Assembly (NCBI GenBank): GCA_003151115.1
Contig: PLWS01000002.1
Span: 878,570 to 935,833 of the forward strand
Length of the DNA stretch: 57,264 nt
Source of the DNA: Vulcanimicrobiota bacterium
Lineage (GTDB): Bacteria > Vulcanimicrobiota > Vulcanimicrobiia > Vulcanimicrobiales > Vulcanimicrobiaceae
Direction: 5' to 3'
In this document: one piece after another, positions 1-57,264 of the stretch
How positions within the stretch are numbered: position 1 is the first letter of the stretch
Layout of the letters: every line of letters begins with the position of its first letter
Program-made: the position numbers and the translations under genes
Notes under the pieces: model-generated
Database searches by the model: none
The model's input: only the letters and a program-made list of their open reading frames with translations
What the model was told of the DNA's origin: nothing

Positions 1-2322
1 CCGGAAGGCCCGAACATCGGGCTCATCGGCTCGCTCGCGACCTACGGCCGCGTCAACCGCTTCGGTTTCATCGAGACGCCGTACCGCGTCGCGCGTGAAG
101 GACAGGTCACCGACGAGATCGTCTACCTGACCGCCGATCGCGAAGACGAGTACATCATCGCGCAAGCCAATACGCCGCTCGACGAGCGGGGGCACATCAC
201 CTCGGAGTCGGTCGTCTGCCGTTACGCGGAAGAGTATATTGAAGAGCCCGCGTCGCGCGTGCAGCTGATGGACGTTTCGCCCAAACAGATCGTCTCGGTT
301 GCGACCGCGCTGATTCCGTTCCTCGAGCATGACGACGCGAACCGCGCCCTCATGGGTGCAAACATGCAGCGTCAGGCCGTGCCGCTGCTCCAGCCGCAAG
401 CGCCGATCGTCGGCACCGGCATGGAGTACCGCGCCGCCAAGGATTCGGGCTCGCTCATCGTCGCGGAAGAGCCGGGCGAAGTGACCGCGGTCGACTCCAA
501 GTCGGTCGTCGTCAAGAACGGCGAAGGCATCGAAAAAACGTACGACCTGCTGAAGTTCACGCGCAGCAACGCCGGCACGTGCATCAACCAGCGGCCGATC
601 GTGCTGCCGGGCGAACGCGTCACGACCGGCCAGATCTTGGCCGACGGCCCGTCGTCCGACGACGGCGAGCTGGCGTTGGGACAAAACGTCCTGGTCGGCT
701 TCATGCCGTGGGAAGGCTACAACTACGAGGACGCGATCCTGATCAGCGAACGCATGGTCAAGGACGATCGCTTCACGTCGATTCACATCGAAGAGTACGA
801 GTGCGAAGCGCGCGACACCAAGCTCGGCCCCGAAGAGATCACGCGCGACATTCCTAATGTCGGTGAAGATTCGCTCAAAGATCTCGACGAGCGCGGCATC
901 GTGCGCATCGGTGCAGAGGTGCGCCCCGAAGACATCCTCGTCGGCAAAGTTACGCCCAAGGGCGAGACCGAACTGACGGCGGAAGAGCGGCTGCTGCGCG
1001 CGATCTTCGGCGAGAAGTCGCGCGAAGTGCGCGACACGTCGCTCAAAGTTCCGCACGGCGAAAAAGGCAAGATCATCGACGTCAAAGTGTTCTCGCGAGA
1101 GAACGGCGACGAACTCTCGCCGGGCGTCAATCACTTGGTGCGCGTCTACGTCGCGCAGAAACGTAAGATTCTGCAAGGCGACAAGATGGCGGGGCGTCAC
1201 GGCAACAAGGGCGTGATCGCCAAAGTGCTGCCGGAAGAAGATATGCCGTATCTGGAAGACGGTACGCCGGTCGACATCGTGCTCAATCCGTTGGGCGTGC
1301 CTTCGCGCATGAACCTCGGACAGATCATGGAGACGCATTTGGGATGGGCGGCGCGCATGCTCGGCATGTACGTCTCCACTCCGGTCTTCGACGGCGCGCA
1401 CGCCGAAGACATTACCGAATGGCTGCAAGACGCGGGCTTGCCCGAAGACGGCAAGACGTGGCTGCGCGACGGCCGCACGGGCGACCGTTTCAGCCGGCCG
1501 ATTACCGTTGGCTACATCTATATGTTGAAACTCGCGCACTTGGTCGACGACAAGATTCACGCGCGTTCGACTGGCCCGTACTCGATGATCACGCAGCAGC
1601 CGCTGGGCGGCAAAGCACAATTCGGCGGGCAGCGCTTCGGCGAAATGGAAGTCTGGGCGCTCGAAGCCTACGGCGCGGCTTACACGCTGCAAGAGCTGCT
1701 GACGGTCAAGTCGGACGACGTCGTCGGACGCGTGAAAACCTACGAGGCGATCGTTAAGGGCGAGAACGTCATGGAACCGGGCGTGCCCGAGTCGTTCAAA
1801 GTCCTGATCAAGGAACTGCAGTCGCTCGCGCTCGACGTCAAGGTGCTGACCGAGAACCGCGAAGAGGTCGAAATCAAGATCGCGGACGACGACGTCGGCG
1901 AACGCGCGCAAGAGATCGGCTTGCTCATGGGCGACGAAGATCCGCGCATGACGCAGACGGCCGCAGCTCAGCGCGAGGCCGAGGCCCAGCGTGCCACCGT
2001 CGTGGCCGGCGAAGCCGAACCCGTTGAAGAGGAAGAGGAAGAGGAAGAGATCGACGATTCCAAACCGATCGTCAGCGGGCCGGTGGGCGGCGCCATGGCG
2101 ACCGCCGACGCCGATACGCAAGTGCCGGGCGCCCGGGCGATCGACGCGGCCGAGGAGCTCGAGCCCGAGGCAGCCGAGCCGGCGGCCGAAGAGGAAGACG
2201 AGGAGCAGGGCTACGTCCTAGAAGAGGAAGAGGAGCCTGCCGAGGAGCCGTCGTCTCCGTTCCCGCCGGCCGAGGACGACGCCGAGCCCTTCAGGGAGCA
2301 GCCGCCCGAAGAAGAGTTCTAG
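1..2322 (+). CDS. rpoB: RNA polymerase beta subunit, 3' part (5' end outside window)
   Basis: Beta subunit of DNA-directed RNA polymerase. The frame is open from base 1, and the first residues PEGPNIGLI correspond to the rifampicin-region segment near residue 565 of the E. coli protein, so roughly the first 560 residues are missing. Conserved signatures follow: [13 protein letters not shown] (bases 1177-1215) and [19 protein letters not shown] (about 1612-1668). The conserved body ends near KVLT at 1840-1851. The remaining 156 residues form a strongly acidic tail (runs of Glu around 2026-2050, 2187-2205 and 2221-2238, ending EEEF) that has no counterpart in E. coli RpoB and exceeds the shorter acidic tail of Bacillus. 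rpoC is not the next gene: a 6-kb insert separates the two. Identity is certain; the function of the tail is unknown. Confidence 0.98.
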
Positions 2323-2449
2323 GCCTGAGGCCCGTTCCTTAAAAAGGGATTAGAGTAGGCTGAGGAACCCGCCACGTAGGCAGGCCCCTTGGCCTTCCTA
2401 TTTTAGCGGCGCTATTTGCAAATCTGAAAGGGAAGCTCATGAGCTTTCC

Positions 2450-2971
2450 ATGGACACGCTGGCCACAGGTAATGCCGGAACGTTTAACTTCACGGCGTCG
2501 AGCACGCTGTCGAATCTGACGCCGTTGCCGGTGATTACTACGCCGACATTCGTCAAAGACGGCGTAGGCGGCGGTTCGGGAGTCGTTACCGTTCCGGTCG
2601 ACGCACGCGTCGTCGAAACGATGGTCTACTTCCAAAACACGACGCAAGGTACGTTCTTTGCGGTCGGCCCGATTCGCGGCACCGGCCCGCAAAACTACAC
2701 GTTGCCGGACTTCCTGGGACCCTGCACCGGAGCCGCGGGAACGGGATGCCAGAATAACGCAGCCACGCGTTCGCCTACGTTTAGACCTGGAGCTGGAGGA
2801 GCCGGGACGGGCGACAGCTTCATCGTCTACGCAGCGACGTACGACTATCCGATGTTCGAAGGTTCACAGCCGGGCAACGTTCAGCAATCACCCATGATCA
2901 ACGCCGGCGCGGCGACGAGCAATCAAGCGGATATCACGACGTCGATCGCATCGGTTTCGGCTAAATACTAG
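2450..2971 (+). CDS. hypothetical protein, possibly an exported protein that lost its start
   Basis: Unrecognised 173-residue protein rich in Thr, Gly, Ala and Asn, with two Cys (PCTGA and GCQNN, about residues 91-100). This composition resembles secreted or surface proteins, but no signal peptide is present at the predicted N-terminus. The ATG at 2450 is 17 bases from the only purine-rich Shine-Dalgarno candidate (AAAGGGA, 2427-2433). That site is correctly placed for an ATG at 2439, which lies in another frame and stops after about 25 codons. The 2450 frame is open upstream to 2354 with no ATG, GTG or TTG. The N-terminus may therefore be wrong, frameshifted or decayed. A perfect 17-bp hairpin follows the stop. 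No paralogue is visible in the window. Confidence 0.5.
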   Translation: MDTLATGNAGTFNFTASSTLSNLTPLPVITTPTFVKDGVGGGSGVVTVPVDARVVETMVYFQNTTQGTFFAVGPIRGTGPQNYTLPDFLGPCTGAAGTGCQNNAATRSPTFRPGAGGAGTGDSFIVYAATYDYPMFEGSQPGNVQQSPMINAGAATSNQADITTSIASVSAKY

Positions 2972-2987
2972 AGAGCCTAAAAGCTCA

Positions 2988-3027
2988 CAGTACGAAGGGC
3001 CCGGAGAAATCCGGGCCCTTCGTACTG
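2988..3027. terminator. 17-bp perfect inverted repeat, terminator-like hairpin
   Basis: Two arms, CAGTACGAAGGGCCCGG (2988-3004) and its exact reverse complement (3011-3027), enclose a 6-base loop AGAAAT. It lies 16 bases after the stop of the ORF at 2450-2971. There is no T-run on the + side (GGTAAGAG follows). On the - side the flank reads TGAGCTTTTAGG, so a - strand terminator or a bidirectional transcript-end structure is as likely. The structure is seen directly; the terminator role is inferred. Confidence 0.6.
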
Positions 3028-3036
3028 GGTAAGAGC

Positions 3037-3228
3037 ATGGCAATGCAACAAACGCTGCTGGTCATCCCGGAGGCAATCGAAGAAGAACGCCGCGTCGTGC
3101 TGCCGATTCGAGTAAGCGAGCGGCCACGCGATTATTTCGCGTCGGCATGTCTGCTTGCTTTCATGGGGTTTTTCTGGGTTCTCGTCTTCAGTTTGCGGTT
3201 TTTCGTGCAGAGTCACCATCTGCGCTAA
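3037..3228 (+). CDS. small single-pass membrane protein, hypothetical
   Basis: 63-residue protein starting MAMQQTLLV, with a charged, Glu/Arg-rich N-terminal half (about residues 11-31) followed by one hydrophobic segment (about 36-57, ACLLAFMGFFWVLVFSLRFF) and a short basic end. This is typical of a small membrane-anchored protein with the N-terminal half in the cytoplasm. No family is recognised. The start is only 10 bases after the strong hairpin at 2988-3027, and the ribosome site (GGTAAGAG) is weak. Its stop shares four bases (CTAA, 3225-3228) with the stop of the opposite-strand ORF 3225-3500. The same arrangement recurs at clearly real convergent pairs in this window, which supports both ORFs. 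Confidence 0.45.
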   Translation: MAMQQTLLVIPEAIEEERRVVLPIRVSERPRDYFASACLLAFMGFFWVLVFSLRFFVQSHHLR

Positions 3229-3500
3229 CGCGCAGAGGACTCCGCGCCGTTTTTATCCGAACCGACCTCGCCGTGGATGGCGCGGCTCGTGCGGCATGCA
3301 TCAGCGGTCAGCTCCTGAAGTTCGCGAATGTAAAAAGCGATCAGCCGGCGGTCGACGTCACGGCCGAGGTTCTCGTGGATGATCGCCTGCAGGTCGCGCT
3401 CCATTTGATCGACCGGCGGGGGCGCCGGTAAACGTGAATACGCCGCAGCGAGATCTTTAATGCTGCGCCAGACCCTATCGGGAGCGCCGGGACCGTCCAT
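3225..3500 (-). CDS. small hypothetical soluble protein
   Basis: 91 residues, no signal peptide or membrane segment. The central part (about residues 10-70) reads like a compact helical domain: WRSIKDLAAAYSRL, then QMERDLQAIIHENL, then RRLIAFYIRELQELTADACR. One Cys and several Arg/Glu pairs are spread along the helices. No family is recognised. It is the first - strand gene downstream of the 4489-3546 cluster but lies beyond the microprotein ORF. It is convergent with the small membrane protein at 3037-3228 through a shared 4-base stop overlap. The ORF is short, and reality rests on its coherent helical look and the tail-to-tail overlap. Confidence 0.45.
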   Translation of the reverse strand: MDGPGAPDRVWRSIKDLAAAYSRLPAPPPVDQMERDLQAIIHENLGRDVDRRLIAFYIRELQELTADACRTSRAIHGEVGSDKNGAESSAR

Positions 3501-3545
3501 TCATGGTCCTATGCCCACCGTTGGTACAAATGAAACGTAGCGCCG

Positions 3546-3644
3546 CTAGGCGCGACGATTCGACTCGGCTATGCCGCCCATGTACATTAGTACAGTGATC
3601 ACGACCCCGATGGCGGCGATGAGCCAAACGATGGTTGCATTCAT
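3546..3644 (-). CDS. 32-residue membrane microprotein candidate
   Basis: ATG at 3644-3642 opens a 32-codon frame ending TAG at 3548-3546. The product begins MNATIVWLIAAIGVVITVLM and ends YMGGIAESNRRA. It is a single clean hydrophobic helix (about residues 5-22) followed by a short polar, basic tail, as in known bacterial membrane microproteins. It lies 30 bases downstream of the lipoprotein gene (stop at 3675) on the same strand, so it could be the third gene of that unit. The ribosome site is poor (CCCCGAGTCC before ATG), which is the main reason for doubt. Confidence 0.4.
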   Translation of the reverse strand: MNATIVWLIAAIGVVITVLMYMGGIAESNRRA

Positions 3645-3674
3645 GGACTCGGGGTTAGCCGCCGGGGCTGGGTG

Positions 3675-4043
3675 TTACTGCGGGAGAGTGATGCGGTAGG
3701 CCGCGATCTTTCCGTCGGAATCGAACCGTACGATGACCGGAGCGGTGCCCTTATCGAAGTTCGCCCGGTACGTGTACTCGTTCTTCAGTCCGTTGTTGCT
3801 GACGTAGGTCAGCCCTTTGTAGTCGCCCATCTTATGGAGCTTGTCGGAAAGCAAGCCGACCTGCGCCCGGGTCACCTGTTTTTTGAGCGCGCCGTCGAAA
3901 TTTTGGGCCACTGCGGCGCCGTTGTTGTTGTAGACAGCCTTGGTCACGCCGTCGGCTTGGTTTTGGGCGTCGGAGGCCGGCGAGCTGCAGCCCGCCAGCG
4001 CGGCACCAAAAACCAAGCACGCGAGCGCACGCTTAGCGCGCAT
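3675..4043 (-). CDS. putative lipoprotein, NTF2-like/DUF3887-type fold possible
   Basis: 122 residues. The N-terminus MRAKRALACLVFGAALAGC is a lipoprotein signal with lipobox LAGC, acylated Cys19, so the mature protein is anchored to a membrane outside the cytoplasm. The mature part has a helix (AVAQNFDGALKKQVTRAQVG), then short beta stretches (YKGLTYVS, NEYTYRANF, TAPVIVRFDSDGKIAAYRI). That order is reminiscent of small cone-shaped NTF2-like domains such as DUF3887/DUF4019; this is a guess from pattern only. Its ATG overlaps the stop of the upstream gene (TAATG at 4041-4045), so the two are probably translated as a coupled pair. Confidence 0.75.
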   Translation of the reverse strand: MRAKRALACLVFGAALAGCSSPASDAQNQADGVTKAVYNNNGAAVAQNFDGALKKQVTRAQVGLLSDKLHKMGDYKGLTYVSNNGLKNEYTYRANFDKGTAPVIVRFDSDGKIAAYRITLPQ

Positions 4044-4489
4044 TAAACCTGGCCCCAGCCGTAGGAAACCATCGAGACTTGTTTCCCTGGACCGTAGCTG
4101 GCTGCCGCAACCCGCGTTGGCGGCTGACTGCCGAAGCCGCTCTGCATCGCAACCTGAAGCTGCTGCACGATCACCGAGTGCTGATACGCGACTTCACGCT
4201 TCAGATCCACGATCTCGGCGCGCGCGTTCGTGTAGGCGGTGCGTTCGCTGCTGTAGGCGGCCTGCATATTGCTGTTCTGGGATTCCAACGCCGCCTGCTG
4301 GCGCGCGTCTTCAGCGTACTTCTCGTGCACCTTGCGGTTGTGCTGAATGATCAAATAGGTCGCCAATCCGGCGCCCAGGAGTATGTTGCGCGTGCTTGCC
4401 GCGCCGTCGGCGAGTGCCGCTGAAGGAGCCGCGGCCGCCAGCATGGCCGCCATGGTCGTTCCGGCAATCGCTCTTTTCCATATCATCAT
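4043..4489 (-). CDS. signal-peptide protein with coiled coil, hypothetical
   Basis: Start chosen at ATG 4489 (MMIWKRAIAG...), preceded by AAAGGGAA at a workable distance. The frame is open 22 codons further upstream, but that extension lacks a leader-like sequence. The product of 148 residues has a cleavable signal peptide (about residues 1-27, ending PSAALADG). A weakly hydrophobic stretch follows (NILLGAGLATYLIIQ, about 35-49), then a long charged helix (about 50-110: HNRKVHEKYAEDARQQ onwards) predicted to be a coiled coil, then a Gly/Ser/Tyr-rich end (SYGPGKQVSMVSYGWGQV). It probably acts in the periplasm or at a membrane. No family is recognised. It forms a two-gene unit with the lipoprotein at 3675-4043. 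Confidence 0.65.
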   Translation of the reverse strand: MMIWKRAIAGTTMAAMLAAAAPSAALADGAASTRNILLGAGLATYLIIQHNRKVHEKYAEDARQQAALESQNSNMQAAYSSERTAYTNARAEIVDLKREVAYQHSVIVQQLQVAMQSGFGSQPPTRVAAASYGPGKQVSMVSYGWGQV

Positions 4490-4559
4490 GACGCTATTGT
4501 TCCCTTTCGCACGCCAATTACAGGCAGGCGGCTGCCAGCTGAGCGCAAATTCCACGGCC

Positions 4560-5261
4560 GTGGTTCACACGCAGGAGCTCATCTCGCACGACGACGGCGC
4601 GCAAACGACCCTCGAGCGCTGGGGCGATCGCGGGCCCGCGATTCTCGCCATTCACGGAATGACGGGTTCGCGCAAAGCGTGGGAGCAGCTGGCCGCTCAC
4701 TATGGCGGCGAGGCGCGCGTCTACGCCTACGACCAACGCGGCCACGGCGACGGACCTCCCGACGGTCCGATGACGCTCCACCGCTCCTTGCTCGATCTCT
4801 ACAACGTCATGTCTGCTATTCCCGAAGGCGTGGATACGCTGGTCGGTCATTCCTGGGGCGGCGCCATCGCAATACTCGGCGGCCGGCGCTTCGACTGCAG
4901 CCGCGTCATCGCGATCGATCCGATGGTCCGGCAGGGCGACGCAGCGTGGTACGATGCGTTTTTGCGCGACTTGAAAAAACAGAAACTTCCGAACAAAGCC
5001 ATTAAGAAACTGCGCGATGAAAATCCGCCGGCGACGTGGGATTTGCGCGGGGATCTCGAGCGCTATCCCAAGCCCTTACTCTTAGCGGTCGGCGAAGGCC
5101 CCGAAAGTCTGTTTTCGTTCGAGGATATGAAATTCGTGCGCGAACGCGGAGGCCCAAACGTGGCGCTGCGCGTGTTCGAAGGGCAGGGGCACAATTTGCA
5201 TCGCACCGATTTCGAATGCTTCACGCGCGAGTTCGATACGTTCCTGGCCCGTACGCCCTAA
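4560..5261 (+). CDS. alpha/beta hydrolase
   Basis: Serine hydrolase of the alpha/beta-hydrolase fold; substrate unknown. Seen: oxyanion-hole segment IHGMTGSRKAW (about residues 31-41 from the GTG start), YDQRGHGDG, nucleophile elbow VGHSWGG with Ser98, and the late histidine in GQGHNLHR (His211). The acid is probably around VGEGPESL. The frame runs upstream to 4383, but that part is antisense to the start of the 4489-4043 gene. GTG 4560 was chosen, with ATG 4488 as the alternative; neither has a good ribosome site. No secretion signal on the short form, so a cytoplasmic enzyme is likely. The 3' end overlaps the convergent pseudopilin gene by 41 bases. Confidence 0.8.
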   Translation: MVHTQELISHDDGAQTTLERWGDRGPAILAIHGMTGSRKAWEQLAAHYGGEARVYAYDQRGHGDGPPDGPMTLHRSLLDLYNVMSAIPEGVDTLVGHSWGGAIAILGGRRFDCSRVIAIDPMVRQGDAAWYDAFLRDLKKQKLPNKAIKKLRDENPPATWDLRGDLERYPKPLLLAVGEGPESLFSFEDMKFVRERGGPNVALRVFEGQGHNLHRTDFECFTREFDTFLARTP

Positions 5262-6267
5262 ACTCTAGGGAAGCGCTCTGCATCCCCGCTGTACCGGGCG
5301 GCGCAGCGGGCGTCCAATCGGAAGAACAGAGACGCATGTAGTCCGCAGCCGCCGCGGCCTCGCATGGCGGCAAAACGTCCCCGCCCGTAGGTCCGCTCAC
5401 GCCCGTGTCGGTGCGTTGCTGCGTATCGAATAGCGACCAGGTAAAGCCGCCGTCGGAGCTTTCATAGTAGCGCGACGTCGTCGTTTGCGACCAACGATAT
5501 TTGGGCCATTCGGCGATCGAACAGTCTGAATGAGACGGACAGTTCTCCCAGGTTCCGATCACCAGCGCTTTTACGATCGCTGCGGTCAAGCGGCTTGGCG
5601 GCGGGGTACCGGCCGGCGGCGGAGTGTAGCGCAGCACGATCGTGAAGCCGCTGGGTGCGGTTTGTGTTGAAAGCTGCAACTCGCACGCAGATAGCCCCGC
5701 GCGTATGCGCACGTAGGTGATCTGATTGCCGCCGGCAATCCACGGCTGCGCGGCGTCGAAGCGAACCTCAGCCGGATGGAGCGTGGCGCCGTCATATAAC
5801 GCGGAATAGATGAGCGAACCGGAATCTTGCAGCGCGCTTACCGGATACATGCCCGCGAAAAAATCATCGATGCCGGCAAGCGGAGCGCCGTCCGCAATTG
5901 CGGGCTCGCCGGACCGCGCGTAGAGGAGCCGCTGCACGGAGTGCTTGGCCTTGTCGTAACAGTAGGCCCAAAAATGGGCGCGATTCTGCGCGTCGCGCAA
6001 GAAGAAGTCCAACTCGTGTCCGTCGGCGTTAGGCGATCCGTAAGCGTCGTTCGGCGGTGTGAAGATCGCCCAAGCAGAATCTTCTTCGGCCTCTAGCCGT
6101 TCCGCAAGCGATCCGGTTGCCGATTCCGCGGTCCGCCGCGCCGCAAAAGACGCATTCCAGCGGAGAGCCGAAACGATCGCCGGGATGACCAAAAATCCGA
6201 TCGCGGTGACCAACGCGAGTGCGACAACGGTTTCCAGCAGCGTAAATCCGCGCTGCGAGCCTTTCAC
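5221..6267 (-). CDS. type IV pilin-like (pseudopilin) protein with large C-terminal domain
   Basis: 348 residues. The N-terminus MKGSQRGFTLLETVVALALV carries a class III prepilin signal: basic leader, Gly7/Phe8 cleavage point, Glu at mature position 5, then about 25 hydrophobic residues. It should be processed by a PilD-type peptidase and built into, or help prime, a type IV pilus or type II secretion pseudopilus. The rest (about residues 40-348) is a large extracytoplasmic domain with several Cys (ENCPSHSDC, LPPCEAAA, RLCSSD), longer than major pilins, as in minor pseudopilins PilW/GspJ/K. It stands alone here, divergent from the MFS gene and convergent with the hydrolase. Two further pilin-like genes lie at 50015-51194. 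Confidence 0.85.
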   Translation of the reverse strand: MKGSQRGFTLLETVVALALVTAIGFLVIPAIVSALRWNASFAARRTAESATGSLAERLEAEEDSAWAIFTPPNDAYGSPNADGHELDFFLRDAQNRAHFWAYCYDKAKHSVQRLLYARSGEPAIADGAPLAGIDDFFAGMYPVSALQDSGSLIYSALYDGATLHPAEVRFDAAQPWIAGGNQITYVRIRAGLSACELQLSTQTAPSGFTIVLRYTPPPAGTPPPSRLTAAIVKALVIGTWENCPSHSDCSIAEWPKYRWSQTTTSRYYESSDGGFTWSLFDTQQRTDTGVSGPTGGDVLPPCEAAAAADYMRLCSSDWTPAAPPGTAGMQSASLEFRAYGPGTYRTRA

Positions 6268-6311
6268 GTCATCAAAAAGTGCCCCTCATTCGGGCGCCGA
6301 AGGCCTGGAGA

Positions 6312-7838
6312 ATGTCGAGGTCCGTCGAAAAATCTCGGGGCGCGCTCGTGTTGGCGGCCGCGATCTTGGGCTCCGGAATGGCTTTACTCGACGCCACGGC
6401 GGTAAACGTTATCTTGCCGCTCGTGCAGCGCGATTTGCACGCAGGCGCGCAACTCGTGCAGTGGGTGGTTGAAGGCTACGCGCTTTTCTTATCGGCGTTG
6501 ATACTTGTGGGCGGCGCGCTCGGCGACGTCTACGGACGCCGCAAAATGTTCGTCGCGGGCGCGGCCCTTTTCGGTGTCGCGTCCATCGGCTGCGCGATGG
6601 CGCAAAATATCGAAGAAATGATTATCGCGCGCTGCATTCAGGGCATCGGCGCGGCGCTGCTCGTCCCCGAAAGCCTGGCGCTGATCAGCGCGCAGTTCGA
6701 TCCGCAGGCTCGTGGGAAGGCTATCGGAACGTGGGCCGCATTCTCCGCGATCAGCGGAGCTGTGGGGCCGGTTCTCGGCGGCGTCATCGCGCAGAATTTC
6801 TCGTGGCGTTGGGTCTTTCTGCTGAACGTTCCGATCGGCGCGATCGTGATCTTCATCTCGGCGCGCTGGATCCGTGAAAGCCGCGACGAGTCGGCGGGGC
6901 CGCATATCGATTTTGTGGGCGCGGCATTAGCGACTGCCGGGCTCGGCGGGCTCGTCTACGCGCTCATCGGTTTTCAGGGTGGTTACGACTCGGCCTCGCT
7001 GGTCATCGGCATCGTCTCACTGGTAGCGCTCGGCCTCTTTATTTTCTATGAAACTCGCGCGCGTTCGCCGATGATGCCGCTGCGTTACTTTCGCTCGCGC
7101 GATTTCTCGGGTGCCAACGCGTACACGTTTCTGTTGTACGCCGGGCTGGGCGGAAGTCTCTTTTTCGTACCGTTCGACCTGATCAACGTACAGCATTACA
7201 CGCCCGTGCAAGCCGGCGCGGCGATGCTGCCCATGACGACGATCCTTTTCTTGTTCTCGCGTTTCAGCGGCGGTTTGCAGACGCGCTTTGGTGCGCGTGC
7301 GATGCTTTCGGCGGGAGCTGCCGTCGCGGCGCTCGGGTTCGCGTTGTTCGCGATCGCCGGCGAAGGGAAAAGCTATTGGGCGTCATTCTTTCCGGCGTCG
7401 TTCGTTTTAGGAATCGGTGCGGCGCTCTTCGTGGCGCCGCTGACCGCAACCGTGATGAACTCGCTGGAGACCGCGCATGCCGGTGTAGCCTCGGGCGTGA
7501 ACAACGCGATTGCGCGCGCGGCCGGACTGATTGCCATCGCAGCGCTTGGGGTGGTGCTCAGCACGGTGTTCTATCGCACCTATGACGCACAGATCGGGCG
7601 GGCTCCGCTCGCCGCACAGTCGCGGCAGGCCCTGGCGCTTGACCGGGCGCGGCTGCTGACCGGATACGTCCCCGGGAATATCGCGCAGGCGGACCGGCCG
7701 ATCGTCCGGGCGATCGTCGACCGGTCCTTCGTCGGCGGGTTCGCATGGGCTATGGGTGTTTCGGCCGGGCTCGCGCTTTTGGCCGCCACGATTGCAAAAT
7801 TTTCGTTCGGTCGTCCGCGAGCGGCTAGCAGCCCCTGA
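6312..7838 (+). CDS. MFS drug exporter, DHA2 (EmrB/QacA) type
   Basis: 508-residue inner-membrane proton antiporter of the 14-helix DHA2 family. Seen: LDATAVNVILPLVQRDL in the first helix (the family's D-x-T-(I/V)-V-N-V-A-L-P region), GALGDVYGRRKMF (motif A between helices 2 and 3), and GIGAALLVPESLALIS followed by GAVGPVLGGVIAQ (motif C). Arrays of hydrophobic helices continue to the end. Start set at ATG 6312 because GAAGG (6299-6303) sits 8 bases before it. An in-frame GTG at 6279 has no ribosome site. Substrate cannot be told. It is transcribed away from the pseudopilin gene and followed after about 56 bases by a STAS gene. Confidence 0.9.
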   Translation: MSRSVEKSRGALVLAAAILGSGMALLDATAVNVILPLVQRDLHAGAQLVQWVVEGYALFLSALILVGGALGDVYGRRKMFVAGAALFGVASIGCAMAQNIEEMIIARCIQGIGAALLVPESLALISAQFDPQARGKAIGTWAAFSAISGAVGPVLGGVIAQNFSWRWVFLLNVPIGAIVIFISARWIRESRDESAGPHIDFVGAALATAGLGGLVYALIGFQGGYDSASLVIGIVSLVALGLFIFYETRARSPMMPLRYFRSRDFSGANAYTFLLYAGLGGSLFFVPFDLINVQHYTPVQAGAAMLPMTTILFLFSRFSGGLQTRFGARAMLSAGAAVAALGFALFAIAGEGKSYWASFFPASFVLGIGAALFVAPLTATVMNSLETAHAGVASGVNNAIARAAGLIAIAALGVVLSTVFYRTYDAQIGRAPLAAQSRQALALDRARLLTGYVPGNIAQADRPIVRAIVDRSFVGGFAWAMGVSAGLALLAATIAKFSFGRPRAASSP

Positions 7839-7894
7839 CCCGGCATGCTAACGTTAATAACGGCGCGGCTGCTTTGCAGCCGGGCGACTTTACA

Positions 7895-8218
7895 ATGCCG
7901 GATGCAAAAACGCGGGTTATCTTCATGGACGGCGATTGGGATATCGGCCGCCGAGACGAGCTCGAGCTGCTCCTGAAGCCGGTCTACGATTCCCCGGGCA
8001 GCCTGATCCTCGACATGCACGCCGTGAGCTACGCCGACAGCACGATCCTGGCGGCCCTGATCGTCCTTCGAAACCGGCGGCGCAGTAAGGGACTGCCGCT
8101 GCCGAATCTGGTCATCGGCTCGCGTCAGGTGCGACGGCTCCTCAGCATAGCGGGCCTGGGGGAGGCATTCCCGGTCTTCGAGAGCCTCGATGCGGCCAAC
8201 GACTCCTTGACCCCCTAG
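7895..8218 (+). CDS. STAS-domain protein, anti-sigma factor antagonist type
   Basis: 107 residues (from ATG 7895; an in-frame TTG at 7874 would add seven). One STAS domain of the SpoIIAA/RsbV class: a central beta strand SLILDMHAV followed by SYADSTILAALIVLRNRRR. Ser49 in the ADST turn occupies the position phosphorylated by anti-sigma kinases in this family. The C-terminal helix pattern RQVRRLLSIAGLGEAFPVF is also typical. By family precedent it would bind a cognate switch kinase and release a sigma factor or another partner. No kinase or sigma gene lies nearby, so the partner is unknown. The rpoC promoter begins just inside its last codons. Confidence 0.85.
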   Translation: MPDAKTRVIFMDGDWDIGRRDELELLLKPVYDSPGSLILDMHAVSYADSTILAALIVLRNRRRSKGLPLPNLVIGSRQVRRLLSIAGLGEAFPVFESLDAANDSLTP

Positions 8219-8235
8219 ACGCCCAGCCGTATAAT
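8207..8235 (+). promoter_or_regulatory. near-consensus sigma-70 type promoter of rpoC
   Basis: -35 TTGACC (8207-8212) and -10 TATAAT (8230-8235) are separated by 17 bases, the ideal spacing. The expected start of transcription is about 8242, giving a leader of about 108 bases before the rpoC TTG at 8350. The -35 box overlaps the last codons of the STAS gene. It supplies rpoC with transcription independent of rpoB, from which it is separated by 6 kb. Confidence 0.75.
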
Positions 8236-8349
8236 GACCGTCTGTGCCCGCCCTTGGCGGCCAGCGGCAACGGTGGGACTCCTTACGCGACCACGTGAGA
8301 CGAGCGCCCTGCGTCAGCCCGGCCAACGCGCGACGGCCCCGGAGAATCC

Positions 8350-11300
8350 TTGAACCTCATAGACGTCAATAATTTCGATGCGATGCGAATCGGTTTGGCA
8401 TCGCCCGAGCAGATTCGCGCGTGGTCGTTCGGCGAAGTCAAGAAGCCCGAAACGATCAACTACCGTACGCTCAAGCCCGAGCGCGACGGTTTGTTCTGCG
8501 AGAAGATTTTCGGGCCCACCAAAGACTGGGAATGCCACTGCGGCAAGTACAAGCGGATCCGTTTCAAGGGCATGATCTGCGACCGCTGCGGCGTTGAGAT
8601 CACGCGCGCAAAAGTGCGCCGCGAACGCATGGGGCACATTGAATTGGCGACTCCGGTCAGCCACATCTGGTATTTCAAGGGCGTTCCCAGCCGCATCGGC
8701 ATTCTACTCGACATGTCGCCGCGCCAGCTTGAAAAAGTCATCTACTTTGCGGCCTACGTGGTTATCGACGCGGGCAGCACGCCGCTGCAGAAGCGTGAAG
8801 TCCTCACGGAGCAAAAATACCGCGAGTATCGCGAAAAATACGGCACCGCGTTCAAAGCCGGCATGGGAGCCGAGGCGATCCGCGAGCTGCTGCGCGATCT
8901 GAATTTGCGCAAGCTCCAGGAAGAACTGCGCAGTGAATTCCAAACGACGAGCGGACAGAAACGTCTCAAAGCGATCAAACGTCTCGAAGTCGTCGAAGCG
9001 TTCATCAACAGCGGCAATAAACCCGAGTGGATGATTTTGTCGGCCGTTCCGGTCATCGCGCCGGAGCTGCGTCCCATGGTCCAGCTCGACGGCGGCCGCT
9101 TCGCGACTTCGGATTTGAACGATCTCTACCGCCGCGTGATCAATCGCAACAACCGCCTCAAGCGGCTGCTGGAGCTTTCCGCGCCCGAGATCATCATTAA
9201 GAACGAGAAGCGCATGCTGCAAGAAGCAGTCGACGCGCTGATCGACAACGGTCGCCGCGGGCGTCCTGTCACCGGGCCCAACAACCGTCCGCTGAAGTCT
9301 CTTTCGGACATATTAAAAGGAAAGCAAGGCCGCTTCCGGCAGAACTTGCTCGGAAAACGCGTCGACTATTCGGGCCGTTCGGTCATCGTCGTCGGTCCCA
9401 CGCTCAAACTGCACCAGTGCGGTCTGCCCAAAGAGATGGCGCTCGAGCTCTTCAAGCCGTTCGTCATGAAGAAACTGGTCGACCGCGGTCAGGCGCACAA
9501 CATCAAGAGCGCGAAGCGTATGGTCGAACGCGTGCGGCCGGAAGTCTGGGACGTCCTGGACGAGGTCATCCGCGAACATCCGGTGCTGTTGAACCGCGCC
9601 CCCACGCTTCACCGTTTGGGCATCCAAGCGTTCGAGCCGGTGCTGGTTGAAGGCAAGGCCATTCATCTGCATCCTCTGGTCTGTACGCCGTACAACGCTG
9701 ATTTCGACGGCGACCAGATGGCGGTGCATTTGCCGCTTTCGGCAGGCGCACAAGCCGAAGCGCGCATCTTGATGCTCTCCTCGAACAACATCTTGCTGCC
9801 GGCGTACGGCAATCCGGTCTCCATCCCGACCCAAGATATGGTTCTCGGGCTGTACTACCTCACGTTTCACCGCGACGAATACGTGGGGCCGGCCAAAGCC
9901 GCCATCGCCGACGATTACGATGCGAAGGTCGAGCGCGAGGACAGCGTTTCGCGCAGCAACGGCAAGCGCAAGAAGGTCAAAGGCGAGGACGAGAACGCGC
10001 CCGCGCGCATGCACTCGTTCAGCAGCCCCGACGAAGCGATTATGGCGCACGAAACGCGTCACGTCGCGCTGCAGGAGTGGATCAACGTCCGCTGGCGCGG
10101 GGAACTGATCCGCACGACCGTCGGGCGCGTTATTTTCAACAACGCTTTCCCCGAGAATTGGAACCACCCGTACGTCAATAACATTTTCGACAAGAGCGCG
10201 CTCAAGAAGCTGATCACGGACTGTTACCGCAAGTACGGGAACGCCGAGACGGCAAAATTCCTGGACGCGATCAAAGACCTTGGCTTCCACTATGCGACGC
10301 AGTCGGGCACGACCGTTTCGATCACCGACATCATCTTGCCCGAGGCCAAGTACGAAATCTTGAACAAGGCGCAGGGTGAAGTCGACGAACAGCACCGCCT
10401 GTACGACCAAGGCTTCATCTCGCAGGACGAGCAGTACACCAAGACGATCGACATCTGGGCGAAGGCCAGCGACGACGTCAGCGACGCGATGCAGAGCGCG
10501 TTCAGTCCGCTCAACCCGGTCTTCATGATGGCGACCTCCGGTGCGCGCGGTTCGATCGCGCAGGTCAAACAGCTGGGCGGCATGCGTGGACTGATGTCCG
10601 ATCCCTCGGGGCGGATTTTGGAGATTCCCGTCAAGGCGTCGCTCAAAGAGGGCCTGACCGTTCTGGAGTACTTCATCTCGACGCACGGCGCGCGTAAAGG
10701 CTTGGCCGACACCGCGCTGCGTACGGCGGACTCGGGCTACTTGACGCGCCGTCTGGTCGACGTCGCGCAGGACGTCATCATCCGCGAAGAAGATTGCGGA
10801 ACGTCCAACGGCATCGTCGTCTCCGACATCGCGGCGGGCAAAGAGATCATCGAGCCGCTCGGCGACCGCATCATCGGGCGCCGCGCTGCCGAAGACATCA
10901 AAGAAGGCCGCACGGTCGTGGTCAAACGCGACAGCGAGATCGACGAAGAGAAGGTCAAGACGATTCTCGAAAACGGCATCAAGAGCGTCAAGATCCGTTC
11001 CGTGCTCACGTGCAAAGCGAAGTACGGCGTCTGCTCGATGTGCTACGGCCGCAACCTTGCGACCGGCAACAAAGTCGATATCGGCGAAGCGGTGGGCATC
11101 ATCGCGGCGCAATCGATCGGCGAGCCGGGCACGCAGCTCACGCTGCGCACGTTCCACACGGGCGGCGTGGCCACCGAAGACATCATCACGGGTCTTCCGC
11201 GTGTCGAGGAAATCTTCGAAGCGCGCAAGCCGAAAGGCCAAGGCACCATCGCCGAGCACAACGGCAAGGTCAAATTCGGCGAAGAGAAAAACCGCCGCGT

Positions 11301-12168
11301 GGTCTTTATCGTCGATGAGGTCGGCGAGGAGCACGAGTACGACATCGCGCACGGCATGCATTTGCTCGTGCATGAAGGCGACAAAGTCTCCGTGGGCGAT
11401 CAGCTCAGCGAAGGCTCGCTCAATCCGCACGATATTTTGCGGGTCAAAGGCGAGACCGCGCTCCATAACTACCTGGTGGAAGAAGTTCAGAAAGTCTACC
11501 GTTCGCAGGGCGTCGACATCAACGACAAACACATCGAGGTCATCGTGCGTTCGATGCTGCGCAAGGTCAAAGTGCGCGACGGCGGCGACACGCAGATGCT
11601 TCCGGGCCAATTGGTCGAGTTCGCGAACTTCATCGAGCAGAACGAGCGTCTGGGATCGGGCGACCAAAAGGCGACCGCAGATCCGGTGCTGCTCGGCGTG
11701 ACGAAGGCATCGCTCGCCACGGAATCGTTCCTGTCGGCGGCGTCATTCCAAGAAACGACGCGCGTGCTGACCGACGCAGCGATCAAGGGCAAACACGATC
11801 CGCTGCTGGGCCTGAAAGAGAACGTCATCATCGGCAAGCTGATTCCGGCGGGCACGGGGATGTCGCGCTACCGCAACATCAAGATCGAGCCCGAAGGCCA
11901 GGATCTCGATGACGACGGACGTCCGCGCAATCAGTTCGAGGCTTCGGTCTACGACACGATGAGCGCCGACGATGCGGCATTGGCCGAAGTCATGGCTGCA
12001 AGCGGAGACGGCATGCAGAAACTCGTGAGCGCATACGATCGCACCCGCGAACCCGCGACCGTGCAATACGAAGGCGAATACGCAGATCACACCGCAGTGC
12101 ACGCGCCGCCGAAAAAGACGCAGTACGATAAGTCCGGCTTCAAGGGCATCAACCCCGACGATCTGTAA
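8350..12168 (+). CDS. rpoC: RNA polymerase beta' subunit
   Basis: Beta' subunit, 1272 residues, complete. Seen in order: N-terminal zinc site ([11 protein letters not shown]... [11 protein letters not shown], about residues 58-83), the catalytic [12 protein letters not shown] loop whose three Asp hold Mg2+ (about bases 9700-9732), GARGS at the start of the bridge-helix region (about 10540-10554), and a second zinc site [18 protein letters not shown] (about 11005-11060). [21 protein letters not shown] follows, and [21 protein letters not shown] lies near the C-terminus. Start is TTG 8350, fixed by GGAG (8341-8344) five bases upstream and by alignment to the usual N-terminus. It has its own promoter at 8207-8235. 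It is shorter than the E. coli subunit (1407), consistent with absence of the large lineage-specific insertion. Confidence 0.99.
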
Positions 12169-12174
12169 GCGGCT

Positions 12175-12798
12175 GTGAGAGGGCGCGCCGCCGTATTCGT
12201 TCGTTACCGCAGCGGCGACGGCGCGGGACATGTCGGCTGGGCGTTCGATTACGATCCGCCGCCCCGCGTCGACGCGGGTGCGGTTGAAAATCACTCGGGA
12301 GGCATCCACTCGGATGCCTCCCGCATGGGGTTTTGGACCGAGTTGAGTGCCGATCCCGTCGCCTGCATGCGTAAGAATCAATACGACGACCTGAAGTTTG
12401 TGGACGTCGACGATGCCGATCCCGTTTGCGCTTATGAGACGGTGCTCTGGATTGGGAAGCACGCGTACACCGCGATCCTACGCAACTGCCTCGACGATGC
12501 ATACGACGTCTTGCGCGCATTCGGCGTGCCCGATCTCGAGCCGCCTTCCCACGACTGGTTTCCAAAGAACTGGTTCGCGCATTTTCGCGGGACGCAGCGT
12601 CCCGTTGCGAACTTTGACTGGAACGAGGGCCGGACCGAGGGAAGCAGCGGTAGTGAAGCGCCGCCCGATCCGGATTCGCTCGAACCCACAACTCCGGACT
12701 GGCGCAATCCCTTGAGCGCCGTCTTTTCGTTATTTCGCCTGGAGCTGTTTCGCGATTTCTTTCGCGGACTGGTTCACCGCCGGCGCCGCCGCGGTTAA
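12175..12798 (+). CDS. hypothetical protein, possible circularly permuted papain-like (NlpC/P60/LRAT) fold
   Basis: 207 residues, GTG start 6 bases after the rpoC stop, so probably co-transcribed with rpoC; no clear ribosome site. N-terminal part FVRYRSGDGAGHVGWAFDYD contains His19 on a predicted beta strand. Later comes a Cys at the head of a helix (ILRNCLDDAYDVLRAFGV, Cys105). His first and N-C helix second is the order found in permuted NlpC/P60 and LRAT-type proteins (His, then NC at a helix start). Asn104-Cys105-helix is the best part of the match. The middle WTELSADPVACMRKNQYDDLKF has another Cys. The C-terminus is basic (VHRRRRRG). No signal peptide. The last 69 bases overlap the convergent nuclease/helicase gene. 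The fold call is inference. Confidence 0.6.
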   Translation: MRGRAAVFVRYRSGDGAGHVGWAFDYDPPPRVDAGAVENHSGGIHSDASRMGFWTELSADPVACMRKNQYDDLKFVDVDDADPVCAYETVLWIGKHAYTAILRNCLDDAYDVLRAFGVPDLEPPSHDWFPKNWFAHFRGTQRPVANFDWNEGRTEGSSGSEAPPDPDSLEPTTPDWRNPLSAVFSLFRLELFRDFFRGLVHRRRRRG

Positions 12799-15700
12799 AG
12801 CTGCGGCTTGCGCCGCCTCCTCGTACGCGCAGAGCAGATTCACGAGCGCCATCTGTTCGGGCGTCTTGCAGGGCGATTCTAATAGACGCGGACTGCAGAC
12901 GATAACGCTCGCGCATTGAGCGCGCGAAATCGCGACGTTGAAACGGTTCTTGTCGAAAAGAAAGGCCGCGTCGCGCGGAAGCGTCTGCGAACTGGACGTG
13001 GCCATGCTGTAGATGACAACGGGCGCTTGTTGCCCTTGGAATTTGTCGACCGTGCCGACTTGGACGCGGTCGTGTCCGGCCGCCGCCAAAAGCTCCTTGA
13101 TGCGAATCCGCTGCAAGTTGTAGGGCGCCACGATCAAGATGTCGTTGCGGGTCATGGGGCGCGGCGGTGCATCGCCTATCGTCACGCTGCCGTTCAGCAG
13201 CCGTTCTACCGCTTCGGTAATCCAGGCAGCTTCCTCGTCGGATTTGCGGCCGTTGCCCTCATGTGCGATCGGCACGAAAAGCGGGCCGCCGGCGGCGAAG
13301 CCGGAAGCGTCGATTGCGTTGCGTTCCGTCGAGGACGCGTTGTGAAGTCGTCCGTCGTAAATGTTGCCGGAGATAAAACGGGTTAGCGCCGGATTCAGCC
13401 GATAGGTCGTGTCCAAAAAGACGCCGCGATCCGGCGGGATGGTGCGGTCGTCGCCGAGCAGATGTTCGAGAATCGAGAGATCGGTGCCGGCGGGGTGCGT
13501 GCCTTTGGTCACCTGCGGGAGCTGCAGCGGATCGCCGAGCAAAACGACGTTTTTTCCGGCTAAGGATGCGATCAGCGCGTCGGCAATCGAAACTTGCCCG
13601 GCTTCGTCGATGAAAACATAATCGAACTCGCGCACGAGGCTTTCGTCGGCCCACGCGTACGTCGTGCCCGCTGCCAGCAGACAGAGTTCAGACGTCAGCG
13701 CCGCGATGTCGTCCAAGCTCTCGATCATCGGCCAGTCGGTCAGCGCTTCGTATCTCGAACCTTCGGTCGTCGCGCTTTCCTTATGGCATCCGTGAAAGCG
13801 GAAGGCGCGCTCCTTTGCAACCTCCTCGACCTTGCGCAGCAAATTATGCACGGCTTTGTGGCTTTGCGCGACCACGCCGACTCGTTTGCCGGCTTGCAGA
13901 AGGTCAACGATCGCATGCGCGCCCGCGGTCGTCTTTCCGGAGCCGGGTGGTCCCTGGACGAATAACGCGCTGCGATCGAGATTTCCGATCACGCGCGAAA
14001 CCGATTCCGGCGTGACGCGCTCCGGCTGTATAGGGCCTGAAGTTTTGAGCACCGGCGCGCGGTTCAGAAGCATCTGCAGCGTTGCGGGGTAATCCGCTTG
14101 CAGCGTGCCGGCGGCGTATGCCTGCGCGATCCGTTCCATCGCAGTGCGTTTCTTGTGCTGGGGAATGGGTGTGCCGGGAATCAGGGCGCGCAATTCGGCG
14201 GGATCGATGGTTTTGGTGAGTTTGATCTGCAGCTCGCGCTTGGCGGCGTCGATGCAGACGATTTCGCCCGCGCCTTTTCGAGTGTACGGATCGTGACAGC
14301 CTTTGAACGGCAGCCGGTGCTCTTGCGAAGGGAATGAATACGTGTAGACCAGGTTGCGATCTTCGGGGCTGCGTTTGAAGGGCGAAACGTCCGTGCGCAA
14401 CGTCAGATTTCCGAGCGCCTCGTCGTCGTATTCTTGCAGATCTTGCGGATTGGCGCAGCGATCGAAATACTTCCACCATTCCGGCTTGTGTTCGCGCCGG
14501 TGGTACTGCAGCAAATTTCCGAGTAGCCACCGGGCGCGCAGCTCATCGTTCCATCCGCGCAACTCTGAAAGCGAGTCGGGCGCGGGAAGACCGTCGAGGA
14601 AACTCTTCTCGAGCTCGGTTTGGCCGGTCTCCTCGGCGGGCTTGACCTCCGGCGCGGTGCGCCATTTGACGGGTTTCTCGCGGCCTGCGTTCAGCTCGTC
14701 GCGCAAAATGCGCAGCCATTCGCGCAGCCGGTAGGTCGAGCGGCAGTCGTCTTCGTTATAGGCGCGGATATCCTCGAGAACGGCGTCGTCGCGATCGTCG
14801 AGCCACGACTCGAACATCACGATCGATTCGTCTCCGCCTCTGACTTGCGTCTCGCGCTGAAGCCCGTAGAACGTTTCGACTTTCTTAATGGAGTAGGAGG
14901 GCTGCGAAATGACCAAACCTTGCCGGACGACCGGGTAGAGATCGATGAAGACGCCTTGCCGCAGAAAGTCGTCCACCTCGCGTTCGCGCGAACCGTAACG
15001 GCCCATTAGCCGTTTGAGAACCGAGACTTCGTACGAAGCGTAGTGGTAGACGTGTGCACCGGGATACTGTTCGCGACGCTGCACGACGAAATCGACAAAT
15101 GCTTCGAAGGCGGTCCGTTCGAGTGATGGATCCGTCCCCCAAAAGGCCCGGTATGAGTCTTCTTCCGGAAGATAGACGCCCCAGAGGTATTCGAGGCCGC
15201 GATCGGCGCGGTAAACCGGGTCGCCTTCAATGTCGAAGAAGATGTCGCCGGGATCGGGTTTGGGAAGTTTTGCGAAGCCGCTGAGCTCGTCGGAAAGTTC
15301 GCGGAACTGGTAAAAATGCTGCGGCGATCCATTCTTGCGCGATGCGCGGTGCAAGTGCTGCTGCGCAGCTTGCGCTTGCAGCCGCTCGAACGTGCCTTCC
15401 GTCATTTTGTTCGGGCGCTCGCCGGCGGCGGCGAGTTGCGCCAGCGTGTGAATTCCGCCCTTTTCGAGCTTCGCGATCTGATCGCGCCGGATGCCCGCCA
15501 CCAGACTCAAGTGGTCGTCGTCGTCGCGGCGTTTCGCGCACTGCGCGTTCCAGGGGCAGATCACGCAGTGGGCGCACTCGAACGGATAGACATCGCCGCC
15601 CGTTTCGACGCTCTCCAGGAACGAGCGCTTTAACCGCCGGTAGTATGCGGCGTAGTCGGCCAGCCTGAACGGCGCGTGCTCGCCGCTGCCCAGAACGATG

Positions 15701-16215
15701 AATCCGAACTCCGGTGCGGTGCCTTGCACGCGCTGCAGATGCTCGCTGTAATTACAGAGCTGGACGAGAAAGTACGGCTTGGGGTGCAGCGCGAGCTTTG
15801 TGTCGATGACCTCGTAACTCCAGTCCCAGCACGCGAACTTCGTTTCGATGCGGCGCAAGAAATCTGCGTGGCCCATGAACGTGCCGTCGAAAAACGTGGC
15901 CTGGTAAATATAGCGGACGCCTTGCTCCATCGCGAGCACGGTGCGCGCCTCCGCTTCCCGTAGACCTGCAATCGTATGTTCTGCGGGCCGCTCGATGACT
16001 TCGACCTCACCTTGGAATTCGGCCAGCCGCTCGAGATAGTGCCGCTCGTGTTCCTCGCCCTTGCGCGCGATGAGCGCGGTCATTGGATCGACTTCGGTTG
16101 GCCGCTCTTTTTCGCCGAGCGCGACCAAGCGGTCCAGCTCGGTAAGGTGGCGGCATTCCAGAAAGTTGTTGAGGTCTGACGCCGAGTAGACCGAGACGCC
16201 GTCGATGCGTTGCAT
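12730..16215 (-). CDS. TM0106-type RecB-like nuclease fused to DEDD exonuclease and SF1 helicase
   Basis: 1161-residue DNA-processing enzyme with three modules. Residues about 10-230: a RecB/Cas4-type PD-(D/E)xK nuclease with Asp118 (GHADFLRR), Asp138-x-Lys140 (YEVIDTK) and Gln152. Cys21 plus Cys217, Cys220 and Cys226 (spacing C-x2-C-x5-C) are arranged like the Fe-S ligands of AddB, Dna2 and Cas4. Residues about 320-500: an RNase H-like DEDD exonuclease (FFDIEGDP with Asp328/Glu330, AYNEDDCRST near 489). Residues about 740-1150: SF1 helicase with Walker A GPPGSGKTT (755-763), DEAG (870-873), GDPLQLPQV (894-902), a VDKFQGQQAPV motif and an AISRA motif. Known relatives are annotated as TM0106-family nucleases; the biological role is unproven. 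A lone gene with no adaptive-immunity neighbours. Confidence 0.9.
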   Translation of the reverse strand: MQRIDGVSVYSASDLNNFLECRHLTELDRLVALGEKERPTEVDPMTALIARKGEEHERHYLERLAEFQGEVEVIERPAEHTIAGLREAEARTVLAMEQGVRYIYQATFFDGTFMGHADFLRRIETKFACWDWSYEVIDTKLALHPKPYFLVQLCNYSEHLQRVQGTAPEFGFIVLGSGEHAPFRLADYAAYYRRLKRSFLESVETGGDVYPFECAHCVICPWNAQCAKRRDDDDHLSLVAGIRRDQIAKLEKGGIHTLAQLAAAGERPNKMTEGTFERLQAQAAQQHLHRASRKNGSPQHFYQFRELSDELSGFAKLPKPDPGDIFFDIEGDPVYRADRGLEYLWGVYLPEEDSYRAFWGTDPSLERTAFEAFVDFVVQRREQYPGAHVYHYASYEVSVLKRLMGRYGSREREVDDFLRQGVFIDLYPVVRQGLVISQPSYSIKKVETFYGLQRETQVRGGDESIVMFESWLDDRDDAVLEDIRAYNEDDCRSTYRLREWLRILRDELNAGREKPVKWRTAPEVKPAEETGQTELEKSFLDGLPAPDSLSELRGWNDELRARWLLGNLLQYHRREHKPEWWKYFDRCANPQDLQEYDDEALGNLTLRTDVSPFKRSPEDRNLVYTYSFPSQEHRLPFKGCHDPYTRKGAGEIVCIDAAKRELQIKLTKTIDPAELRALIPGTPIPQHKKRTAMERIAQAYAAGTLQADYPATLQMLLNRAPVLKTSGPIQPERVTPESVSRVIGNLDRSALFVQGPPGSGKTTAGAHAIVDLLQAGKRVGVVAQSHKAVHNLLRKVEEVAKERAFRFHGCHKESATTEGSRYEALTDWPMIESLDDIAALTSELCLLAAGTTYAWADESLVREFDYVFIDEAGQVSIADALIASLAGKNVVLLGDPLQLPQVTKGTHPAGTDLSILEHLLGDDRTIPPDRGVFLDTTYRLNPALTRFISGNIYDGRLHNASSTERNAIDASGFAAGGPLFVPIAHEGNGRKSDEEAAWITEAVERLLNGSVTIGDAPPRPMTRNDILIVAPYNLQRIRIKELLAAAGHDRVQVGTVDKFQGQQAPVVIYSMATSSSQTLPRDAAFLFDKNRFNVAISRAQCASVIVCSPRLLESPCKTPEQMALVNLLCAYEEAAQAAALTAAAPAVNQSAKEIAKQLQAK

Positions 16216-16284
16216 AGGCTAGCTTTACCGTAGCATTGTGCCATACGCCTGGCACACGGAGCTAAGGATTTGCGAAGAGCTGGT

Positions 16285-17142
16285 CTAGACGGGGTGCGGT
16301 TTGCGGTTGGCTAGCCGAAGGCGGCGCTGCAGGGCTTGGCTCGGAACGCGTACGCGGTCGGCCAGTCTGACCAGCCAAAGCAGTCTGATCGTCCACCACG
16401 TGATGTCGATTTCGTACCAAGCCATGCCGTGGCGAGCCGAGTACGGAAAGGCGTGATGGTTGTTGTGCCAGCCCTCGCCGAACGAGAGCAGCGCGACCCA
16501 CCAAGAGTTGGTCGAACGGTCGGTCGTCTTGTAGGTGCGGTAACCGAACATGTGCGTGGCGCTGTTGACCAGCCACGTTGAGTGATAGGCGAAAACCAGA
16601 CGTCCGAAGACGGCCCAAACGACGAACGGCCAGCCTCCGATTGCGAATAAGAGACCTCCGAACGCCAGTTGAATCGGAAAGTTGAGCCGGTAGAGCGAGC
16701 GGTAGAAGCGATCGTTCCACAGATCCGGGCAGTATTTCTGAAATTCTTCGACGCTGCGCGGCACGTCAGGGTTCGGTTTGAAGAGCCACTCTATGTGCGC
16801 CCAGCCGAAGCCGCGGCGCACGTCGTGCGGATCACCGTTTTGATCGGCGTGCGCGTGATGGCGGCGGTGCGTCGCTACCCACGATATCGGATCGCCTTGC
16901 ACCGCCAGCAATCCCAAAATTGCGGTTGCGTATTCGACGGGCTTCACCAGACGGACGCTGCGATGCGTCAGCGTGCGGTGGTAACAGAGCGTAACTCCCA
17001 GTGCGCCGGTCGCATAAGCGACGCAGGCTGCGGCGATAATCGCCGGCCAAGAGAAGAAGATCGGCACGAAAACTGCCAGGGCACAGAGGTGAATGAATAA
17101 GAGGCCTAGGCCGTTTGGCCAGTTTGGACGTGCGTCAACCAT
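16285..17142 (-). CDS. acyl-CoA/fatty-acid desaturase, membrane di-iron
   Basis: 285-residue membrane enzyme that introduces a cis double bond (delta-9 type by family) into acyl chains. The three histidine boxes that hold the di-iron centre are all present: HRTLTH (55-60), HRRHH (92-96, inside WVATHRRHHAHAD) and HNNHH (226-230, inside GEGWHNNHHAFPYSARHG). Hydrophobic pairs flank them (about residues 12-50, 66-85 and 155-190). Start ATG 17142 has AGGAAAG eight bases upstream. No electron-donor gene lies next to it. It reads toward the nuclease/helicase gene, whose start is 69 bases downstream. Likely role: adjusting membrane fluidity. Confidence 0.92.
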   Translation of the reverse strand: MVDARPNWPNGLGLLFIHLCALAVFVPIFFSWPAIIAAACVAYATGALGVTLCYHRTLTHRSVRLVKPVEYATAILGLLAVQGDPISWVATHRRHHAHADQNGDPHDVRRGFGWAHIEWLFKPNPDVPRSVEEFQKYCPDLWNDRFYRSLYRLNFPIQLAFGGLLFAIGGWPFVVWAVFGRLVFAYHSTWLVNSATHMFGYRTYKTTDRSTNSWWVALLSFGEGWHNNHHAFPYSARHGMAWYEIDITWWTIRLLWLVRLADRVRVPSQALQRRLRLANRKPHPV

Positions 17143-17187
17143 TTGCAGAACTTTCCTAATCCAGCGTTCGCTTAAAGCGCGCCGGGG

Positions 17188-17619
17188 TTAAACTATGCCG
17201 GCACGTATGGCGTGTACGGCGACTTGAGTGCGCGCCGTCAGGTTCATCTTCGCCAAGACATGCGAAATATGATTCTTCACGGTCTTATCGCTGAGCTTGA
17301 GGCGGCTGGATATTTCTTTGTTCGAAAGCCCTTCAGCAACCAAGCGCACGACCTCGAGTTCGCGATCCGACAATGTTGAAAACGCACGAACCGGTCCCGG
17401 AACCGGCTTGAGAGCCGGGACCGGTGGTTGCGGCGCCATGCGCCTGAGCGTGTCGATGGCTTCGGCGATCGTCATCGCGCGCAGCGTCGCAGCCAGGGAA
17501 GAAGCCTCTCCCAGGGTGTCGATCTGGCGCTCGAGGTCGAGCAGCCGGCTCAGGGTTCGGGAAATAACGGCGTCCGGGCCGGAAAAGACATTCCCGGCAG
17601 CCTCTCTAGAAACAGCCAT
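17188..17619 (-). CDS. LuxR/GerE-type HTH regulator without receiver domain
   Basis: 143 residues. The C-terminal 65 residues are a LuxR/GerE DNA-binding domain: LSDRELEVVRLVAEGLSNKE, then ISSRLKLSDKTVKNHISHVLAKMNL, then TQVAVHAIRAGIV. The N-terminal 75 residues contain a helical stretch (VISRTLSRLLDLERQIDTLGEA...) but no phospho-acceptor signature, so it is not a classic response regulator. The N-terminal part may serve for dimerisation or ligand contact. The gene is divergent from the STAND-BTAD regulator at 17747. The 127-base gap contains phased CTTAC repeats that could be the operator for either product. Next gene downstream is the desaturase, 46 bases away on the same strand. Confidence 0.85.
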   Translation of the reverse strand: MAVSREAAGNVFSGPDAVISRTLSRLLDLERQIDTLGEASSLAATLRAMTIAEAIDTLRRMAPQPPVPALKPVPGPVRAFSTLSDRELEVVRLVAEGLSNKEISSRLKLSDKTVKNHISHVLAKMNLTARTQVAVHAIRAGIV

Positions 17620-17654
17620 ATCCGCATAGGGTACCGGGCGCTCTTTTCCTGGGC

Positions 17655-17693
17655 CTTACGGACTATAACAAGCTCCTTACAAAGTGCTTACAA
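17655..17693. promoter_or_regulatory. phased CTTAC repeats in divergent intergenic region (candidate operator)
   Basis: CTTACGG at 17655-17661, CTTACAA at 17676-17682 and CTTACAA at 17687-17693. Start-to-start distances are 21 and 11 bases, close to two turns and one turn of the helix, so the copies face the same side of the DNA. They lie between the divergent regulators 17619 (-) and 17747 (+). The repeats are seen directly; operator function is inferred. Confidence 0.4.
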
Positions 17694-17746
17694 GACCCGC
17701 CCGGTTCCGACAGTCCGGCCGTGGCGCTCCGTCGTAAGAGACACCG

Positions 17747-20617
17747 GTGAAGGCCGGATTAAAGGCTGCCGGATTTGAGGTCCGGCGCGACGCTCTATTG
17801 GACCGGCTGGAAAAGGCCCGGCCGAAGATTCTGGCGCTCCTGGCGCCGGCCGGCTTCGGAAAATCGACGCTCGCGCGCCAGCTGCTGAGCGAGAAAACCA
17901 ATGCCGCCGTCTGCGACGCCGCCGACGTCGCCGGCGATCTGGAACTCGCGCGCCGGTTGATTCCGGCTCTGGCCGCGGAGAATCCGCGCCGGACCCAGAC
18001 GCTCACGCAGCGCGAGCTCATGATGGGGGACGCCGGAACAGCCGTGGCGGACCGGGTGAACCTTGCGCTGGAAGCTTGGAAAGAACCGATCGAAGACTCG
18101 ACGTTCGTCTTTGAGAACGCCGAGCATCTGGTGCGCGATCCGTCGGCGCGCGAATTCTTCAGCCGGCTGCTGGCGCAGCGGCCGCCGGGCCGCGACATCG
18201 TCATCTGTTCGCGCGAAAGTTTGCGCGTGCACCTGACGAGGTTTGCACCGCCGCATGAGATATTGACGTTGCGGGCTGAAGATTTGGCGTTCGATAGGAC
18301 CGAGCTCGGCGAGCTCTTTGGGCCGTACGCTGACCGCCCCGGATTTGTCGCGCGCATCATGCAGCTCTCGCAAGGCTGGCCGATCGCGGTCTTTCTGCTG
18401 CGCCGGTTCGCCGGCGAAGGGCGCATCGACAGTCTGCTCGAGAGTTTAAACGACGTCGCGTTCGAAGAGCTGCACGACTATCTCGCCGATCAGGTGCTGG
18501 CATCGCTCGACCCGCTGCTCGTGGACGCGCTTTTCGCGTGTGCGTGTATCCCAAACGCCCGCGTAGCCGATCTGCGCGCGGCGCTGCCCGAAGAGCGCGC
18601 GATCGATGCGCTGCAAGATTTCGCCAAAGGGTCGCCGTTCATCTCGGGTTCCGATGAGACATTCGTGCTGCACCCGCTGCTGAGCTCGCTCCTCACCGAG
18701 CGCCGGAGCGAGGAGCGCGAGGAACTGCTGGAGCGTGTCGCAATCGTCCATACGCACGCCAAGCGTTATCAGCGCGCCGCCGAGCTGCACTTGGCTCGCG
18801 GCGATCAAGAAGGCGCGGCCGAAGTACTCGCGCGCCACGAGGTTATCCGCGACCGCGCGCCCTCGATGGAGTATGCGCGCGTCTTGGCATCGCTCGATCA
18901 CTCGCTCGTACAGCGCTATCCGCGCTTGTGGGCGGTTACTGCAATGCTGCGCATGTTCTGCATCGATTGCGAAGAGCTGCTCGACGAAGCGGAGTCGCTG
19001 TGGCGAACGCTCTCACCCGAGGTTAGCGCCTCGGAGCGCGGTTACGTCATACTCTTCCGCGTCATGCTCATGAGTTACATCGGACTGATCGACGACGCCG
19101 AGAAAATGCTCCAGGAGTTTCTCTCCGGCCGGCATGGACCGCCGCAGAGCAAAGATTATGTGGAAGCATATCTGGGATACGTCTTAGGCGTTATCCGCTC
19201 GCGCGCGGGCCGGCTCGAACAGGCCGAGCGCGATCTGACGACGGCACTCCCGAAAGTCGGCAGCACGGACGTCGCCGGTTCCGGAGCGCTGCTGACGATG
19301 GGAGCCGACATCGCCCGCGTGCGCGGTGAATTCGCCGTCGCACGGCAGTTTATCGACCGTGCGCTGGAGAGCGCACGCCGATCGGGTCTATGGAATTTCA
19401 TCGCCTTCGATCTTGCGGAGGCGTGCTTCGGCGCGTGGTTTGCCGGCGACGAGGCGGCTTTCGTCCGCTACGGCATCGAGCTCGACGAAGTCGTCCACCG
19501 CAACGGGATTCGCTGCCTCGCATTTTTTGCGGCCGCGGCGCGCGGACGGACGGAAGAGCCGGCGGACGCCGACTTGTTGAAATTCGTCGCATGCGGCCAA
19601 ATGATCGCGGCAGCCACATCGCACGACCGGCGAACCGCCGTTCGTCGCGCGCGCGCAGCCGTCACGGCCGCTCGGCAGCTCCGCTCGCCGTTCACGCAAT
19701 GTCTCGCAGATCTCACACTTGCAATTTACGACGACGCCGACGCTTCGGAGCATTTTGAAGCCGCCGTCGAAGCTGCCGCGCGATGCGAGTCGCCGCGGCT
19801 GCATAATGCCGTTCGTGCAGTGGCAGAAGGCCGGGCCGATTACGGAATGCTCAATCCGTTCATGATGCGGCTGCAGCACGAGCGAACGGGAAACGCGTCG
19901 CCGGTCGAGGTGCTGCTCACCGGCGGCGTCGTGCGGATCGCGGGACAAGAGATGGCACTCTCCGAGCGAGAGTTTGCGCTGCTGGCCGCACTTTCGATTC
20001 GACGCGAGACTGTGCCGCGGTCGCGGCTGACCGATCTTCTTTGGCCGGAATTAGATGAGCACTCGGCGCGTAACGCGCTCAGCGTTTGTCTTCACCGCTT
20101 GCGCCAGCATCTCAATATCGATCAAAGTGTGGTGCGTAAGAAAGACGGGTATGCGCTGCACGACGACGTGCGTGTGGATTTGTGGGAGATAGACCGCACG
20201 GTGACCGCGCTCCGCGCGCGCACCGCGCTCACCGACAGCGAGCGCGGACTCCTCTCCGGCGTCTACGAACAGCTGCGCCGGAAGAGACCTGAACGTATGC
20301 TGCAGTGGGATTGGTTCGAACCGACGGAGCGGCACATCCTCGAACTCCGGCTCGAGGCCGCGCACCGGCTGGCCGCCGACGCACTCAGCCACGGACGGGT
20401 TCATCGCGCACTCGAACTTGCTGAAGAAATGATCGGCTACGATCCTTGTGACGAAGCCGGACGCGAACTGGCAATCACCGCGCACTTGCGGCGCGGCGAT
20501 CACGCTGCGGCAATGCGGCAGTACCGGCAATACCGCGAAACACTGCTGGCCGAGTTGCAGTGCGAACCTTCCGAGCAGATCAAGGAGCTCGTCGGCCTCA
20601 CGCAACACACGGCGTAA
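17747..20617 (+). CDS. STAND ATPase transcriptional regulator with C-terminal winged helix and BTAD domain
   Basis: 956 residues. N-terminal AAA/STAND NTPase of the MalT-like class: Walker A APAGFGKST (33-41) and FVFENAEHL in the Walker B position (about residue 120). The middle (about 330-710) is Ala/Arg/Leu-rich helical sequence with TPR-like periodicity, the usual sensor arm. The C-terminus is not LuxR but an OmpR/SARP-type winged helix (about 718-800: MALSEREFALLAALSIRR, RSRLTDLLWPELDEHSARNA). A bacterial transcriptional activator (BTAD) helical domain follows (about 815-945). GTG start with AAGAG six bases upstream. Such proteins assemble on ligand binding and activate transcription; the ligand is unknown. 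Divergent from the LuxR-HTH gene. A short amidase-like gene follows 6 bases after its stop. Confidence 0.88.
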   Translation: MKAGLKAAGFEVRRDALLDRLEKARPKILALLAPAGFGKSTLARQLLSEKTNAAVCDAADVAGDLELARRLIPALAAENPRRTQTLTQRELMMGDAGTAVADRVNLALEAWKEPIEDSTFVFENAEHLVRDPSAREFFSRLLAQRPPGRDIVICSRESLRVHLTRFAPPHEILTLRAEDLAFDRTELGELFGPYADRPGFVARIMQLSQGWPIAVFLLRRFAGEGRIDSLLESLNDVAFEELHDYLADQVLASLDPLLVDALFACACIPNARVADLRAALPEERAIDALQDFAKGSPFISGSDETFVLHPLLSSLLTERRSEEREELLERVAIVHTHAKRYQRAAELHLARGDQEGAAEVLARHEVIRDRAPSMEYARVLASLDHSLVQRYPRLWAVTAMLRMFCIDCEELLDEAESLWRTLSPEVSASERGYVILFRVMLMSYIGLIDDAEKMLQEFLSGRHGPPQSKDYVEAYLGYVLGVIRSRAGRLEQAERDLTTALPKVGSTDVAGSGALLTMGADIARVRGEFAVARQFIDRALESARRSGLWNFIAFDLAEACFGAWFAGDEAAFVRYGIELDEVVHRNGIRCLAFFAAAARGRTEEPADADLLKFVACGQMIAAATSHDRRTAVRRARAAVTAARQLRSPFTQCLADLTLAIYDDADASEHFEAAVEAAARCESPRLHNAVRAVAEGRADYGMLNPFMMRLQHERTGNASPVEVLLTGGVVRIAGQEMALSEREFALLAALSIRRETVPRSRLTDLLWPELDEHSARNALSVCLHRLRQHLNIDQSVVRKKDGYALHDDVRVDLWEIDRTVTALRARTALTDSERGLLSGVYEQLRRKRPERMLQWDWFEPTERHILELRLEAAHRLAADALSHGRVHRALELAEEMIGYDPCDEAGRELAITAHLRRGDHAAAMRQYRQYRETLLAELQCEPSEQIKELVGLTQHTA

Positions 20618-20623
20618 CACAGA

Positions 20624-21226
20624 ATGCTCGGCTTGATTTTGGCCGTGTTGACGGCAACGTCGTCTCCGTCTCCACCGCCCGCTCCGATCCGGCAGTACGA
20701 TGTGCTCGTCTCGGCCGGACACGAAGGGCGTCCCGCCAGTTGCCCGCGTTTCCCTAAACGCAAGTGTAACCTTGGAGCGGCCGGCGAGCGGCAGTGGACG
20801 CCGATCGTCGCCGACGAAGTGGCGCGCTCGCTGCGGGCGTCCGGAATTGCCGTGGCGCGCGAGCCGGCAGACTTCGACGGATTCTTCGAAGTGAAAGCCG
20901 CCGTCTTCATCCATTTCGACGGCAGCAATAATCCATGTACGACCGGCGCCTCGATCGGTTATCATAACAGCGGTTCTATCTCGGCTGCGAAACAGTGGCG
21001 GGATATGTATTCGCGCTATTTTCCGTTTACATTCATGCCCGATAACTTTACGGTCAACTTGCGCGACTACTACGGTTTCCGGCAGGTGCACGCGGCCGAT
21101 GGAGCGCTAGTCATCGAGCTCGGTGAGATCTCCTGTCCGGCACAGCGGCAGTGGCTGGCGTCTAGGTTGAAGCCGGCGGCAGACCTGATTGCGGACTTCA
21201 TCAGGCAGCTCATCGTCAAGAAGTGA
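20624..21226 (+). CDS. exported amidase_3-like (N-acetylmuramoyl-L-alanine amidase fold) protein
   Basis: 200 residues; short hydrophobic leader (MLGLILAVLTATS) followed by a Pro/Ser spacer, consistent with export. The mature part shows the zinc-amidase pattern in order: His in LVSAGHEGRP, Glu in GERQWTPIVADEVARSL, His in AVFIHFDGSNN, and a late Glu in ALVIELGEISCPAQRQWL. These match the H-E-H-E layout of amidase_3 enzymes that cut the bond between muramic acid and L-Ala. The protein is divergent (VSAGHEG rather than the usual DPGHGG), and two Cys pairs are unusual. Substrate is therefore uncertain. Begins 6 bases after the STAND-BTAD regulator stop, so probably co-transcribed with it; no clear ribosome site. 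Confidence 0.65.
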   Translation: MLGLILAVLTATSSPSPPPAPIRQYDVLVSAGHEGRPASCPRFPKRKCNLGAAGERQWTPIVADEVARSLRASGIAVAREPADFDGFFEVKAAVFIHFDGSNNPCTTGASIGYHNSGSISAAKQWRDMYSRYFPFTFMPDNFTVNLRDYYGFRQVHAADGALVIELGEISCPAQRQWLASRLKPAADLIADFIRQLIVKK

Positions 21227-21255
21227 ATGCGGCAATCCGCGGCTAAAGCGCCCGT

Positions 21256-24200
21256 ATGCGCCGATTGTTTCTTGCATTTGCCCTTATAGCCGCATGCGCG
21301 CCGCAGATAGCCGGCGCCGCCGAAAACAAAGAGACGCCTAAGCCTTCTCCTACGCCCGGTTTTTTCGACCAAATACGTTTCCGGAACGTCGGCCCGGCGG
21401 TTTCCGGGGGACGCCTGGGCGCCGTAGCCGGGACCGACGCGGATTCCTCGCTTTACTACGTGGGCGCGGCGGGCGGCGGCGTTTGGCGAAGCACCAACGG
21501 CGGGCAAACCTTTGTACCGGTTTTCGATTCGCAAGACGTCGGCTCCATCGGCGCGATTGCCATCGATCCACGCAATACAAAGACGGTATGGGTCGGCACG
21601 GGCGAGGGCGCGCCGCGTAACGACGTTTCGGAGGGCGACGGTATCTACCGCAGCGCAGACGGCGGCAGAACTTGGAGTCACGTCCTCGTTTTGGGCAACG
21701 CGCTTGTGGCCGCGATCCTGATCGATCCGCGCGATTCAAACGCGGTGCTCGTTGGAGTTTTGGGCGATCCGTTTGCAGACAACACGGCGCGCGGAATCTA
21801 TCGCACGACCGATGGCGGAAAGACGTGGCAGAAAACGCTCTACGTCGACGCGCGCACCGGAGCTTCCGATATGGCAGCTTCCGCAAAAGAACCGGATGTC
21901 GTCTATGCCGGCATGTGGCCGTACCGGCGAACGGGATGGAGTTCGGAGAGCGGTGGAACGCAGGGCGGACTCTTTAAATCATCCGATTTCGGCGCGACGT
22001 GGCAGAAACTGTCGGGACATGGCCTACCGGAGGGCGAGACCGGACGCATCGGCGTGGCAGTCGCGCCGTCGGATCCGCAACGCGTCTACGCGCTGATCGA
22101 ATCGAAACAGGGCTTGCTTTGGCGCAGCGACGACGGCGGCGCGACCTGGAGACTCACGAGTTCCAACACGCTCATCAACGAACGGCCGTTTTACTACACG
22201 CATGTCTTCGTGGATCCGACCAACGAGGATCACCTTTGGACGCTTTCCGTGCATTTGACGGCCAGCGTTGACGGCGGCATGACCTGGAGAGTCGGTGCGC
22301 GCGGCGTACACGGCGATAATCACGCCATGTGGATTTCTAAGGAAGCTAAGCGCATCATTGAGGGCAACGACGGCGGCCCGTCGTTTTCGTTCGACGACGG
22401 CGCAACATGGCAGATGCCCCATAACTTAGCGATCGCGCAAGCATATCACATCGGATTCGATCGGCAGAACCCCTATCACGTCTGCACCCCGCTACAAGAC
22501 AACGGCGTGTGGTGCGCGCCGAACGACGGGCTGAGCGGCGGCATCAGCTCCAGCCAATGGCAGGCCATGGGCGGCGGCGACGGTACCTGGGTCGTTCCGG
22601 ATCCGCTGCAGCCGCGTATCGTGTGGCTGACGAGCGGCGGCGGCAACTTCGCCGGAGAGATCGACGTCATCGACACGCGCACCAACGAAATTCGGACCGT
22701 ATCGCCGTACTTGCACGATCAAAATGTCGTCGATCCGCGTAATCTCAAATACCGTTTCAACTGGGAGACGCCGATCGCGTTCGATCCGTTCGACCCGCAC
22801 GTTGTCTACACGGCGGGCGACGTCGTCTTAAAGACGCGCGACGCGGGCGGGCATTGGCAAGCGATCAGCGGGGATTTAACGCGGAACGACCGCAGCCACG
22901 AGGTCGTCACCGGCGGCATTACGCTGGACGGCACCGGAGCGGAGACGTCGGAGACCATCCTTTATATAGAGCCTTCGCGCGTCACGCGCGGCCAGCTGTG
23001 GATTGGGACCGACGACGGCTACATCCAACTGACCCAAGACGGCGGAAAGCACTGGCGCAATGTTACCCCACCGGGGCTGCGTCCTTTCGGCCGTTTTGCA
23101 AGCCTCTCCGCGTCCGGACACAACGCCGGGACCTTGTATGCGGCCTACGATCTCCACATGACCGGCGACCGGACCCCGCACGTCTTTATGACGACCGACT
23201 ACGGTAAGCACTGGCGTGACATCGCCGCAAATCTGCCCGCCGGTCAGGAAGTGCGCAGCGTCCGCGCCGACCCGCGCAATCAACAGCTGGTCTACGCGGG
23301 TCTTGAGAACAGTCTCTGGGCCACGTTCGACGGCGGCATGCACTGGCGAAACATCAACTTCAATCTGCCGCCGGCTTCGGTGCGCGACATCGCCGTGCAG
23401 CCGGATCGCAATGACCTGCTGCTGGCTACGCACGGACGAAGCGTCTGGATATTAGACGATCTCTCACCACTTCAGACGCTTCAAACCGCACAAAATACCC
23501 GTTCCGGGGTGTACGTGTTTCCGGCGCGCGCCGCCGTTCAGTGGAACGAACATAACTACTTCGGCACGCGCACCGACGGTGCGGGGCCTCCGTACGGCAC
23601 GATCGTTACCTACTATTTGAGGCGGCCGGCGGCATTCGCTCCGACAGCGGAGATCGTCGACTCGGCCGGCCGAGTCGTGCGGCACTTCAAGGCGAAAGAC
23701 CTTACGAATCAAGCCGGCTTGAACCGCTTTACCTGGGATACGAGCCAAGACGCGCCCCCAATCTGGAAATTTACGCCGACGTGGAACCAAGGCGCGGCCT
23801 TCAGTCAAGATAGCGTGACGGTAATGCCAGGCAGGTATACGCTCGTGCTGCATGCCGGGGTCACGGTGCGCAGGCCCATCTTCGTTGAACAAGACCCGCG
23901 CACGCATTATACGGCCGCGCAGCTCCGGCAGAATTATATCGCCATGAGCGAAGTGTTCGGGGATTTTGGCAGAGTGAACGTCGCATTAAATACGCTCTCG
24001 ACGGTATTAAATGAAGCGCCGCTGCGAACGGCCGCACTCAACAAGGTGCAGAACGGCGCGCTCGCGCTTCGAGTTGCAGCTGCGGCCTCGCAGGCCAAGC
24101 TGCTGCTGCTTTCGATGACGCAAAATCCCGTCAACGACCAGGACGACGATTTCTTCACCGACGTCTTGCGCGAGCGTTTGCAAACCCAAATGGGCACGTT

Positions 24201-24426
24201 CGGCGGCGGGGCGCCGCCGACGGCTGCGCAGTTGACCGAAAATGCGGCACTGCACGCGCTAACCAATCAGCAGTTGCGCGAGGTCGCCGCTTTCGAGGCC
24301 GGTATGCTGAGCCAAGTTGATGCGGCCTTGCTTGCCGCGAAGTTGGCGCCCCTCACGACGCTCACCCAACAGCCCAAGGTTTATGACGAGGCCGTGGGTG
24401 GGCGCAGGGATGGGGACGCGCTTTAG
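21256..24426 (+). CDS. exported BNR/Asp-box beta-propeller protein (VPS10/sortilin-like, glycosyl-hydrolase-like)
   Basis: 1056 residues with a signal peptide (about 1-22, MRRLFLAFALIAACAPQIAGA). At least eleven Asp-box-like turns are visible: RSTNGGQTF, RSADGGRTW, RTTDGGKTW, KSSDFGATW, RSDDGGATW, ASVDGGMTW, SFDDGATW, KTRDAGGHW, LTQDGGKHW, MTTDYGKHW and ATFDGGMHW. Together they form two propellers (about residues 35-740). This is the layout of the large VPS10-like/BNR exoproteins common in soil bacteria. A beta domain follows (about 750-890), then a helical end (about 900-1040). Databases often name them glycosyl hydrolases, but no catalytic set is evident here. Likely periplasmic or extracellular binding or hydrolysis. 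Its stop shares four bases with the convergent Myb-like gene. Confidence 0.85.
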   Translation: MRRLFLAFALIAACAPQIAGAAENKETPKPSPTPGFFDQIRFRNVGPAVSGGRLGAVAGTDADSSLYYVGAAGGGVWRSTNGGQTFVPVFDSQDVGSIGAIAIDPRNTKTVWVGTGEGAPRNDVSEGDGIYRSADGGRTWSHVLVLGNALVAAILIDPRDSNAVLVGVLGDPFADNTARGIYRTTDGGKTWQKTLYVDARTGASDMAASAKEPDVVYAGMWPYRRTGWSSESGGTQGGLFKSSDFGATWQKLSGHGLPEGETGRIGVAVAPSDPQRVYALIESKQGLLWRSDDGGATWRLTSSNTLINERPFYYTHVFVDPTNEDHLWTLSVHLTASVDGGMTWRVGARGVHGDNHAMWISKEAKRIIEGNDGGPSFSFDDGATWQMPHNLAIAQAYHIGFDRQNPYHVCTPLQDNGVWCAPNDGLSGGISSSQWQAMGGGDGTWVVPDPLQPRIVWLTSGGGNFAGEIDVIDTRTNEIRTVSPYLHDQNVVDPRNLKYRFNWETPIAFDPFDPHVVYTAGDVVLKTRDAGGHWQAISGDLTRNDRSHEVVTGGITLDGTGAETSETILYIEPSRVTRGQLWIGTDDGYIQLTQDGGKHWRNVTPPGLRPFGRFASLSASGHNAGTLYAAYDLHMTGDRTPHVFMTTDYGKHWRDIAANLPAGQEVRSVRADPRNQQLVYAGLENSLWATFDGGMHWRNINFNLPPASVRDIAVQPDRNDLLLATHGRSVWILDDLSPLQTLQTAQNTRSGVYVFPARAAVQWNEHNYFGTRTDGAGPPYGTIVTYYLRRPAAFAPTAEIVDSAGRVVRHFKAKDLTNQAGLNRFTWDTSQDAPPIWKFTPTWNQGAAFSQDSVTVMPGRYTLVLHAGVTVRRPIFVEQDPRTHYTAAQLRQNYIAMSEVFGDFGRVNVALNTLSTVLNEAPLRTAALNKVQNGALALRVAAAASQAKLLLLSMTQNPVNDQDDDFFTDVLRERLQTQMGTFGGGAPPTAAQLTENAALHALTNQQLREVAAFEAGMLSQVDAALLAAKLAPLTTLTQQPKVYDEAVGGRRDGDAL

Positions 24427-24785
24427 GCGACGGCCGCCGGTTGGGGCACTAGTCCCAAGGTGAGCAGACGCTGCTGGATGCCGTTGTGCGTTCGACCGAA
24501 CAGCAGCATGAGCTCGTCGATTGAGTTACCCGCCGCAAAGAGGCGGCGCAGTTCTTCATCGTCGCTGCGTTTCCAGGGTTTGCCCGCATTGGGGTAGGTT
24601 TCGCGCAGATGCGCGTATGGACTGTGGCCGGGCTGGAAGTTCGCCGCAACGCGCGACGTGAGCTGAAGCGCTTCGCTGCGCAGCTCGTCGGTATTGCGCC
24701 GCTCCTGCGGTAGTTCGTTCCAGATCCGGTTGAGCATGCGACGAGCCAACACATCGACGCCGTTAAGAGAAATTTGGTTATCCAT
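24423..24785 (-). CDS. Myb/SANT-like DNA-binding protein
   Basis: 120 residues. The C-terminal half carries a Myb-like/GcrA-like helix-turn-helix (about residues 68-112): GKPWKRSDDEELRRLFAAGN, then SIDELMLLFGRTHNGIQQRL, then LTLGL. It has the Trp, the acidic cluster and the (L/F)GRT-x-x-(A/G)I-x-x-RL recognition helix pattern. The N-terminal half (NGVDVLARRMLNRIWNELPQERR...) is helical and may dimerise. ATG start with AAAGGG seven bases upstream. It ends in a 4-base overlap of stop codons with the propeller gene. It is divergent from the first MalT-like regulator across 192 bases, so it could regulate that cluster; this is inference from position. Confidence 0.75.
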   Translation of the reverse strand: MDNQISLNGVDVLARRMLNRIWNELPQERRNTDELRSEALQLTSRVAANFQPGHSPYAHLRETYPNAGKPWKRSDDEELRRLFAAGNSIDELMLLFGRTHNGIQQRLLTLGLVPQPAAVA

Positions 24786-24835
24786 AGTTCACCCTTTCTG
24801 TGTGATGACAGCGAGCATACGCGGTCAGGGTGACA

Positions 24836-24879
24836 GCTGTATGGCACAGTGCCCGGGCCGTACTGCAATTGCTGTATGG
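24836..24879. promoter_or_regulatory. direct repeats GCTGTATGG in divergent intergenic region (candidate operator)
   Basis: Two exact 9-base copies, 24836-24844 and 24871-24879, start 35 bases apart. The first forms part of the palindrome ACAGCTGT (24834-24841). The region separates the Myb-like gene (-) from the STAND-LuxR gene (+). The repeat is seen directly. A role as a binding site for either flanking DNA-binding protein is inferred. Confidence 0.35.
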
Positions 24880-24977
24880 TTCAAATGTCCCAGCGCCGAT
24901 TATGATCTTTACGGAGCCTCTTCCGGGTGTGGCCGTCGTCGCGGAGGGGCTCCAAATCTTTCGTCGTAGGTCGCCGA

Positions 24978-27608
24978 GTGACGCGGCTGGCCGACGTTGC
25001 ACGACCCGCCGGACCGGCAATTTTTTTGCCGATCGTTCGTCCGCGAATATCGCTGCGCTTCGACGACGCCGCTGCCGGCAGAATCATTCTGGTTGTCGCC
25101 CCTGCAGGATATGGAAAGTCGCTGGCGCTTTCGCATTGGCTCGATTGGCAGCCGCAGCGCTACGTACGTTTCGACGTACAAGCCGAACACAGCACCTTGC
25201 TCGGATTTGCTCGTGGCATCGCCGAGGCGTTCACGCAGTTTCCCGCCTTGCGCAAAACCGTCGCAACGGCGTACCAAAACAGCGCGTCCGCTGCTGCGCC
25301 CGGACAAGAGATGGCCCGTTGGATGGCTGCGCATCTGGATGAGTTCGATGGCGTCATTGCAGTGGATGATTTTCACCGCGCCGGCGAAGATATCGAAGTC
25401 TCCCGGTTCCTCGCGTCGCTGATTGCCCGGACCAAGTCGCGGACCCAGTGGGTGCTTGCGACGCGTTCAACCCTGGATCTGCCGGTCGCAAGTTGGCTTG
25501 CCTATGGCGAGGCGCATTTCATCATCGGCGATCGCGACCTTATTTTCCACGACGAAGAAGCGCTGCAGCTTTCCGAGGGCGCGGGGCAAACGCTCACGAC
25601 GCAGACGCTACGCGGTGTCATGGATGCCACTTCCGGCTGGCCGGTAGCGTTGGGCCTTGCGCTGCGAAACTCGACCGCGCTAAACGGCGGTGCGAACCTT
25701 TCACACGCTACACGTGAGGTGCTTTTCCAGTACCTTGCCGAGCAAGTGTACGGTGAGCTCTCCGCGGAAGAACGCGACTTGCTGCACTTCGCCGCATATC
25801 TTCCTTCTGTAGACGTAAGCACGCTCGAAATTGCCGGCCACTATACCAGCGCGCGTGTATTGGAAGCGGTCCGCCGGAGAGCGACGTTCCTGTCGCTCGA
25901 GTCTCCGGGCAGATACAAATGTCACGATCTGTTCCGCGAGTTTTTGCGCAGGCAAATTGAAATAGCCGAGCCTGCGGAAGCGAAGCGTCTCCAAGAGAAA
26001 GCGGCTGATACTCTCGAGCGCGCCGGCGACGTAGTGGCGGCACTTCGCGTTCACGCGCAGCTGCACGCGACGGACGCGGTTCTGCGCCTCCTGCGCGCAC
26101 ACGGGTTCGACCTGATGGATCGCTCTCGCGGAGACGTCGTGGAAAGCGCACTGCGAGTTGTGCCTCCCGACGTACGATCATCGGATGCAATTATTCTTGG
26201 CCTGCGCGCTCAGCGTGCCGCTGACGCCGGACACCTTGAACGCGCGGAGGCATTATTTAAGAGCGCATTAAGGGTAGTAAAGGAGCCGGACATAAAGGCC
26301 ACATTATCGCTAAGGTTGGCGATAATGTTAGTCAACTCAGGCCGATCCGCCGCAGATCTGCTTGAGGCAGGAATGACCGATTCTTCGACGAGTTTGAAAG
26401 CTGAGATATTTGGGCTGCTCTCTGTTGACTATTCCAGTCAAGATTCTGTGGACAAGGCCCGATGGGCTATGCTTGAAGCCGAGAAACTTTGCCATACGCT
26501 TGATGACCAAGCAATTATCGCCAAGGTAAACCTGCGTACATCTGTGGCTGGAATAAATATTGGTAGCCCGGCGGCACAGGTACGGCGCACCGCTCTCATA
26601 GCACTCGAAATGGCCAGTCGATCTGGCTTGCTTATGCTCGCCGGACGAGCGTCGACGGCGCTCGCAACCATTAGCTTATGTCTTGAAAGTGATCTAGAGG
26701 AGCACGTTCAGCATGCAGAGGCCGCTAGGAGACAGGCGGCTCAAAGCGGCGATCGGGAGAATCTTGAAACCGCGCTCCTTCAATTAGCGTGCGCCGAGAC
26801 GCAGTTGGGCGACGACTCACGGCTTGATCGTTTCGTGGCGGAGCTTGATGAAGCAGCCCGCAATCCTTGGCATGAAGGCACAATGGAGTGCCTTAGGGCG
26901 TCAGCATTCATTTGGAAGGATGATTTCGAAAATGCTGAGCGCCTGATGTCGTCCTTTGGAGCCCGCGGCTATAGCCAATATGCGTTCGACCAAGTCGCAG
27001 ATATGGCTTTGCACGCTATGTGCTGCATTGCAATTGGGAACAGCGTAAAGGGAATGTCGATTGCTCGGGAAGCATTAGCAAGGCTCAAGACAATCCGGAT
27101 TCCTCATTTATATGCGAAGAGCCAATGTGAGGTTGCGGCGGTAACCTGCGAAATAGTGCAGACGTTGGCTCATAAACTAATTGGCCGGAACAGTAGTCGA
27201 CACATCAATGTCGAGGTCGACACGCAACCGGCGATAACACTAAAGAAAGTATTAATCTGCTTAAGTGAGCTCGGCGAGGCGGACAATTGGCAGGAGGCTC
27301 TTTCTCCGGCGCTGCGTGAGTTGGAGGCACATAAGCTGCGCGGCCTTTCGAGAACGATAAGGGCATGCGTCAAGGCTTGCAAACGTGCCGCGAGCTGGCC
27401 CGAAAAAAAAGTTTCGGCGCTCACGCCAGCCGAGTTCGAAGTGATAAGGCTTGTCGGGCTTGGCGTAAGCACAAAAGAAATCGCAGCGCAAAGGAAACGA
27501 AGTGTTCATACAATACGAACGCTTATTCAGCGAGCGATTACAAAACTCGGGTGCCCCAGCCGCGTTGAAGCCGTCCGGACCTTACGACACCGCGGAGAGA
27601 TATCGTAA
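24978..27608 (+). CDS. MalT-like STAND ATPase with C-terminal LuxR HTH, paralogue 1
   Basis: 876 residues from GTG 24978. The frame is open further upstream (GTG 24927), but the chosen start matches the 877-residue paralogue next door and has AGG seven bases ahead. Walker A APAGYGKS (41-48), Walker B GVIAVDDFH (about 125-133), and the LATRSTLDLPVASWLAYG segment typical of MalT-type NTPases. A conserved RYKCHDLFREFLRR motif is followed by a TPR-like helical arm (about 340-800). The LuxR/GerE HTH forms the end (LTPAEFEVIRLVGLGVSTKE... HTIRTLIQRAITKLG, about 815-876). It should sense an unknown ligand and activate transcription. GC drops near base 26280 within the gene (28 of 60 bases in the line 26281-26340), where a 10-bp inverted repeat sits. 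Confidence 0.88.
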   Translation: MTRLADVARPAGPAIFLPIVRPRISLRFDDAAAGRIILVVAPAGYGKSLALSHWLDWQPQRYVRFDVQAEHSTLLGFARGIAEAFTQFPALRKTVATAYQNSASAAAPGQEMARWMAAHLDEFDGVIAVDDFHRAGEDIEVSRFLASLIARTKSRTQWVLATRSTLDLPVASWLAYGEAHFIIGDRDLIFHDEEALQLSEGAGQTLTTQTLRGVMDATSGWPVALGLALRNSTALNGGANLSHATREVLFQYLAEQVYGELSAEERDLLHFAAYLPSVDVSTLEIAGHYTSARVLEAVRRRATFLSLESPGRYKCHDLFREFLRRQIEIAEPAEAKRLQEKAADTLERAGDVVAALRVHAQLHATDAVLRLLRAHGFDLMDRSRGDVVESALRVVPPDVRSSDAIILGLRAQRAADAGHLERAEALFKSALRVVKEPDIKATLSLRLAIMLVNSGRSAADLLEAGMTDSSTSLKAEIFGLLSVDYSSQDSVDKARWAMLEAEKLCHTLDDQAIIAKVNLRTSVAGINIGSPAAQVRRTALIALEMASRSGLLMLAGRASTALATISLCLESDLEEHVQHAEAARRQAAQSGDRENLETALLQLACAETQLGDDSRLDRFVAELDEAARNPWHEGTMECLRASAFIWKDDFENAERLMSSFGARGYSQYAFDQVADMALHAMCCIAIGNSVKGMSIAREALARLKTIRIPHLYAKSQCEVAAVTCEIVQTLAHKLIGRNSSRHINVEVDTQPAITLKKVLICLSELGEADNWQEALSPALRELEAHKLRGLSRTIRACVKACKRAASWPEKKVSALTPAEFEVIRLVGLGVSTKEIAAQRKRSVHTIRTLIQRAITKLGCPSRVEAVRTLRHRGEIS
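26301..26328. repeat. perfect 10-bp inverted repeat inside the STAND-LuxR gene
   Basis: ACATTATCGC (26301-26310) and GCGATAATGT (26319-26328) flank an 8-base loop. It lies in the coding sequence where base composition shifts from the GC-rich N-terminal NTPase part toward lower GC. It may be chance, an internal regulatory hairpin, or a recombination scar. Confidence 0.5.
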
Positions 27609-27627
27609 CCTTATCTTGGCGTTAACC

Positions 27628-27666
27628 GTGCTCCTAAGAGGAGCACAGGGCGTCCCTTCGTAAGGG
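27628..27666 (+). promoter_or_regulatory. tandem hairpins between the two STAND-LuxR genes; second one holds the ribosome site
   Basis: Hairpin 1: GTGCTCCT (27628-27635), loop AAG, AGGAGCAC (27639-27646), a perfect 8-bp stem. Hairpin 2: CCCTT (27654-27658), loop CGT, AAGGG (27662-27666). The AAGGG is also the Shine-Dalgarno candidate for the ATG at 27676 (9-base spacing), so pairing would hide it. No T-run follows hairpin 1. Pairing is seen in sequence; a regulatory role is inferred. Confidence 0.45.
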
Positions 27667-27675
27667 TCCCATAAG

Positions 27676-30309
27676 ATGATTAGACCCGTTTCGGTTGATG
27701 GCCGCGTTGACACCGGCGGGATTTTCGAACCGATTGTTCGCGGCCGAATAGTTGAACGTGTTGCTGCTGCCGCCTTTCAGCCAATCGTCTTAATCGTTGC
27801 TCCCGCCGGTTACGGAAAATCCGTTGCGGTTAGCCAGTACCTTAACAGTCTGGATGCTGCGAAGGTACGCTACGACGTTCGTTCGGAAAATCGCAATTTG
27901 TTAGGTTTCTTGCGCGGTTTTGCGGAAGCGCTTTCTAGCGTAGCTCCAGACGCGCGCAAGACATTATCTGGCGCATACGAAAAAAACCGGTCTTCCGGAA
28001 CGCCCGGCTCCGACTTAGCGATGTGGATGTACGCGCACATCAAGACGTACACGGGAATCATCGCGATCGATGATTTTCATCTAACCGAGAACGACCCTGA
28101 GATAGCGAGATTCCTTGTTTCGCTGATAGAACGAACTTTGGGTCGTGCGCGCTGGATCGTCGCATCACGATCGACGACGAATCTTCCAGTAGGATCGTGG
28201 CTTGCTTATGGCCACATGGATCTGACAGTAGACGAGCAAGACCTGCGCTTTACGGTGGATGAGGCTCGTCAGGCGGCGAGATCAGCGCGCGTTTCCGTTC
28301 GGGATGAAGAGCTTAGCGAAATTCTGTCAATGACGGATGGCTGGCCGACAGCTTTGAGTTTTGCACTCCGAAGCTCGACTCGTTCGGTCGATCTAAGGAA
28401 TATCACAGCCACTACTCGCGAGATGATCTATCAATATCTTGCAGAGCAGGTCTATCATGCACTTGCTCCAGATGAGCGCGATCTGTTGCACTTGTCGTCA
28501 TACCTCGGTGAGATCAATGCCGATATTCTCAGGTGCGCAGGCTATGGCAAGGCTCGCGCGGCAATAGAATCACTACGTCAGCGTGTAGCATTTATATATC
28601 CAGATCGCCCGGGTACCTACAAGTGTCACGATCTTTTTAAGGATTTCTTGCAACATCAGCTGGAACTCGAGGGAGATCAGGCCGTCGAGGATACACGACT
28701 GCGGGCTGCGAGAGCACTGGAATTGGCTGGCCGACTGCCGGCCGCACTTACACTTTTTGCTCAAGCCTTTGCGCTCGCGGATGTTTTGCGTATTCTCACG
28801 AGTGATGGGCTCCGGTTAACGGATGAGGGCCATGCTGACGCGGTGGGTATTGCCCTTGAAAGTCTGCCCTCAGATATCCGTGCGACAAATCCAGTTGTTC
28901 TCGGGTTACGAGCCTTGGCGGCGGGGGATCTTGGCCGCTTCGATCGCGCCGAGTCATTGTTACAGCGAGCGCTTTCCAAAGAATGCGAGCAAACGCTTCG
29001 AGTTGAATTGTCGCTCCGTTTAGCGCTCATACTTATTAATCAAATGCGGGACGTAGCCGAAATGCTCGAGCCCCTTGATAGCAATGCGCTACCCGCGAAT
29101 CTTCAGGGTGAAATCGCGAGTCTCTTAGCAATCACATACGCGTACGCTGGGCGTTCCAACGAAGCAATGCGAGCGGTCGCAAGGGCGAGACGCGCTCTCT
29201 TGCACATTGAGGGCAATCATGATCGGGCGAAGGTATTGCAACGTATCGGTGTGGCTGGTCTGCGGCTCGGCCTCCCGCTGGAAGAAACGATGGATGCCCA
29301 AAACCGCGCCGCCTCGCTCGCTTCGGAAGAAGGCATGTATGGCTTAGCGGGACGAGCGTTCGTTGCTCTCGCCAGCATCGCACTTTTGTACGAGGACGAT
29401 GCTGCGAAGGAAGTGTGGTATTCGCAGCAGGCCGCAAACGCGGCTATGAAGGCCGGCGATTTGTTTAATCTGCAAACCGCATTGCTGCATCTTTTGAACG
29501 TTGAAGGCAGGCGCGGAAACGTTGAGCGCATCAAGGCGTTAGAAAAGCAGATTGCGCCTATCTCAACATCCGATTCGCGAAGAATGTCGTACGTAATCCC
29601 GATACGTGCTTATGTAGCCGCGTGGGAGGGCCGCTTCGATGACGCGCATCGTTTGATGGCAACTATCGCTGGGAGCGATCGTTTTTTTGCCTACGACCGC
29701 GCGGTAAACGCCGCTTCCGATGCCTTGTTCGTTTTGGCACTGGGCCAGCGTGATCTCTCGCTGGCCATACTGAGCACGGTCTTCGCCGAGATTGAAAAGA
29801 CGGACTCGAAGCTGCTTTATGCTAAGCGGCAGGTAGCAATCGCGAAGCTTCTCGTTGCTCTGGTTGAGAGCCTGGCAGGCCGAAGGACATATGCTCAACG
29901 CGCCCTGCGAAAGATTCCAGAACATGGCGATGCGGTCATTACGTCTCTTAGGGACGCGGTGCTTTCCGTATTTAGGGCAATGCAAGAGCCAGCCCTTGAA
30001 CGAGAAATTGACGAATCTATCGATCGCCTCCAGGCAATCGGATATGGCGGAATAGGGCGGCTTGTAAAAAGCGTGTTCGATGCCTGCAAACCCGCGCGTT
30101 TGGAAGCTAATGAATTAGGACTCACACTTGCGGAGAGCAAGGTGCTTCAAGCGCTAGCGAGGGGTCATAGGCCGAAGGATATAGCTCGAGAGTCTGGGCG
30201 GAGCATATATACAGTCCAGGCGCATATTCAGAACATAATAAGGAAGCTGGGCTGCAGCGGGCGGAGCGAGGCCCTAAAGATTGCGCGGCTGCGTGGCCTA
30301 ATAGCCTAA
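27676..30309 (+). CDS. MalT-like STAND ATPase with C-terminal LuxR HTH, paralogue 2
   Basis: 877 residues. Clear paralogue of the preceding gene: shared PIVR-x-RI, Walker A APAGYGKS (42-49), GIIAIDDFH (about 126-134), SRST-x-NLPVGSWLAYG, YQYLAEQVY and YKCHDLFKDFL. Similarity is strong over the NTPase half and weaker over the TPR-like arm (about 340-800), the ligand-sensing part, suggesting different inducers. The LuxR HTH is at the end (LTLAESKVLQALARGHRPKD ... YTVQAHIQNIIRKLG, about 815-877). Codon use is less GC-rich than the core genes (28 of 60 bases in line 28081-28140 against 42 of 60 in an rpoC line). ATG start with AAGGG in a small hairpin. Followed by the 20-codon ORF and HD-GYP gene. 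Confidence 0.88.
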   Translation: MIRPVSVDGRVDTGGIFEPIVRGRIVERVAAAAFQPIVLIVAPAGYGKSVAVSQYLNSLDAAKVRYDVRSENRNLLGFLRGFAEALSSVAPDARKTLSGAYEKNRSSGTPGSDLAMWMYAHIKTYTGIIAIDDFHLTENDPEIARFLVSLIERTLGRARWIVASRSTTNLPVGSWLAYGHMDLTVDEQDLRFTVDEARQAARSARVSVRDEELSEILSMTDGWPTALSFALRSSTRSVDLRNITATTREMIYQYLAEQVYHALAPDERDLLHLSSYLGEINADILRCAGYGKARAAIESLRQRVAFIYPDRPGTYKCHDLFKDFLQHQLELEGDQAVEDTRLRAARALELAGRLPAALTLFAQAFALADVLRILTSDGLRLTDEGHADAVGIALESLPSDIRATNPVVLGLRALAAGDLGRFDRAESLLQRALSKECEQTLRVELSLRLALILINQMRDVAEMLEPLDSNALPANLQGEIASLLAITYAYAGRSNEAMRAVARARRALLHIEGNHDRAKVLQRIGVAGLRLGLPLEETMDAQNRAASLASEEGMYGLAGRAFVALASIALLYEDDAAKEVWYSQQAANAAMKAGDLFNLQTALLHLLNVEGRRGNVERIKALEKQIAPISTSDSRRMSYVIPIRAYVAAWEGRFDDAHRLMATIAGSDRFFAYDRAVNAASDALFVLALGQRDLSLAILSTVFAEIEKTDSKLLYAKRQVAIAKLLVALVESLAGRRTYAQRALRKIPEHGDAVITSLRDAVLSVFRAMQEPALEREIDESIDRLQAIGYGGIGRLVKSVFDACKPARLEANELGLTLAESKVLQALARGHRPKDIARESGRSIYTVQAHIQNIIRKLGCSGRSEALKIARLRGLIA

Positions 30310-30378
30310 CCAGATCATTGATTCAGCAAAACTGCCTAGTGAATTTTAACTAGAGACGGGCTGAGCCAAGAGCCGCTA

Positions 30379-30410
30379 TCCTCAAACTGGCACACATCGC
30401 TACTTGAGGA
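30379..30410 (+). promoter_or_regulatory. 7-bp stem that overlaps a perfect Shine-Dalgarno
   Basis: TCCTCAA (30379-30385) can pair with TTGAGGA (30404-30410) across an 18-base loop. The right arm covers five of the seven bases of the Shine-Dalgarno GAGGAGG (30406-30412) that serves the ATG at 30420. This suggests that access to the ribosome site may be controlled by RNA folding, temperature or upstream translation. The pairing is seen directly; regulation is inferred. Confidence 0.4.
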
Positions 30411-30419
30411 GGTTGTTTT

Positions 30420-30482
30420 ATGGACTTGCTTATTGATCTAGCTATCATCGTCGGCATCGACATCCCGCCGTCTATAGGCTAA
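30420..30482 (+). CDS. 20-residue ORF with perfect Shine-Dalgarno: peptide, leader, or frameshifted N-terminus of the HD-GYP gene
   Basis: ATG 30420 to TAA 30480-30482 encodes MDLLIDLAIIVGIDIPPSIG, a mostly hydrophobic peptide with Asp residues and a Pro-Pro near the end. GAGGAGG (30406-30412) lies seven bases before the ATG and is one of the strongest ribosome sites in the window. Three readings fit. (1) A secreted or internal signal peptide or a leader peptide next to STAND-LuxR receptors. (2) A translation-coupling ORF for HD-GYP. (3) The real start of the HD-GYP protein, separated from it by a +1 frame change near 30478-30482, since the HD-GYP frame is open from 30478 without any ATG, GTG or TTG before 30604. 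Confidence 0.45.
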   Translation: MDLLIDLAIIVGIDIPPSIG

Positions 30483-30603
30483 TCACACGAAAGAAGAATC
30501 CATTCCGTTTAGGCTGCGTGGCGGTAGCCAAACCATCATCTCTCTCGGCGCAGATCTCTCTCGGTTAACAAAAGCCGTAATTGAGCAGCTGCAAGATCCG
30601 ATT

Positions 30604-31485
30604 TTGGTCGGAGACCCCGGTCTGGAGAGATCGATTGAAGCGCTGCTCGATCGCCTTTGCATGTCTGTTAATCTTTCGAAACCTGTCGGCCTGAGCAATT
30701 GGGCGGTACGGGAGGGGAGCCGGCTCGGCACCGCGCGCGCGAGCGAACTCGCGTCCGCGGCAGTGCACGTCGTGGCGGGCGAAGCGGAACGGTTCGAGCT
30801 CGACCACGCGCGCCTGTTGGCGTTCATGGAAGTATTGCGGCTGGAAATCGGATCGGCGTTAGCCTCTTACAAAAGCGGAGCGCCAGAAGAATCGCCGGAG
30901 TATTCCGAAAGCACCCGCGCGTTATTGGCGATGCTGGGCGAGCGGGACGCTGCCACCTGTTGCCATTCGCGCGCAACCGGAGAATGGGCTAGGCGCCTGT
31001 GCGCCGCAATGGCGATCCCGGCCGAGAGCGCGGAATTGATAAAGTTGTGCGCGGTCTTGCACGATATCGGAAAAATCTCGACGCCCGAAGCCATTCTTTT
31101 CAAACGCGGCGTGTTCACCGAAGAAGAGTGGGTGATTATGCGCGACCATTCGGCCGCCGGGCAGCGCGTGCTGGATCAAATACCAACCCTCGCAAAATGC
31201 GCGCTGATCGTAAGAGCCCATCACGAGCGCTGGGACGGAGCGGGCTATCCCGACGGCTTGGCCGGTGAAAATATTCCGTTTGAAGCGCGCGTCGTCGCGG
31301 TCGCGGACGCGTTCCACGCGATGATCAGTGAGCGCCCATACCGCAAGGCCATCCCGCCGCGCCAAGCCCTGGAGATTTTGGAAGCGGGCCGCGGCACGCA
31401 GTGGGACGCTGCCGTAGTCGACGCGATGCTTGGCTTGTTCCGCAAGTCGCGCGAGCGCTCCGAGGTCCGGGCTTCGACCGCATAG
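30604..31485 (+). CDS. HD-GYP cyclic-di-GMP phosphodiesterase
   Basis: Hydrolyses the second messenger cyclic di-GMP by family function. Seen (numbered from TTG 30604): His121 in the first ligand segment (CCHSRATGEW), catalytic HD at 153-154 (CAVLHDIGK), His182 (RDHSAAG), His206-His207 and the family hallmark GYP at 214-216 (HHERWDGAGYPDG), then VVAVADAFHAM. N-terminal 110 residues are helical with no known sensor. The TTG is only the first usable start: the same frame continues upstream to 30478 with protein-like sequence (IPFRLRGGSQTIISLGADLS) but no start codon. The N-terminus probably begins at 30420 through a frame change, or at a rare start codon. A strong terminator follows at 31513. 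Confidence 0.88.
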   Translation: MVGDPGLERSIEALLDRLCMSVNLSKPVGLSNWAVREGSRLGTARASELASAAVHVVAGEAERFELDHARLLAFMEVLRLEIGSALASYKSGAPEESPEYSESTRALLAMLGERDAATCCHSRATGEWARRLCAAMAIPAESAELIKLCAVLHDIGKISTPEAILFKRGVFTEEEWVIMRDHSAAGQRVLDQIPTLAKCALIVRAHHERWDGAGYPDGLAGENIPFEARVVAVADAFHAMISERPYRKAIPPRQALEILEAGRGTQWDAAVVDAMLGLFRKSRERSEVRASTA

Positions 31486-31512
31486 GGTATCCCGCTATTC
31501 CGGGTAGTGGGC

Positions 31513-31544
31513 AGGGCGCACCAAACGGTGCGCCCTCAATTTTT
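31513..31544 (+). terminator. Rho-independent terminator after the HD-GYP gene
   Basis: AGGGCGCACC (31513-31522), loop AAAC, GGTGCGCCCT (31527-31536), then CAATTTTT. The stem is a perfect 10 bp with a downstream T-run, 28 bases after the HD-GYP stop. It marks the end of the STAND-LuxR/peptide/HD-GYP transcript. Confidence 0.9.
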
Positions 31545-31584
31545 GTGCCAGCCAGTTGGCACTCTGAGGCGGCATACTCCAACC

Positions 31585-32034
31585 ATGGAGTACATGATTG
31601 GCGCGGGCGCGATTCTCGAAACGGGTGAGGCAGCCAAAGTCACCGCGGCGATGCTCCACGCCAGAGTAGACCCCATGCTGGCTCGCTCGGTCAAGGCCGC
31701 GGCCGTGGATTTCGACGGGAACTCCCCGGAGGCGCTGCGTCGGCTCCTCGTCCTGGTCCCGGGCTGGAATGCGGGGCGGTTCCGCTCACGCGTCAGCCAA
31801 CCGCTCATCGAGCGTGGAACCTGCTCGCTAGCGGATGTACTCTCCATGCTTGCCGGCGCCGCGGAGGCTGCGGAAGTTCACCTATTTGCGCACTGGCTGC
31901 CCGACGATATGACCTACCAGGCGCTTGCTCAGCGCGGGATCGAGCTGGTGGTTCACCCACTCGAAGCCATCGAATCAGCCGCGGTCGTAGCCGGGCAGCG
32001 GCACACCCGGTGGAAGGCGGCGCGAGCGGCTTAG
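31585..32034 (+). CDS. hypothetical protein
   Basis: 149 residues from ATG 31585. An upstream in-frame start at 31507 was rejected because it precedes the terminator hairpin. No signal peptide or membrane helix. The N-terminal half has an Ala-rich helix (AAKVTAAMLHARVDPMLARS) and an Arg-rich helix (SPEALRRLLVLVPGW). The C-terminal half alternates strand and helix: AEVHLFAHWLPDDMTYQALA, then GIELVVHPLEAIESAAVVAG. This could be a small Rossmann-like or nucleotide-binding alpha/beta domain, but no signature motif is seen. It precedes the response regulator by 41 bases on the same strand, so it may be the first gene of that operon. Ribosome site weak (GAGG 16 bases upstream). Confidence 0.55.
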   Translation: MEYMIGAGAILETGEAAKVTAAMLHARVDPMLARSVKAAAVDFDGNSPEALRRLLVLVPGWNAGRFRSRVSQPLIERGTCSLADVLSMLAGAAEAAEVHLFAHWLPDDMTYQALAQRGIELVVHPLEAIESAAVVAGQRHTRWKAARAA

Positions 32035-32075
32035 TTCAGCCCCCTCTAAGGTCGAGCGCCGACCATCAGGAATAC

Positions 32076-32759
32076 ATGTCCGATATGCAACCGACGCGCG
32101 TGGCCGTGGTCGACGACGACCGCTTCGTCCGCGAAATGCTCGAACTCGGCCTCTCTCGTGAAGGCTTCATCGTCAAAACCGCTGCCGACGGTATGGCCGC
32201 ATTGCAGTTGGTGCGCGAATGGGCCCCTGATGCGATCGTTCTTGACGTCATGATGCCGAAAATCGACGGGTTGGCGCTGCTCCCGAAGCTGCGCGAGATC
32301 ACCCAAGCTCCGATCTTGATGTTGACGGCCAAGGGCGAAACCGCCGACAAAGTCGCTTCGCTGGGCGCCGGTGCAGACGACTATTTGGTCAAGCCGTTCA
32401 TTTTCGAAGAATTGATTGCGCGCTTGCAGGCGAAACTACGGCGGCCGCAGCTCATCGAAGAACAAGTCTTGCGCTGGCACGATGTCGCGATTAACCCAGA
32501 CACGCGCGAAGCATGGCACGGACGGAATACACTCGATCTCACGCAGCGAGAGTTCGATTTGCTTTCGGTCTTCATGCGCGAGCCGCGACGCGTTTTCAGC
32601 AAGGATCACTTGCTCGAATTGGTTTGGGGCCACGATTTCGAAGGCGGCCCGAATATCGTCGAAACGTACATTTCATATTTGCGCGCGAAGATCGACCGTC
32701 CCGAACAAGGTTCGTTTTTCCGTACCGTACGTGGCGTCGGCTACGGCCTGGCGCAATAA
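32076..32759 (+). CDS. OmpR/PhoB-family response regulator
   Basis: 227 residues from ATG 32076 (AGGA five bases upstream). N-terminal receiver: acidic pair Asp13-Asp14 (VVDDDRF), phospho-acceptor Asp57 (IVLDVMMP), Thr in MLTAKGE and Lys106 (LVKPF). C-terminal OmpR-type winged helix (about 130-225): LDLTQREFDLLSVFMREPRR, KDHLLELVWG, and the recognition helix in NIVETYISYLRAKID. Phosphorylated by the histidine kinase encoded 6 bases downstream, it should bind promoter DNA. The third gene of the operon encodes a TonB-dependent receptor, so the likely regulon includes outer-membrane uptake of the signal or its nutrient. Confidence 0.95.
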   Translation: MSDMQPTRVAVVDDDRFVREMLELGLSREGFIVKTAADGMAALQLVREWAPDAIVLDVMMPKIDGLALLPKLREITQAPILMLTAKGETADKVASLGAGADDYLVKPFIFEELIARLQAKLRRPQLIEEQVLRWHDVAINPDTREAWHGRNTLDLTQREFDLLSVFMREPRRVFSKDHLLELVWGHDFEGGPNIVETYISYLRAKIDRPEQGSFFRTVRGVGYGLAQ

Positions 32760-32765
32760 CCGAGC

Positions 32766-34208
32766 GTGAGAAGCTCGCTGGCCTCCCGCTTGGCGGGCCT
32801 TTACACGCTGTTGCTTGGGATTACCGTATTTCTTGTTATCGTCGCATCCTCGATCGCGCTGGTTTACGAACTGAACGGGTTTAGTCGCGACATCGTCATC
32901 GCCAAGCATGACGAAGCGCGCTATTTAGTCGATCAGTACCACATGCAGGGCGTTAGTTTAGGTAAAGCCGCGCCCGACATTGCTCGCGAATTGAGCGGCA
33001 TCGGCATGCAGGTCACCGTCTTCGACGCGAAAGGAAAATACTTAGCCGGCGATCGTTCGTTGCGCCCGCCCATGCTCGGACGCATGTTGAATGGGCGTGT
33101 AGAAATTGTCCGGCCAACGGGACGCGCGCAAATCACCATCAGCCGGGGGCCGCCCGGTTTTGAGGGTCCGCCGCGCCGCTCTGATTTCCGGTTCCTGATT
33201 GGGGTCGATGGCGGCTACGTCGCGTTCATGCCTTCGCCCTGGATCATCTTTGCAAATCTTGGACCGTACTGGCTGATCATCGTATCCATCGGCATCGTTG
33301 CGATCTTGCTCTCATGGTTCATCGGTCGCGTCTTTTCGCGTCACGCTCTCGCGCCGCTCACAGAAGTCACCGGATCGTTGCAAGCGTTGGCGCTCGGTGA
33401 CTACACCCAGCGCCGGTTTATAGCAGCCGGCGGGGACGAGATCGCGCAGTTGACCGCAGCGTATAACGATGCTGCTGCGAGTGTGGCAAGCGCGATGGAC
33501 GAGCGCAAGAATACGGAGGCTCGCATGCGCCAGTTCGTCGCCGATGCCGGCCACGAGCTGCGCACGCCGCTGACCGTTATCGCCGGCTATATCGACGTGC
33601 TGCGCCGCGGCGCCATCGAGGAGCCGAAGGTCGCCAAACAGATCTTGGCGACGATGTCGCTCGAGAAAGAGCACATGCGCGGCTTGATCGATCGCTTGAT
33701 GCGATTGGCGCGCATGGACGCAGAGGCGCCGCCTGAACCGATGCCGATCGATGTGCGCGAATTTTTACTCGATCAGTCCGAGGCTGCGCGGCGGCTCGAC
33801 GAGCGGCGTCCCATCGATTACAGCGTCGAAGGCGTAAAAGAGATTTTCGCCGATCGCGCCGAGCTGGCCGAAGCGTTCTGGAATATTTTGGAAAACGCGC
33901 TGAAATATGCACCCGGAGCCCCGGTGCATTTGCGCGCGACTGCAGAAGGCGAAGAGGTCGTCCTAACGGTCAGCGACCAGGGTCCCGGAATGACCGAAGC
34001 CGAGCTGCTCCATGCTTTCGAACGGTTCTACCGGGGAGATGCACGGGGAGAGATGCCGGGCACCGGTCTTGGTCTGGCGATCGCCAAACGGGCGGTCGAC
34101 CGAGCCGGCGGCACGATCGGGATCGATAGCGCCCCGGGGCATGGAACGACGGTAACGATCCGTCTTCCTCAGGTGTTTCCCAAGGGTGGAGTGGTAAAAG
34201 AAACCTGA
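32766..34208 (+). CDS. sensor histidine kinase with HAMP domain
   Basis: 480 residues, GTG start. Membrane segment 1 at about 12-33, a periplasmic or extracytoplasmic loop of about 130 residues (no known sensor motif), membrane segment 2 at about 165-186, HAMP (about 187-240). HisKA has phospho-acceptor His263 in ADAGHELRTPL. HATPase_c has N-box NILENALKYAP (373-383), G1 VSDQGPGM and G2 GTGLGLAIAKRA (432-443). Autophosphorylates and passes phosphate to the regulator upstream. Its TGA overlaps the ATG of the TonB receptor (TGATG at 34206-34210), so kinase and receptor are translationally coupled, an arrangement suggesting that the receptor's substrate is the signal. Confidence 0.95.
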   Translation: MRSSLASRLAGLYTLLLGITVFLVIVASSIALVYELNGFSRDIVIAKHDEARYLVDQYHMQGVSLGKAAPDIARELSGIGMQVTVFDAKGKYLAGDRSLRPPMLGRMLNGRVEIVRPTGRAQITISRGPPGFEGPPRRSDFRFLIGVDGGYVAFMPSPWIIFANLGPYWLIIVSIGIVAILLSWFIGRVFSRHALAPLTEVTGSLQALALGDYTQRRFIAAGGDEIAQLTAAYNDAAASVASAMDERKNTEARMRQFVADAGHELRTPLTVIAGYIDVLRRGAIEEPKVAKQILATMSLEKEHMRGLIDRLMRLARMDAEAPPEPMPIDVREFLLDQSEAARRLDERRPIDYSVEGVKEIFADRAELAEAFWNILENALKYAPGAPVHLRATAEGEEVVLTVSDQGPGMTEAELLHAFERFYRGDARGEMPGTGLGLAIAKRAVDRAGGTIGIDSAPGHGTTVTIRLPQVFPKGGVVKET

Positions 34209-37200
34209 TGCGACGCGTTACTGCCTTTTTGTTGGCCTTGATTTTCACCGCAAGCCTGACGCCGGCTGCTCTCGCGCAGTCTGACACGGGCGAAATCTGG
34301 ATCACGGTGCAAGACGCCGGAACAAAGGCGCCGGTGATTCTAGCGCGGGTCTTGCTTGACGGTCCGGTAGTCACCAGCGAATTCACGGGCAACGACGGGA
34401 AGGTCCACTTCATCGACGTGCCCGACGGGATCTACCGCGCGCGCGTTTTCGCGCGTGGCTTTCAGGCGGTTACTTCTTCGAATTTCGAAGTAACCAACGG
34501 CCGCTCCGTGACCGTCGCCGTGGAATTGGCGCAGTCGCAAGCCCCTTTGCGCACCATTGCGTCCGTGGTGTCGAAATCAACTGCGACCGTTTCGACGACG
34601 GCCATATCAGCGAACAGCGCTCAGCGCAAGCTTTCCGATACGCTGGCTGACGCGCTCGGCACGCTTTCCGGTGTAAACTTGACGACCTCGAGCAATGACA
34701 GCGATGCGACGCAAACGATATCGCTTGAGGGTCAGGACGCGAGTCAAACCGCGTTGTCGGTCAATGGCATCCCTTTGAACTCGCCTGGCACCGCCGGTAA
34801 CGTGCGCGCGATAAACTCCGACCTTTTCACCGGCGCCAATGTTTCGTTCGGCCCGCAAACGGGCGGGTTCGGCGGCGGCGGCGTTGGCTTCTCGACGCTT
34901 CAGCCAACGCTCTCGTGGCAGAGCGAGTTCTCGCTCTCGGCGGGCAGCAACGGGAAGAACAACTATCTGGCATCGGAGAGCGGCTCTCTCGGGAAGCTCG
35001 GATTCGCTTTCACGCATACGTTCCGCGCCACGCCGAGCCTCCTCGACGGAATGACGTTCCTTGATGCGAGTGGCTTGAGTTACAACCACAACGGCGACCG
35101 TAACAGCTCCGGGACGTTGCTGAATCTGCGTTATCAGTTAAACGACGCGCAAACGCTGAGCACGTTGTACATGCATTCGACCAACTCGGCGAATATCGTT
35201 TGCACGCAGTTCACCGGGCCGGTGCCCTGCGGATACGGTCCGGACAACACGACGAACACTGCCTTCGATCTGTATTCGCTTACCGATAACGCACTGATCG
35301 GCGACACGCAGGTTGCAGCGTCGTTCTACGGGACGCGCTCGAGCACGCTCAACGATATGCTGAACCGGTTCGTGGGCGGCATTGCGGAGCCCACCGGCAC
35401 GCAATCCACAAATTATTCAAACGGATTCTCGGTCAACGCCACGCTGCCGGCCCGCGATCGGCACACGATTTCGGTTACCGCCAATACAAGCAACAGCCGG
35501 AGCTCTTATACGCCGCTGGTCCCTGCAGCCGCTCCATATACGTTCAACGGCCAGTCCAGCAGCTATTCGTCGCTCACGATCAACGATTCGATTCGGGCGA
35601 ATCCGAAGCTGCGCTTCAACGATTCGATCGGCATTAGCCGTTCGAGCACCGGTCCCGGCACCATACTCTTAGGTTTCAGCTCGAACTGGGCGCCGACGAC
35701 CAGCGATACGTACGCGTTCAGTTACAACATCGGTGGTAACGGCGCGCGCCTCGGCCGCGAAGGTATTCTTTCAGATCCCGCGCAGCTGCGTTTCGACTGT
35801 AACAGCGACGTTGCATTCGGCAGCGCGCCTGGGGATAACGCAACGGCAAGCTCCTCGACGGCGGCGCGTCTGAGCTACACGCACAAGATGAACGGCGGCC
35901 TGATTAGCGCGCAAGTCTATCGCCAGTCGCAGAACGGCGTCGTGCTTCCGGTCGACGTGAACGGCACCGCACTCGCCGGCAGCAGCATTTTTCCGCCGGG
36001 CTATTTTGCGATAGCGCAAAATACATTCGTCAACGAATGCGGCGTTCCGATTGGAACGACGTTCGGTCCGCAAAACACGTACTTCTCGACGCCCATCTCC
36101 GGCGTGCAGCGCGTCTACGAGGGCTTCCAGCTCAACGGCTACTTTACGCTGGGCGGCGTCGTTATCGAGCCGTTTTACGATACGCAGGTCGCCAAAGCGA
36201 ACAGCAGCGATCCCCGTTTCGTCAACCCGTACGCAATCACAATAGCGCGCACGCAGCTTCCCAACGTGCCGCTGCACCGCGCCGGACTGACTCTCGATTA
36301 CAAGCCGCCCCACTCCGCGTTCGAGTGGCTGGCGAGGGCGAATTACACCGGCAGCAATAATGGGCAAAATCTGCCCGCCTACACGACGGTGGACGCCGGG
36401 ATCAACTACACGGCGTCGCGCGGCGACGTCACTTTTGCGGCGAGTAACATCTTTAATGCGTATGGCGGCATCTTCGCGACGTCGCAAGGAGCCGTGCCGT
36501 ACGTCACGCAGGCGGGAATCATTATTCCGACCGTCGCGCGACCGAATCCGCCGCGGCAGTACTCGCTTACCTATACGGTGCGCTTTGGTCAAAACGTGCC
36601 GCAAAATTCAGGCGCATCCACGCTCTCTTCGGTTGTCGGCGGCGGAGAAGGCGGTGGTCCCGGGGGGCCAGGCGGCCGCGGCGGAGCGGGCGGCGCATTC
36701 TTCCGCCAGCTGACACAGCTGCCGCAGAGTCCGCCGTCGAATCCATTTGCGGTAAATACGGCTACACCGATCTGCACTGCGGACTCGCAGAAGATCGTGC
36801 AGCCTATCCTGACGGCGCTCAAATCTTACACGTCACAGATCGAGGCCGCTAAGACGTCAGCGGGATATCCGGCCACGGCACCGGCGCCGCCGGTCATTCC
36901 GGGCGTGTCGGTGCAGTATCATCCGTTAGGCACGACGTACGCGCTCTCGATCTCGACGAACAAGACCGCACTCTTGCGCCCGGTCTTCACGTGTTCGACG
37001 TTCCATATCGCCGACCAGCAGGCGGCGGACCAGCGCAAATTATTCGTCGAGCCGAATACCGGCGGAATGTTTGCCACGCCGACGCTCACCTTCATGCCGT
37101 CGGTTGGACTCTACCTCGCGCGCACGCCTCCGGCGGCGGGTTCGGAAACCTTCCGCACCTACAAGCTTCCGGTGACGCCGCCGAAAAATGCGTTCGTCTA

Positions 37201-37714
37201 CAATCCGAAGAGCCCGACGTGCACGACCGCGCAAATGCGTTCAACGGCGCAGGCTGCGATCGCGGAATTGCAAGCGCACTTTGCTAAAGGCGGTCCAGCT
37301 CCGGACTGGACGATCACCGCGAACACGGCGAAAGCAGGTACCTGGTACTCGCTTTCGCCCGAGGATATTACGTGGGTTCCGGCACTGATTAATTGCGGAC
37401 GCGTCGCGTCCGCGGCTCGCGACGATCTTACGAAACTCGGGTGGGACGGAGCGATTCCGCCAAGTTTGAGCTACTCACCGGCATTGGGCTTGTATCTCGT
37501 CACGGGCGGATTCCAGCGCCAAGGCGGACCGAACGCACCGAACAGTACGCCTGGGCCAAACGGTCAGCGTCGCACGGGCGGCGGCGAAGGCGGCGGTTTC
37601 GGCGGCGGATTCATGATTCCGATCTTCGGTGGGCAACGCCGCGGCGGAGCCAGTCCGTCCCCGTCGCCCGCGCCAGCATCGCCGTCACCGGCGCCGAGCT
37701 CGAGCCCGCACTAA
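34208..37714 (+). CDS. TonB-dependent outer-membrane receptor with carboxypeptidase-like N-domain and duplicated C-terminal Cys domain
   Basis: 1168 residues. Signal peptide (about 1-23, ending ALAQ). A carboxypeptidase-regulatory-like beta domain follows (about 27-110: GEIWITVQDAGTKAPVILAR). The TonB plug is at about 140-235 (KLSDTLADALGTLSGVNL, TISLEGQDASQTALSVNGIP). The beta barrel runs to YSLTYTVRFGQN (about 785-796), where TonB receptors normally end. Here about 370 residues follow: a Gly-rich linker and two repeats of a new domain (about 856-970 and 1005-1098). Each repeat has two Cys, a GT-x-Y-x-LS strand and a P-x-L-x-(F/Y)-x-P-x-x-GLYL ending. A Gly-rich patch and a Pro/Ser/Ala tail close the protein. 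Likely an energy-dependent importer; substrate unknown. Confidence 0.85.
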   Translation: MRRVTAFLLALIFTASLTPAALAQSDTGEIWITVQDAGTKAPVILARVLLDGPVVTSEFTGNDGKVHFIDVPDGIYRARVFARGFQAVTSSNFEVTNGRSVTVAVELAQSQAPLRTIASVVSKSTATVSTTAISANSAQRKLSDTLADALGTLSGVNLTTSSNDSDATQTISLEGQDASQTALSVNGIPLNSPGTAGNVRAINSDLFTGANVSFGPQTGGFGGGGVGFSTLQPTLSWQSEFSLSAGSNGKNNYLASESGSLGKLGFAFTHTFRATPSLLDGMTFLDASGLSYNHNGDRNSSGTLLNLRYQLNDAQTLSTLYMHSTNSANIVCTQFTGPVPCGYGPDNTTNTAFDLYSLTDNALIGDTQVAASFYGTRSSTLNDMLNRFVGGIAEPTGTQSTNYSNGFSVNATLPARDRHTISVTANTSNSRSSYTPLVPAAAPYTFNGQSSSYSSLTINDSIRANPKLRFNDSIGISRSSTGPGTILLGFSSNWAPTTSDTYAFSYNIGGNGARLGREGILSDPAQLRFDCNSDVAFGSAPGDNATASSSTAARLSYTHKMNGGLISAQVYRQSQNGVVLPVDVNGTALAGSSIFPPGYFAIAQNTFVNECGVPIGTTFGPQNTYFSTPISGVQRVYEGFQLNGYFTLGGVVIEPFYDTQVAKANSSDPRFVNPYAITIARTQLPNVPLHRAGLTLDYKPPHSAFEWLARANYTGSNNGQNLPAYTTVDAGINYTASRGDVTFAASNIFNAYGGIFATSQGAVPYVTQAGIIIPTVARPNPPRQYSLTYTVRFGQNVPQNSGASTLSSVVGGGEGGGPGGPGGRGGAGGAFFRQLTQLPQSPPSNPFAVNTATPICTADSQKIVQPILTALKSYTSQIEAAKTSAGYPATAPAPPVIPGVSVQYHPLGTTYALSISTNKTALLRPVFTCSTFHIADQQAADQRKLFVEPNTGGMFATPTLTFMPSVGLYLARTPPAAGSETFRTYKLPVTPPKNAFVYNPKSPTCTTAQMRSTAQAAIAELQAHFAKGGPAPDWTITANTAKAGTWYSLSPEDITWVPALINCGRVASAARDDLTKLGWDGAIPPSLSYSPALGLYLVTGGFQRQGGPNAPNSTPGPNGQRRTGGGEGGGFGGGFMIPIFGGQRRGGASPSPSPAPASPSPAPSSSPH

Positions 37715-38229
37715 CGCTCGGTCGAAGTTCCCGCGAGACGGGCGCGATCGACCATGTCTTTCATACGCGGATGATCGCCCGGAATCGTCGTGACCCATTT
37801 TTCGAACTTGGGAACGGGCTCGCAGACGCGAAATAAAAAGTACCAGACGTTCATCTCGCCCATGAATTTGAACCGGCGCTTGATGTCGGCGCTCAACGCC
37901 GCGTAGGTCGGAAACGACTGCAAATACTTTTCGAAACCGCCGTGAGCGCCATCGAGCTCGACCAGCGTTTGCGCATTATGAATTGTCGCGCGAATCTTGC
38001 GCGCGCTGTGCAGGATGCCGGGCGCGTGCAGCAACCGGTCGACGTCGCCTTCCGTGTATGCCGCGACTTTGAGAACGTCGAACGATTCGAACGCCTCGCG
38101 AAACGATTCCCAGCGTTGCGCGATCGATGCCCAACTCAGACCCGCCTGGAAAACGGCGCGGGTGATGACTTCCAAGTAGTCGTTTAAAGCCGGAGATTCG
38201 ACCTGTCCGGGGATGGTCGAGTGGGCCAC
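37711..38229 (-). CDS. DNA-3-methyladenine glycosylase I (Tag)-like protein, catalytic residues not conserved
   Basis: 172 residues. Resembles Tag, which removes 3-methyladenine from DNA: VFQAGLSWASIAQRWESFREAFESFD aligns with the family's QAGLSW-x-x-x-x-K-R-E-x-(Y/F)-R-x-(A/C)-F core. RKIRATIHNAQ and WYFLFRVCEPVPK also fit. Compared with E. coli Tag from memory, the N-terminal Cys/His zinc ligands and the C-terminal Cys are absent. The Glu equivalent to E38, five residues before the AGLSW core, appears to be Ala. It may have a changed specificity or be a non-catalytic DNA-binding relative. GTG start overlaps the stop of the M20 amidohydrolase gene by one base, and its own stop shares four bases with the TonB receptor stop. 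Confidence 0.7.
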   Translation of the reverse strand: MAHSTIPGQVESPALNDYLEVITRAVFQAGLSWASIAQRWESFREAFESFDVLKVAAYTEGDVDRLLHAPGILHSARKIRATIHNAQTLVELDGAHGGFEKYLQSFPTYAALSADIKRRFKFMGEMNVWYFLFRVCEPVPKFEKWVTTIPGDHPRMKDMVDRARLAGTSTER

Positions 38230-39407
38230 TATGGCGCGTGCGCCGGCGCGTCAAAAGCTAGCGCGGTCATCATAGCTACGCCCGCCGGCAATGCTGCCTC
38301 GTCGATATCGAATGTGCTCGAATGGTGAGGGTGCGCGGTAGCGCTGTCGCCGCGGGCTCCGAGCATATAAAAGCATGCCGGCACGCGCTGGGCGAAAAAT
38401 GAAAAATCCTCGGCCCCCATCAGTTTGTCCGCCGCGAACACCCGCGCATCGCCGAACAGCTTGCGGGCAAGCGTTTCGGCATACTGCGATTGATCCGGAT
38501 CGTTTGCAGTGACGGGGTAGCGTTTGAGATATTGGAATTCGTAGGCTGCGCCGGCCGCGTCGCACGACGCTTTGAGAATCCGTTCGATCCGCCCCGGCAT
38601 TGAATCGCGCAACTCTTCGGAAAAGGCCCGAACGGTGCCCAGCATGCGGACAGTGCGCGGAATAACGTTATGTATCGTTCCCCCGTGGAACGAACCGATC
38701 GTCACCACGGCCGGCTCGAGCGGGTCAACGTTGCGGCTGACGATTTGCTGCAGTGCGGTGACAAATCCGGCCGCAGTCAAAATCGGATCGATCGTATCGT
38801 GCGGAGCCGCGCCGTGTCCGCCTTTTCCGAGTACTTCGATTTCGATTGAATCGCTCGACGCGTAAAACGGTCCGCTGCGAAAACCGAGCGTACCGGTTTC
38901 GTACTTTGAACTCAAGTGAAGACCGTAAGCGCGTTCGATTCCGAACCGCTCGATAAGGCCTTCCTCGACCATGGCTTGTGCGCCGCCCTGCCCTTCCTCG
39001 GCCGGTTGAAAAACAAGGCAGACGGTTCCCGCGAGTTCGTCGCGCCGGTCGGCAATCAGTTCGGCCGCGCCAAGCAAAATGGCCACGTGACCATCGTGGC
39101 CGCAAGCGTGCATGACTCCGTCGTTACGCGAACGGTACGGACCGGAGTTTTCCTCGAGTATCGGAAGCGCATCCATGTCGGCGCGCAGCATGATCGTGCG
39201 GCCGGCTTTGGCCCCGCGGATTACGCCGACAACGCCTGTGCGAGCGATGGCGCCGTGTACGTCATAGCCGAGGTTGCCGAGGCGCTCGGCGACGATTCCA
39301 GCGGTGCGCTCTTCCGCAAACCCGAGCTCCGGGTGCATGTGGAGGTCCCGTCGCGTCGCGACGACCTGGTCGGCCAGCTTCGCGGGCACCTCGATGGTGG
39401 CGGTCAT
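38229..39407 (-). CDS. M20-family metallo-amidohydrolase (N-acyl amino acid / hippurate hydrolase type)
   Basis: 392 residues from ATG 39407; the frame extends upstream to 39500, but the family N-terminus fits this start. Cytoplasmic zinc- or manganese-dependent enzyme that cuts N-acyl amino acids or related amides. Seen: HMHPELGFAEE (24-34), LRADMDALPI (75-84), MHACGHDGH with metal ligands Cys102 and His104 (99-107), QPAEEGQGGAQAM with Glu137-Glu138, and GLHL near 162. SMGGHG-like dimer-domain segment LGKGGHGAAPH. The downstream Tag-like gene starts inside its stop codon. The gene is divergent from the zinc-ribbon gene (39536). The exact substrate cannot be read from sequence. Confidence 0.9.
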   Translation of the reverse strand: MTATIEVPAKLADQVVATRRDLHMHPELGFAEERTAGIVAERLGNLGYDVHGAIARTGVVGVIRGAKAGRTIMLRADMDALPILEENSGPYRSRNDGVMHACGHDGHVAILLGAAELIADRRDELAGTVCLVFQPAEEGQGGAQAMVEEGLIERFGIERAYGLHLSSKYETGTLGFRSGPFYASSDSIEIEVLGKGGHGAAPHDTIDPILTAAGFVTALQQIVSRNVDPLEPAVVTIGSFHGGTIHNVIPRTVRMLGTVRAFSEELRDSMPGRIERILKASCDAAGAAYEFQYLKRYPVTANDPDQSQYAETLARKLFGDARVFAADKLMGAEDFSFFAQRVPACFYMLGARGDSATAHPHHSSTFDIDEAALPAGVAMMTALAFDAPAHAP

Positions 39408-39535
39408 GCACAAGCGGTTCGCCCTCGGGGTGCGCCTGACCCAGGGGTCTTCCTTTTCGGCAAATCGCGTGGTAGCATTTGCCGGGCAAGTCGAACCCAA
39501 CCATTCTAACCCACGTGATTAAGGAGTCCCGTTTA

Positions 39536-39850
39536 GTGTACGTCGATGAAATGTTGAACTGTGTAGACTGTGGACGTCAGTTTGCGTTTACGGCCGGGGA
39601 ACAGCAGTTCTACGCCAGCAAAGGTTTTCAAAATAAGCCCAACCGTTGTCCGGACTGCCGTCAGGCACGCAAGCAAATGCGTTCGCAAAGCGGCGGCGGC
39701 GCGGGCGGCGGCGGAGGCGCGCGCAACCGCGAAATGTTCCAAGCCACGTGCAGCCAGTGTGGCGGCGTTGCGGAAGTGCCTTTCCAGCCGCGCGGCGACA
39801 AGCCGGTCTATTGCCGCGATTGCTTCGCATCGCGACCGAATTACCGCTAG
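39536..39850 (+). CDS. double zinc-ribbon protein
   Basis: 104 residues. GTG start at 39536 is fixed by AAGGAG (39521-39526) nine bases upstream; the frame upstream lacks a better start. First ribbon: Cys9-x2-Cys12 (NCVDCGRQF) and Cys38-x2-Cys41 (NRCPDCRQ), with FTAGEQQFYASKGFQNKP between them, the signature of the zf-trcl-type 'probable zinc-ribbon' family. A Gly-rich linker (about 50-62) leads to a second ribbon: Cys72-x2-Cys75 and Cys93-x2-Cys96 (CSQCGG, VYCRDC). Proteins of this kind are common, small, cytoplasmic and of unproven function; nucleic-acid or protein binding is likely. Followed by a terminator hairpin shared with the convergent symporter gene. Confidence 0.85.
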   Translation: MYVDEMLNCVDCGRQFAFTAGEQQFYASKGFQNKPNRCPDCRQARKQMRSQSGGGAGGGGGARNREMFQATCSQCGGVAEVPFQPRGDKPVYCRDCFASRPNYR

Positions 39851-39870
39851 ATCTCAAACCCTCGCTTTGA

Positions 39871-41325
39871 CTAGCCCGCCGGCACTACGGTGGGCTTTTT
39901 CTTTACGAGGAGCGTGACGAGTGCGCAGATCGCGGCGTTAATGAGGAGCGCGTAGAAACCGGCATTGATTCCGCCGGGCGCGATGGGATTGTGCAGCGAG
40001 TAAAAGCCGACACATTCGCCCGCAATGAGGCCGGCGCCGACGGCCCACGGTCCGACGCGAGGCCAAACCAGCGCGAAGATGACGCCCGGCGCGAGCTGAG
40101 TGATGCCGACGTAGTAAAAGAGCAGCAAATCCACGAGCGATGTCTTAAAGAAGATCCAGAGCGTGAGCGCGAGGAACGCAACGACCAGCACTAGTATGCG
40201 CGTAGCCATCGTGCGCTCGCGGTCTCCCGTCGCGGCGTTGAACACGTCGCCGAGGACGTTTTTTGAGAAGACGCTGGCCGCGCCGAGCAGCAGTGTTGAA
40301 GCCGGCAGCAGAGCGGCAAGGCATCCCGCACTCGCAACGATGCCAAGCGCGGCCGGTGAGTAGTAGCGCTGCATCAACAGCATGAACGACTGATCGGCGG
40401 CCGGACCTTTTAACCCGGGAACGACGGCCAGCGCCGTGAAGCCTGCGAAGAAAACGAAAAGCAGCACCAATTGGTAGAGCGGCATAAAGATCATATTGCG
40501 CCGCAGCGTCTCGCCGTTTTTTGCCGAATAGATTGCCGGTGCGTTTGCCGGCCCCATGAAGAAGCCCACGCCCGAAAGGAGAATCGTCGTCACGAACCAC
40601 GGCACGGTGTAAGCGGCATTGGCGATGCCCGGCGGCGGTAGCGTCATCCAGTGCGGATGAACCTGCAGTACGTGGTTGATCATTCCGAGCGGCGAGCCGA
40701 AAAACCGGATGGGAAGAGCAATCCCTGCGAACAGCACCGCTCCCAACACAAGCGCATCTTTGACCACGCTTGCCCACGCGGTACCGCGCAGGCCGGCCGT
40801 AAAGACGAACAGCGCTATGAGAACAAAAGCGATGCTGACTGCCGCCGTCGAGTTGTACTGTCCATAGCCGGCAATCGTCAGCAGTATTTGCAGTCCGGTG
40901 AGCTGCAGCGTGACATAAGGGACGACGAGAAAGAATTGCAGCACCGCCACCGCGATTCCGAGCGTTTTGCTGCCGTAGCGGTACATAAACAAGTCCGGCA
41001 GCGTCAACAAACCATGTTCCTTGCCGATCCGCCAAATGGGCGGCAGCAAGAAGAAGCCGATGCAATACGCGACGGTCCCGTAGGCGAGAATGTAAAATGT
41101 CGCTGCGCCTTTGCCGTACGCCCATCCGGCTGCCCCCAGAAAGGTAAAACTCGTGTAGATTTCGCCGGCGAGCAGAATCCACAACAGCAGCGCGCCAAAC
41201 GAACGGCTCCCGACGATGAATTCGTGCGGATCCATTTTCAATTTCCGCACGCTCAAGAGCGCAAACGCGATCGTACCGACGATGACGACGGTGATAATTG
41301 TGAGTGCCAGCGTTTCCGGCCTCAC
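39871..41325 (-). CDS. sodium:solute symporter (SSS family), copy 1
   Basis: 484 residues from GTG 41325. Multi-pass inner-membrane transporter of the SSS/SLC5 family, using a sodium gradient to take up an organic solute. Seen: FIVGSRSFGALLLWILLAGE (the family's F-x-x-G-x-R opening), IYTSFTFLGAAGWAYGKG, about 13 hydrophobic helices, and DLFMYRYGSKTLG after helix 3. It is preceded by a DUF3311 gene whose TGA overlaps its GTG (GTGA at 41325-41322), a common arrangement for SSS permeases with a small accessory membrane subunit. The downstream end overlaps the zinc-ribbon terminator. Substrate unknown. A second DUF3311/SSS pair lies at 47410-49087. Confidence 0.9.
   Translation of the reverse strand: MRPETLALTIITVVIVGTIAFALLSVRKLKMDPHEFIVGSRSFGALLLWILLAGEIYTSFTFLGAAGWAYGKGAATFYILAYGTVAYCIGFFLLPPIWRIGKEHGLLTLPDLFMYRYGSKTLGIAVAVLQFFLVVPYVTLQLTGLQILLTIAGYGQYNSTAAVSIAFVLIALFVFTAGLRGTAWASVVKDALVLGAVLFAGIALPIRFFGSPLGMINHVLQVHPHWMTLPPPGIANAAYTVPWFVTTILLSGVGFFMGPANAPAIYSAKNGETLRRNMIFMPLYQLVLLFVFFAGFTALAVVPGLKGPAADQSFMLLMQRYYSPAALGIVASAGCLAALLPASTLLLGAASVFSKNVLGDVFNAATGDRERTMATRILVLVVAFLALTLWIFFKTSLVDLLLFYYVGITQLAPGVIFALVWPRVGPWAVGAGLIAGECVGFYSLHNPIAPGGINAGFYALLINAAICALVTLLVKKKPTVVPAG
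39874..39900 (+). terminator. Rho-independent terminator after the zinc-ribbon gene
   Basis: GCCCGCCG (39874-39881), loop GCACTA, CGGTGGGC (39888-39895) with one G-U pair, followed by TTTTTCTTT. It begins 23 bases after the zinc-ribbon stop and overlaps the last codons of the convergent symporter gene (stop at 39871-39873). Confidence 0.8.
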
Positions 41326-41519
41326 CGGGGACGCCCCAATCGGTTGGCTGCAAGCAAAAACAGGGGCGTGACGGCAACCCAGAAGACCATCCACGCCAGT
41401 AGGAACGGGAATCCAAACACGCGCGGCGCCTCACGGTTGACCAACGGAATCGCCAGCGTCAGCATGATTGGGGGAATTGCCGCAAGTGCGACCTGCGTAA
41501 AGCGCGCGGCGGGTGTCAT
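41322..41519 (-). CDS. DUF3311 small membrane protein, copy 1
   Basis: 65 residues with two hydrophobic helices (about 8-25 and 36-58). The pattern is that of DUF3311: a first helix ending near PLVNR, then PRVFGFPFLLAWMVFWVAVT, where FGFPF and a Trp-rich second helix are shared with copy 2 (LFGFPFFYWYQILW). Found immediately before SSS symporters and thought to be an accessory subunit; direct proof is not known to me. Its stop overlaps the symporter start by four bases. Only 29 bases separate its start from the divergent oxidoreductase gene at 41549, so the two promoters must overlap coding sequence. Confidence 0.8.
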   Translation of the reverse strand: MTPAARFTQVALAAIPPIMLTLAIPLVNREAPRVFGFPFLLAWMVFWVAVTPLFLLAANRLGRPR

Positions 41520-41548
41520 CTTGCGGTTACTAGTAGTATAGGCGGCTC

Positions 41549-43132
41549 GTGAAAACCTATGATGCGATCGTCGTCGGCGCTGGGCATAATGGCCTGGTCG
41601 CAGCGTGCTACCTCGCGCGCGCTAAACGCAAGGTGCTGGTCCTCGAACGCCGGTACGTGGTGGGCGGAGCCTGCGTCACCGAAGAGCGGACATTTCCCGG
41701 TTACAAAGTTTCGACCGCCGCTTACGTCAATAGCCTTTTTCGTCCCGAGATTATTCGCGATTTACGGCTGCGGGATTACGGTTTTGAGCTGCTCGAGCGC
41801 AGCCCGGCTTCGTTCTCCCCGTTTCTCGACGGCCGGTATCTCATACTGGGGTCGGATAAACAGAGCGAGTTGAATGAAATCGCAAAATTCAGCCGCCAAG
41901 ACTCGCAGCGCTATCCTGAGTACGAACGGATGCTCGAGCGTGCCGCCGCAGTGATCGAGCCGACGCTCATGCAAAAACCGCCAAACGTTGTGAGCCCTTC
42001 CGTCTTCGATCTGCTTGGAATGGCAAAGTTGGGACGCGGGATGCAAAAGCTCGGACCGCAGATGGGCGAAGCCGTCGAGATCCTGACCGGAGCGGCGCGC
42101 CCGATTTTGGATCGCTGGTTCGAGTCGGAAGAACTGAAGGCAACGCTGGCTACCGACGCCATTATCGGCGCGTTTGCGCCGCCTTCGATGCCGGGCACCG
42201 CTTACGTGCTCTTTCATCACGTCATGGGCGAAACCAACGGCAAGCGCGGAGTTTGGGCATATGTGCGTGGCGGCATGGGCGGTCTCACGCAAGCGCTCGC
42301 GAAGGCGGCAGCGGATCTTGGCGTCGAGATACAGACCGAAGCTGAGGTTTCCAAGATTCTCGCCCGAGACGGCGCCATTGCGGGTGTGGCTCTTTCGAAC
42401 GGCGACGAGTACTCGGCGCCCATGGTTGCCAGCAATGCGGACTGCAACGTGACGTTCAACAAGCTGCTCGGCCGCGAGCTCTTGCCACCCGATTTTGTGG
42501 AAGCGATCGACCGGATCAGCTACGATAGCGCGTCCGCGAAGATCAATGTCGCGCTCGACCACCTGCCCGACTTCACGGCATTACCGGGGACGCAAGCCGG
42601 ACCGCAGCACCGCGGGACCGTGCACTTGTGTCCGGACCAAGACTTCATCGAACGCGCATACGACGATGCGAAGTATGGCAAACCGTCGCGCGAGCCGGTC
42701 GTCGAGTGCACGATCCCGTCGGCGGTCGACGACACGGTCGCGCCGCCCGGCAAACACCTGATGTCCATGTTCGTCCAGTATGCTCCCTACGCACCGAAGG
42801 ACGCACCATGGAATACAGAGACAAAAAATGCCTTTGCGGACAGCTGCTTCGACGTCGTCGAACGGTACGCGCCCGGTTTCAAGAATAGCGTCATCGACCG
42901 CCAAATACTCACGCCGCCGGATCTCGAAAACATCTTCGGATTGACCGGCGGAAATATTTTCCAAGGTGCGATGACGCTCGACCATCTCTTCATGTTCCGG
43001 CCGGCACCGGGATATGCCGGATACAGGATGCCGGTCAAAGGACTGTTTTTATGCGGCTCCGCGGCGCATCCCGGCGGTGGAGTAATGGGCGCTGCGGGCT
43101 TGAATGCCGCCAAGGAGATGCTGAAAAGATGA
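41549..43132 (+). CDS. FAD-dependent oxidoreductase of the phytoene-desaturase/PYROXD2 family
   Basis: 527 residues, GTG start. N-terminal FAD-binding Rossmann motif VVGAGHNGLVAACYLARA (GxGxxG at 10-15) with LVLERRYVVGGACVTEE after it, as in CrtI and its PYROXD2-like relatives. A C-terminal FAD segment GLFLCGSAAHPGGGVMGAAG is also typical. The long middle lacks hydrophobic membrane stretches. The PYROXD2-type branch is of uncertain substrate, so a carotenoid role should not be assumed: no phytoene synthase or other carotenoid gene is present. The ATG of the methyltransferase overlaps its stop (ATGA at 43129-43132), making a coupled pair. Confidence 0.88.
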   Translation: MKTYDAIVVGAGHNGLVAACYLARAKRKVLVLERRYVVGGACVTEERTFPGYKVSTAAYVNSLFRPEIIRDLRLRDYGFELLERSPASFSPFLDGRYLILGSDKQSELNEIAKFSRQDSQRYPEYERMLERAAAVIEPTLMQKPPNVVSPSVFDLLGMAKLGRGMQKLGPQMGEAVEILTGAARPILDRWFESEELKATLATDAIIGAFAPPSMPGTAYVLFHHVMGETNGKRGVWAYVRGGMGGLTQALAKAAADLGVEIQTEAEVSKILARDGAIAGVALSNGDEYSAPMVASNADCNVTFNKLLGRELLPPDFVEAIDRISYDSASAKINVALDHLPDFTALPGTQAGPQHRGTVHLCPDQDFIERAYDDAKYGKPSREPVVECTIPSAVDDTVAPPGKHLMSMFVQYAPYAPKDAPWNTETKNAFADSCFDVVERYAPGFKNSVIDRQILTPPDLENIFGLTGGNIFQGAMTLDHLFMFRPAPGYAGYRMPVKGLFLCGSAAHPGGGVMGAAGLNAAKEMLKR

Positions 43133-43785
43133 AATCTAAATCGTTTCTGGTGCCGGACGATATCTACGACTACATGCTGAAGACGACGCTGCGAGAAACG
43201 CCGGTCCAGCGCGAACTGCGCGAGCGCACGGCAGCGATGCCGCAAGCCCGCATGCAGACCGGCCCCGACCAGTTGCAGTTGCTGCAATTGCTCGTGCGCG
43301 CCATCGGGGCGCGTCGCTGCATCGAAGTTGGAGTCTACACGGGCGCGAGCGCGCTGGCCGTCGCGCTGGCGCTTCCCGAGGGCGGCTCGATTGTTGCGTG
43401 CGATGTCAACGAAGAGTACACGGCGATCGCCGAGGAGTTCTGGGAGCGGGCCGGCGTGACGAACAAGATCGACTTGCGACTGGCGCCGGCTGTGGAGACC
43501 TTGAGCGACCTGCTCGCGCAGCAAGGCAGCTACGATTTTGCCTACATCGATGCCGACAAGACGAACTACGACGCGTATTACGAACTCGTCTTGCAGCTGT
43601 TGCGTCCGGGCGGTCTGATAGCGGTCGATAATGTGCTGTGGGGCGGCGACGTCGCCAACCCCGCGCAGAGAGATCCTGACACGGTCGCTCTTCGAAATCT
43701 CAACGAGAAGATCGGGCGCGACGAACGGATCGACGTGAGTTTCCTTACGATCGGGGACGGACTTTCCTTGGTGCGGAAGCGGTGA
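43129..43785 (+). CDS. class I SAM-dependent O-methyltransferase (caffeoyl-CoA OMT family)
   Basis: 218 residues from ATG 43129, overlapping the upstream stop by four bases. SAM-binding motif I CIEVGVYTGASALAVALALP (64-83), an acidic residue at the end of strand 2 (VACDVNEE), and the metal-binding DADK segment (YIDADKTNYDAYYE, Asp141). LRPGGLIAVDNVLWGG follows, with an Asp-Asn pair typical of the family's divalent metal site. These enzymes methylate catechol-type or related hydroxyls. The natural substrate is unknown here; its neighbour is an FAD oxidoreductase. Cytoplasmic, probably a dimer. Confidence 0.93.
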   Translation: MKSKSFLVPDDIYDYMLKTTLRETPVQRELRERTAAMPQARMQTGPDQLQLLQLLVRAIGARRCIEVGVYTGASALAVALALPEGGSIVACDVNEEYTAIAEEFWERAGVTNKIDLRLAPAVETLSDLLAQQGSYDFAYIDADKTNYDAYYELVLQLLRPGGLIAVDNVLWGGDVANPAQRDPDTVALRNLNEKIGRDERIDVSFLTIGDGLSLVRKR

Positions 43786-43789
43786 CGGC

Positions 43790-44422
43790 ATGAAAGGCAG
43801 GTTTACGGGCGGCAGCCTCGACAAGGCGCGCTTGGATACACTCGTCGACGCAGTCTACGCGATTGCGTTGACGCTGCTCGTTTTGGATTTGAAAGTGTTC
43901 AGGGTTGTGCTGCCCGCCGCCATGCCGGGCGTGCTTGAGTCGATGCTGCCGGAAATAGGTATTTACGCGATCGCGTTTTCAACAATTGCGCTGTTGTGGG
44001 TCTGTCATCACTATTACTCGACGCTCGTCGTTGGAACCGATTTTACGCACGTGATGCTCAATCTCTCGCCGCTGCTTTTCGTTTCGCTCGTTCCCTTTAC
44101 GGCGGCCGCAATGGGAAACAACACGGACTCCTCATGGGCGGTCGCTGTATTCACGCTGAACGTCGCCGTCATCTGCTTCCTTTACGTGCTCAATTGGGCG
44201 CATTGCAGAAGGCGGCTCGTCCCGGCCGAGGTCGACCGCGGGCTGCTCGATACGATGTCCGCCAACGCATGGTATTCGCTTGCGGGCGAGATCTTGGCGA
44301 CCGTGCTGGCGTTCGTCTCGCCCGTTCTTGGGATTGCGGTGGCAGCCGTGATGGTGCCCACCGGATTTGCGGCGATGGCGCGTTTGGAGCCTCGCATCAT
44401 GGAGGCAGTAAAGGAACGCTAG
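43790..44422 (+). CDS. TMEM175-like (DUF1211) potassium channel protein
   Basis: 210 residues with six hydrophobic helices. The first helix RLDTLVDAVYAIALTLLVLDL matches the TMEM175/DUF1211 signature (R-x-x-x-(F/L)-x-D-A-V-x-A-I-x-x-T-L-L-V-L-(D/E)-(I/L)), the segment that lines the pore in bacterial members, which form tetramers. Further helices: GIYAIAFSTIALLWVCHHYY, MLNLSPLLFVSLVPF, VFTLNVAVICFLYVLNW. The family mediates K+ leak. It follows the methyltransferase by 4 bases, probably in the same operon, though functional linkage is unclear. Its stop shares four bases (CTAG) with the stop of the convergent GT39 gene. Confidence 0.85.
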   Translation: MKGRFTGGSLDKARLDTLVDAVYAIALTLLVLDLKVFRVVLPAAMPGVLESMLPEIGIYAIAFSTIALLWVCHHYYSTLVVGTDFTHVMLNLSPLLFVSLVPFTAAAMGNNTDSSWAVAVFTLNVAVICFLYVLNWAHCRRRLVPAEVDRGLLDTMSANAWYSLAGEILATVLAFVSPVLGIAVAAVMVPTGFAAMARLEPRIMEAVKER

Positions 44423-45954
44423 GCGCCGTACCAGCGCAGGCGCGGCCAAAGATCTTCCAGCGGCGCGATCGGCTGCGTGCACAGAAAAATCGGCGTAGGG
44501 CCCTCGATCGCCCAACGGTACGGATCTTGAAAGGTGCCGGCCAAGACGACGTGCCGGAAAAGGACGTGCAGCAAATCGGATTGCGATGCGCCGACCGCCA
44601 GCACCGAGCTGCCGTCATAGCCGCGCGTGCCCCAAAGATAGTATTGATTCTGTCCGCTGATCGGTTGCGGAAGTCCGTATTGCGGCCCGTAAAATTCGAT
44701 TGCGGCCGCGCCGGCATACGTATCGGAAAAAATGGCGGTACGCCTGCGCTGCTGCGGCGGAAGTTTGTCATAGAACTCCGCAACGCGTCGCGCGAGTCCT
44801 TGCCATCCGAATTCGTCCGCAAACAGCGGCTGGACCAGCCTTGCCGGCGTGCCGCCGCGTCCCGTCACACCGAGAAACTTTGAGTAACCGACCAGTGTTT
44901 GCACATCAAGTGCGGGAATCGTGAAGGGCGCGAGGAGCACCGCGGAAATGAGGACCGCGCCGCAGGCGAGCGTGCGCCAAGCCGGGCGCCCGCTCCATGC
45001 GCGTTCCAGCGTTACCCAACCCGCACAAATAAGCGGCGTGTAAATGCCGGCGATGTAGTAGCCTTTGCCGTTTAGCAGCGCAGCGGAGGCGAGCAGCAGC
45101 ACAAACGCGATGGCGATGAAGCGGTAGGCAGAGAATCGCGGGGCCAGCCAAAGTGCGACCGCTCCGGCGACCCATATTGGAACCACGACCGGATTAAAAA
45201 ACAGCAGCTGCTCTAGAAAGAAGACGCCCGCGTTGACCAGCGGCTGCCGGAACTCGAATTGCATTCCGGAATTGAAAGCGTGCCGCCCCAGCACGTCGCC
45301 ACGCAATACGGCGAGCATCGGCCAGCCGTGCACGCTTTGCCACCAGAGGTTGGGCGAGAGCACGAGGAGCGTTCCGAGCGCGGCGATAACGAAAACGCGA
45401 GATCGCAGGACGGTGCGTTCGGGCGTCAGCAGCAGTCCGGCCAGCATCGCCGCGGCCAACAAAAACATCGAGTATTTTGCGTAGAGTCCAAGCGAAACCG
45501 CAGCGGCGATCGCAAACCACCACCGCTCATCGCGCGACCGGATCAAGCGCATCATCGCGAAGACGGTCAAGGCCCACGTCAGCGGTTCGTACGACGTCGT
45601 CGTCAGTGTCGTTCCCAGAAAAAGATAAGCCGGCGTGAGCGCAACGGTCAGTCCCGCCAGGCGCGCAGACCAGCTGCCGCCGCCGAGCTCTGCCGCGATC
45701 GCGCACGCGAGATATGCGGTCGCGCCGGCTGCAAGCGCTACGGTGAAACGCAGCGCAATGAGTTCGTAATGCGCCGGCGCCGAAAGCCACGAGACGAACG
45801 CCGTGAGCGGAGGCATGTCGACATACCCCCAGGCCAGCCGCTTGGCGCAGGCGATGAAGTACAGCTCGTCGCGGTAGTAACCGTAGCGCCAGGAAACGGC
45901 GATGTGCGCGGCAGCCGTCAAGACTCCGAGCGCCGCGGCAAACCGTTTATCCAA
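44419..45954 (-). CDS. glycosyltransferase family 39 (PMT/ArnT-like) membrane protein
   Basis: 511 residues. Multi-pass membrane enzyme that uses a polyprenyl-phosphate sugar as donor. Seen: the first extracytoplasmic loop with the catalytic acidic pair YYRDELYF (Asp29-Glu30), about 11 hydrophobic helices through residue 370, LYAKYSMFLL and NGKGYYIAGIYTPL motifs usual in GT39/GT83 bacterial members, and a soluble C-terminal domain (about 390-511). Acceptor unknown (lipid A, protein or another cell-surface target). Its start lies inside the 3' end of the upstream membrane-protein gene (8-base overlap), so they form one transcription unit. Convergent with the TMEM175 gene. Confidence 0.85.
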   Translation of the reverse strand: MDKRFAAALGVLTAAAHIAVSWRYGYYRDELYFIACAKRLAWGYVDMPPLTAFVSWLSAPAHYELIALRFTVALAAGATAYLACAIAAELGGGSWSARLAGLTVALTPAYLFLGTTLTTTSYEPLTWALTVFAMMRLIRSRDERWWFAIAAAVSLGLYAKYSMFLLAAAMLAGLLLTPERTVLRSRVFVIAALGTLLVLSPNLWWQSVHGWPMLAVLRGDVLGRHAFNSGMQFEFRQPLVNAGVFFLEQLLFFNPVVVPIWVAGAVALWLAPRFSAYRFIAIAFVLLLASAALLNGKGYYIAGIYTPLICAGWVTLERAWSGRPAWRTLACGAVLISAVLLAPFTIPALDVQTLVGYSKFLGVTGRGGTPARLVQPLFADEFGWQGLARRVAEFYDKLPPQQRRRTAIFSDTYAGAAAIEFYGPQYGLPQPISGQNQYYLWGTRGYDGSSVLAVGASQSDLLHVLFRHVVLAGTFQDPYRWAIEGPTPIFLCTQPIAPLEDLWPRLRWYGA

Positions 45955-46978
45955 CGGAGGCGGGCGGCGGCATTGCCGAAACGACGAAACTCAGCAGCAG
46001 CGAAAAAAGTCCCGCATAGAAAACGGCGCCAATTGCAAAGATAGGATCCCACCACGTGCCACCCATGAATGCGATCGTGAAAAGGAGCAAGGCCGCCGTA
46101 TAGATCGCCGGAACCGCAAAAGCGAACGACGCAAATGTAAGGCGCGATAAGAAGTAGGCCGGCGTGCGGGCCAGGAACGCATCGCCCGCAATCCCGGCGG
46201 CTATGCTGGCCGCCAGCACACAGACGATATCGAGCCGGCCGAGCGAATGGGTTACGGCGATCAAACCGTTGCCGAGTACGAAGAGTATCGTGAGCGCCCC
46301 GGGCCGTAAACGGAAGTTGCGCACCAAATAGAAGGCCGTACCCATCATCAGCAGGCTTTGAAGGATGACGGCGATCAGCGATCCGCCTTGCTGATAGAAA
46401 TGTATGGTCATGAGCGTCAGCGCGTTGGCGTCGAGTTCGTGCGGCACAACGACTCCTAGCACGCGCGCGGCATCCGCGCGAAAGAACACCTGCGTTCCCC
46501 AATGCATCAATTCGAGAATTGCGGCCGCTGAAATAATCGCGGGCAACTGCTGCGAGAGCGTTGCCGGCCGTGGCGCCTGCGAAATTGCGGAACGGATTGG
46601 TCCTGAGATGATGAGTAGCACGCCGGCGCCGATCACTTGGTGCGTCGGGCTCAGCAGCGCGTCGAACCCGGCTTCGAAACCGAAGAAGAGATGGTTGATC
46701 ATGTCGGCGGCGCCGCCGAGCAAGAAGACGAGTACGCCGAGCGCGGACCATGAATACGCCGGCCCGAGCGCTTCCCAAAAATTCTCGTTGCGGCGGCGGG
46801 CGGCGGACAAGCGCGCGCCGATCAAGTACAGCAAGAGAAGAAGACCGGAATAGAGCAGCGCGTGCGCCCACGTAAAAAATGTATCGACGTCGTGGCGGAT
46901 GTGCCAGCCCGCGTCGGTGTATAAGCCGGCGATGGTCCAATAACCGGCCAAGGCCATGGCCCAGTCAAAGCGCCTCAA
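45947..46978 (-). CDS. multi-pass membrane protein of unknown family, related to the membrane part of the 51201-53033 gene
   Basis: 343 residues from TTG 46978 (start uncertain; ATG 46957 is the next candidate and would cut into the first helix). About nine hydrophobic helices. The N-terminal half matches the N-terminal half of the TolB-fused protein at 51201-53033: FDWAMALAGYW against FDWIMAVLAL; WAHALLYSGLLL against PWHAVLYGTMVL; LLSPTHQVIGAGVLLIISGPI against LISPSHIWLALAGAMIFSGPL. Conserved His, Trp and Asp in these segments could bind heme or metal, but no family is recognised. Co-transcribed with the GT39 gene. Divergent from the lipoprotein at 47023. Confidence 0.75.
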   Translation of the reverse strand: MRRFDWAMALAGYWTIAGLYTDAGWHIRHDVDTFFTWAHALLYSGLLLLLYLIGARLSAARRRNENFWEALGPAYSWSALGVLVFLLGGAADMINHLFFGFEAGFDALLSPTHQVIGAGVLLIISGPIRSAISQAPRPATLSQQLPAIISAAAILELMHWGTQVFFRADAARVLGVVVPHELDANALTLMTIHFYQQGGSLIAVILQSLLMMGTAFYLVRNFRLRPGALTILFVLGNGLIAVTHSLGRLDIVCVLAASIAAGIAGDAFLARTPAYFLSRLTFASFAFAVPAIYTAALLLFTIAFMGGTWWDPIFAIGAVFYAGLFSLLLSFVVSAMPPPASVG

Positions 46979-47022
46979 GCGTCCAGGGTTCGCAAGGCCA
47001 TCATTCGAACCTGCGCAGCTCG

Positions 47023-47448
47023 ATGCGCGTACAGGCGGTCGCTCTCGCGCCCTTACTCGCCCTATTGGCGGCGTGCGGATCTCACCCCGAAACTGAAACA
47101 CAGAACGCCGTAACCATCGGCGCCGTTGCGCCCTGGCCCGCGACGGTTTTCGTTAGGCAGGACGACCCGCCGCGGATCCTCGCTGCACAGTTCTCGTCTT
47201 CCGTGATTCGCGTCGGAGAATGGTGGTCGGGGAGAGTCGCTACGACCAGCAACGTCGCGGTCGTGGAACTGCGCTCGCCGTCGTTTTCATTCATATTGCA
47301 CCGGACGGCGTTTGGCCAATTCGCGTTCAGAACACGGGTCTTGGCCGTTCCCTCGATCTACCGCCGCGGATTCACCGCGACGCTGGTCGCGCGCGGTGCG
47401 GGGCTTGGACTAACCGACGTGCGCAGCGCCGAGCTGGTTTTTCGATAG
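47023..47448 (+). CDS. lipoprotein of unknown function
   Basis: 141 residues from ATG 47023. The leader MRVQAVALAPLLALLAAC ends in a lipobox (LAAC) with acylated Cys18. The mature part is short and beta-rich: WPATVFVRQDDPPRILAAQF, SSSVIRVGEWWSGRVATTSN, VAVVELRSPSFSFILHRTAF, FTATLVARGAG. The strand-rich look with a repeated (V/A)-x-x-S pattern suggests an immunoglobulin-like sandwich. No family is recognised. Divergent from the membrane protein at 46978, with which it shares a 44-base intergenic gap. The 3' end overlaps the end of the convergent symporter copy 2 by 39 bases. Confidence 0.65.
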   Translation: MRVQAVALAPLLALLAACGSHPETETQNAVTIGAVAPWPATVFVRQDDPPRILAAQFSSSVIRVGEWWSGRVATTSNVAVVELRSPSFSFILHRTAFGQFAFRTRVLAVPSIYRRGFTATLVARGAGLGLTDVRSAELVFR

Positions 47449-48900
47449 CCGCAAGACGATCGTCGCACCGGCCGCGACGGTGAGATTTACCAGCAGCGCG
47501 TAAAAGGCAATGTATCCCGGCAGCGTGATCCCGGCGTGCAGCGTAAAGATCGTCGTGGAGAAATTGTTAGTTTGCGCCATCCACGTTGCGGCGGCAAGTC
47601 CGGCGGCCCAGCCAGCGAGCAAGGCGTGACGATGAAACCACGTCGTGTAAAGCCCGAGGATCACCGCCGGGAAGATCTGCGCGATCCACGAGCCGCCCAG
47701 CAGTTGGAATTCGATGGCGTAGGCGGGCTTGATGGTGAGCGCGATGGCCAGTCCCCCCACCAACACGAGCAGCGCGATAAAGCGCGCCGTGCGCGTTTCC
47801 ACCGGCGGCCGCTCTTGCCGCGTTTGGAACGTCTGCAGAATGTTGCTCGCGAACAGGTTTGCTGCGCCGATCGCCATGATCGCCGCGGGCACGAGCGCGC
47901 CGATGACGATCGCGGCAAAGGCGACCCCCGCAAACCAGTCCGGGAAGAAGCGCGCGAAGAGATCGGGGATCGCGAAGTTCGGGTCGGTAACCCGAATATG
48001 AGCCGCGAGTGCGCAGTAACCCAACAGAGCTATCAGCGTGAGCAAGATGCTATATAAAGGAAGCAACGCACAATTGCGCCGGATGACGTTGGCGCTGCGC
48101 GCGCTAAGTACGCTCGTGATCGAGTGCGGATAGATGAAGAGGGCGAGCGCCGACCCGAACGCTAGCGAGGAGTACGCGAAATAGAGCGACGGCGAGAGTA
48201 TCGTTGAGCCCGGTTTAGGCTTGGCTGCGAGCGCCGTTTGCGCCACGCTGAAGACGTGCGACCAGCCTCCCAAACTTTTTGGAATAATGATAATCGCCGC
48301 GATCACGGTGACGTAAATCAGCGTGTCTTTGACAAAGGCGATCATCGCGGGCGCGCGTAGGCCGCTCGTAAACGTATAGGCGGCGAGCAGCGCGAAGGCG
48401 ACCACTAGCATCGTCACCTCGGATCCTTGCGTCGGAGCGATACCGGAGCGTTCGGGAACGACGCGCACGCCGATGAGCTGCAGCGCGATATAGGGCATCG
48501 TGGCTACGACGCCGGTCAGCGCAACGGCAAGTTCGAGCGGCCGGCTTCCGAAACGATCGTGCACGAAGTCCGCGGCCGTCACGTATCCTCGAGCTTTGGC
48601 AGCGGTCCAAAAGCGCGCCATGACCAAAAATGCCAAGGGATAGGCAATGGTCGTATACGGCACTGCAAAGAAAGCGATCGCGCCGGATCCGAACGCGAAG
48701 GCAGGCACGGCGATGAACGTGTACGCGGTATAAAGGTCGCCGCCCAAAAGAAACCACGTGACGATCGTTCCGAAGCGCCTGCCGCCCAGCGCCCATTCTT
48801 CGAACGACTTAAGATTTGCATGTCCCCAGCGGGCGGCCAAAAAACCGAGCACGGCCACACCGAATACCAGGACGAGAAAGATCGCCGCCCCGCTAGTCAC
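47410..48900 (-). CDS. sodium:solute symporter (SSS family), copy 2
   Basis: 496 residues, GTG start at 48900. Same family and layout as copy 1: FEEWALGGRRFGTIVTWFLL (opening motif), LYTAYTFIAVPAFAFGSGAI, FVHDRFGSRPLELAVALTG, about 13 helices. The sequences differ clearly from copy 1, so substrates may differ. The DUF3311 gene upstream overlaps it by 8 bases. Last gene of the apparent - strand operon 53033-47410 (propeller membrane protein, two pilin-like proteins, EamA, DUF3311, SSS), in which every junction is an overlap or a gap of at most about 10 bases. Confidence 0.9.
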   Translation of the reverse strand: MTSGAAIFLVLVFGVAVLGFLAARWGHANLKSFEEWALGGRRFGTIVTWFLLGGDLYTAYTFIAVPAFAFGSGAIAFFAVPYTTIAYPLAFLVMARFWTAAKARGYVTAADFVHDRFGSRPLELAVALTGVVATMPYIALQLIGVRVVPERSGIAPTQGSEVTMLVVAFALLAAYTFTSGLRAPAMIAFVKDTLIYVTVIAAIIIIPKSLGGWSHVFSVAQTALAAKPKPGSTILSPSLYFAYSSLAFGSALALFIYPHSITSVLSARSANVIRRNCALLPLYSILLTLIALLGYCALAAHIRVTDPNFAIPDLFARFFPDWFAGVAFAAIVIGALVPAAIMAIGAANLFASNILQTFQTRQERPPVETRTARFIALLVLVGGLAIALTIKPAYAIEFQLLGGSWIAQIFPAVILGLYTTWFHRHALLAGWAAGLAAATWMAQTNNFSTTIFTLHAGITLPGYIAFYALLVNLTVAAGATIVLRLSKNQLGAAHVG

Positions 48901-49087
48901 GTTCGCTCTCTCGCGTAGCGGCGTAAACGATCCAGACGATCAGCGCGGAGAGCACGATCCACAGAATCTGGTACCAGTAGAAAAACGGAAAGCCGAACAG
49001 GGCGGGCGTTGCGCGGGCGTAGATTGGCGGAATGAGCGTCGCCGCGAACGGTATCAGAAGCAGCCAATACCACAGGCGGCGTCTCAT
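48893..49087 (-). CDS. DUF3311 small membrane protein, copy 2
   Basis: 64 residues from ATG 49087 (ATGA overlap with the EamA stop at 49086-49084). Two hydrophobic helices: RLWYWLLLIPFAATLIPPIY (4-23) and FGFPFFYWYQILWIVLSALI (31-50). The FGFPF element is shared with copy 1. It sits between the EamA and SSS genes and overlaps the symporter start by 8 bases, so its translation should be coupled to both neighbours. Expected role: accessory subunit of the symporter. The gene is hidden within a longer spurious open frame that runs back to 49951. Confidence 0.8.
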   Translation of the reverse strand: MRRRLWYWLLLIPFAATLIPPIYARATPALFGFPFFYWYQILWIVLSALIVWIVYAATRESERD

Positions 49088-50004
49088 TTCAGCGACACCG
49101 TCCGTTCGGCCCAAATGTCGGTGAGCGAAAACTTTCCGAGCCACTGAGAAATGGCCATTCCGCCGATGCAAACTGCCGTGCCGAGCACTTGATGTATTTC
49201 GATCCGGCTGCGCAGGATCGCGATCGAAAGTAACCCGGCCAGCACGGGAACGCTGAACTGAAAGAGCGAGGCGCGGCCCGCGCCCAGTACGGAGATGCCC
49301 CAGCTCCAGATCGGAAAGGTCAGCACGATCGGAAAGACGACCGAGTAGGCAAAAATCCACCAGTCGACTGCCGGCAGCGCTGCGTAGTTTTGATGCACCA
49401 TGCGCGGAAGGGCTCCGGGCAAGAGAATGAGCGTGCCGATTGTCATGGTGATCGCGACGAGGCCGAGCGGCGTGTAGCGGCCCAACAACTTTGCGCTCAA
49501 CACGTTGAATATAGCAAAGATCGCCGCGGCGCAAAACGTCAGAGCGTCGCCCGGCCGGAACGTGAGATGTCCGGAGAAAGCGCCTTCGAAGACAACGACG
49601 CCGAAGAGCGCCACAGCGGCTCCGAGCCAGCGTCCGGCGTGCACGCGTTCTTGTCCGGAGAAGGCGACGATAGCCAGCGTCAGGAGCGGCGATAGACTGG
49701 CGAGAAGCGATGACGCAAACGCGCTCGTGTTCGCGAGACCGAAAACCCAGAAATACTGGTATAAACCGTATCCGCACGCACCGCATCCGATCAGCAGCGG
49801 CAGATCGCGCGCGCGGAAGCGAATCGCCTGGTGCATGCTGCGTGCGAGCAAGAACGCCAGCGGCGTCATGGCCAGAAAGCGCAGCCCCGTGAACGCCAAC
49901 GGATCGACCGACGCGAACGCGTATTTTACGAGCACGGTGTTCATCGCCCACGAAAAAGCGACGAACATCAGACCCGGATAGAGCAGCGGCCGGCGAACGC
50001 TCAC
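49084..50004 (-). CDS. EamA/DMT-family transporter (10-helix permease)
   Basis: 306 residues. Ten hydrophobic helices in two homologous EamA halves: LYPGLMFVAFSWAMNTVLVK and FASSLLASLSPLLTLAIVAF in the first, FCAAAIFAIFNVLSAKLLGR and FQFSVPVLAGLLSIAIL in the second, ending with LGTAVCIGGMAISQWLG. The family exports or exchanges metabolites such as amino acids; the substrate cannot be read. Starts at 50004, ten bases after the stop of the pilin-like gene, and overlaps DUF3311 copy 2 by four bases. No signal for its own promoter is evident, so it is likely part of the long - strand operon. Confidence 0.9.
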   Translation of the reverse strand: MSVRRPLLYPGLMFVAFSWAMNTVLVKYAFASVDPLAFTGLRFLAMTPLAFLLARSMHQAIRFRARDLPLLIGCGACGYGLYQYFWVFGLANTSAFASSLLASLSPLLTLAIVAFSGQERVHAGRWLGAAVALFGVVVFEGAFSGHLTFRPGDALTFCAAAIFAIFNVLSAKLLGRYTPLGLVAITMTIGTLILLPGALPRMVHQNYAALPAVDWWIFAYSVVFPIVLTFPIWSWGISVLGAGRASLFQFSVPVLAGLLSIAILRSRIEIHQVLGTAVCIGGMAISQWLGKFSLTDIWAERTVSLK

Positions 50005-50014
50005 GCCTCGACCT

Positions 50015-50731
50015 CTACCGTGTCAGGTTGAAACCTCCTCGGTTGGAATATGCCGACGTTCGCCACGCGCTCGCATCGCTGCACGCGCCGGTTTGCGCGT
50101 TTTCATACGCGACGCGTACCACCGTGTCATCCGAGGTTCCGGGTGATCCCGGCGCGCACGGATTCGCCGTTGCGGGAGGTCTGCCGGCGTCCTCGCCGGG
50201 CGGGAAGCCGGCGGCGTTCGCATCGCTCGTGCGGTCACGCGCTCCTGCGATCGCGACGTACGGCGGCACATTCAATGTCCGCAGGGTGACGTCGGCTTCG
50301 CGCGTTGCCAAGACGTTGCCGTCACCCGCTTGCACCGCGACCGAGATCTTGGCGACGATGCGGCGTTCGGTGACGTAGGCGCTGCTTTGCTCGTTGTTTG
50401 CGCACGCCCAATCAGAGGCGCATGGCGAGGGCGAATCCGAGTCGCCGAATTGCGGCCAAACTTCTGCGGAACTCGTGAACCCGCACGGGTTGCGATCATC
50501 GGCACATTCGGGCTGGAACGTGAACGACGGAAGCGGATCCGGAAACGAGCCGCTGCGCGCGAACGGCTCGATCTCCGAGAGCAGTGCCTGAGTCGCGCGC
50601 TGGTACTCCCGATTGACGTAGGTTTGCGCGGCGCGGCGAACGGCGATGCGTTCCGAGATCAATCCCGCACTCAGAATGGTATTTGCGGCCAGTGCTACGA
50701 GTGCGACGCAGATAAATGCGTTTGCGAGCAT
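50015..50731 (-). CDS. pilin-associated (PilX-like) minor pseudopilin candidate
   Basis: 238 residues. N-terminal hydrophobic helix (MLANAFICVALVALAANTILSAGL) resembles a pilin stalk but has no Gly-Phe cleavage site or Glu5, as in non-classical minor pseudopilins (PilX/GspK) or class-variable types. A large exported domain (about 35-238) carries eight Cys (for example CADDRNPC, PCASDWAC, PCAPGS), so disulfides are probable. It follows the classical pseudopilin 50733-51194 with essentially no gap (TAATATG at the junction). A role as a tip or minor subunit of a pilus or secretion pseudopilus is inferred from these features and neighbour. Confidence 0.65.
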   Translation of the reverse strand: MLANAFICVALVALAANTILSAGLISERIAVRRAAQTYVNREYQRATQALLSEIEPFARSGSFPDPLPSFTFQPECADDRNPCGFTSSAEVWPQFGDSDSPSPCASDWACANNEQSSAYVTERRIVAKISVAVQAGDGNVLATREADVTLRTLNVPPYVAIAGARDRTSDANAAGFPPGEDAGRPPATANPCAPGSPGTSDDTVVRVAYENAQTGACSDASAWRTSAYSNRGGFNLTR

Positions 50732-50732
50732 A

Positions 50733-51194
50733 TTAGGGCGCGCCCGCCGGATGCGGAATCAAAGCCGGACGTTCGACCTGCGCGCCCGGCAGCGGCGCTT
50801 TGACTCGCAGCGTGCCGCCGATCGAGACCGCGCCGGAATCGCCGCCGTCTTGTCCGGGCGGATAGCTGATCGTAATCGTTATTGCCGCGCCGTCCGCAGT
50901 TTGAGAAGAGATCGCGCTCGAAATGGTGACCGGTACGACTTGGTTCGAGCCCTGAACGTGCATGAACGCCGGCGCCGATCCGCTTGGCGCGCCCGGCGTT
51001 CCATACTTCCAAGCATCTTCGGCTACGCGCAGTGTCTGTGCCGCGAGCATTGCGGCGGCGGCACGGTAGCGCCCCGGGCGCGTTTCTAACCGGACAGCGG
51101 CCGAGACCGCCAAGAACAGGACGCCGGTGCAGAGCGAGGCGATCGCGACGACTGCGATCGCTTCGAGCAACGCAAATCCGAGCTGCGGCTTCAC
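50733..51194 (-). CDS. type IV pilin-like pseudopilin
   Basis: 153 residues. Class III prepilin leader MKPQLG, cleavage before Phe7, mature FALLEAIAVVAIASLCTGVL with Glu at position 5 and a hydrophobic stalk helix. The C-terminal domain (about 45-153) is beta-rich (QVVPVTISSAISSQ, AAITITISYPPG, TLRVKAPL), typical of GspI/GspH-like minor pseudopilins. Second such leader in the window after 5221-6267. It sits between the TolB-like membrane protein (6-base gap) and the PilX-like gene, in one transcription unit. No secretin, ATPase or PilC/GspF gene is in the window, so the assembly machinery must lie elsewhere. Confidence 0.85.
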   Translation of the reverse strand: MKPQLGFALLEAIAVVAIASLCTGVLFLAVSAAVRLETRPGRYRAAAAMLAAQTLRVAEDAWKYGTPGAPSGSAPAFMHVQGSNQVVPVTISSAISSQTADGAAITITISYPPGQDGGDSGAVSIGGTLRVKAPLPGAQVERPALIPHPAGAP

Positions 51195-51200
51195 GCCGCG

Positions 51201-53033
51201 TTAAGTGCCCGCTTCGGCCTCCCCGGAGCGCAGCGGCGGCGCGAAACAAAATGCGATCAGCAGCCCCGCGAACCCGGCAATGAACGGCGAGCCGGCGATC
51301 AGGTTTGGCGGCCAGCCGAGTGCGCCAAGGGTGAGCCGCGCGATGATCAAATACAGCGTGAAGAGTATGGCCGGTATGCCGAATCCCAGCGCGTAAAATC
51401 CTACGCCGGCGCGGGCGCGCCCGCCGAGGATTGCGATCGCGGCGTCGGCGAGCAAGCCGGTGACGACCGCGGCAATGATTTCATAAAACAAATCGCTTTG
51501 GAAAGCCATTGCGATTGCAAATATACCGAACAAAAATGTCATCGCGCCGAACGGCATGCGCCACCGGCGGATCAGCAGAAGCGCTATTCCGGTCACGACG
51601 ATCGACTCGATGATGTTGGCGTCTTCGCTGTAAGCCAGTCCGAGAAACGTCGTTGCCGGTACCGGTCTGCCGGTCGCGGTGAAGATCAGATCACCGCGCA
51701 GCGTCCACGCCGGACGGGATGCATCTAAGCCCGCCAGCTGCGAAACGTTCGCCGACCGGCCGGACGAAAGAGCGGTGACGAAAACTTGCGAGTCGCCGCC
51801 GGCATCGCGAATATAGGCAACGGACTCTCCGTCTGCCGACCACGCGGGCATTGCTCCGCCACGTACGATCTCGCGAGCCCTCGCGCCCGTCGAGTCGGTC
51901 GTCGAGATCATTCCGTCCGGCGTGACGAACGCGAGCCGGCCGCGCACGGACCACGCGGGCTGCACGCCGCCCGAGGTTGCCGGCAGCCATTGCGAAGGCC
52001 CGCCGGCGGAAGAAACTACCGCGATCTGCTGGTGCAGACCATTGCGCGATTGATACGCGATCGATTTTCCATCCGGCGACCACGTTGGAAACTGCGTCTC
52101 GGTCACGTTGGAGATGAGCGTTTTGAGGTCGGAGCCGTCCGCGCGAATCATTTGCAGCAGGTAGTTTCCGGATGTTCCCGCCGGGATCGAAATGAATGCG
52201 ATACGCTTTCCATCGGGCGACCACGACGGTTGCGTATCGTGGCGGCCACTGTGCGTGATCCGTCGCGCGTGCGTTCCGTCGATCTCTGCCACATAGATGT
52301 CGGAAGCGGGATCTTTCCCTGAGCTGACACGGAAGGCCACTCGCTTTCCGTCGGGCGACACGGCAGCTCCCCAAACATCGCCGCCGGCGATCGTGAGCAG
52401 GCGGGTTTCCTGCGTTCCGTCTGCGCGCACCGAATACAGGGCGCCGCCGGTTTGCGGTTCGTGCCGGCCGATGACAATCGACTCTTCGTTGTCACCGATC
52501 GGCTGCGCGTATTGTGTAAAAAAACCGATCAGCGTGAGCAGTGCCGCCGCGCTGAGGATCGCCGGGCCGGTGATTCTCCATCCGCCGCTTCGCGGTCCAA
52601 AGCGTGCGGCGATTGAAATGAGTGGCCCGGAAAAGATCATCGCTCCGGCAAGCGCTAGCCAAATGTGCGAAGGGCTGATCAGGGCATTGATATCGGCTTC
52701 GATTCCGTAGCGTGTGTGCCACCACAAATCGAACGCGCCGCCCAGAGCAAAGAGAACAACGCCCGCGAGCGACAACCAATACCCGAACGGCAGCGCATAC
52801 TTTACCGGATAGCCGTGCATCGCGTTGCGAACGGCGATCGTGCCCAGCACGATTCCGTTTAACACCATGGTGCCGTAAAGAACCGCATGCCACGGCGTGA
52901 GGAAGCTCTGGTCGACTAGCCCATGACCGTGCGCCCAGCCGTCCTGGATAACGCCGCCCATCAGGACCAGCGCGAGAACGGCCATGATCCAATCGAATGC
53001 TAGCGAGGGGGGCGGATGAGCGGAAGCGCGCAT
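51201..53033 (-). CDS. membrane protein with TolB/PD40-like beta-propeller
   Basis: 610 residues from ATG 53033; the frame runs upstream to 53900, but that part overlaps the opposite-strand gene. N-terminal membrane region (about 12-185, roughly six helices) related to the 45947-46978 protein. Then a beta-propeller (about 200-450) of PD40/TolB repeats: AAVSPDGKRVAFRVSS, PSWSPDGKRIAFIS, PTWSPDGKSIAYQS, PAWSVRGRLAFVT, PAWSADGESVAYIR and PAWTLRGDLIFTA, six repeats. About five C-terminal helices follow (about 455-605). The propeller is probably on the outer face of the inner membrane and binds a protein or peptide. The membrane-propeller-membrane fold is unusual. First gene of the apparent - strand operon; divergent from the gene at 53136. 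Confidence 0.75.
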   Translation of the reverse strand: MRASAHPPPSLAFDWIMAVLALVLMGGVIQDGWAHGHGLVDQSFLTPWHAVLYGTMVLNGIVLGTIAVRNAMHGYPVKYALPFGYWLSLAGVVLFALGGAFDLWWHTRYGIEADINALISPSHIWLALAGAMIFSGPLISIAARFGPRSGGWRITGPAILSAAALLTLIGFFTQYAQPIGDNEESIVIGRHEPQTGGALYSVRADGTQETRLLTIAGGDVWGAAVSPDGKRVAFRVSSGKDPASDIYVAEIDGTHARRITHSGRHDTQPSWSPDGKRIAFISIPAGTSGNYLLQMIRADGSDLKTLISNVTETQFPTWSPDGKSIAYQSRNGLHQQIAVVSSAGGPSQWLPATSGGVQPAWSVRGRLAFVTPDGMISTTDSTGARAREIVRGGAMPAWSADGESVAYIRDAGGDSQVFVTALSSGRSANVSQLAGLDASRPAWTLRGDLIFTATGRPVPATTFLGLAYSEDANIIESIVVTGIALLLIRRWRMPFGAMTFLFGIFAIAMAFQSDLFYEIIAAVVTGLLADAAIAILGGRARAGVGFYALGFGIPAILFTLYLIIARLTLGALGWPPNLIAGSPFIAGFAGLLIAFCFAPPLRSGEAEAGT

Positions 53034-53135
53034 TGGCCGCGAGCTTGCACGCTTGCTTACGGGTGCCCTGGCGGGGGCTCGGTCGGATTGCAACGAACGC
53101 GACTCGCACCAACTCCATGTACAGGAGGCCGTAAC

Positions 53136-53813
53136 GTGTACAACATTCATGCGGAGCGCTCGGCGGGCTGGTCGGGGCTCGCCTTTCTGGTCATCGTGAT
53201 CGTAGCGAGTGTGCTCTACGGCGGCGCCCCGCCGGGGATAAACGCCGGCGCAGCGGCCATCGGCGTTTTCCTGAGCACCCATCACCAGATTGCGCTCGTG
53301 GGAAATTGGCTCAACATTCCGGCGTCGTTCTTTTTCTTGTGGTTTGCCGTTGGCGTACGCGCGCATCTCGCGCACTCTGCCGACCCCGGGGACGGGCTGC
53401 CGCTGTACGCGATTTCGGGAGCCATCGCATCGGCTGCGATCGCGCTGACGAGCGCCGCGGTTCTGGCCGTCCTGCTGCTTACGGCGGTCCCGACCGACGA
53501 TTTGCCCGGCTGGTGGGGCCTTTACATGATTCTCGGCGGTCCGATCTTGACTGCCGCGACCGTCGTCTTCGTTTTTGCGGCAGCCCATTCGATGCGGCGC
53601 CACGGCTCGGCGTCGCAGGGCCTGGCAATGTTCGGGTACCTGACGGCTTTCGGCGGCGTCCTGAGTACGCTCTCGCTGCTGATTCCGGCGGGACCGATGT
53701 CGGCGACCGGCTGGGTGACCCTCATCCTGGGGCTCGGTCTCTTTGCCGTCTGGATTATTGCGACGTCGATCTGGCTCATCCGGAGCGGAGGAACGGCGGC
53801 GGCAGCTCCATAG
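53136..53813 (+). CDS. hypothetical multi-pass membrane protein
   Basis: 225 residues from GTG 53136, fixed by a strong AGGAGG (53123-53128) seven bases upstream; the frame extends to 53016 but overlaps the divergent gene's start. About six hydrophobic helices: AFLVIVIVASVLYG (near 17-30), NWLNIPASFFFLWFAVGV, YAISGAIASAAIALTSAAVL, YMILGGPILTAATVVFVFA, FGYLTAFGGVLSTLSLLIPA, WVTLILGLGLFAVWIIATSI. An HH pair in STHHQIALVG could bind metal or heme. The general look recalls small DUF4386-type membrane proteins; this is a guess. Last gene before the str-operon promoter, whose -35 box begins 3 bases after its stop. Confidence 0.7.
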   Translation: MYNIHAERSAGWSGLAFLVIVIVASVLYGGAPPGINAGAAAIGVFLSTHHQIALVGNWLNIPASFFFLWFAVGVRAHLAHSADPGDGLPLYAISGAIASAAIALTSAAVLAVLLLTAVPTDDLPGWWGLYMILGGPILTAATVVFVFAAAHSMRRHGSASQGLAMFGYLTAFGGVLSTLSLLIPAGPMSATGWVTLILGLGLFAVWIIATSIWLIRSGGTAAAAP

Positions 53814-53815
53814 CC

Positions 53816-53845
53816 TTGCACGGTGAGGCCCCAGCGCGGTATACT
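53816..53845 (+). promoter_or_regulatory. candidate sigma-70 promoter of the rpsL-rpsG-fusA-tuf operon
   Basis: -35 TTGCAC (53816-53821), 18-base spacer, -10 TATACT (53840-53845). The rpsL start codon at 53915 is about 64 bases after the expected transcription start, and no other good candidate lies in the gap. Confidence 0.6.
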
Positions 53846-53914
53846 CCCAAAGTTCGGTCCACCGGCGGTGCGGCCGGCGTTTTAGTGCGCCCAAACTCAT
53901 AGTAAGGAAGCTTC

Positions 53915-54355
53915 TTGCCCACGATTAGCCAGCTGGTCCGTAAGGGCCGCAAAAAGGCCGAGAAAAAAGTGAAGACCCCGGCGTTCCGCGTCATCCAGAC
54001 CGGACCGAAGCCGGGGCATCCCGATCTGCCTTTGCGCGCCTTCGAGGTGACCGGAAACCCGCAGCGCCGCGGCGTCTGCACGCAAGTGAAAACCGTCACC
54101 CCGAAAAAGCCGAACTCGGCGCTGCGCAAAGTGGCGCGCGTCCGCTTGACCAATGGCGAAGAAGTCACCGCATACATTCCGGGCATCGGCCACAATTTGC
54201 AAGAGCACTCCGTCGTGCTCGTGCGCGGGGGCCGCGTGAAAGATCTGCCCGGCGTGCGCTATCACATCATTCGCGGCACGCTCGACACTTCGGGCGCCGC
54301 AAACCGCCAGCAAGGCCGCTCGAAATACGGCGCCAAGCGCTCAGCGAAGAAGTAG
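53915..54355 (+). CDS. rpsL: ribosomal protein S12 with a 21-residue N-terminal insertion
   Basis: 146 residues (E. coli S12 has 124). S12 sits at the decoding centre of the 30S subunit. TTG start with AAGGA six bases upstream. Core signatures: [54 protein letters not shown]. Lys64, in [10 protein letters not shown], corresponds to the streptomycin-related Lys43 of E. coli. The extra sequence (about residues 24-47, starting [17 protein letters not shown]) lies between the N-terminal extension and QRRGVC. It is Pro/Gly-rich and probably a surface loop. First gene of the rpsL-rpsG-fusA-tuf operon, 6 bases before rpsG. Confidence 0.99.
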
Positions 54356-54361
54356 AGCGCC

Positions 54362-54832
54362 ATGCCACGTAAAGGACCGGCGCCCAAGCGCCAAATTCTG
54401 CCCGATCCGCGTCACAACTCGAAAGTGCTCGCGCGCTTCATTAATAAGATCATGCTGCGCGGCAAGAAGTCTTTAGCCGAGCGCATCGCTTACGGCGCGC
54501 TCGACATCGTCGCGGAAAAGACCGGGCGCGACCCGATGGATATTTTTTCACAAGCATTGAGCAACGCCATGCCGCTGGTCGAAGTGCGTCCGCGCCGCGT
54601 CGGCGGCGCCACGTATCAAGTTCCGATGGAAGTGCGTCCGGACCGGCGTCAGGCGATGGCCATGCGCTGGCTGATCGGATTCGCGCGTGCGCGCGCGGGC
54701 CATTCGATGGAAGAAAAACTCGCGGGCGAACTGATGGATGCCGCCAATAACCAAGGCGCGACCATCAAGAAGCGCGAGGATACGCACAAGATGGCCGAGG
54801 CCAATAAAGCCTTCGCGCATTATCGCTGGTAA
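54362..54832 (+). CDS. rpsG: ribosomal protein S7
   Basis: 156 residues, a normal length. S7 is a primary 16S rRNA binder that starts assembly of the 30S head. Seen: [30 protein letters not shown], the beta-hairpin segment [19 protein letters not shown] (about 75-93), WLIGFARAR, and a C-terminal [20 protein letters not shown] (about 136-155). ATG start 6 bases after the rpsL stop, with fusA beginning 5 bases after its own stop. The three are obviously co-transcribed. Confidence 0.99.
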
Positions 54833-54837
54833 TCGCG

Positions 54838-56937
54838 ATGGCTCTCAACCGCGAATATCCGCTCGAGCGGACCCGCAACATCGGCATTGCAGCTCACATC
54901 GACGCCGGCAAAACGACGTGCACCGAGCGTATTCTTTTTTACACCGGCCGCACGCATAAGATCGGCGAAGTCCACGATGGCGCAGCCACGATGGACTGGA
55001 TGGTGCAAGAGCAGGAGCGCGGCATTACGATTACGTCGGCCGCAACCGCATGCACGTGGCGCGACACGCGCATCAATATTATCGATACGCCCGGGCACGT
55101 GGACTTCACCGTTGAAGTCGAGCGTTCGCTGCGCGTTCTCGACGGTTTAGTGGCTCTTTTTGATTCCGTAGCGGCGGTCCAGCCGCAATCTGAAACGGTC
55201 TGGCGTCAGGCCAACAAGTACCGTGTGCCGCGCATCATCTTTGTCAACAAGATGGACCGCGTCGGCGCCGATTTCTTTAACGCGGTCGATAAGATCAAAG
55301 AGCGCTTAGGCGCGAACGCAACGCCGATCCAAGTTCCAATCGGCGCTGAGGACAAGTTTCAGGGCGTCGTCGATCTGTTTTCGATGAAGAAGATCATTTA
55401 CACTGACGACGCCGGGTCGGCGATCGAAGAGTCGGAAGTCACGGGCGAGCTGCGCGAGCTGGCACTAAAGTGGCGTCTGAATTTGGTTGAGAACATCGCA
55501 AGTGAAGATGAAGAACTGCTCGAGATGTTCGTCGCGGGCCAAGAGCTTCCGATCGATCGCATGAAGGCGGCGCTTCGCAGAGCGACGATCGACGGCAGCG
55601 TGCTGCCGATGCTCTGCGGTTCCGCGTTCAAGAACAAGGGCGTGCAGCCGCTGCTGGACGCCCTTGTCGATTATCTGCCGTCGCCGCTGGAAGCGAAAGC
55701 GATTGTGGGCAAGGACCCGAAAACGGGCGAAGAGATGCGGCGCAAGCCCGACGATTCGGAGCCGTTCTGCGCGCTGGCCTTCAAGATCGCGACCGACCCC
55801 TACGGCAACTTGACGTACTTCCGCGTCTACAGCGGAACGCTGAACAAAGGTACCTACCTCTACAACTCCCGTTCGGGGCGTAAAGAGCGGATCGGCCGGA
55901 TTCTGCGCATGCACGCCAACCATCGCGAGGACATCGACTCAATCGGCGCGGGCGATATTGCGGCCGCGGTCGGATTAACCGACACGCGCACGGGCGATAC
56001 GCTCTGCGACGAAAAGCATGCGATCACACTGGAATCGATTACGTTTCCGGAGCCGGTCATTTCGCAGGCCATCGAGCCAAAGACGAAAGGCGACCAAGAC
56101 AAGCTCGGCACCGCGCTTACCCGCTTGGCGCAAGAAGATCCTACCTTTAAAATGCGCACCGACGATGAGACGCAGCAGACGATCATCTCCGGCATGGGCG
56201 AGCTCCATCTGGAGATCATCCTCGACCGGCTGCGCCGCGAGTTCAAGGTCGAGGCGAACGTCGGCAAGCCGCAGGTCGCCTACAAAGAAGCGATTACGAA
56301 GTCGGTTGAAAAGGAAGGCAAATTCATCCGGCAGTCGGGCGGCAAGGGTCAGTTTGGCGATATCTGGCTGCGCGTCGAACCGCAAGAGCCGGGCACCGGA
56401 TTTATTTTTGAGTGGAAGATCGTTGGCGGCAAGGTTCCAAAGGAGTATGCTAAGGCGGTTCAGGAAGGCATCCAGGAGGCGTCGATGAGCGGCGTGCTCG
56501 CGGGATACCCGGTCATGGATTTTAAGGCGGTCGCCTTCGACGGCAAATACCATGATGTAGACTCGTCCGAGATTGCGTTCAAGATTGCCGCGTCGATGGG
56601 CTTCAAGGAAGCAAATCGCGCTGCCGGGCCGATCTTGCTCGAGCCGATCATGAAGGTCGAGGTGACCACGCCGAAAGACTACATGGGCGCGATCACCGGG
56701 GATTTAAATCGCCGGCGCGGCATTATCCAGGTCACGGAAGAAGCCCCGGGCGGCGCGCAGGTGATCACCGCTAACGTACCGCTCTCGGAGATGTTCGGTT
56801 ACGCGACCGACATGCGGTCGGCAACGCAAGGCCGGGCGACCTATACGATGGAGTTCGCGCACTATGAGAAGGCGCCGAAATTCATCGAAGAAGAAATCGT
56901 AGCCAAGGCCGCGGGCAAGAAAAGCTCCGCCGCCTAA
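54838..56937 (+). CDS. fusA: elongation factor G
   Basis: 699-residue translational GTPase that moves tRNA and mRNA through the ribosome. G1 AHIDAGKTT (about 18-26), G2/switch [12 protein letters not shown]3 DTPGHVDF, G4 NKMDR, then domain II ([20 protein letters not shown]), domain IV ([16 protein letters not shown]) and domain V ([13 protein letters not shown]). All five domains are present and the length is standard for bacterial EF-G. ATG start at 54838; the weak ribosome site and 5-base gap after rpsG suggest translational coupling. Confidence 0.99.
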
Positions 56938-56987
56938 ATGACACGATCGCAAAACACTAGAGTTCTATGAGGAAGACGACTTAAAAA

Positions 56988-57264
56988 ATGGCGAAGGCAA
57001 AATTCGAGCGGAACAAACCCCACGTCAACATCGGCACGACGGGGCACGTCGACCATGGTAAGACAACCCTTACTGCGGCAATCATCAACTGCCTCGCCAC
57101 TGAGAACGCGAATATCGCGAAGCGTACCGTCGACGACATCGATAACGCTCCCGAAGAAAAGGAGCGCGGCATTACCATTGCGATCTCGCACCAAGAGTAC
57201 GAGACCAAGAAACGCCATTACGCTCACGTCGACTGCCCAGGCCACGCCGACTACATCAAGAACA
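56988..57264 (+). CDS. tuf: elongation factor Tu, 5' part (cut by window end)
   Basis: First 92 residues of EF-Tu, which carries aminoacyl-tRNA to the ribosome. Seen: [20 protein letters not shown] (G1), [17 protein letters not shown] (switch I/G2), [13 protein letters not shown] (start of G3 region). Starts at ATG 56988, 50 bases after the fusA stop, preceded by GAGGAAG (56969-56975) at a rather long 12-base spacing. The remainder, about 300 residues, is beyond the window end. Confidence 0.98.

Follow-up and report, generated by a model that had tools for sequence, protein, structure and literature searches.

Few gene orders in bacteria are as conserved as the adjacency of rpoB and rpoC, which is usually explained by the cell's need for beta and beta' subunits in equal amounts. 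In Synechocystis PCC 6803, rpoC1 stands apart from rpoC2-rpoB (PMC6037674), and a study on the secE-rpoBC-str cluster documents its rearrangement in Gammaproteobacteria and Bacilli, with the loss of rplJL from the operon as an example (PMC8046335). Two RNAs have been described next to these genes: the Lacto-rpoB motif (RF01709), a candidate structured RNA at rpoB in the Lactobacillales (PMC2864571), and the Pelagibacter rpsL motif, a structured RNA that lies downstream of rpoC and ahead of rpsL (PMC2704228).

In the window, which designates the whole 57,264-nt stretch of Vulcanimicrobiota DNA analyzed here, rpoB and rpoC are not neighbors on one strand without genes between them. The 3' part of rpoB (1-2322, plus strand; the C-terminal 773 codons, ending in an acidic tail, with the 5' part upstream of the window) and rpoC (8350-12168, plus strand; 1272 codons, TTG start) both have intact frames, and a domain search identified the latter as the single RpoC N-terminal domain of the genome. 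The 6-kb insert reported in the preliminary description, with genes on both strands, was recovered as 6027 nt between the end of rpoB (2322) and the start of rpoC (8350), harboring about nine ORFs. Gene calls place a plus-strand ORF of no assigned function, found in five genomes of the genus, at 2450-2971; its counterpart in genome G103 encodes 377 aa, and the ORF is probably a remnant in the window genome. It is followed on the minus strand by a small ORF kept within the genus (3225-3404, its frame being open to 3500), by gene c2 (3675-4043), which encodes a lipoprotein-like product with a weak DUF3887 match and was also called in relatives, and by its partner c3 (4043-4489), which encodes a secreted/coiled-coil protein and was traced by gene calls and an orthologue search. 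Domain searches further identified an alpha/beta hydrolase gene (4560-5261, plus strand; its start near 4560 is inferred from relatives), an MFS transporter gene (6348-7838, plus strand) and a gene for a STAS-domain protein (7895-8218, plus strand), the last codons of which contain the -35 box of the rpoC promoter. The remaining minus-strand gene (5221-6267) has a type IV pilin-like N-methylation motif scoring slightly below the cut-off (N_methyl, 20.8 bits).

A total of 149 genomes of the phylum were searched for the C-terminal domain of RpoB and the N-terminal domain of RpoC, and about 80 rpoB/rpoC neighborhoods were extracted and their genes called. Hereafter, f1 designates the family of the window (38 genera) and f2 the second family in its order. 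In the RpoC tree f1 forms one group, composed of clade A and clade B (the latter including the window), with the families that retain adjacent rpoB and rpoC outside.

The near-consensus promoter previously proposed for rpoC holds up well. The motif scan located TTGACC (8207-8212), a 17-nt spacer and TATAAT (8230-8235) on the plus strand, and this is the only 11/12 match in 14 kb, where weaker matches occur at chance level (4 found versus 2.8 expected). The hexamers, the spacer (within the 16-18 nt range) and their conservation throughout the family identify it as a sigma-70-type promoter, from which transcription of rpoC is predicted to start at about 8240-8242. The same layout, consisting of a -35 box, about 17 nt, TANNNT, 6 nt and CTRTGCCC, was observed upstream of rpoC in f1 and of rpoB in f1 and f2. 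The downstream part of this layout, TANNNT-N6-CTRTGCCC (TATAATGACCGTCTGTGCCC; hereafter the twin start element), was searched for genome-wide and has exactly two copies in the 2.56-Mb window genome (G000), one at rpoB (C6:876838, outside the window) and one at rpoC (C6:886799, window positions 8230-8249, plus strand), with no match for the reversed-pattern control. Exactly two matches, at rpoB and rpoC, were likewise obtained in G102, G103, G105, G128, G122, G055, G057, G074, G089, G098 and G080. In f2, where the two genes are adjacent, the rpoB match is the sole one in G029, G031 and G032 and is accompanied by one additional match elsewhere in G030; several f3 genomes also present the element at rpoB. 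Allowing up to two mismatches, the element precedes 53 of 53 rpoC starts in f1 versus none of nine in the outgroups. Since rpoB copies exist in f2 and f3, this distribution points to an earlier origin of the element at rpoB and a later gain at rpoC in f1, and we infer that the rpoC element descended from the rpoB one.

The leaders that follow the two starts differ between clades. In clade B, rpoB and rpoC leaders diverge past their first 8 nt, and a structured RNA core, designated R1, is found before rpoC only. In the window, R1 spans positions 8264-8319 of the plus strand (GCRACGGTGGG..CTTACG-loop-CGTGAG..CCCTGCGTMAGC), ending 30 nt upstream of the rpoC start codon, itself preceded by a Shine-Dalgarno-like GGAG (8341-8344). 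Folded alone, the rpoC leader of the window is not unusually stable (z +1.7), and the evidence for R1, as provided by an alignment and a covariance model, is comparative. Over 30 sequences 97.4% of pair cells are kept, the internal-loop residues are invariant, and 5 of 14 pairs show double changes versus 0.9 in shuffles, a value attained by none of 500 shuffles; covariation is modest, since helix 1 is largely invariant. In about 53 clade-B genomes, some 15 of which were outside the model-building set, the covariance model returned a single strong match each, located before rpoC, and nothing convincing at other loci in the genomes searched. R1 is absent from clade A and from genera g21 and g22, all of which keep the twin start element. 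Clade-A rpoC leaders begin much like the rpoB leaders of the same genomes (CTATGCCCYTCGGCSGATA), and several carry an rpoB-like hairpin. In 35 of 40 rpoB leaders, a T-run near +70 comes directly after a hairpin; the stretch preceding the T-run has a mean z of -2.7 in a per-leader test, and the feature is consistent with a terminator-like attenuator of the intrinsic type. RNAalifold did not recover this hairpin, because the leader alignment is poor in that region. The rpoC leader of the window (8242-8349) contains no T-run and does not qualify as an attenuator of this kind. Membership of either leader in a known RNA family, including Lacto-rpoB, was rejected following Rfam searches, in which the rpoC leader had no match up to an E-value of 10 and the rpoB leader yielded chance-level matches only.

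Taken together, these patterns make it probable, in our assessment, that rpoB and rpoC are transcribed as separate units, that rpoC gained an rpoB-type promoter, and that the shared element and the leaders keep the two genes under joint control. Both promoters would most likely answer the same signal, because these two genes, and no other locus in the genome, are preceded by the element. Fine tuning would take place in the leaders, by means of the hairpin attenuator at rpoB and of R1 at rpoC in clade B, where R1 probably acts after initiation, on the translation of rpoC or the fate of its mRNA. The separation, the rpoC promoter, the twin start element, the conservation of R1 and the hairpins are read directly from sequence, whereas co-regulation and the binding partner of R1 are presumed. 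The preliminary description had argued that balanced synthesis of beta and beta' must be arranged in another way, and the start element common to rpoB and rpoC, together with the conserved leader RNAs, now provides candidates for such an arrangement. A more specific version, which we advance tentatively and consider possible if doubtful, envisions a two-gene regulon with start elements exclusive to rpoB and rpoC and leader RNAs, in which R1 would sense free beta' or core polymerase and RNA-level autoregulation would maintain subunit balance, replacing operon coupling.

The same observations could be accounted for by separate transcription with no co-regulation: two strong housekeeping promoters that are similarly active would suffice, and beta and beta' would be balanced by assembly and by proteolysis of whichever subunit is in excess. 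The two promoters are of the ordinary sigma-70 type, and the viability of a free-standing rpoC1 in Synechocystis (PMC6037674) fits this explanation. CTRTGCCC would then be a favorable initial sequence or an mRNA-stabilizing 5' stem-loop, and it does form a small 5' hairpin (GCC..GGC) in rpoB leaders; being short (8 nt past the -10 box), it could indeed be a 5'-stabilizing hairpin or a feature setting the initiation rate, and not a regulator site. A merely favorable start, however, is expected at other strong promoters, yet the element has no further copy in the genome, and the conservation of R1 far exceeds the needs of a passive leader, which leaves this explanation rather unlikely. We regard as less likely still that R1 acts alone, as an autogenous rpoC leader that matches beta' to beta upon binding beta', core polymerase or another ligand, with the start element as a leftover. 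R1 is single-copy, structured, always located before rpoC and has invariant internal-loop residues, as such a leader would, but clade A, g21 and g22 have the twin start element without R1. Joint control through both the shared element and the leaders is the reading that we retain.

The preliminary description considered a single transcript from rpoB to rpoC unlikely on account of the minus-strand genes in the gap, and comparison of gene order among relatives strengthens that view. In nearly every f1 genome with both genes, rpoB and rpoC are apart (1-29 kb, or unlinked), with gaps of 1.07 kb in genus g12, mostly 2-10 kb, and 16-29 kb in g37. Among the unlinked cases, G051 has the genes on opposite strands, separated by 422 kb; in G042 they occupy opposite strands of one 2.79-Mb contig at a distance of at least 400 kb; and in G077 and G116 they are on different long contigs. 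The outgroup families at the order, class and phylum levels have them adjacent, with gaps ranging from -1 to 122 nt and a value of 6 nt in f2, and all 78 loci of other bacteria among the matches listed, mostly from Bacillota, have the two genes side by side. Of 30 linked maps, 29 show at least one minus-strand gene between the two, the exception being G108, where read-through is possible because every intervening gene is on the plus strand. On this comparative evidence, rpoB and rpoC appear to be separate transcription units in the window genome and in nearly all of the family, and are very unlikely to be expressed as one transcript. That rpoB transcription still reaches rpoC, with the rpoC promoter merely adding to it, would be compatible with the co-directional genes of G108 and with the lack of a strong terminator directly 3' of rpoB in the window; it is very improbable in light of the minus-strand genes in all other linked maps and of the unlinked genes in several genera.

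The window is free of N. An NN gap on the contig lies just 5' of window position 1, inside rpoB, and leaves the rpoB-rpoC interval untouched; a frameshift in the rpoB of this genome was considered and rejected, the scaffold gap being its only basis. A misassembly at either boundary, which the preliminary description had named as a potential explanation, was looked for and not found, since two independent genomes of the genus (G101 and G103) repeat the same order without N. An assembly artefact, or a recent insertion in one strain, might be suspected from the gap inside rpoB and from the chimeric rpoB-rpoC region of a relative (G129), yet its probability is negligible, as it is already refuted by the many independent genomes that share the arrangement, including G118, a single 3.5 Mb contig with the genes 29 kb apart, and the single contig of G042.

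Genome G129, which belongs to clade A, bears on the order of events. In this genome rpoB, 194 nt containing the twin start element, and rpoC follow each other contiguously and without N. The first 19.5 kb of the scaffold are 96-99.8% identical to G119 and NN-joined; a second rpoB fragment in G129 was rejected as contamination from this G119-like stretch, and only the part after the chimeric joint was used. In G059, a relative of G129, a toxin gene pair (a MazF/PemK-like toxin gene adjoined by a probable antitoxin gene) lies between rpoB and the same rpoC promoter. The simplest reading is that the promoter came first, with rpoC gaining an rpoB-type promoter and leader while adjacent and the operon later breaking several times, the intermediate being represented by one scaffold (G129), the other half of which is contamination. 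In the family ancestor, rpoC would have acquired an rpoB-type -35/-10 pair with CTRTGCCC at fixed spacing, and its leader probably had a terminator-like hairpin too at first. Rearrangements would have been tolerated because its own promoter made rpoC independent of rpoB transcription; once so freed, resident genes could be inserted between the two, or the two could separate fully.

The minimal gap content in clade B is the minus-strand pair c2 and c3 (g12, 1.07 kb), and most genera of this clade have c2 in the rpoB-rpoC gap, in antisense orientation. The idea that this pair is a foreign insertion was rejected for c3 only: its orthologues occur at other loci in f2, f3 and clade-A genomes, which indicates a resident gene that moved in, not foreign DNA. 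In other genera the gap contains further genes, among them 3-hydroxyisobutyrate-dehydrogenase-like and F420-dependent-oxidoreductase-like genes and hydrolase genes.

A family without rpoBC adjacency, for which outgroups and a likely promoter-first intermediate are visible, constitutes a natural test of operon persistence and dissolution, and the shared start element and R1 are specific, testable candidates for the balance of beta and beta'. The proposed joint control could be tested in a cultivated relative, probably Vulcanimicrobium alpinum. The main text of the paper on V. alpinum WC8-2, the genome of which carries puf genes, does not mention rpoC (PMC9758169). As a separate observation, G118, a member of f1, encodes two reaction-centre subunits. 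In the open-access literature we found no report of an rpoB-rpoC split in the Vulcanimicrobiota, nor, in general, of a split that extends over a family, of a start element exclusive to these two genes, or of a structured RNA upstream of rpoC.

The systems described so far each share some features with this locus. As in f1, a core subunit gene of Synechocystis has left the operon and is transcribed on its own; the beta' gene is there in two pieces, and the accessible portion of that source describes neither a start element common to the genes nor a leader RNA (PMC6037674). The secE-rpoBC-str rearrangements likewise illustrate that a very conserved cluster can change, and no split between rpoB and rpoC was found among them in the accessible portion of the study (PMC8046335). 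Lacto-rpoB and R1 are both located at an RNA-polymerase core gene, the former at rpoB in Lactobacillales, and neither leader of this locus matches Lacto-rpoB or another Rfam family; the Pelagibacter rpsL motif and R1 both adjoin rpoC, the former downstream and the latter upstream of it. The canonical rpoBC (beta) operon, kept by the phylum outgroups, has the same genes in the same order and orientation as most linked f1 members, and differs from the f1 arrangement in that the latter is split family-wide, with opposite-strand genes between rpoB and rpoC and a promoter and leader for each gene.

In the rpoB-proximal part of the gap, the window lacks, at 2323-2971, the cluster 43 gene, about 1115 aa long, that is found after rpoB in the sister species (loci L091, L124 and L126). 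The ORF at 2450-2971 looks like a remnant of a longer neighbour of this gene and, taken together with the missing cluster 43 gene, points to ongoing change of the rpoB-rpoC interval among members of the genus. Between this ORF and the minus-strand genes lies a near-perfect inverted repeat of 13 bp (ACGAAGGGCCCGG-loop-CCGGGCCCTTCGT; 2996-3027), at which a T-run is absent. In genome G059, two minus-strand genes lie between rpoB and the rpoC promoter, one for a MazF/PemK-like toxin and the other probably for an antitoxin (L120 2209-2858). In the assembly of its relative G129 (L123 1-3984 and L170), about 19.5 kb come from a G119-like species, with an NN joint inside the rpo genes.

The window's RpoB ends in a long acidic C-terminal tail with E/D runs (about 1860-2322), and RpoB of the clade-B genus g12, at about 1463 aa, exceeds it by about 200 residues.

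Several rpoB or rpoC leaders (L114, L118, L098, L103) contain palindromic repeats of the CCTTCGACAGGCTCAGGGTGAC type; these leaders are apparently tolerant of REP-like insertions. In many rpoB leaders (e.g. L098, L106, L128, L132) a start-like string (TTTTTGGTGTGCCC), similar to the CTRTGCCC part of the twin start element, is repeated past the T-run.

Genes resembling rpsL-rpsG-fusA are located downstream of rpoC in the outgroup family f3, but not in the window's family (f1) or the other family of its order (f2) (loci L150 (G031), L152-L155, L164, L165), and many genomes of the window's family carry minus-strand genes immediately upstream of rpoB. The rplJL-rpoBC-str cluster at large therefore seems, from these gene orders, to have been dismantled in steps.

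Follow-up and report, generated by a model that had tools for sequence, protein, structure and literature searches.

Our findings support a model where a 20-codon open reading frame (ORF) from Candidatus Eremiobacterota (WPS-2), the phylum of the window (the whole stretch of 57,264 nucleotides of DNA that was analysed), codes for the precursor of a short signalling peptide, with the STAND-LuxR protein encoded upstream of it serving as a dedicated cytoplasmic receptor. We regard this reading as probable; binding, export and signalling are inferred. As judged by comparing genomes, the ORF is a real, protein-coding and conserved gene under purifying selection, and across one family of bacteria its presence is linked to that of the receptor gene. 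An earlier note on this DNA had suggested that receptor, peptide and output enzyme resemble a peptide-sensing circuit. Three lines of sequence evidence point to such a circuit and lend the suggestion support: the ORF accompanies the receptor across the family, some precursors bear repeats, and the operator is matched to the receptor. Export and receptor binding remain unproved. The features concerned are collected in table 1.

Table 1. Features of the proposed receptor-peptide locus (window coordinates).
Feature	Position	Strand	Basis and remarks
First STAND-LuxR protein of the tandem pair, 893 aa	24927..27608	+	Pfam AAA_22 + GerE
Receptor 2, inferred cognate receptor	27676..30309	+	Pfam, AlphaFold2 model, peptide-linked orthologs
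18-bp palindrome CTAGTGAATTTTAACTAG, inferred operator of receptor 2 (no binding data)	30336..30353	.	Pairing, HTH co-variation
-10-like element TATCCT	30377..30382	+	23 nt after the palindrome; read from intergenic sequences
Shine-Dalgarno sequence GAGGAGG	30406..30412	+	Sequence; 7 nt upstream of the peptide ATG
Peptide precursor gene, 20 aa, MDLLIDLAIIVGIDIPPSIG	30420..30482	+	Conserved, 62 species / 27 genera
Inferred mature signal, C-terminal octapeptide IDIPPSIG	30456..30479	+	Exact N-terminal cut unknown
HD-GYP phosphodiesterase, usual output gene	30514..31485	+	HD_5 1.5e-41; the CTG start at 30514 is a guess

The hydrophobic ORF and its perfect Shine-Dalgarno (SD) sequence stand as the earlier note had described them, with the peptide ATG 110 nt past the stop of the second of two large STAND-LuxR genes. 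The short ORFs with conserved residues that the note had proposed to look for at the same position in relatives do exist: a receptor-linked tiny ORF occurs in at least 62 species of 27 genera, all within one family, usually 80-135 nt after the stop of a STAND-LuxR receptor gene, mostly 20-45 codons long and in most relatives with a GGAG/GGAGG-type SD ahead of it. The usual traits are a strong SD, a hydrophobic N-terminus, almost no Lys or Arg, and a Pro-rich C-terminus (e.g. IPPSIG, VPPMGG, TPPDPF, and YPPTVG; further C-termini at the ORF position are VPPAPIG, IPPTPMGG, SPPAGVG, DLPGPSVG, and FPPTGG). The position behind the receptor is kept across the family while the peptide sequence diverges; peptides of the same genus, in the same place, read MDLVIALAIIVGIEIPPSIG, MDLIVALAIIVGIDIPPTVG, MDPIVLALAIALVVGSTVPPTIG, MYPIILALAIALVVGSTVPPSIG, and MDSLILDLELIFASTVPPTIG. 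The hydrophobic part is variable; the C-terminal unit, rich in Pro, is preserved and has been multiplied in some lineages. Scored automatically by strict criteria (an SD, a length of 18-50 aa, hydrophobicity, and the right spacing from the receptor), 36 of 49 receptor loci contain such an ORF; dinucleotide shuffles gave 0.05 on average and never more than 2, and the 13 loci of a paralogous receptor clade gave none. The rest of the 62 species, with a weaker SD, a longer or less hydrophobic ORF, or receptors of other clades, were read by eye. Lack of conservation of the 20 codons, which would have refuted the note, is not what we observe: conservation is at the protein level, Nei-Gojobori counts giving pN/pS values of 0.13-0.71, below 1 in 18 of 18 pairs. 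Of 149 genomes of the phylum, 75 encode close homologs of the receptor (E <= 1e-80), and every one of these belongs to the same family as the window; the genome to which the window belongs measures 2.56 Mb and is 98% complete.

The precursors themselves are informative. A Pro-Pro pair falls within the last nine residues in 48 of the 58 non-lipoprotein precursors, when 3.4 would be expected from shuffling the residues of each peptide. The G033 precursor (MYASRISSISVVPVGGAVSVVPVGGAMSVVPVGGA), which has no hydrophobic N-terminus, carries its C-terminal unit SVVPVGGA three times in tandem, the units differing pairwise at 6 of 24 nucleotides with no amino acid change; the repeated unit is the equivalent of the inferred mature segment IDIPPSIG. 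In four genera (G020, G036, G089, and G121) the peptide's place is taken by a small protein whose signal sequence is of the lipoprotein type; that of G036 (L088) contains tandem PFPVSI repeats with synonymous differences only, and that of G121 (L186/L221) tandem SAGAYPA repeats that run into an N-gap, so that their copy number is unknown. Multi-copy RRNPPA pheromone precursors likewise look like repeats of a short C-terminal unit (PMC9765709), and by this analogy repeats and lipoprotein precursors together are the anatomy of pheromone precursors. The same peptides could also be read as small membrane proteins that stay in the producer cell and tether, inhibit or activate the STAND receptor as a cis-acting cofactor. 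The hydrophobic stretch could indeed sit in the membrane, neither Lys nor Arg is found in 55 of the 58 non-lipoprotein precursors, the peptide is linked to the receptor and not to the HD-GYP gene, and MalT itself is restrained by partner proteins that inhibit it (PMC10427625). However, conservation falls on the Pro-rich unit at the C-terminus and not on the membrane stretch, the triple unit of G033 comes without a hydrophobic segment, the G036 and G121 repeats lie in lipoproteins, and a tether has no need of repeats; a cofactor that never leaves the cell is therefore possible but unlikely.

Which gene does the peptide go with? The earlier note had placed the ORF just before a c-di-GMP hydrolase. 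This stands insofar as a gene with HD/HD_5 domains comes next, which has the required HD...GK and HHExxDGxGYP motifs (HDIGK and HHERWDGAGYP) and so meets the motif criteria for an HD-GYP phosphodiesterase, its enzyme activity being only inferred; it does not stand for the mechanical start of that gene (TTG 30604), which is not conserved, homology beginning some 90 nt upstream. Where it begins, this genome offers no ATG, GTG or TTG (30478-30606), and translation may start at CTG (30514), at ATC/ATT, or by coupling to the peptide; in several other genera the gene opens with an ordinary ATG. In most relatives the HD-GYP gene lies directly 3' of the peptide. In seven species (six of g47, and G103) the peptide is retained without it and directly precedes a homolog of the gene at 31507-32034 and then a response regulator. 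In the same genus as the window, G003 lacks receptor 2, peptide and HD-GYP together. The peptide thus goes with the receptor and not with HD-GYP, which is a usual but not universal downstream gene, so that receptor and peptide form the core. The gene at 31507-32034 encodes a 175-aa protein without a Pfam match that is conserved ahead of the response regulator across the family.

These neighbourhoods also bear on whether the ORF is merely a regulatory leader (uORF), whose translation would control HD-GYP by attenuation or translational coupling while the peptide itself has no function. Cis coupling is conceivable, given that the ORF directly precedes HD-GYP in most species and that HD-GYP has no normal start codon in this genus; yet the ORF persists in the seven species without HD-GYP, its amino acid sequence is under selection, its frame and distance relative to HD-GYP vary, and HD-GYP has its own ATG in several other genera, which makes a leader very unlikely. 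An RNA leader or attenuator was ruled out separately, the leader showing no structure beyond that of shuffles (z -0.69) and no Rfam family. Fusion of the ORF to HD-GYP, named in advance as a refutation, was never seen, a stop codon always lying between the two; programmed frameshifting or readthrough joining them was ruled out as well, the relative frame differing between species (+1 in G000, +2 in G005, 0 in G006). Some toxins and bacteriocins are small hydrophobic peptides, and this general knowledge, together with the receptor-linked promoter, would allow an antimicrobial or toxin-like peptide under receptor control. Nevertheless, the precursors have almost no positive charge, in the examined loci no candidate immunity or transport gene separates the peptide from HD-GYP, and the repeats of a short unit at the C-terminus, like the constant company of a receptor that is a transcription factor, also speak against this account, which we find scarcely plausible. 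Finally, a chance ORF, or an HD-GYP N-terminus broken off by frameshift, which the G000 HD-GYP frame opening exactly at the peptide stop without ATG, GTG or TTG there might suggest, is refuted by conservation in 62 species, purifying selection, the shuffle controls, the stop codon always in between and the presence of the peptide where HD-GYP is absent.

By every feature tested, receptor 2 is a STAND-LuxR regulator. It combines in one chain a STAND NOD (residues ~16-406, with the P-loop APAGYGKS), a TPR superhelix (~437-790) and a C-terminal LuxR HTH (~816-870), and its orthologs carry the peptide gene. The note's two large STAND-LuxR receptors are borne out, both tandem proteins having an AAA/NOD domain and a C-terminal GerE (LuxR) domain. 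In the AlphaFold2 model of receptor 2 (pLDDT 87) the NOD matches that of MalT (8bob) with Z 35.1 over 382 residues and an rmsd of 2.7 (model versus PDB), and the model matches PH0952 (6mfv) with Z 24.7. For the TPR part (437-790) structure matches include LGN, Rap-Phr (Z ~19.5), NprR-NprX (Z 18.3), and MalT domain III (Z 16.9). TPR superhelices match many unrelated proteins, and the Rap/NprR matches are permissive and speak for compatibility only: the modelled fold is compatible with peptide binding of the RRNPPA type, itself only inferred. By sequence, receptor 2 matched neither the RRNPPA structures nor any Rgg structure, and no Rgg domain was found by Pfam.

Between receptor 2 and the peptide, about 75 nt ahead of the peptide start, lies a palindrome that occupies a constant place across relatives (e.g. 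CTACTTAAATTTAAGTAG, ATACCCAAATTTGGGTAG, and CTCGTCCTTTCGGACGAG in other species), 22-23 nt from the -10-like element in the species measured. The latter, TATCCT, is no strict match to the sigma-70 consensus. By analogy, the palindrome is inferred to be centred near -44 of the inferred transcription start, as for LuxR-type activators that overlap the -35 element. Its arms pair on average at 6.57 of 9 positions over 44 species, versus 5.24 in shuffles (the highest of 200 shuffle means being 5.57), although a few g47 species (G064, G067, and G072) show no clear palindrome. Thirteen species have a Lys after H-[IVL] in the receptor recognition helix, and 12 of these have a GGG operator arm, which occurs in 0 of the 31 species without this Lys. 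The counts were read by eye from the sequences, and the Fisher count ignores phylogeny; the link is nonetheless found in three distinct clades of receptors (g19, the one with lipoprotein precursors, and G025) and so is probably not one inherited event. The palindrome arms thus appear to evolve in step with the recognition helix, a relation partly confounded by phylogeny. An operator regulon search found a single copy in the window's own genome, and exact matches in relatives occur only at the peptide locus, bar two boxes in G015. These boxes (CTACTAAAnnTTTAGTAG; L223, L228) lie by promoter-like sequences, one of them before a BlaI/MecI-looking gene, and are probably operators for BlaI with no connection to the peptide operon.

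We propose that the precursor enters the envelope via its hydrophobic N-terminus, or as a lipoprotein, and that the C-terminal 6-9 residues (here about IDIPPSIG) would be released from it. The peptide may then re-enter through an oligopeptide permease, import being possible because the genome encodes ten SBP_bac_5 oligopeptide-binding proteins, and would bind the TPR arm of receptor 2. In MalT, the inducer binds the TPR-type sensor, the NOD opens and the protein multimerises (PMC4381067), and this activation is taken as the working model for receptor 2: peptide binding would open the ADP-bound NOD, and the receptor would multimerise with ATP and then bind the palindrome. The ATP-bound receptor would activate the peptide-HD-GYP operon at its one operator, more peptide giving positive feedback on the signal and more HD-GYP a drop in c-di-GMP by which the population might switch between sessile and motile states. 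The Rgg/SHP promoter arrangement suits positive feedback, and the arrangement seen here is similarly suited. Export, cleavage site, binding, direction of regulation and output are all inferred. Counted against the circuit are the absence of binding, export or expression data, the missing hydrophobic N-terminus of G033, and the g47 receptors without a peptide.

Known systems offer close parallels, and neither RRNPPA nor SHP/Rgg accommodates this one. In RRNPPA systems of Bacillota (Rap-Phr, NprR-NprX, PlcR-PapR, PrgX-cCF10, and AimR) the propeptide gene neighbours that of a cytoplasmic receptor with a TPR domain, the active pheromone is at the precursor C-terminus, and some precursors are multi-copy (PMC9765709, PMC10075063). 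Adjacency of propeptide and receptor genes is met here. The effector is not: RRNPPA receptors have an N-terminal HTH or a Rap-type effector without a STAND NOD, whereas here a STAND ATPase has its NOD N-terminal and its LuxR HTH (GerE) C-terminal, and the phylum is Eremiobacterota. SHP/Rgg of streptococci also has a very short hydrophobic precursor near the regulator gene (~20-25 aa), easily missed by gene finding (PMC9765709); Rgg, however, is a different protein family to which receptor 2 does not belong, and no repeats were found in Rgg and ComR precursors (PMC9765709), unlike those here. With MalT and other STAND/LAL regulators of the LuxR family the receptor shares NOD, TPR-type sensor and C-terminal LuxR HTH, but the inducer of MalT is maltotriose and the ligand proposed here a peptide. 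The circuit would work like RRNPP and SHP/Rgg but fails their membership in effector and domain order. In the literature searched, neither a peptide ligand for the STAND-LuxR class nor a peptide-signalling system in Eremiobacterota was described; subscription journals and preprints lay outside the search, and a prior description is not fully excluded. Failed memberships and the lack of a known peptide ligand for the class lead us to place the proposed system among peptide pheromones with TPR receptors, a known kind, but on a new chassis. We lean towards a separately evolved form of peptide communication, with the first STAND-ATPase (NOD-TPR-LuxR) pheromone receptors, the first cell-cell signalling in Eremiobacterota, species-specific peptide codes, precursors built as tandem repeats or lipoproteins, and an output through c-di-GMP hydrolysis. 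Peptide quorum sensing via cytoplasmic TPR receptors has been described as a Bacillota matter; if we are right, the same logic arose on another chassis, a STAND ATPase whose architecture relates it to MalT and to immune switches of the NLR type, and did so in a soil phylum of whose regulation almost nothing is known; a large class of orphan STAND-LuxR regulators would also gain a peptide ligand. Some 60 natural sets of receptor, peptide and operator make ligand specificity directly testable with cheap synthetic peptides.

Not every receptor has a peptide. Neither peptide nor HD-GYP lies directly behind four g47 receptors (G061, L076; G062, L067; G077, L162; G078, L158); some RRNPPA receptors also lack a peptide (PMC9765709, PMC10075063) and are described as eavesdroppers (PMC9765709), and by analogy these four are candidates for the same role. 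Nor does a peptide ORF follow the first receptor of the tandem pair, which is separated from receptor 2 by a 67-nt gap and is possibly a second sensor with another ligand. G003 retains an ortholog of this first receptor without receptor 2, and the recognition helices of the two tandem proteins differ (HTH RSVHTIRTLIQRAITKL versus RSIYTVQAHIQNIIRKL).
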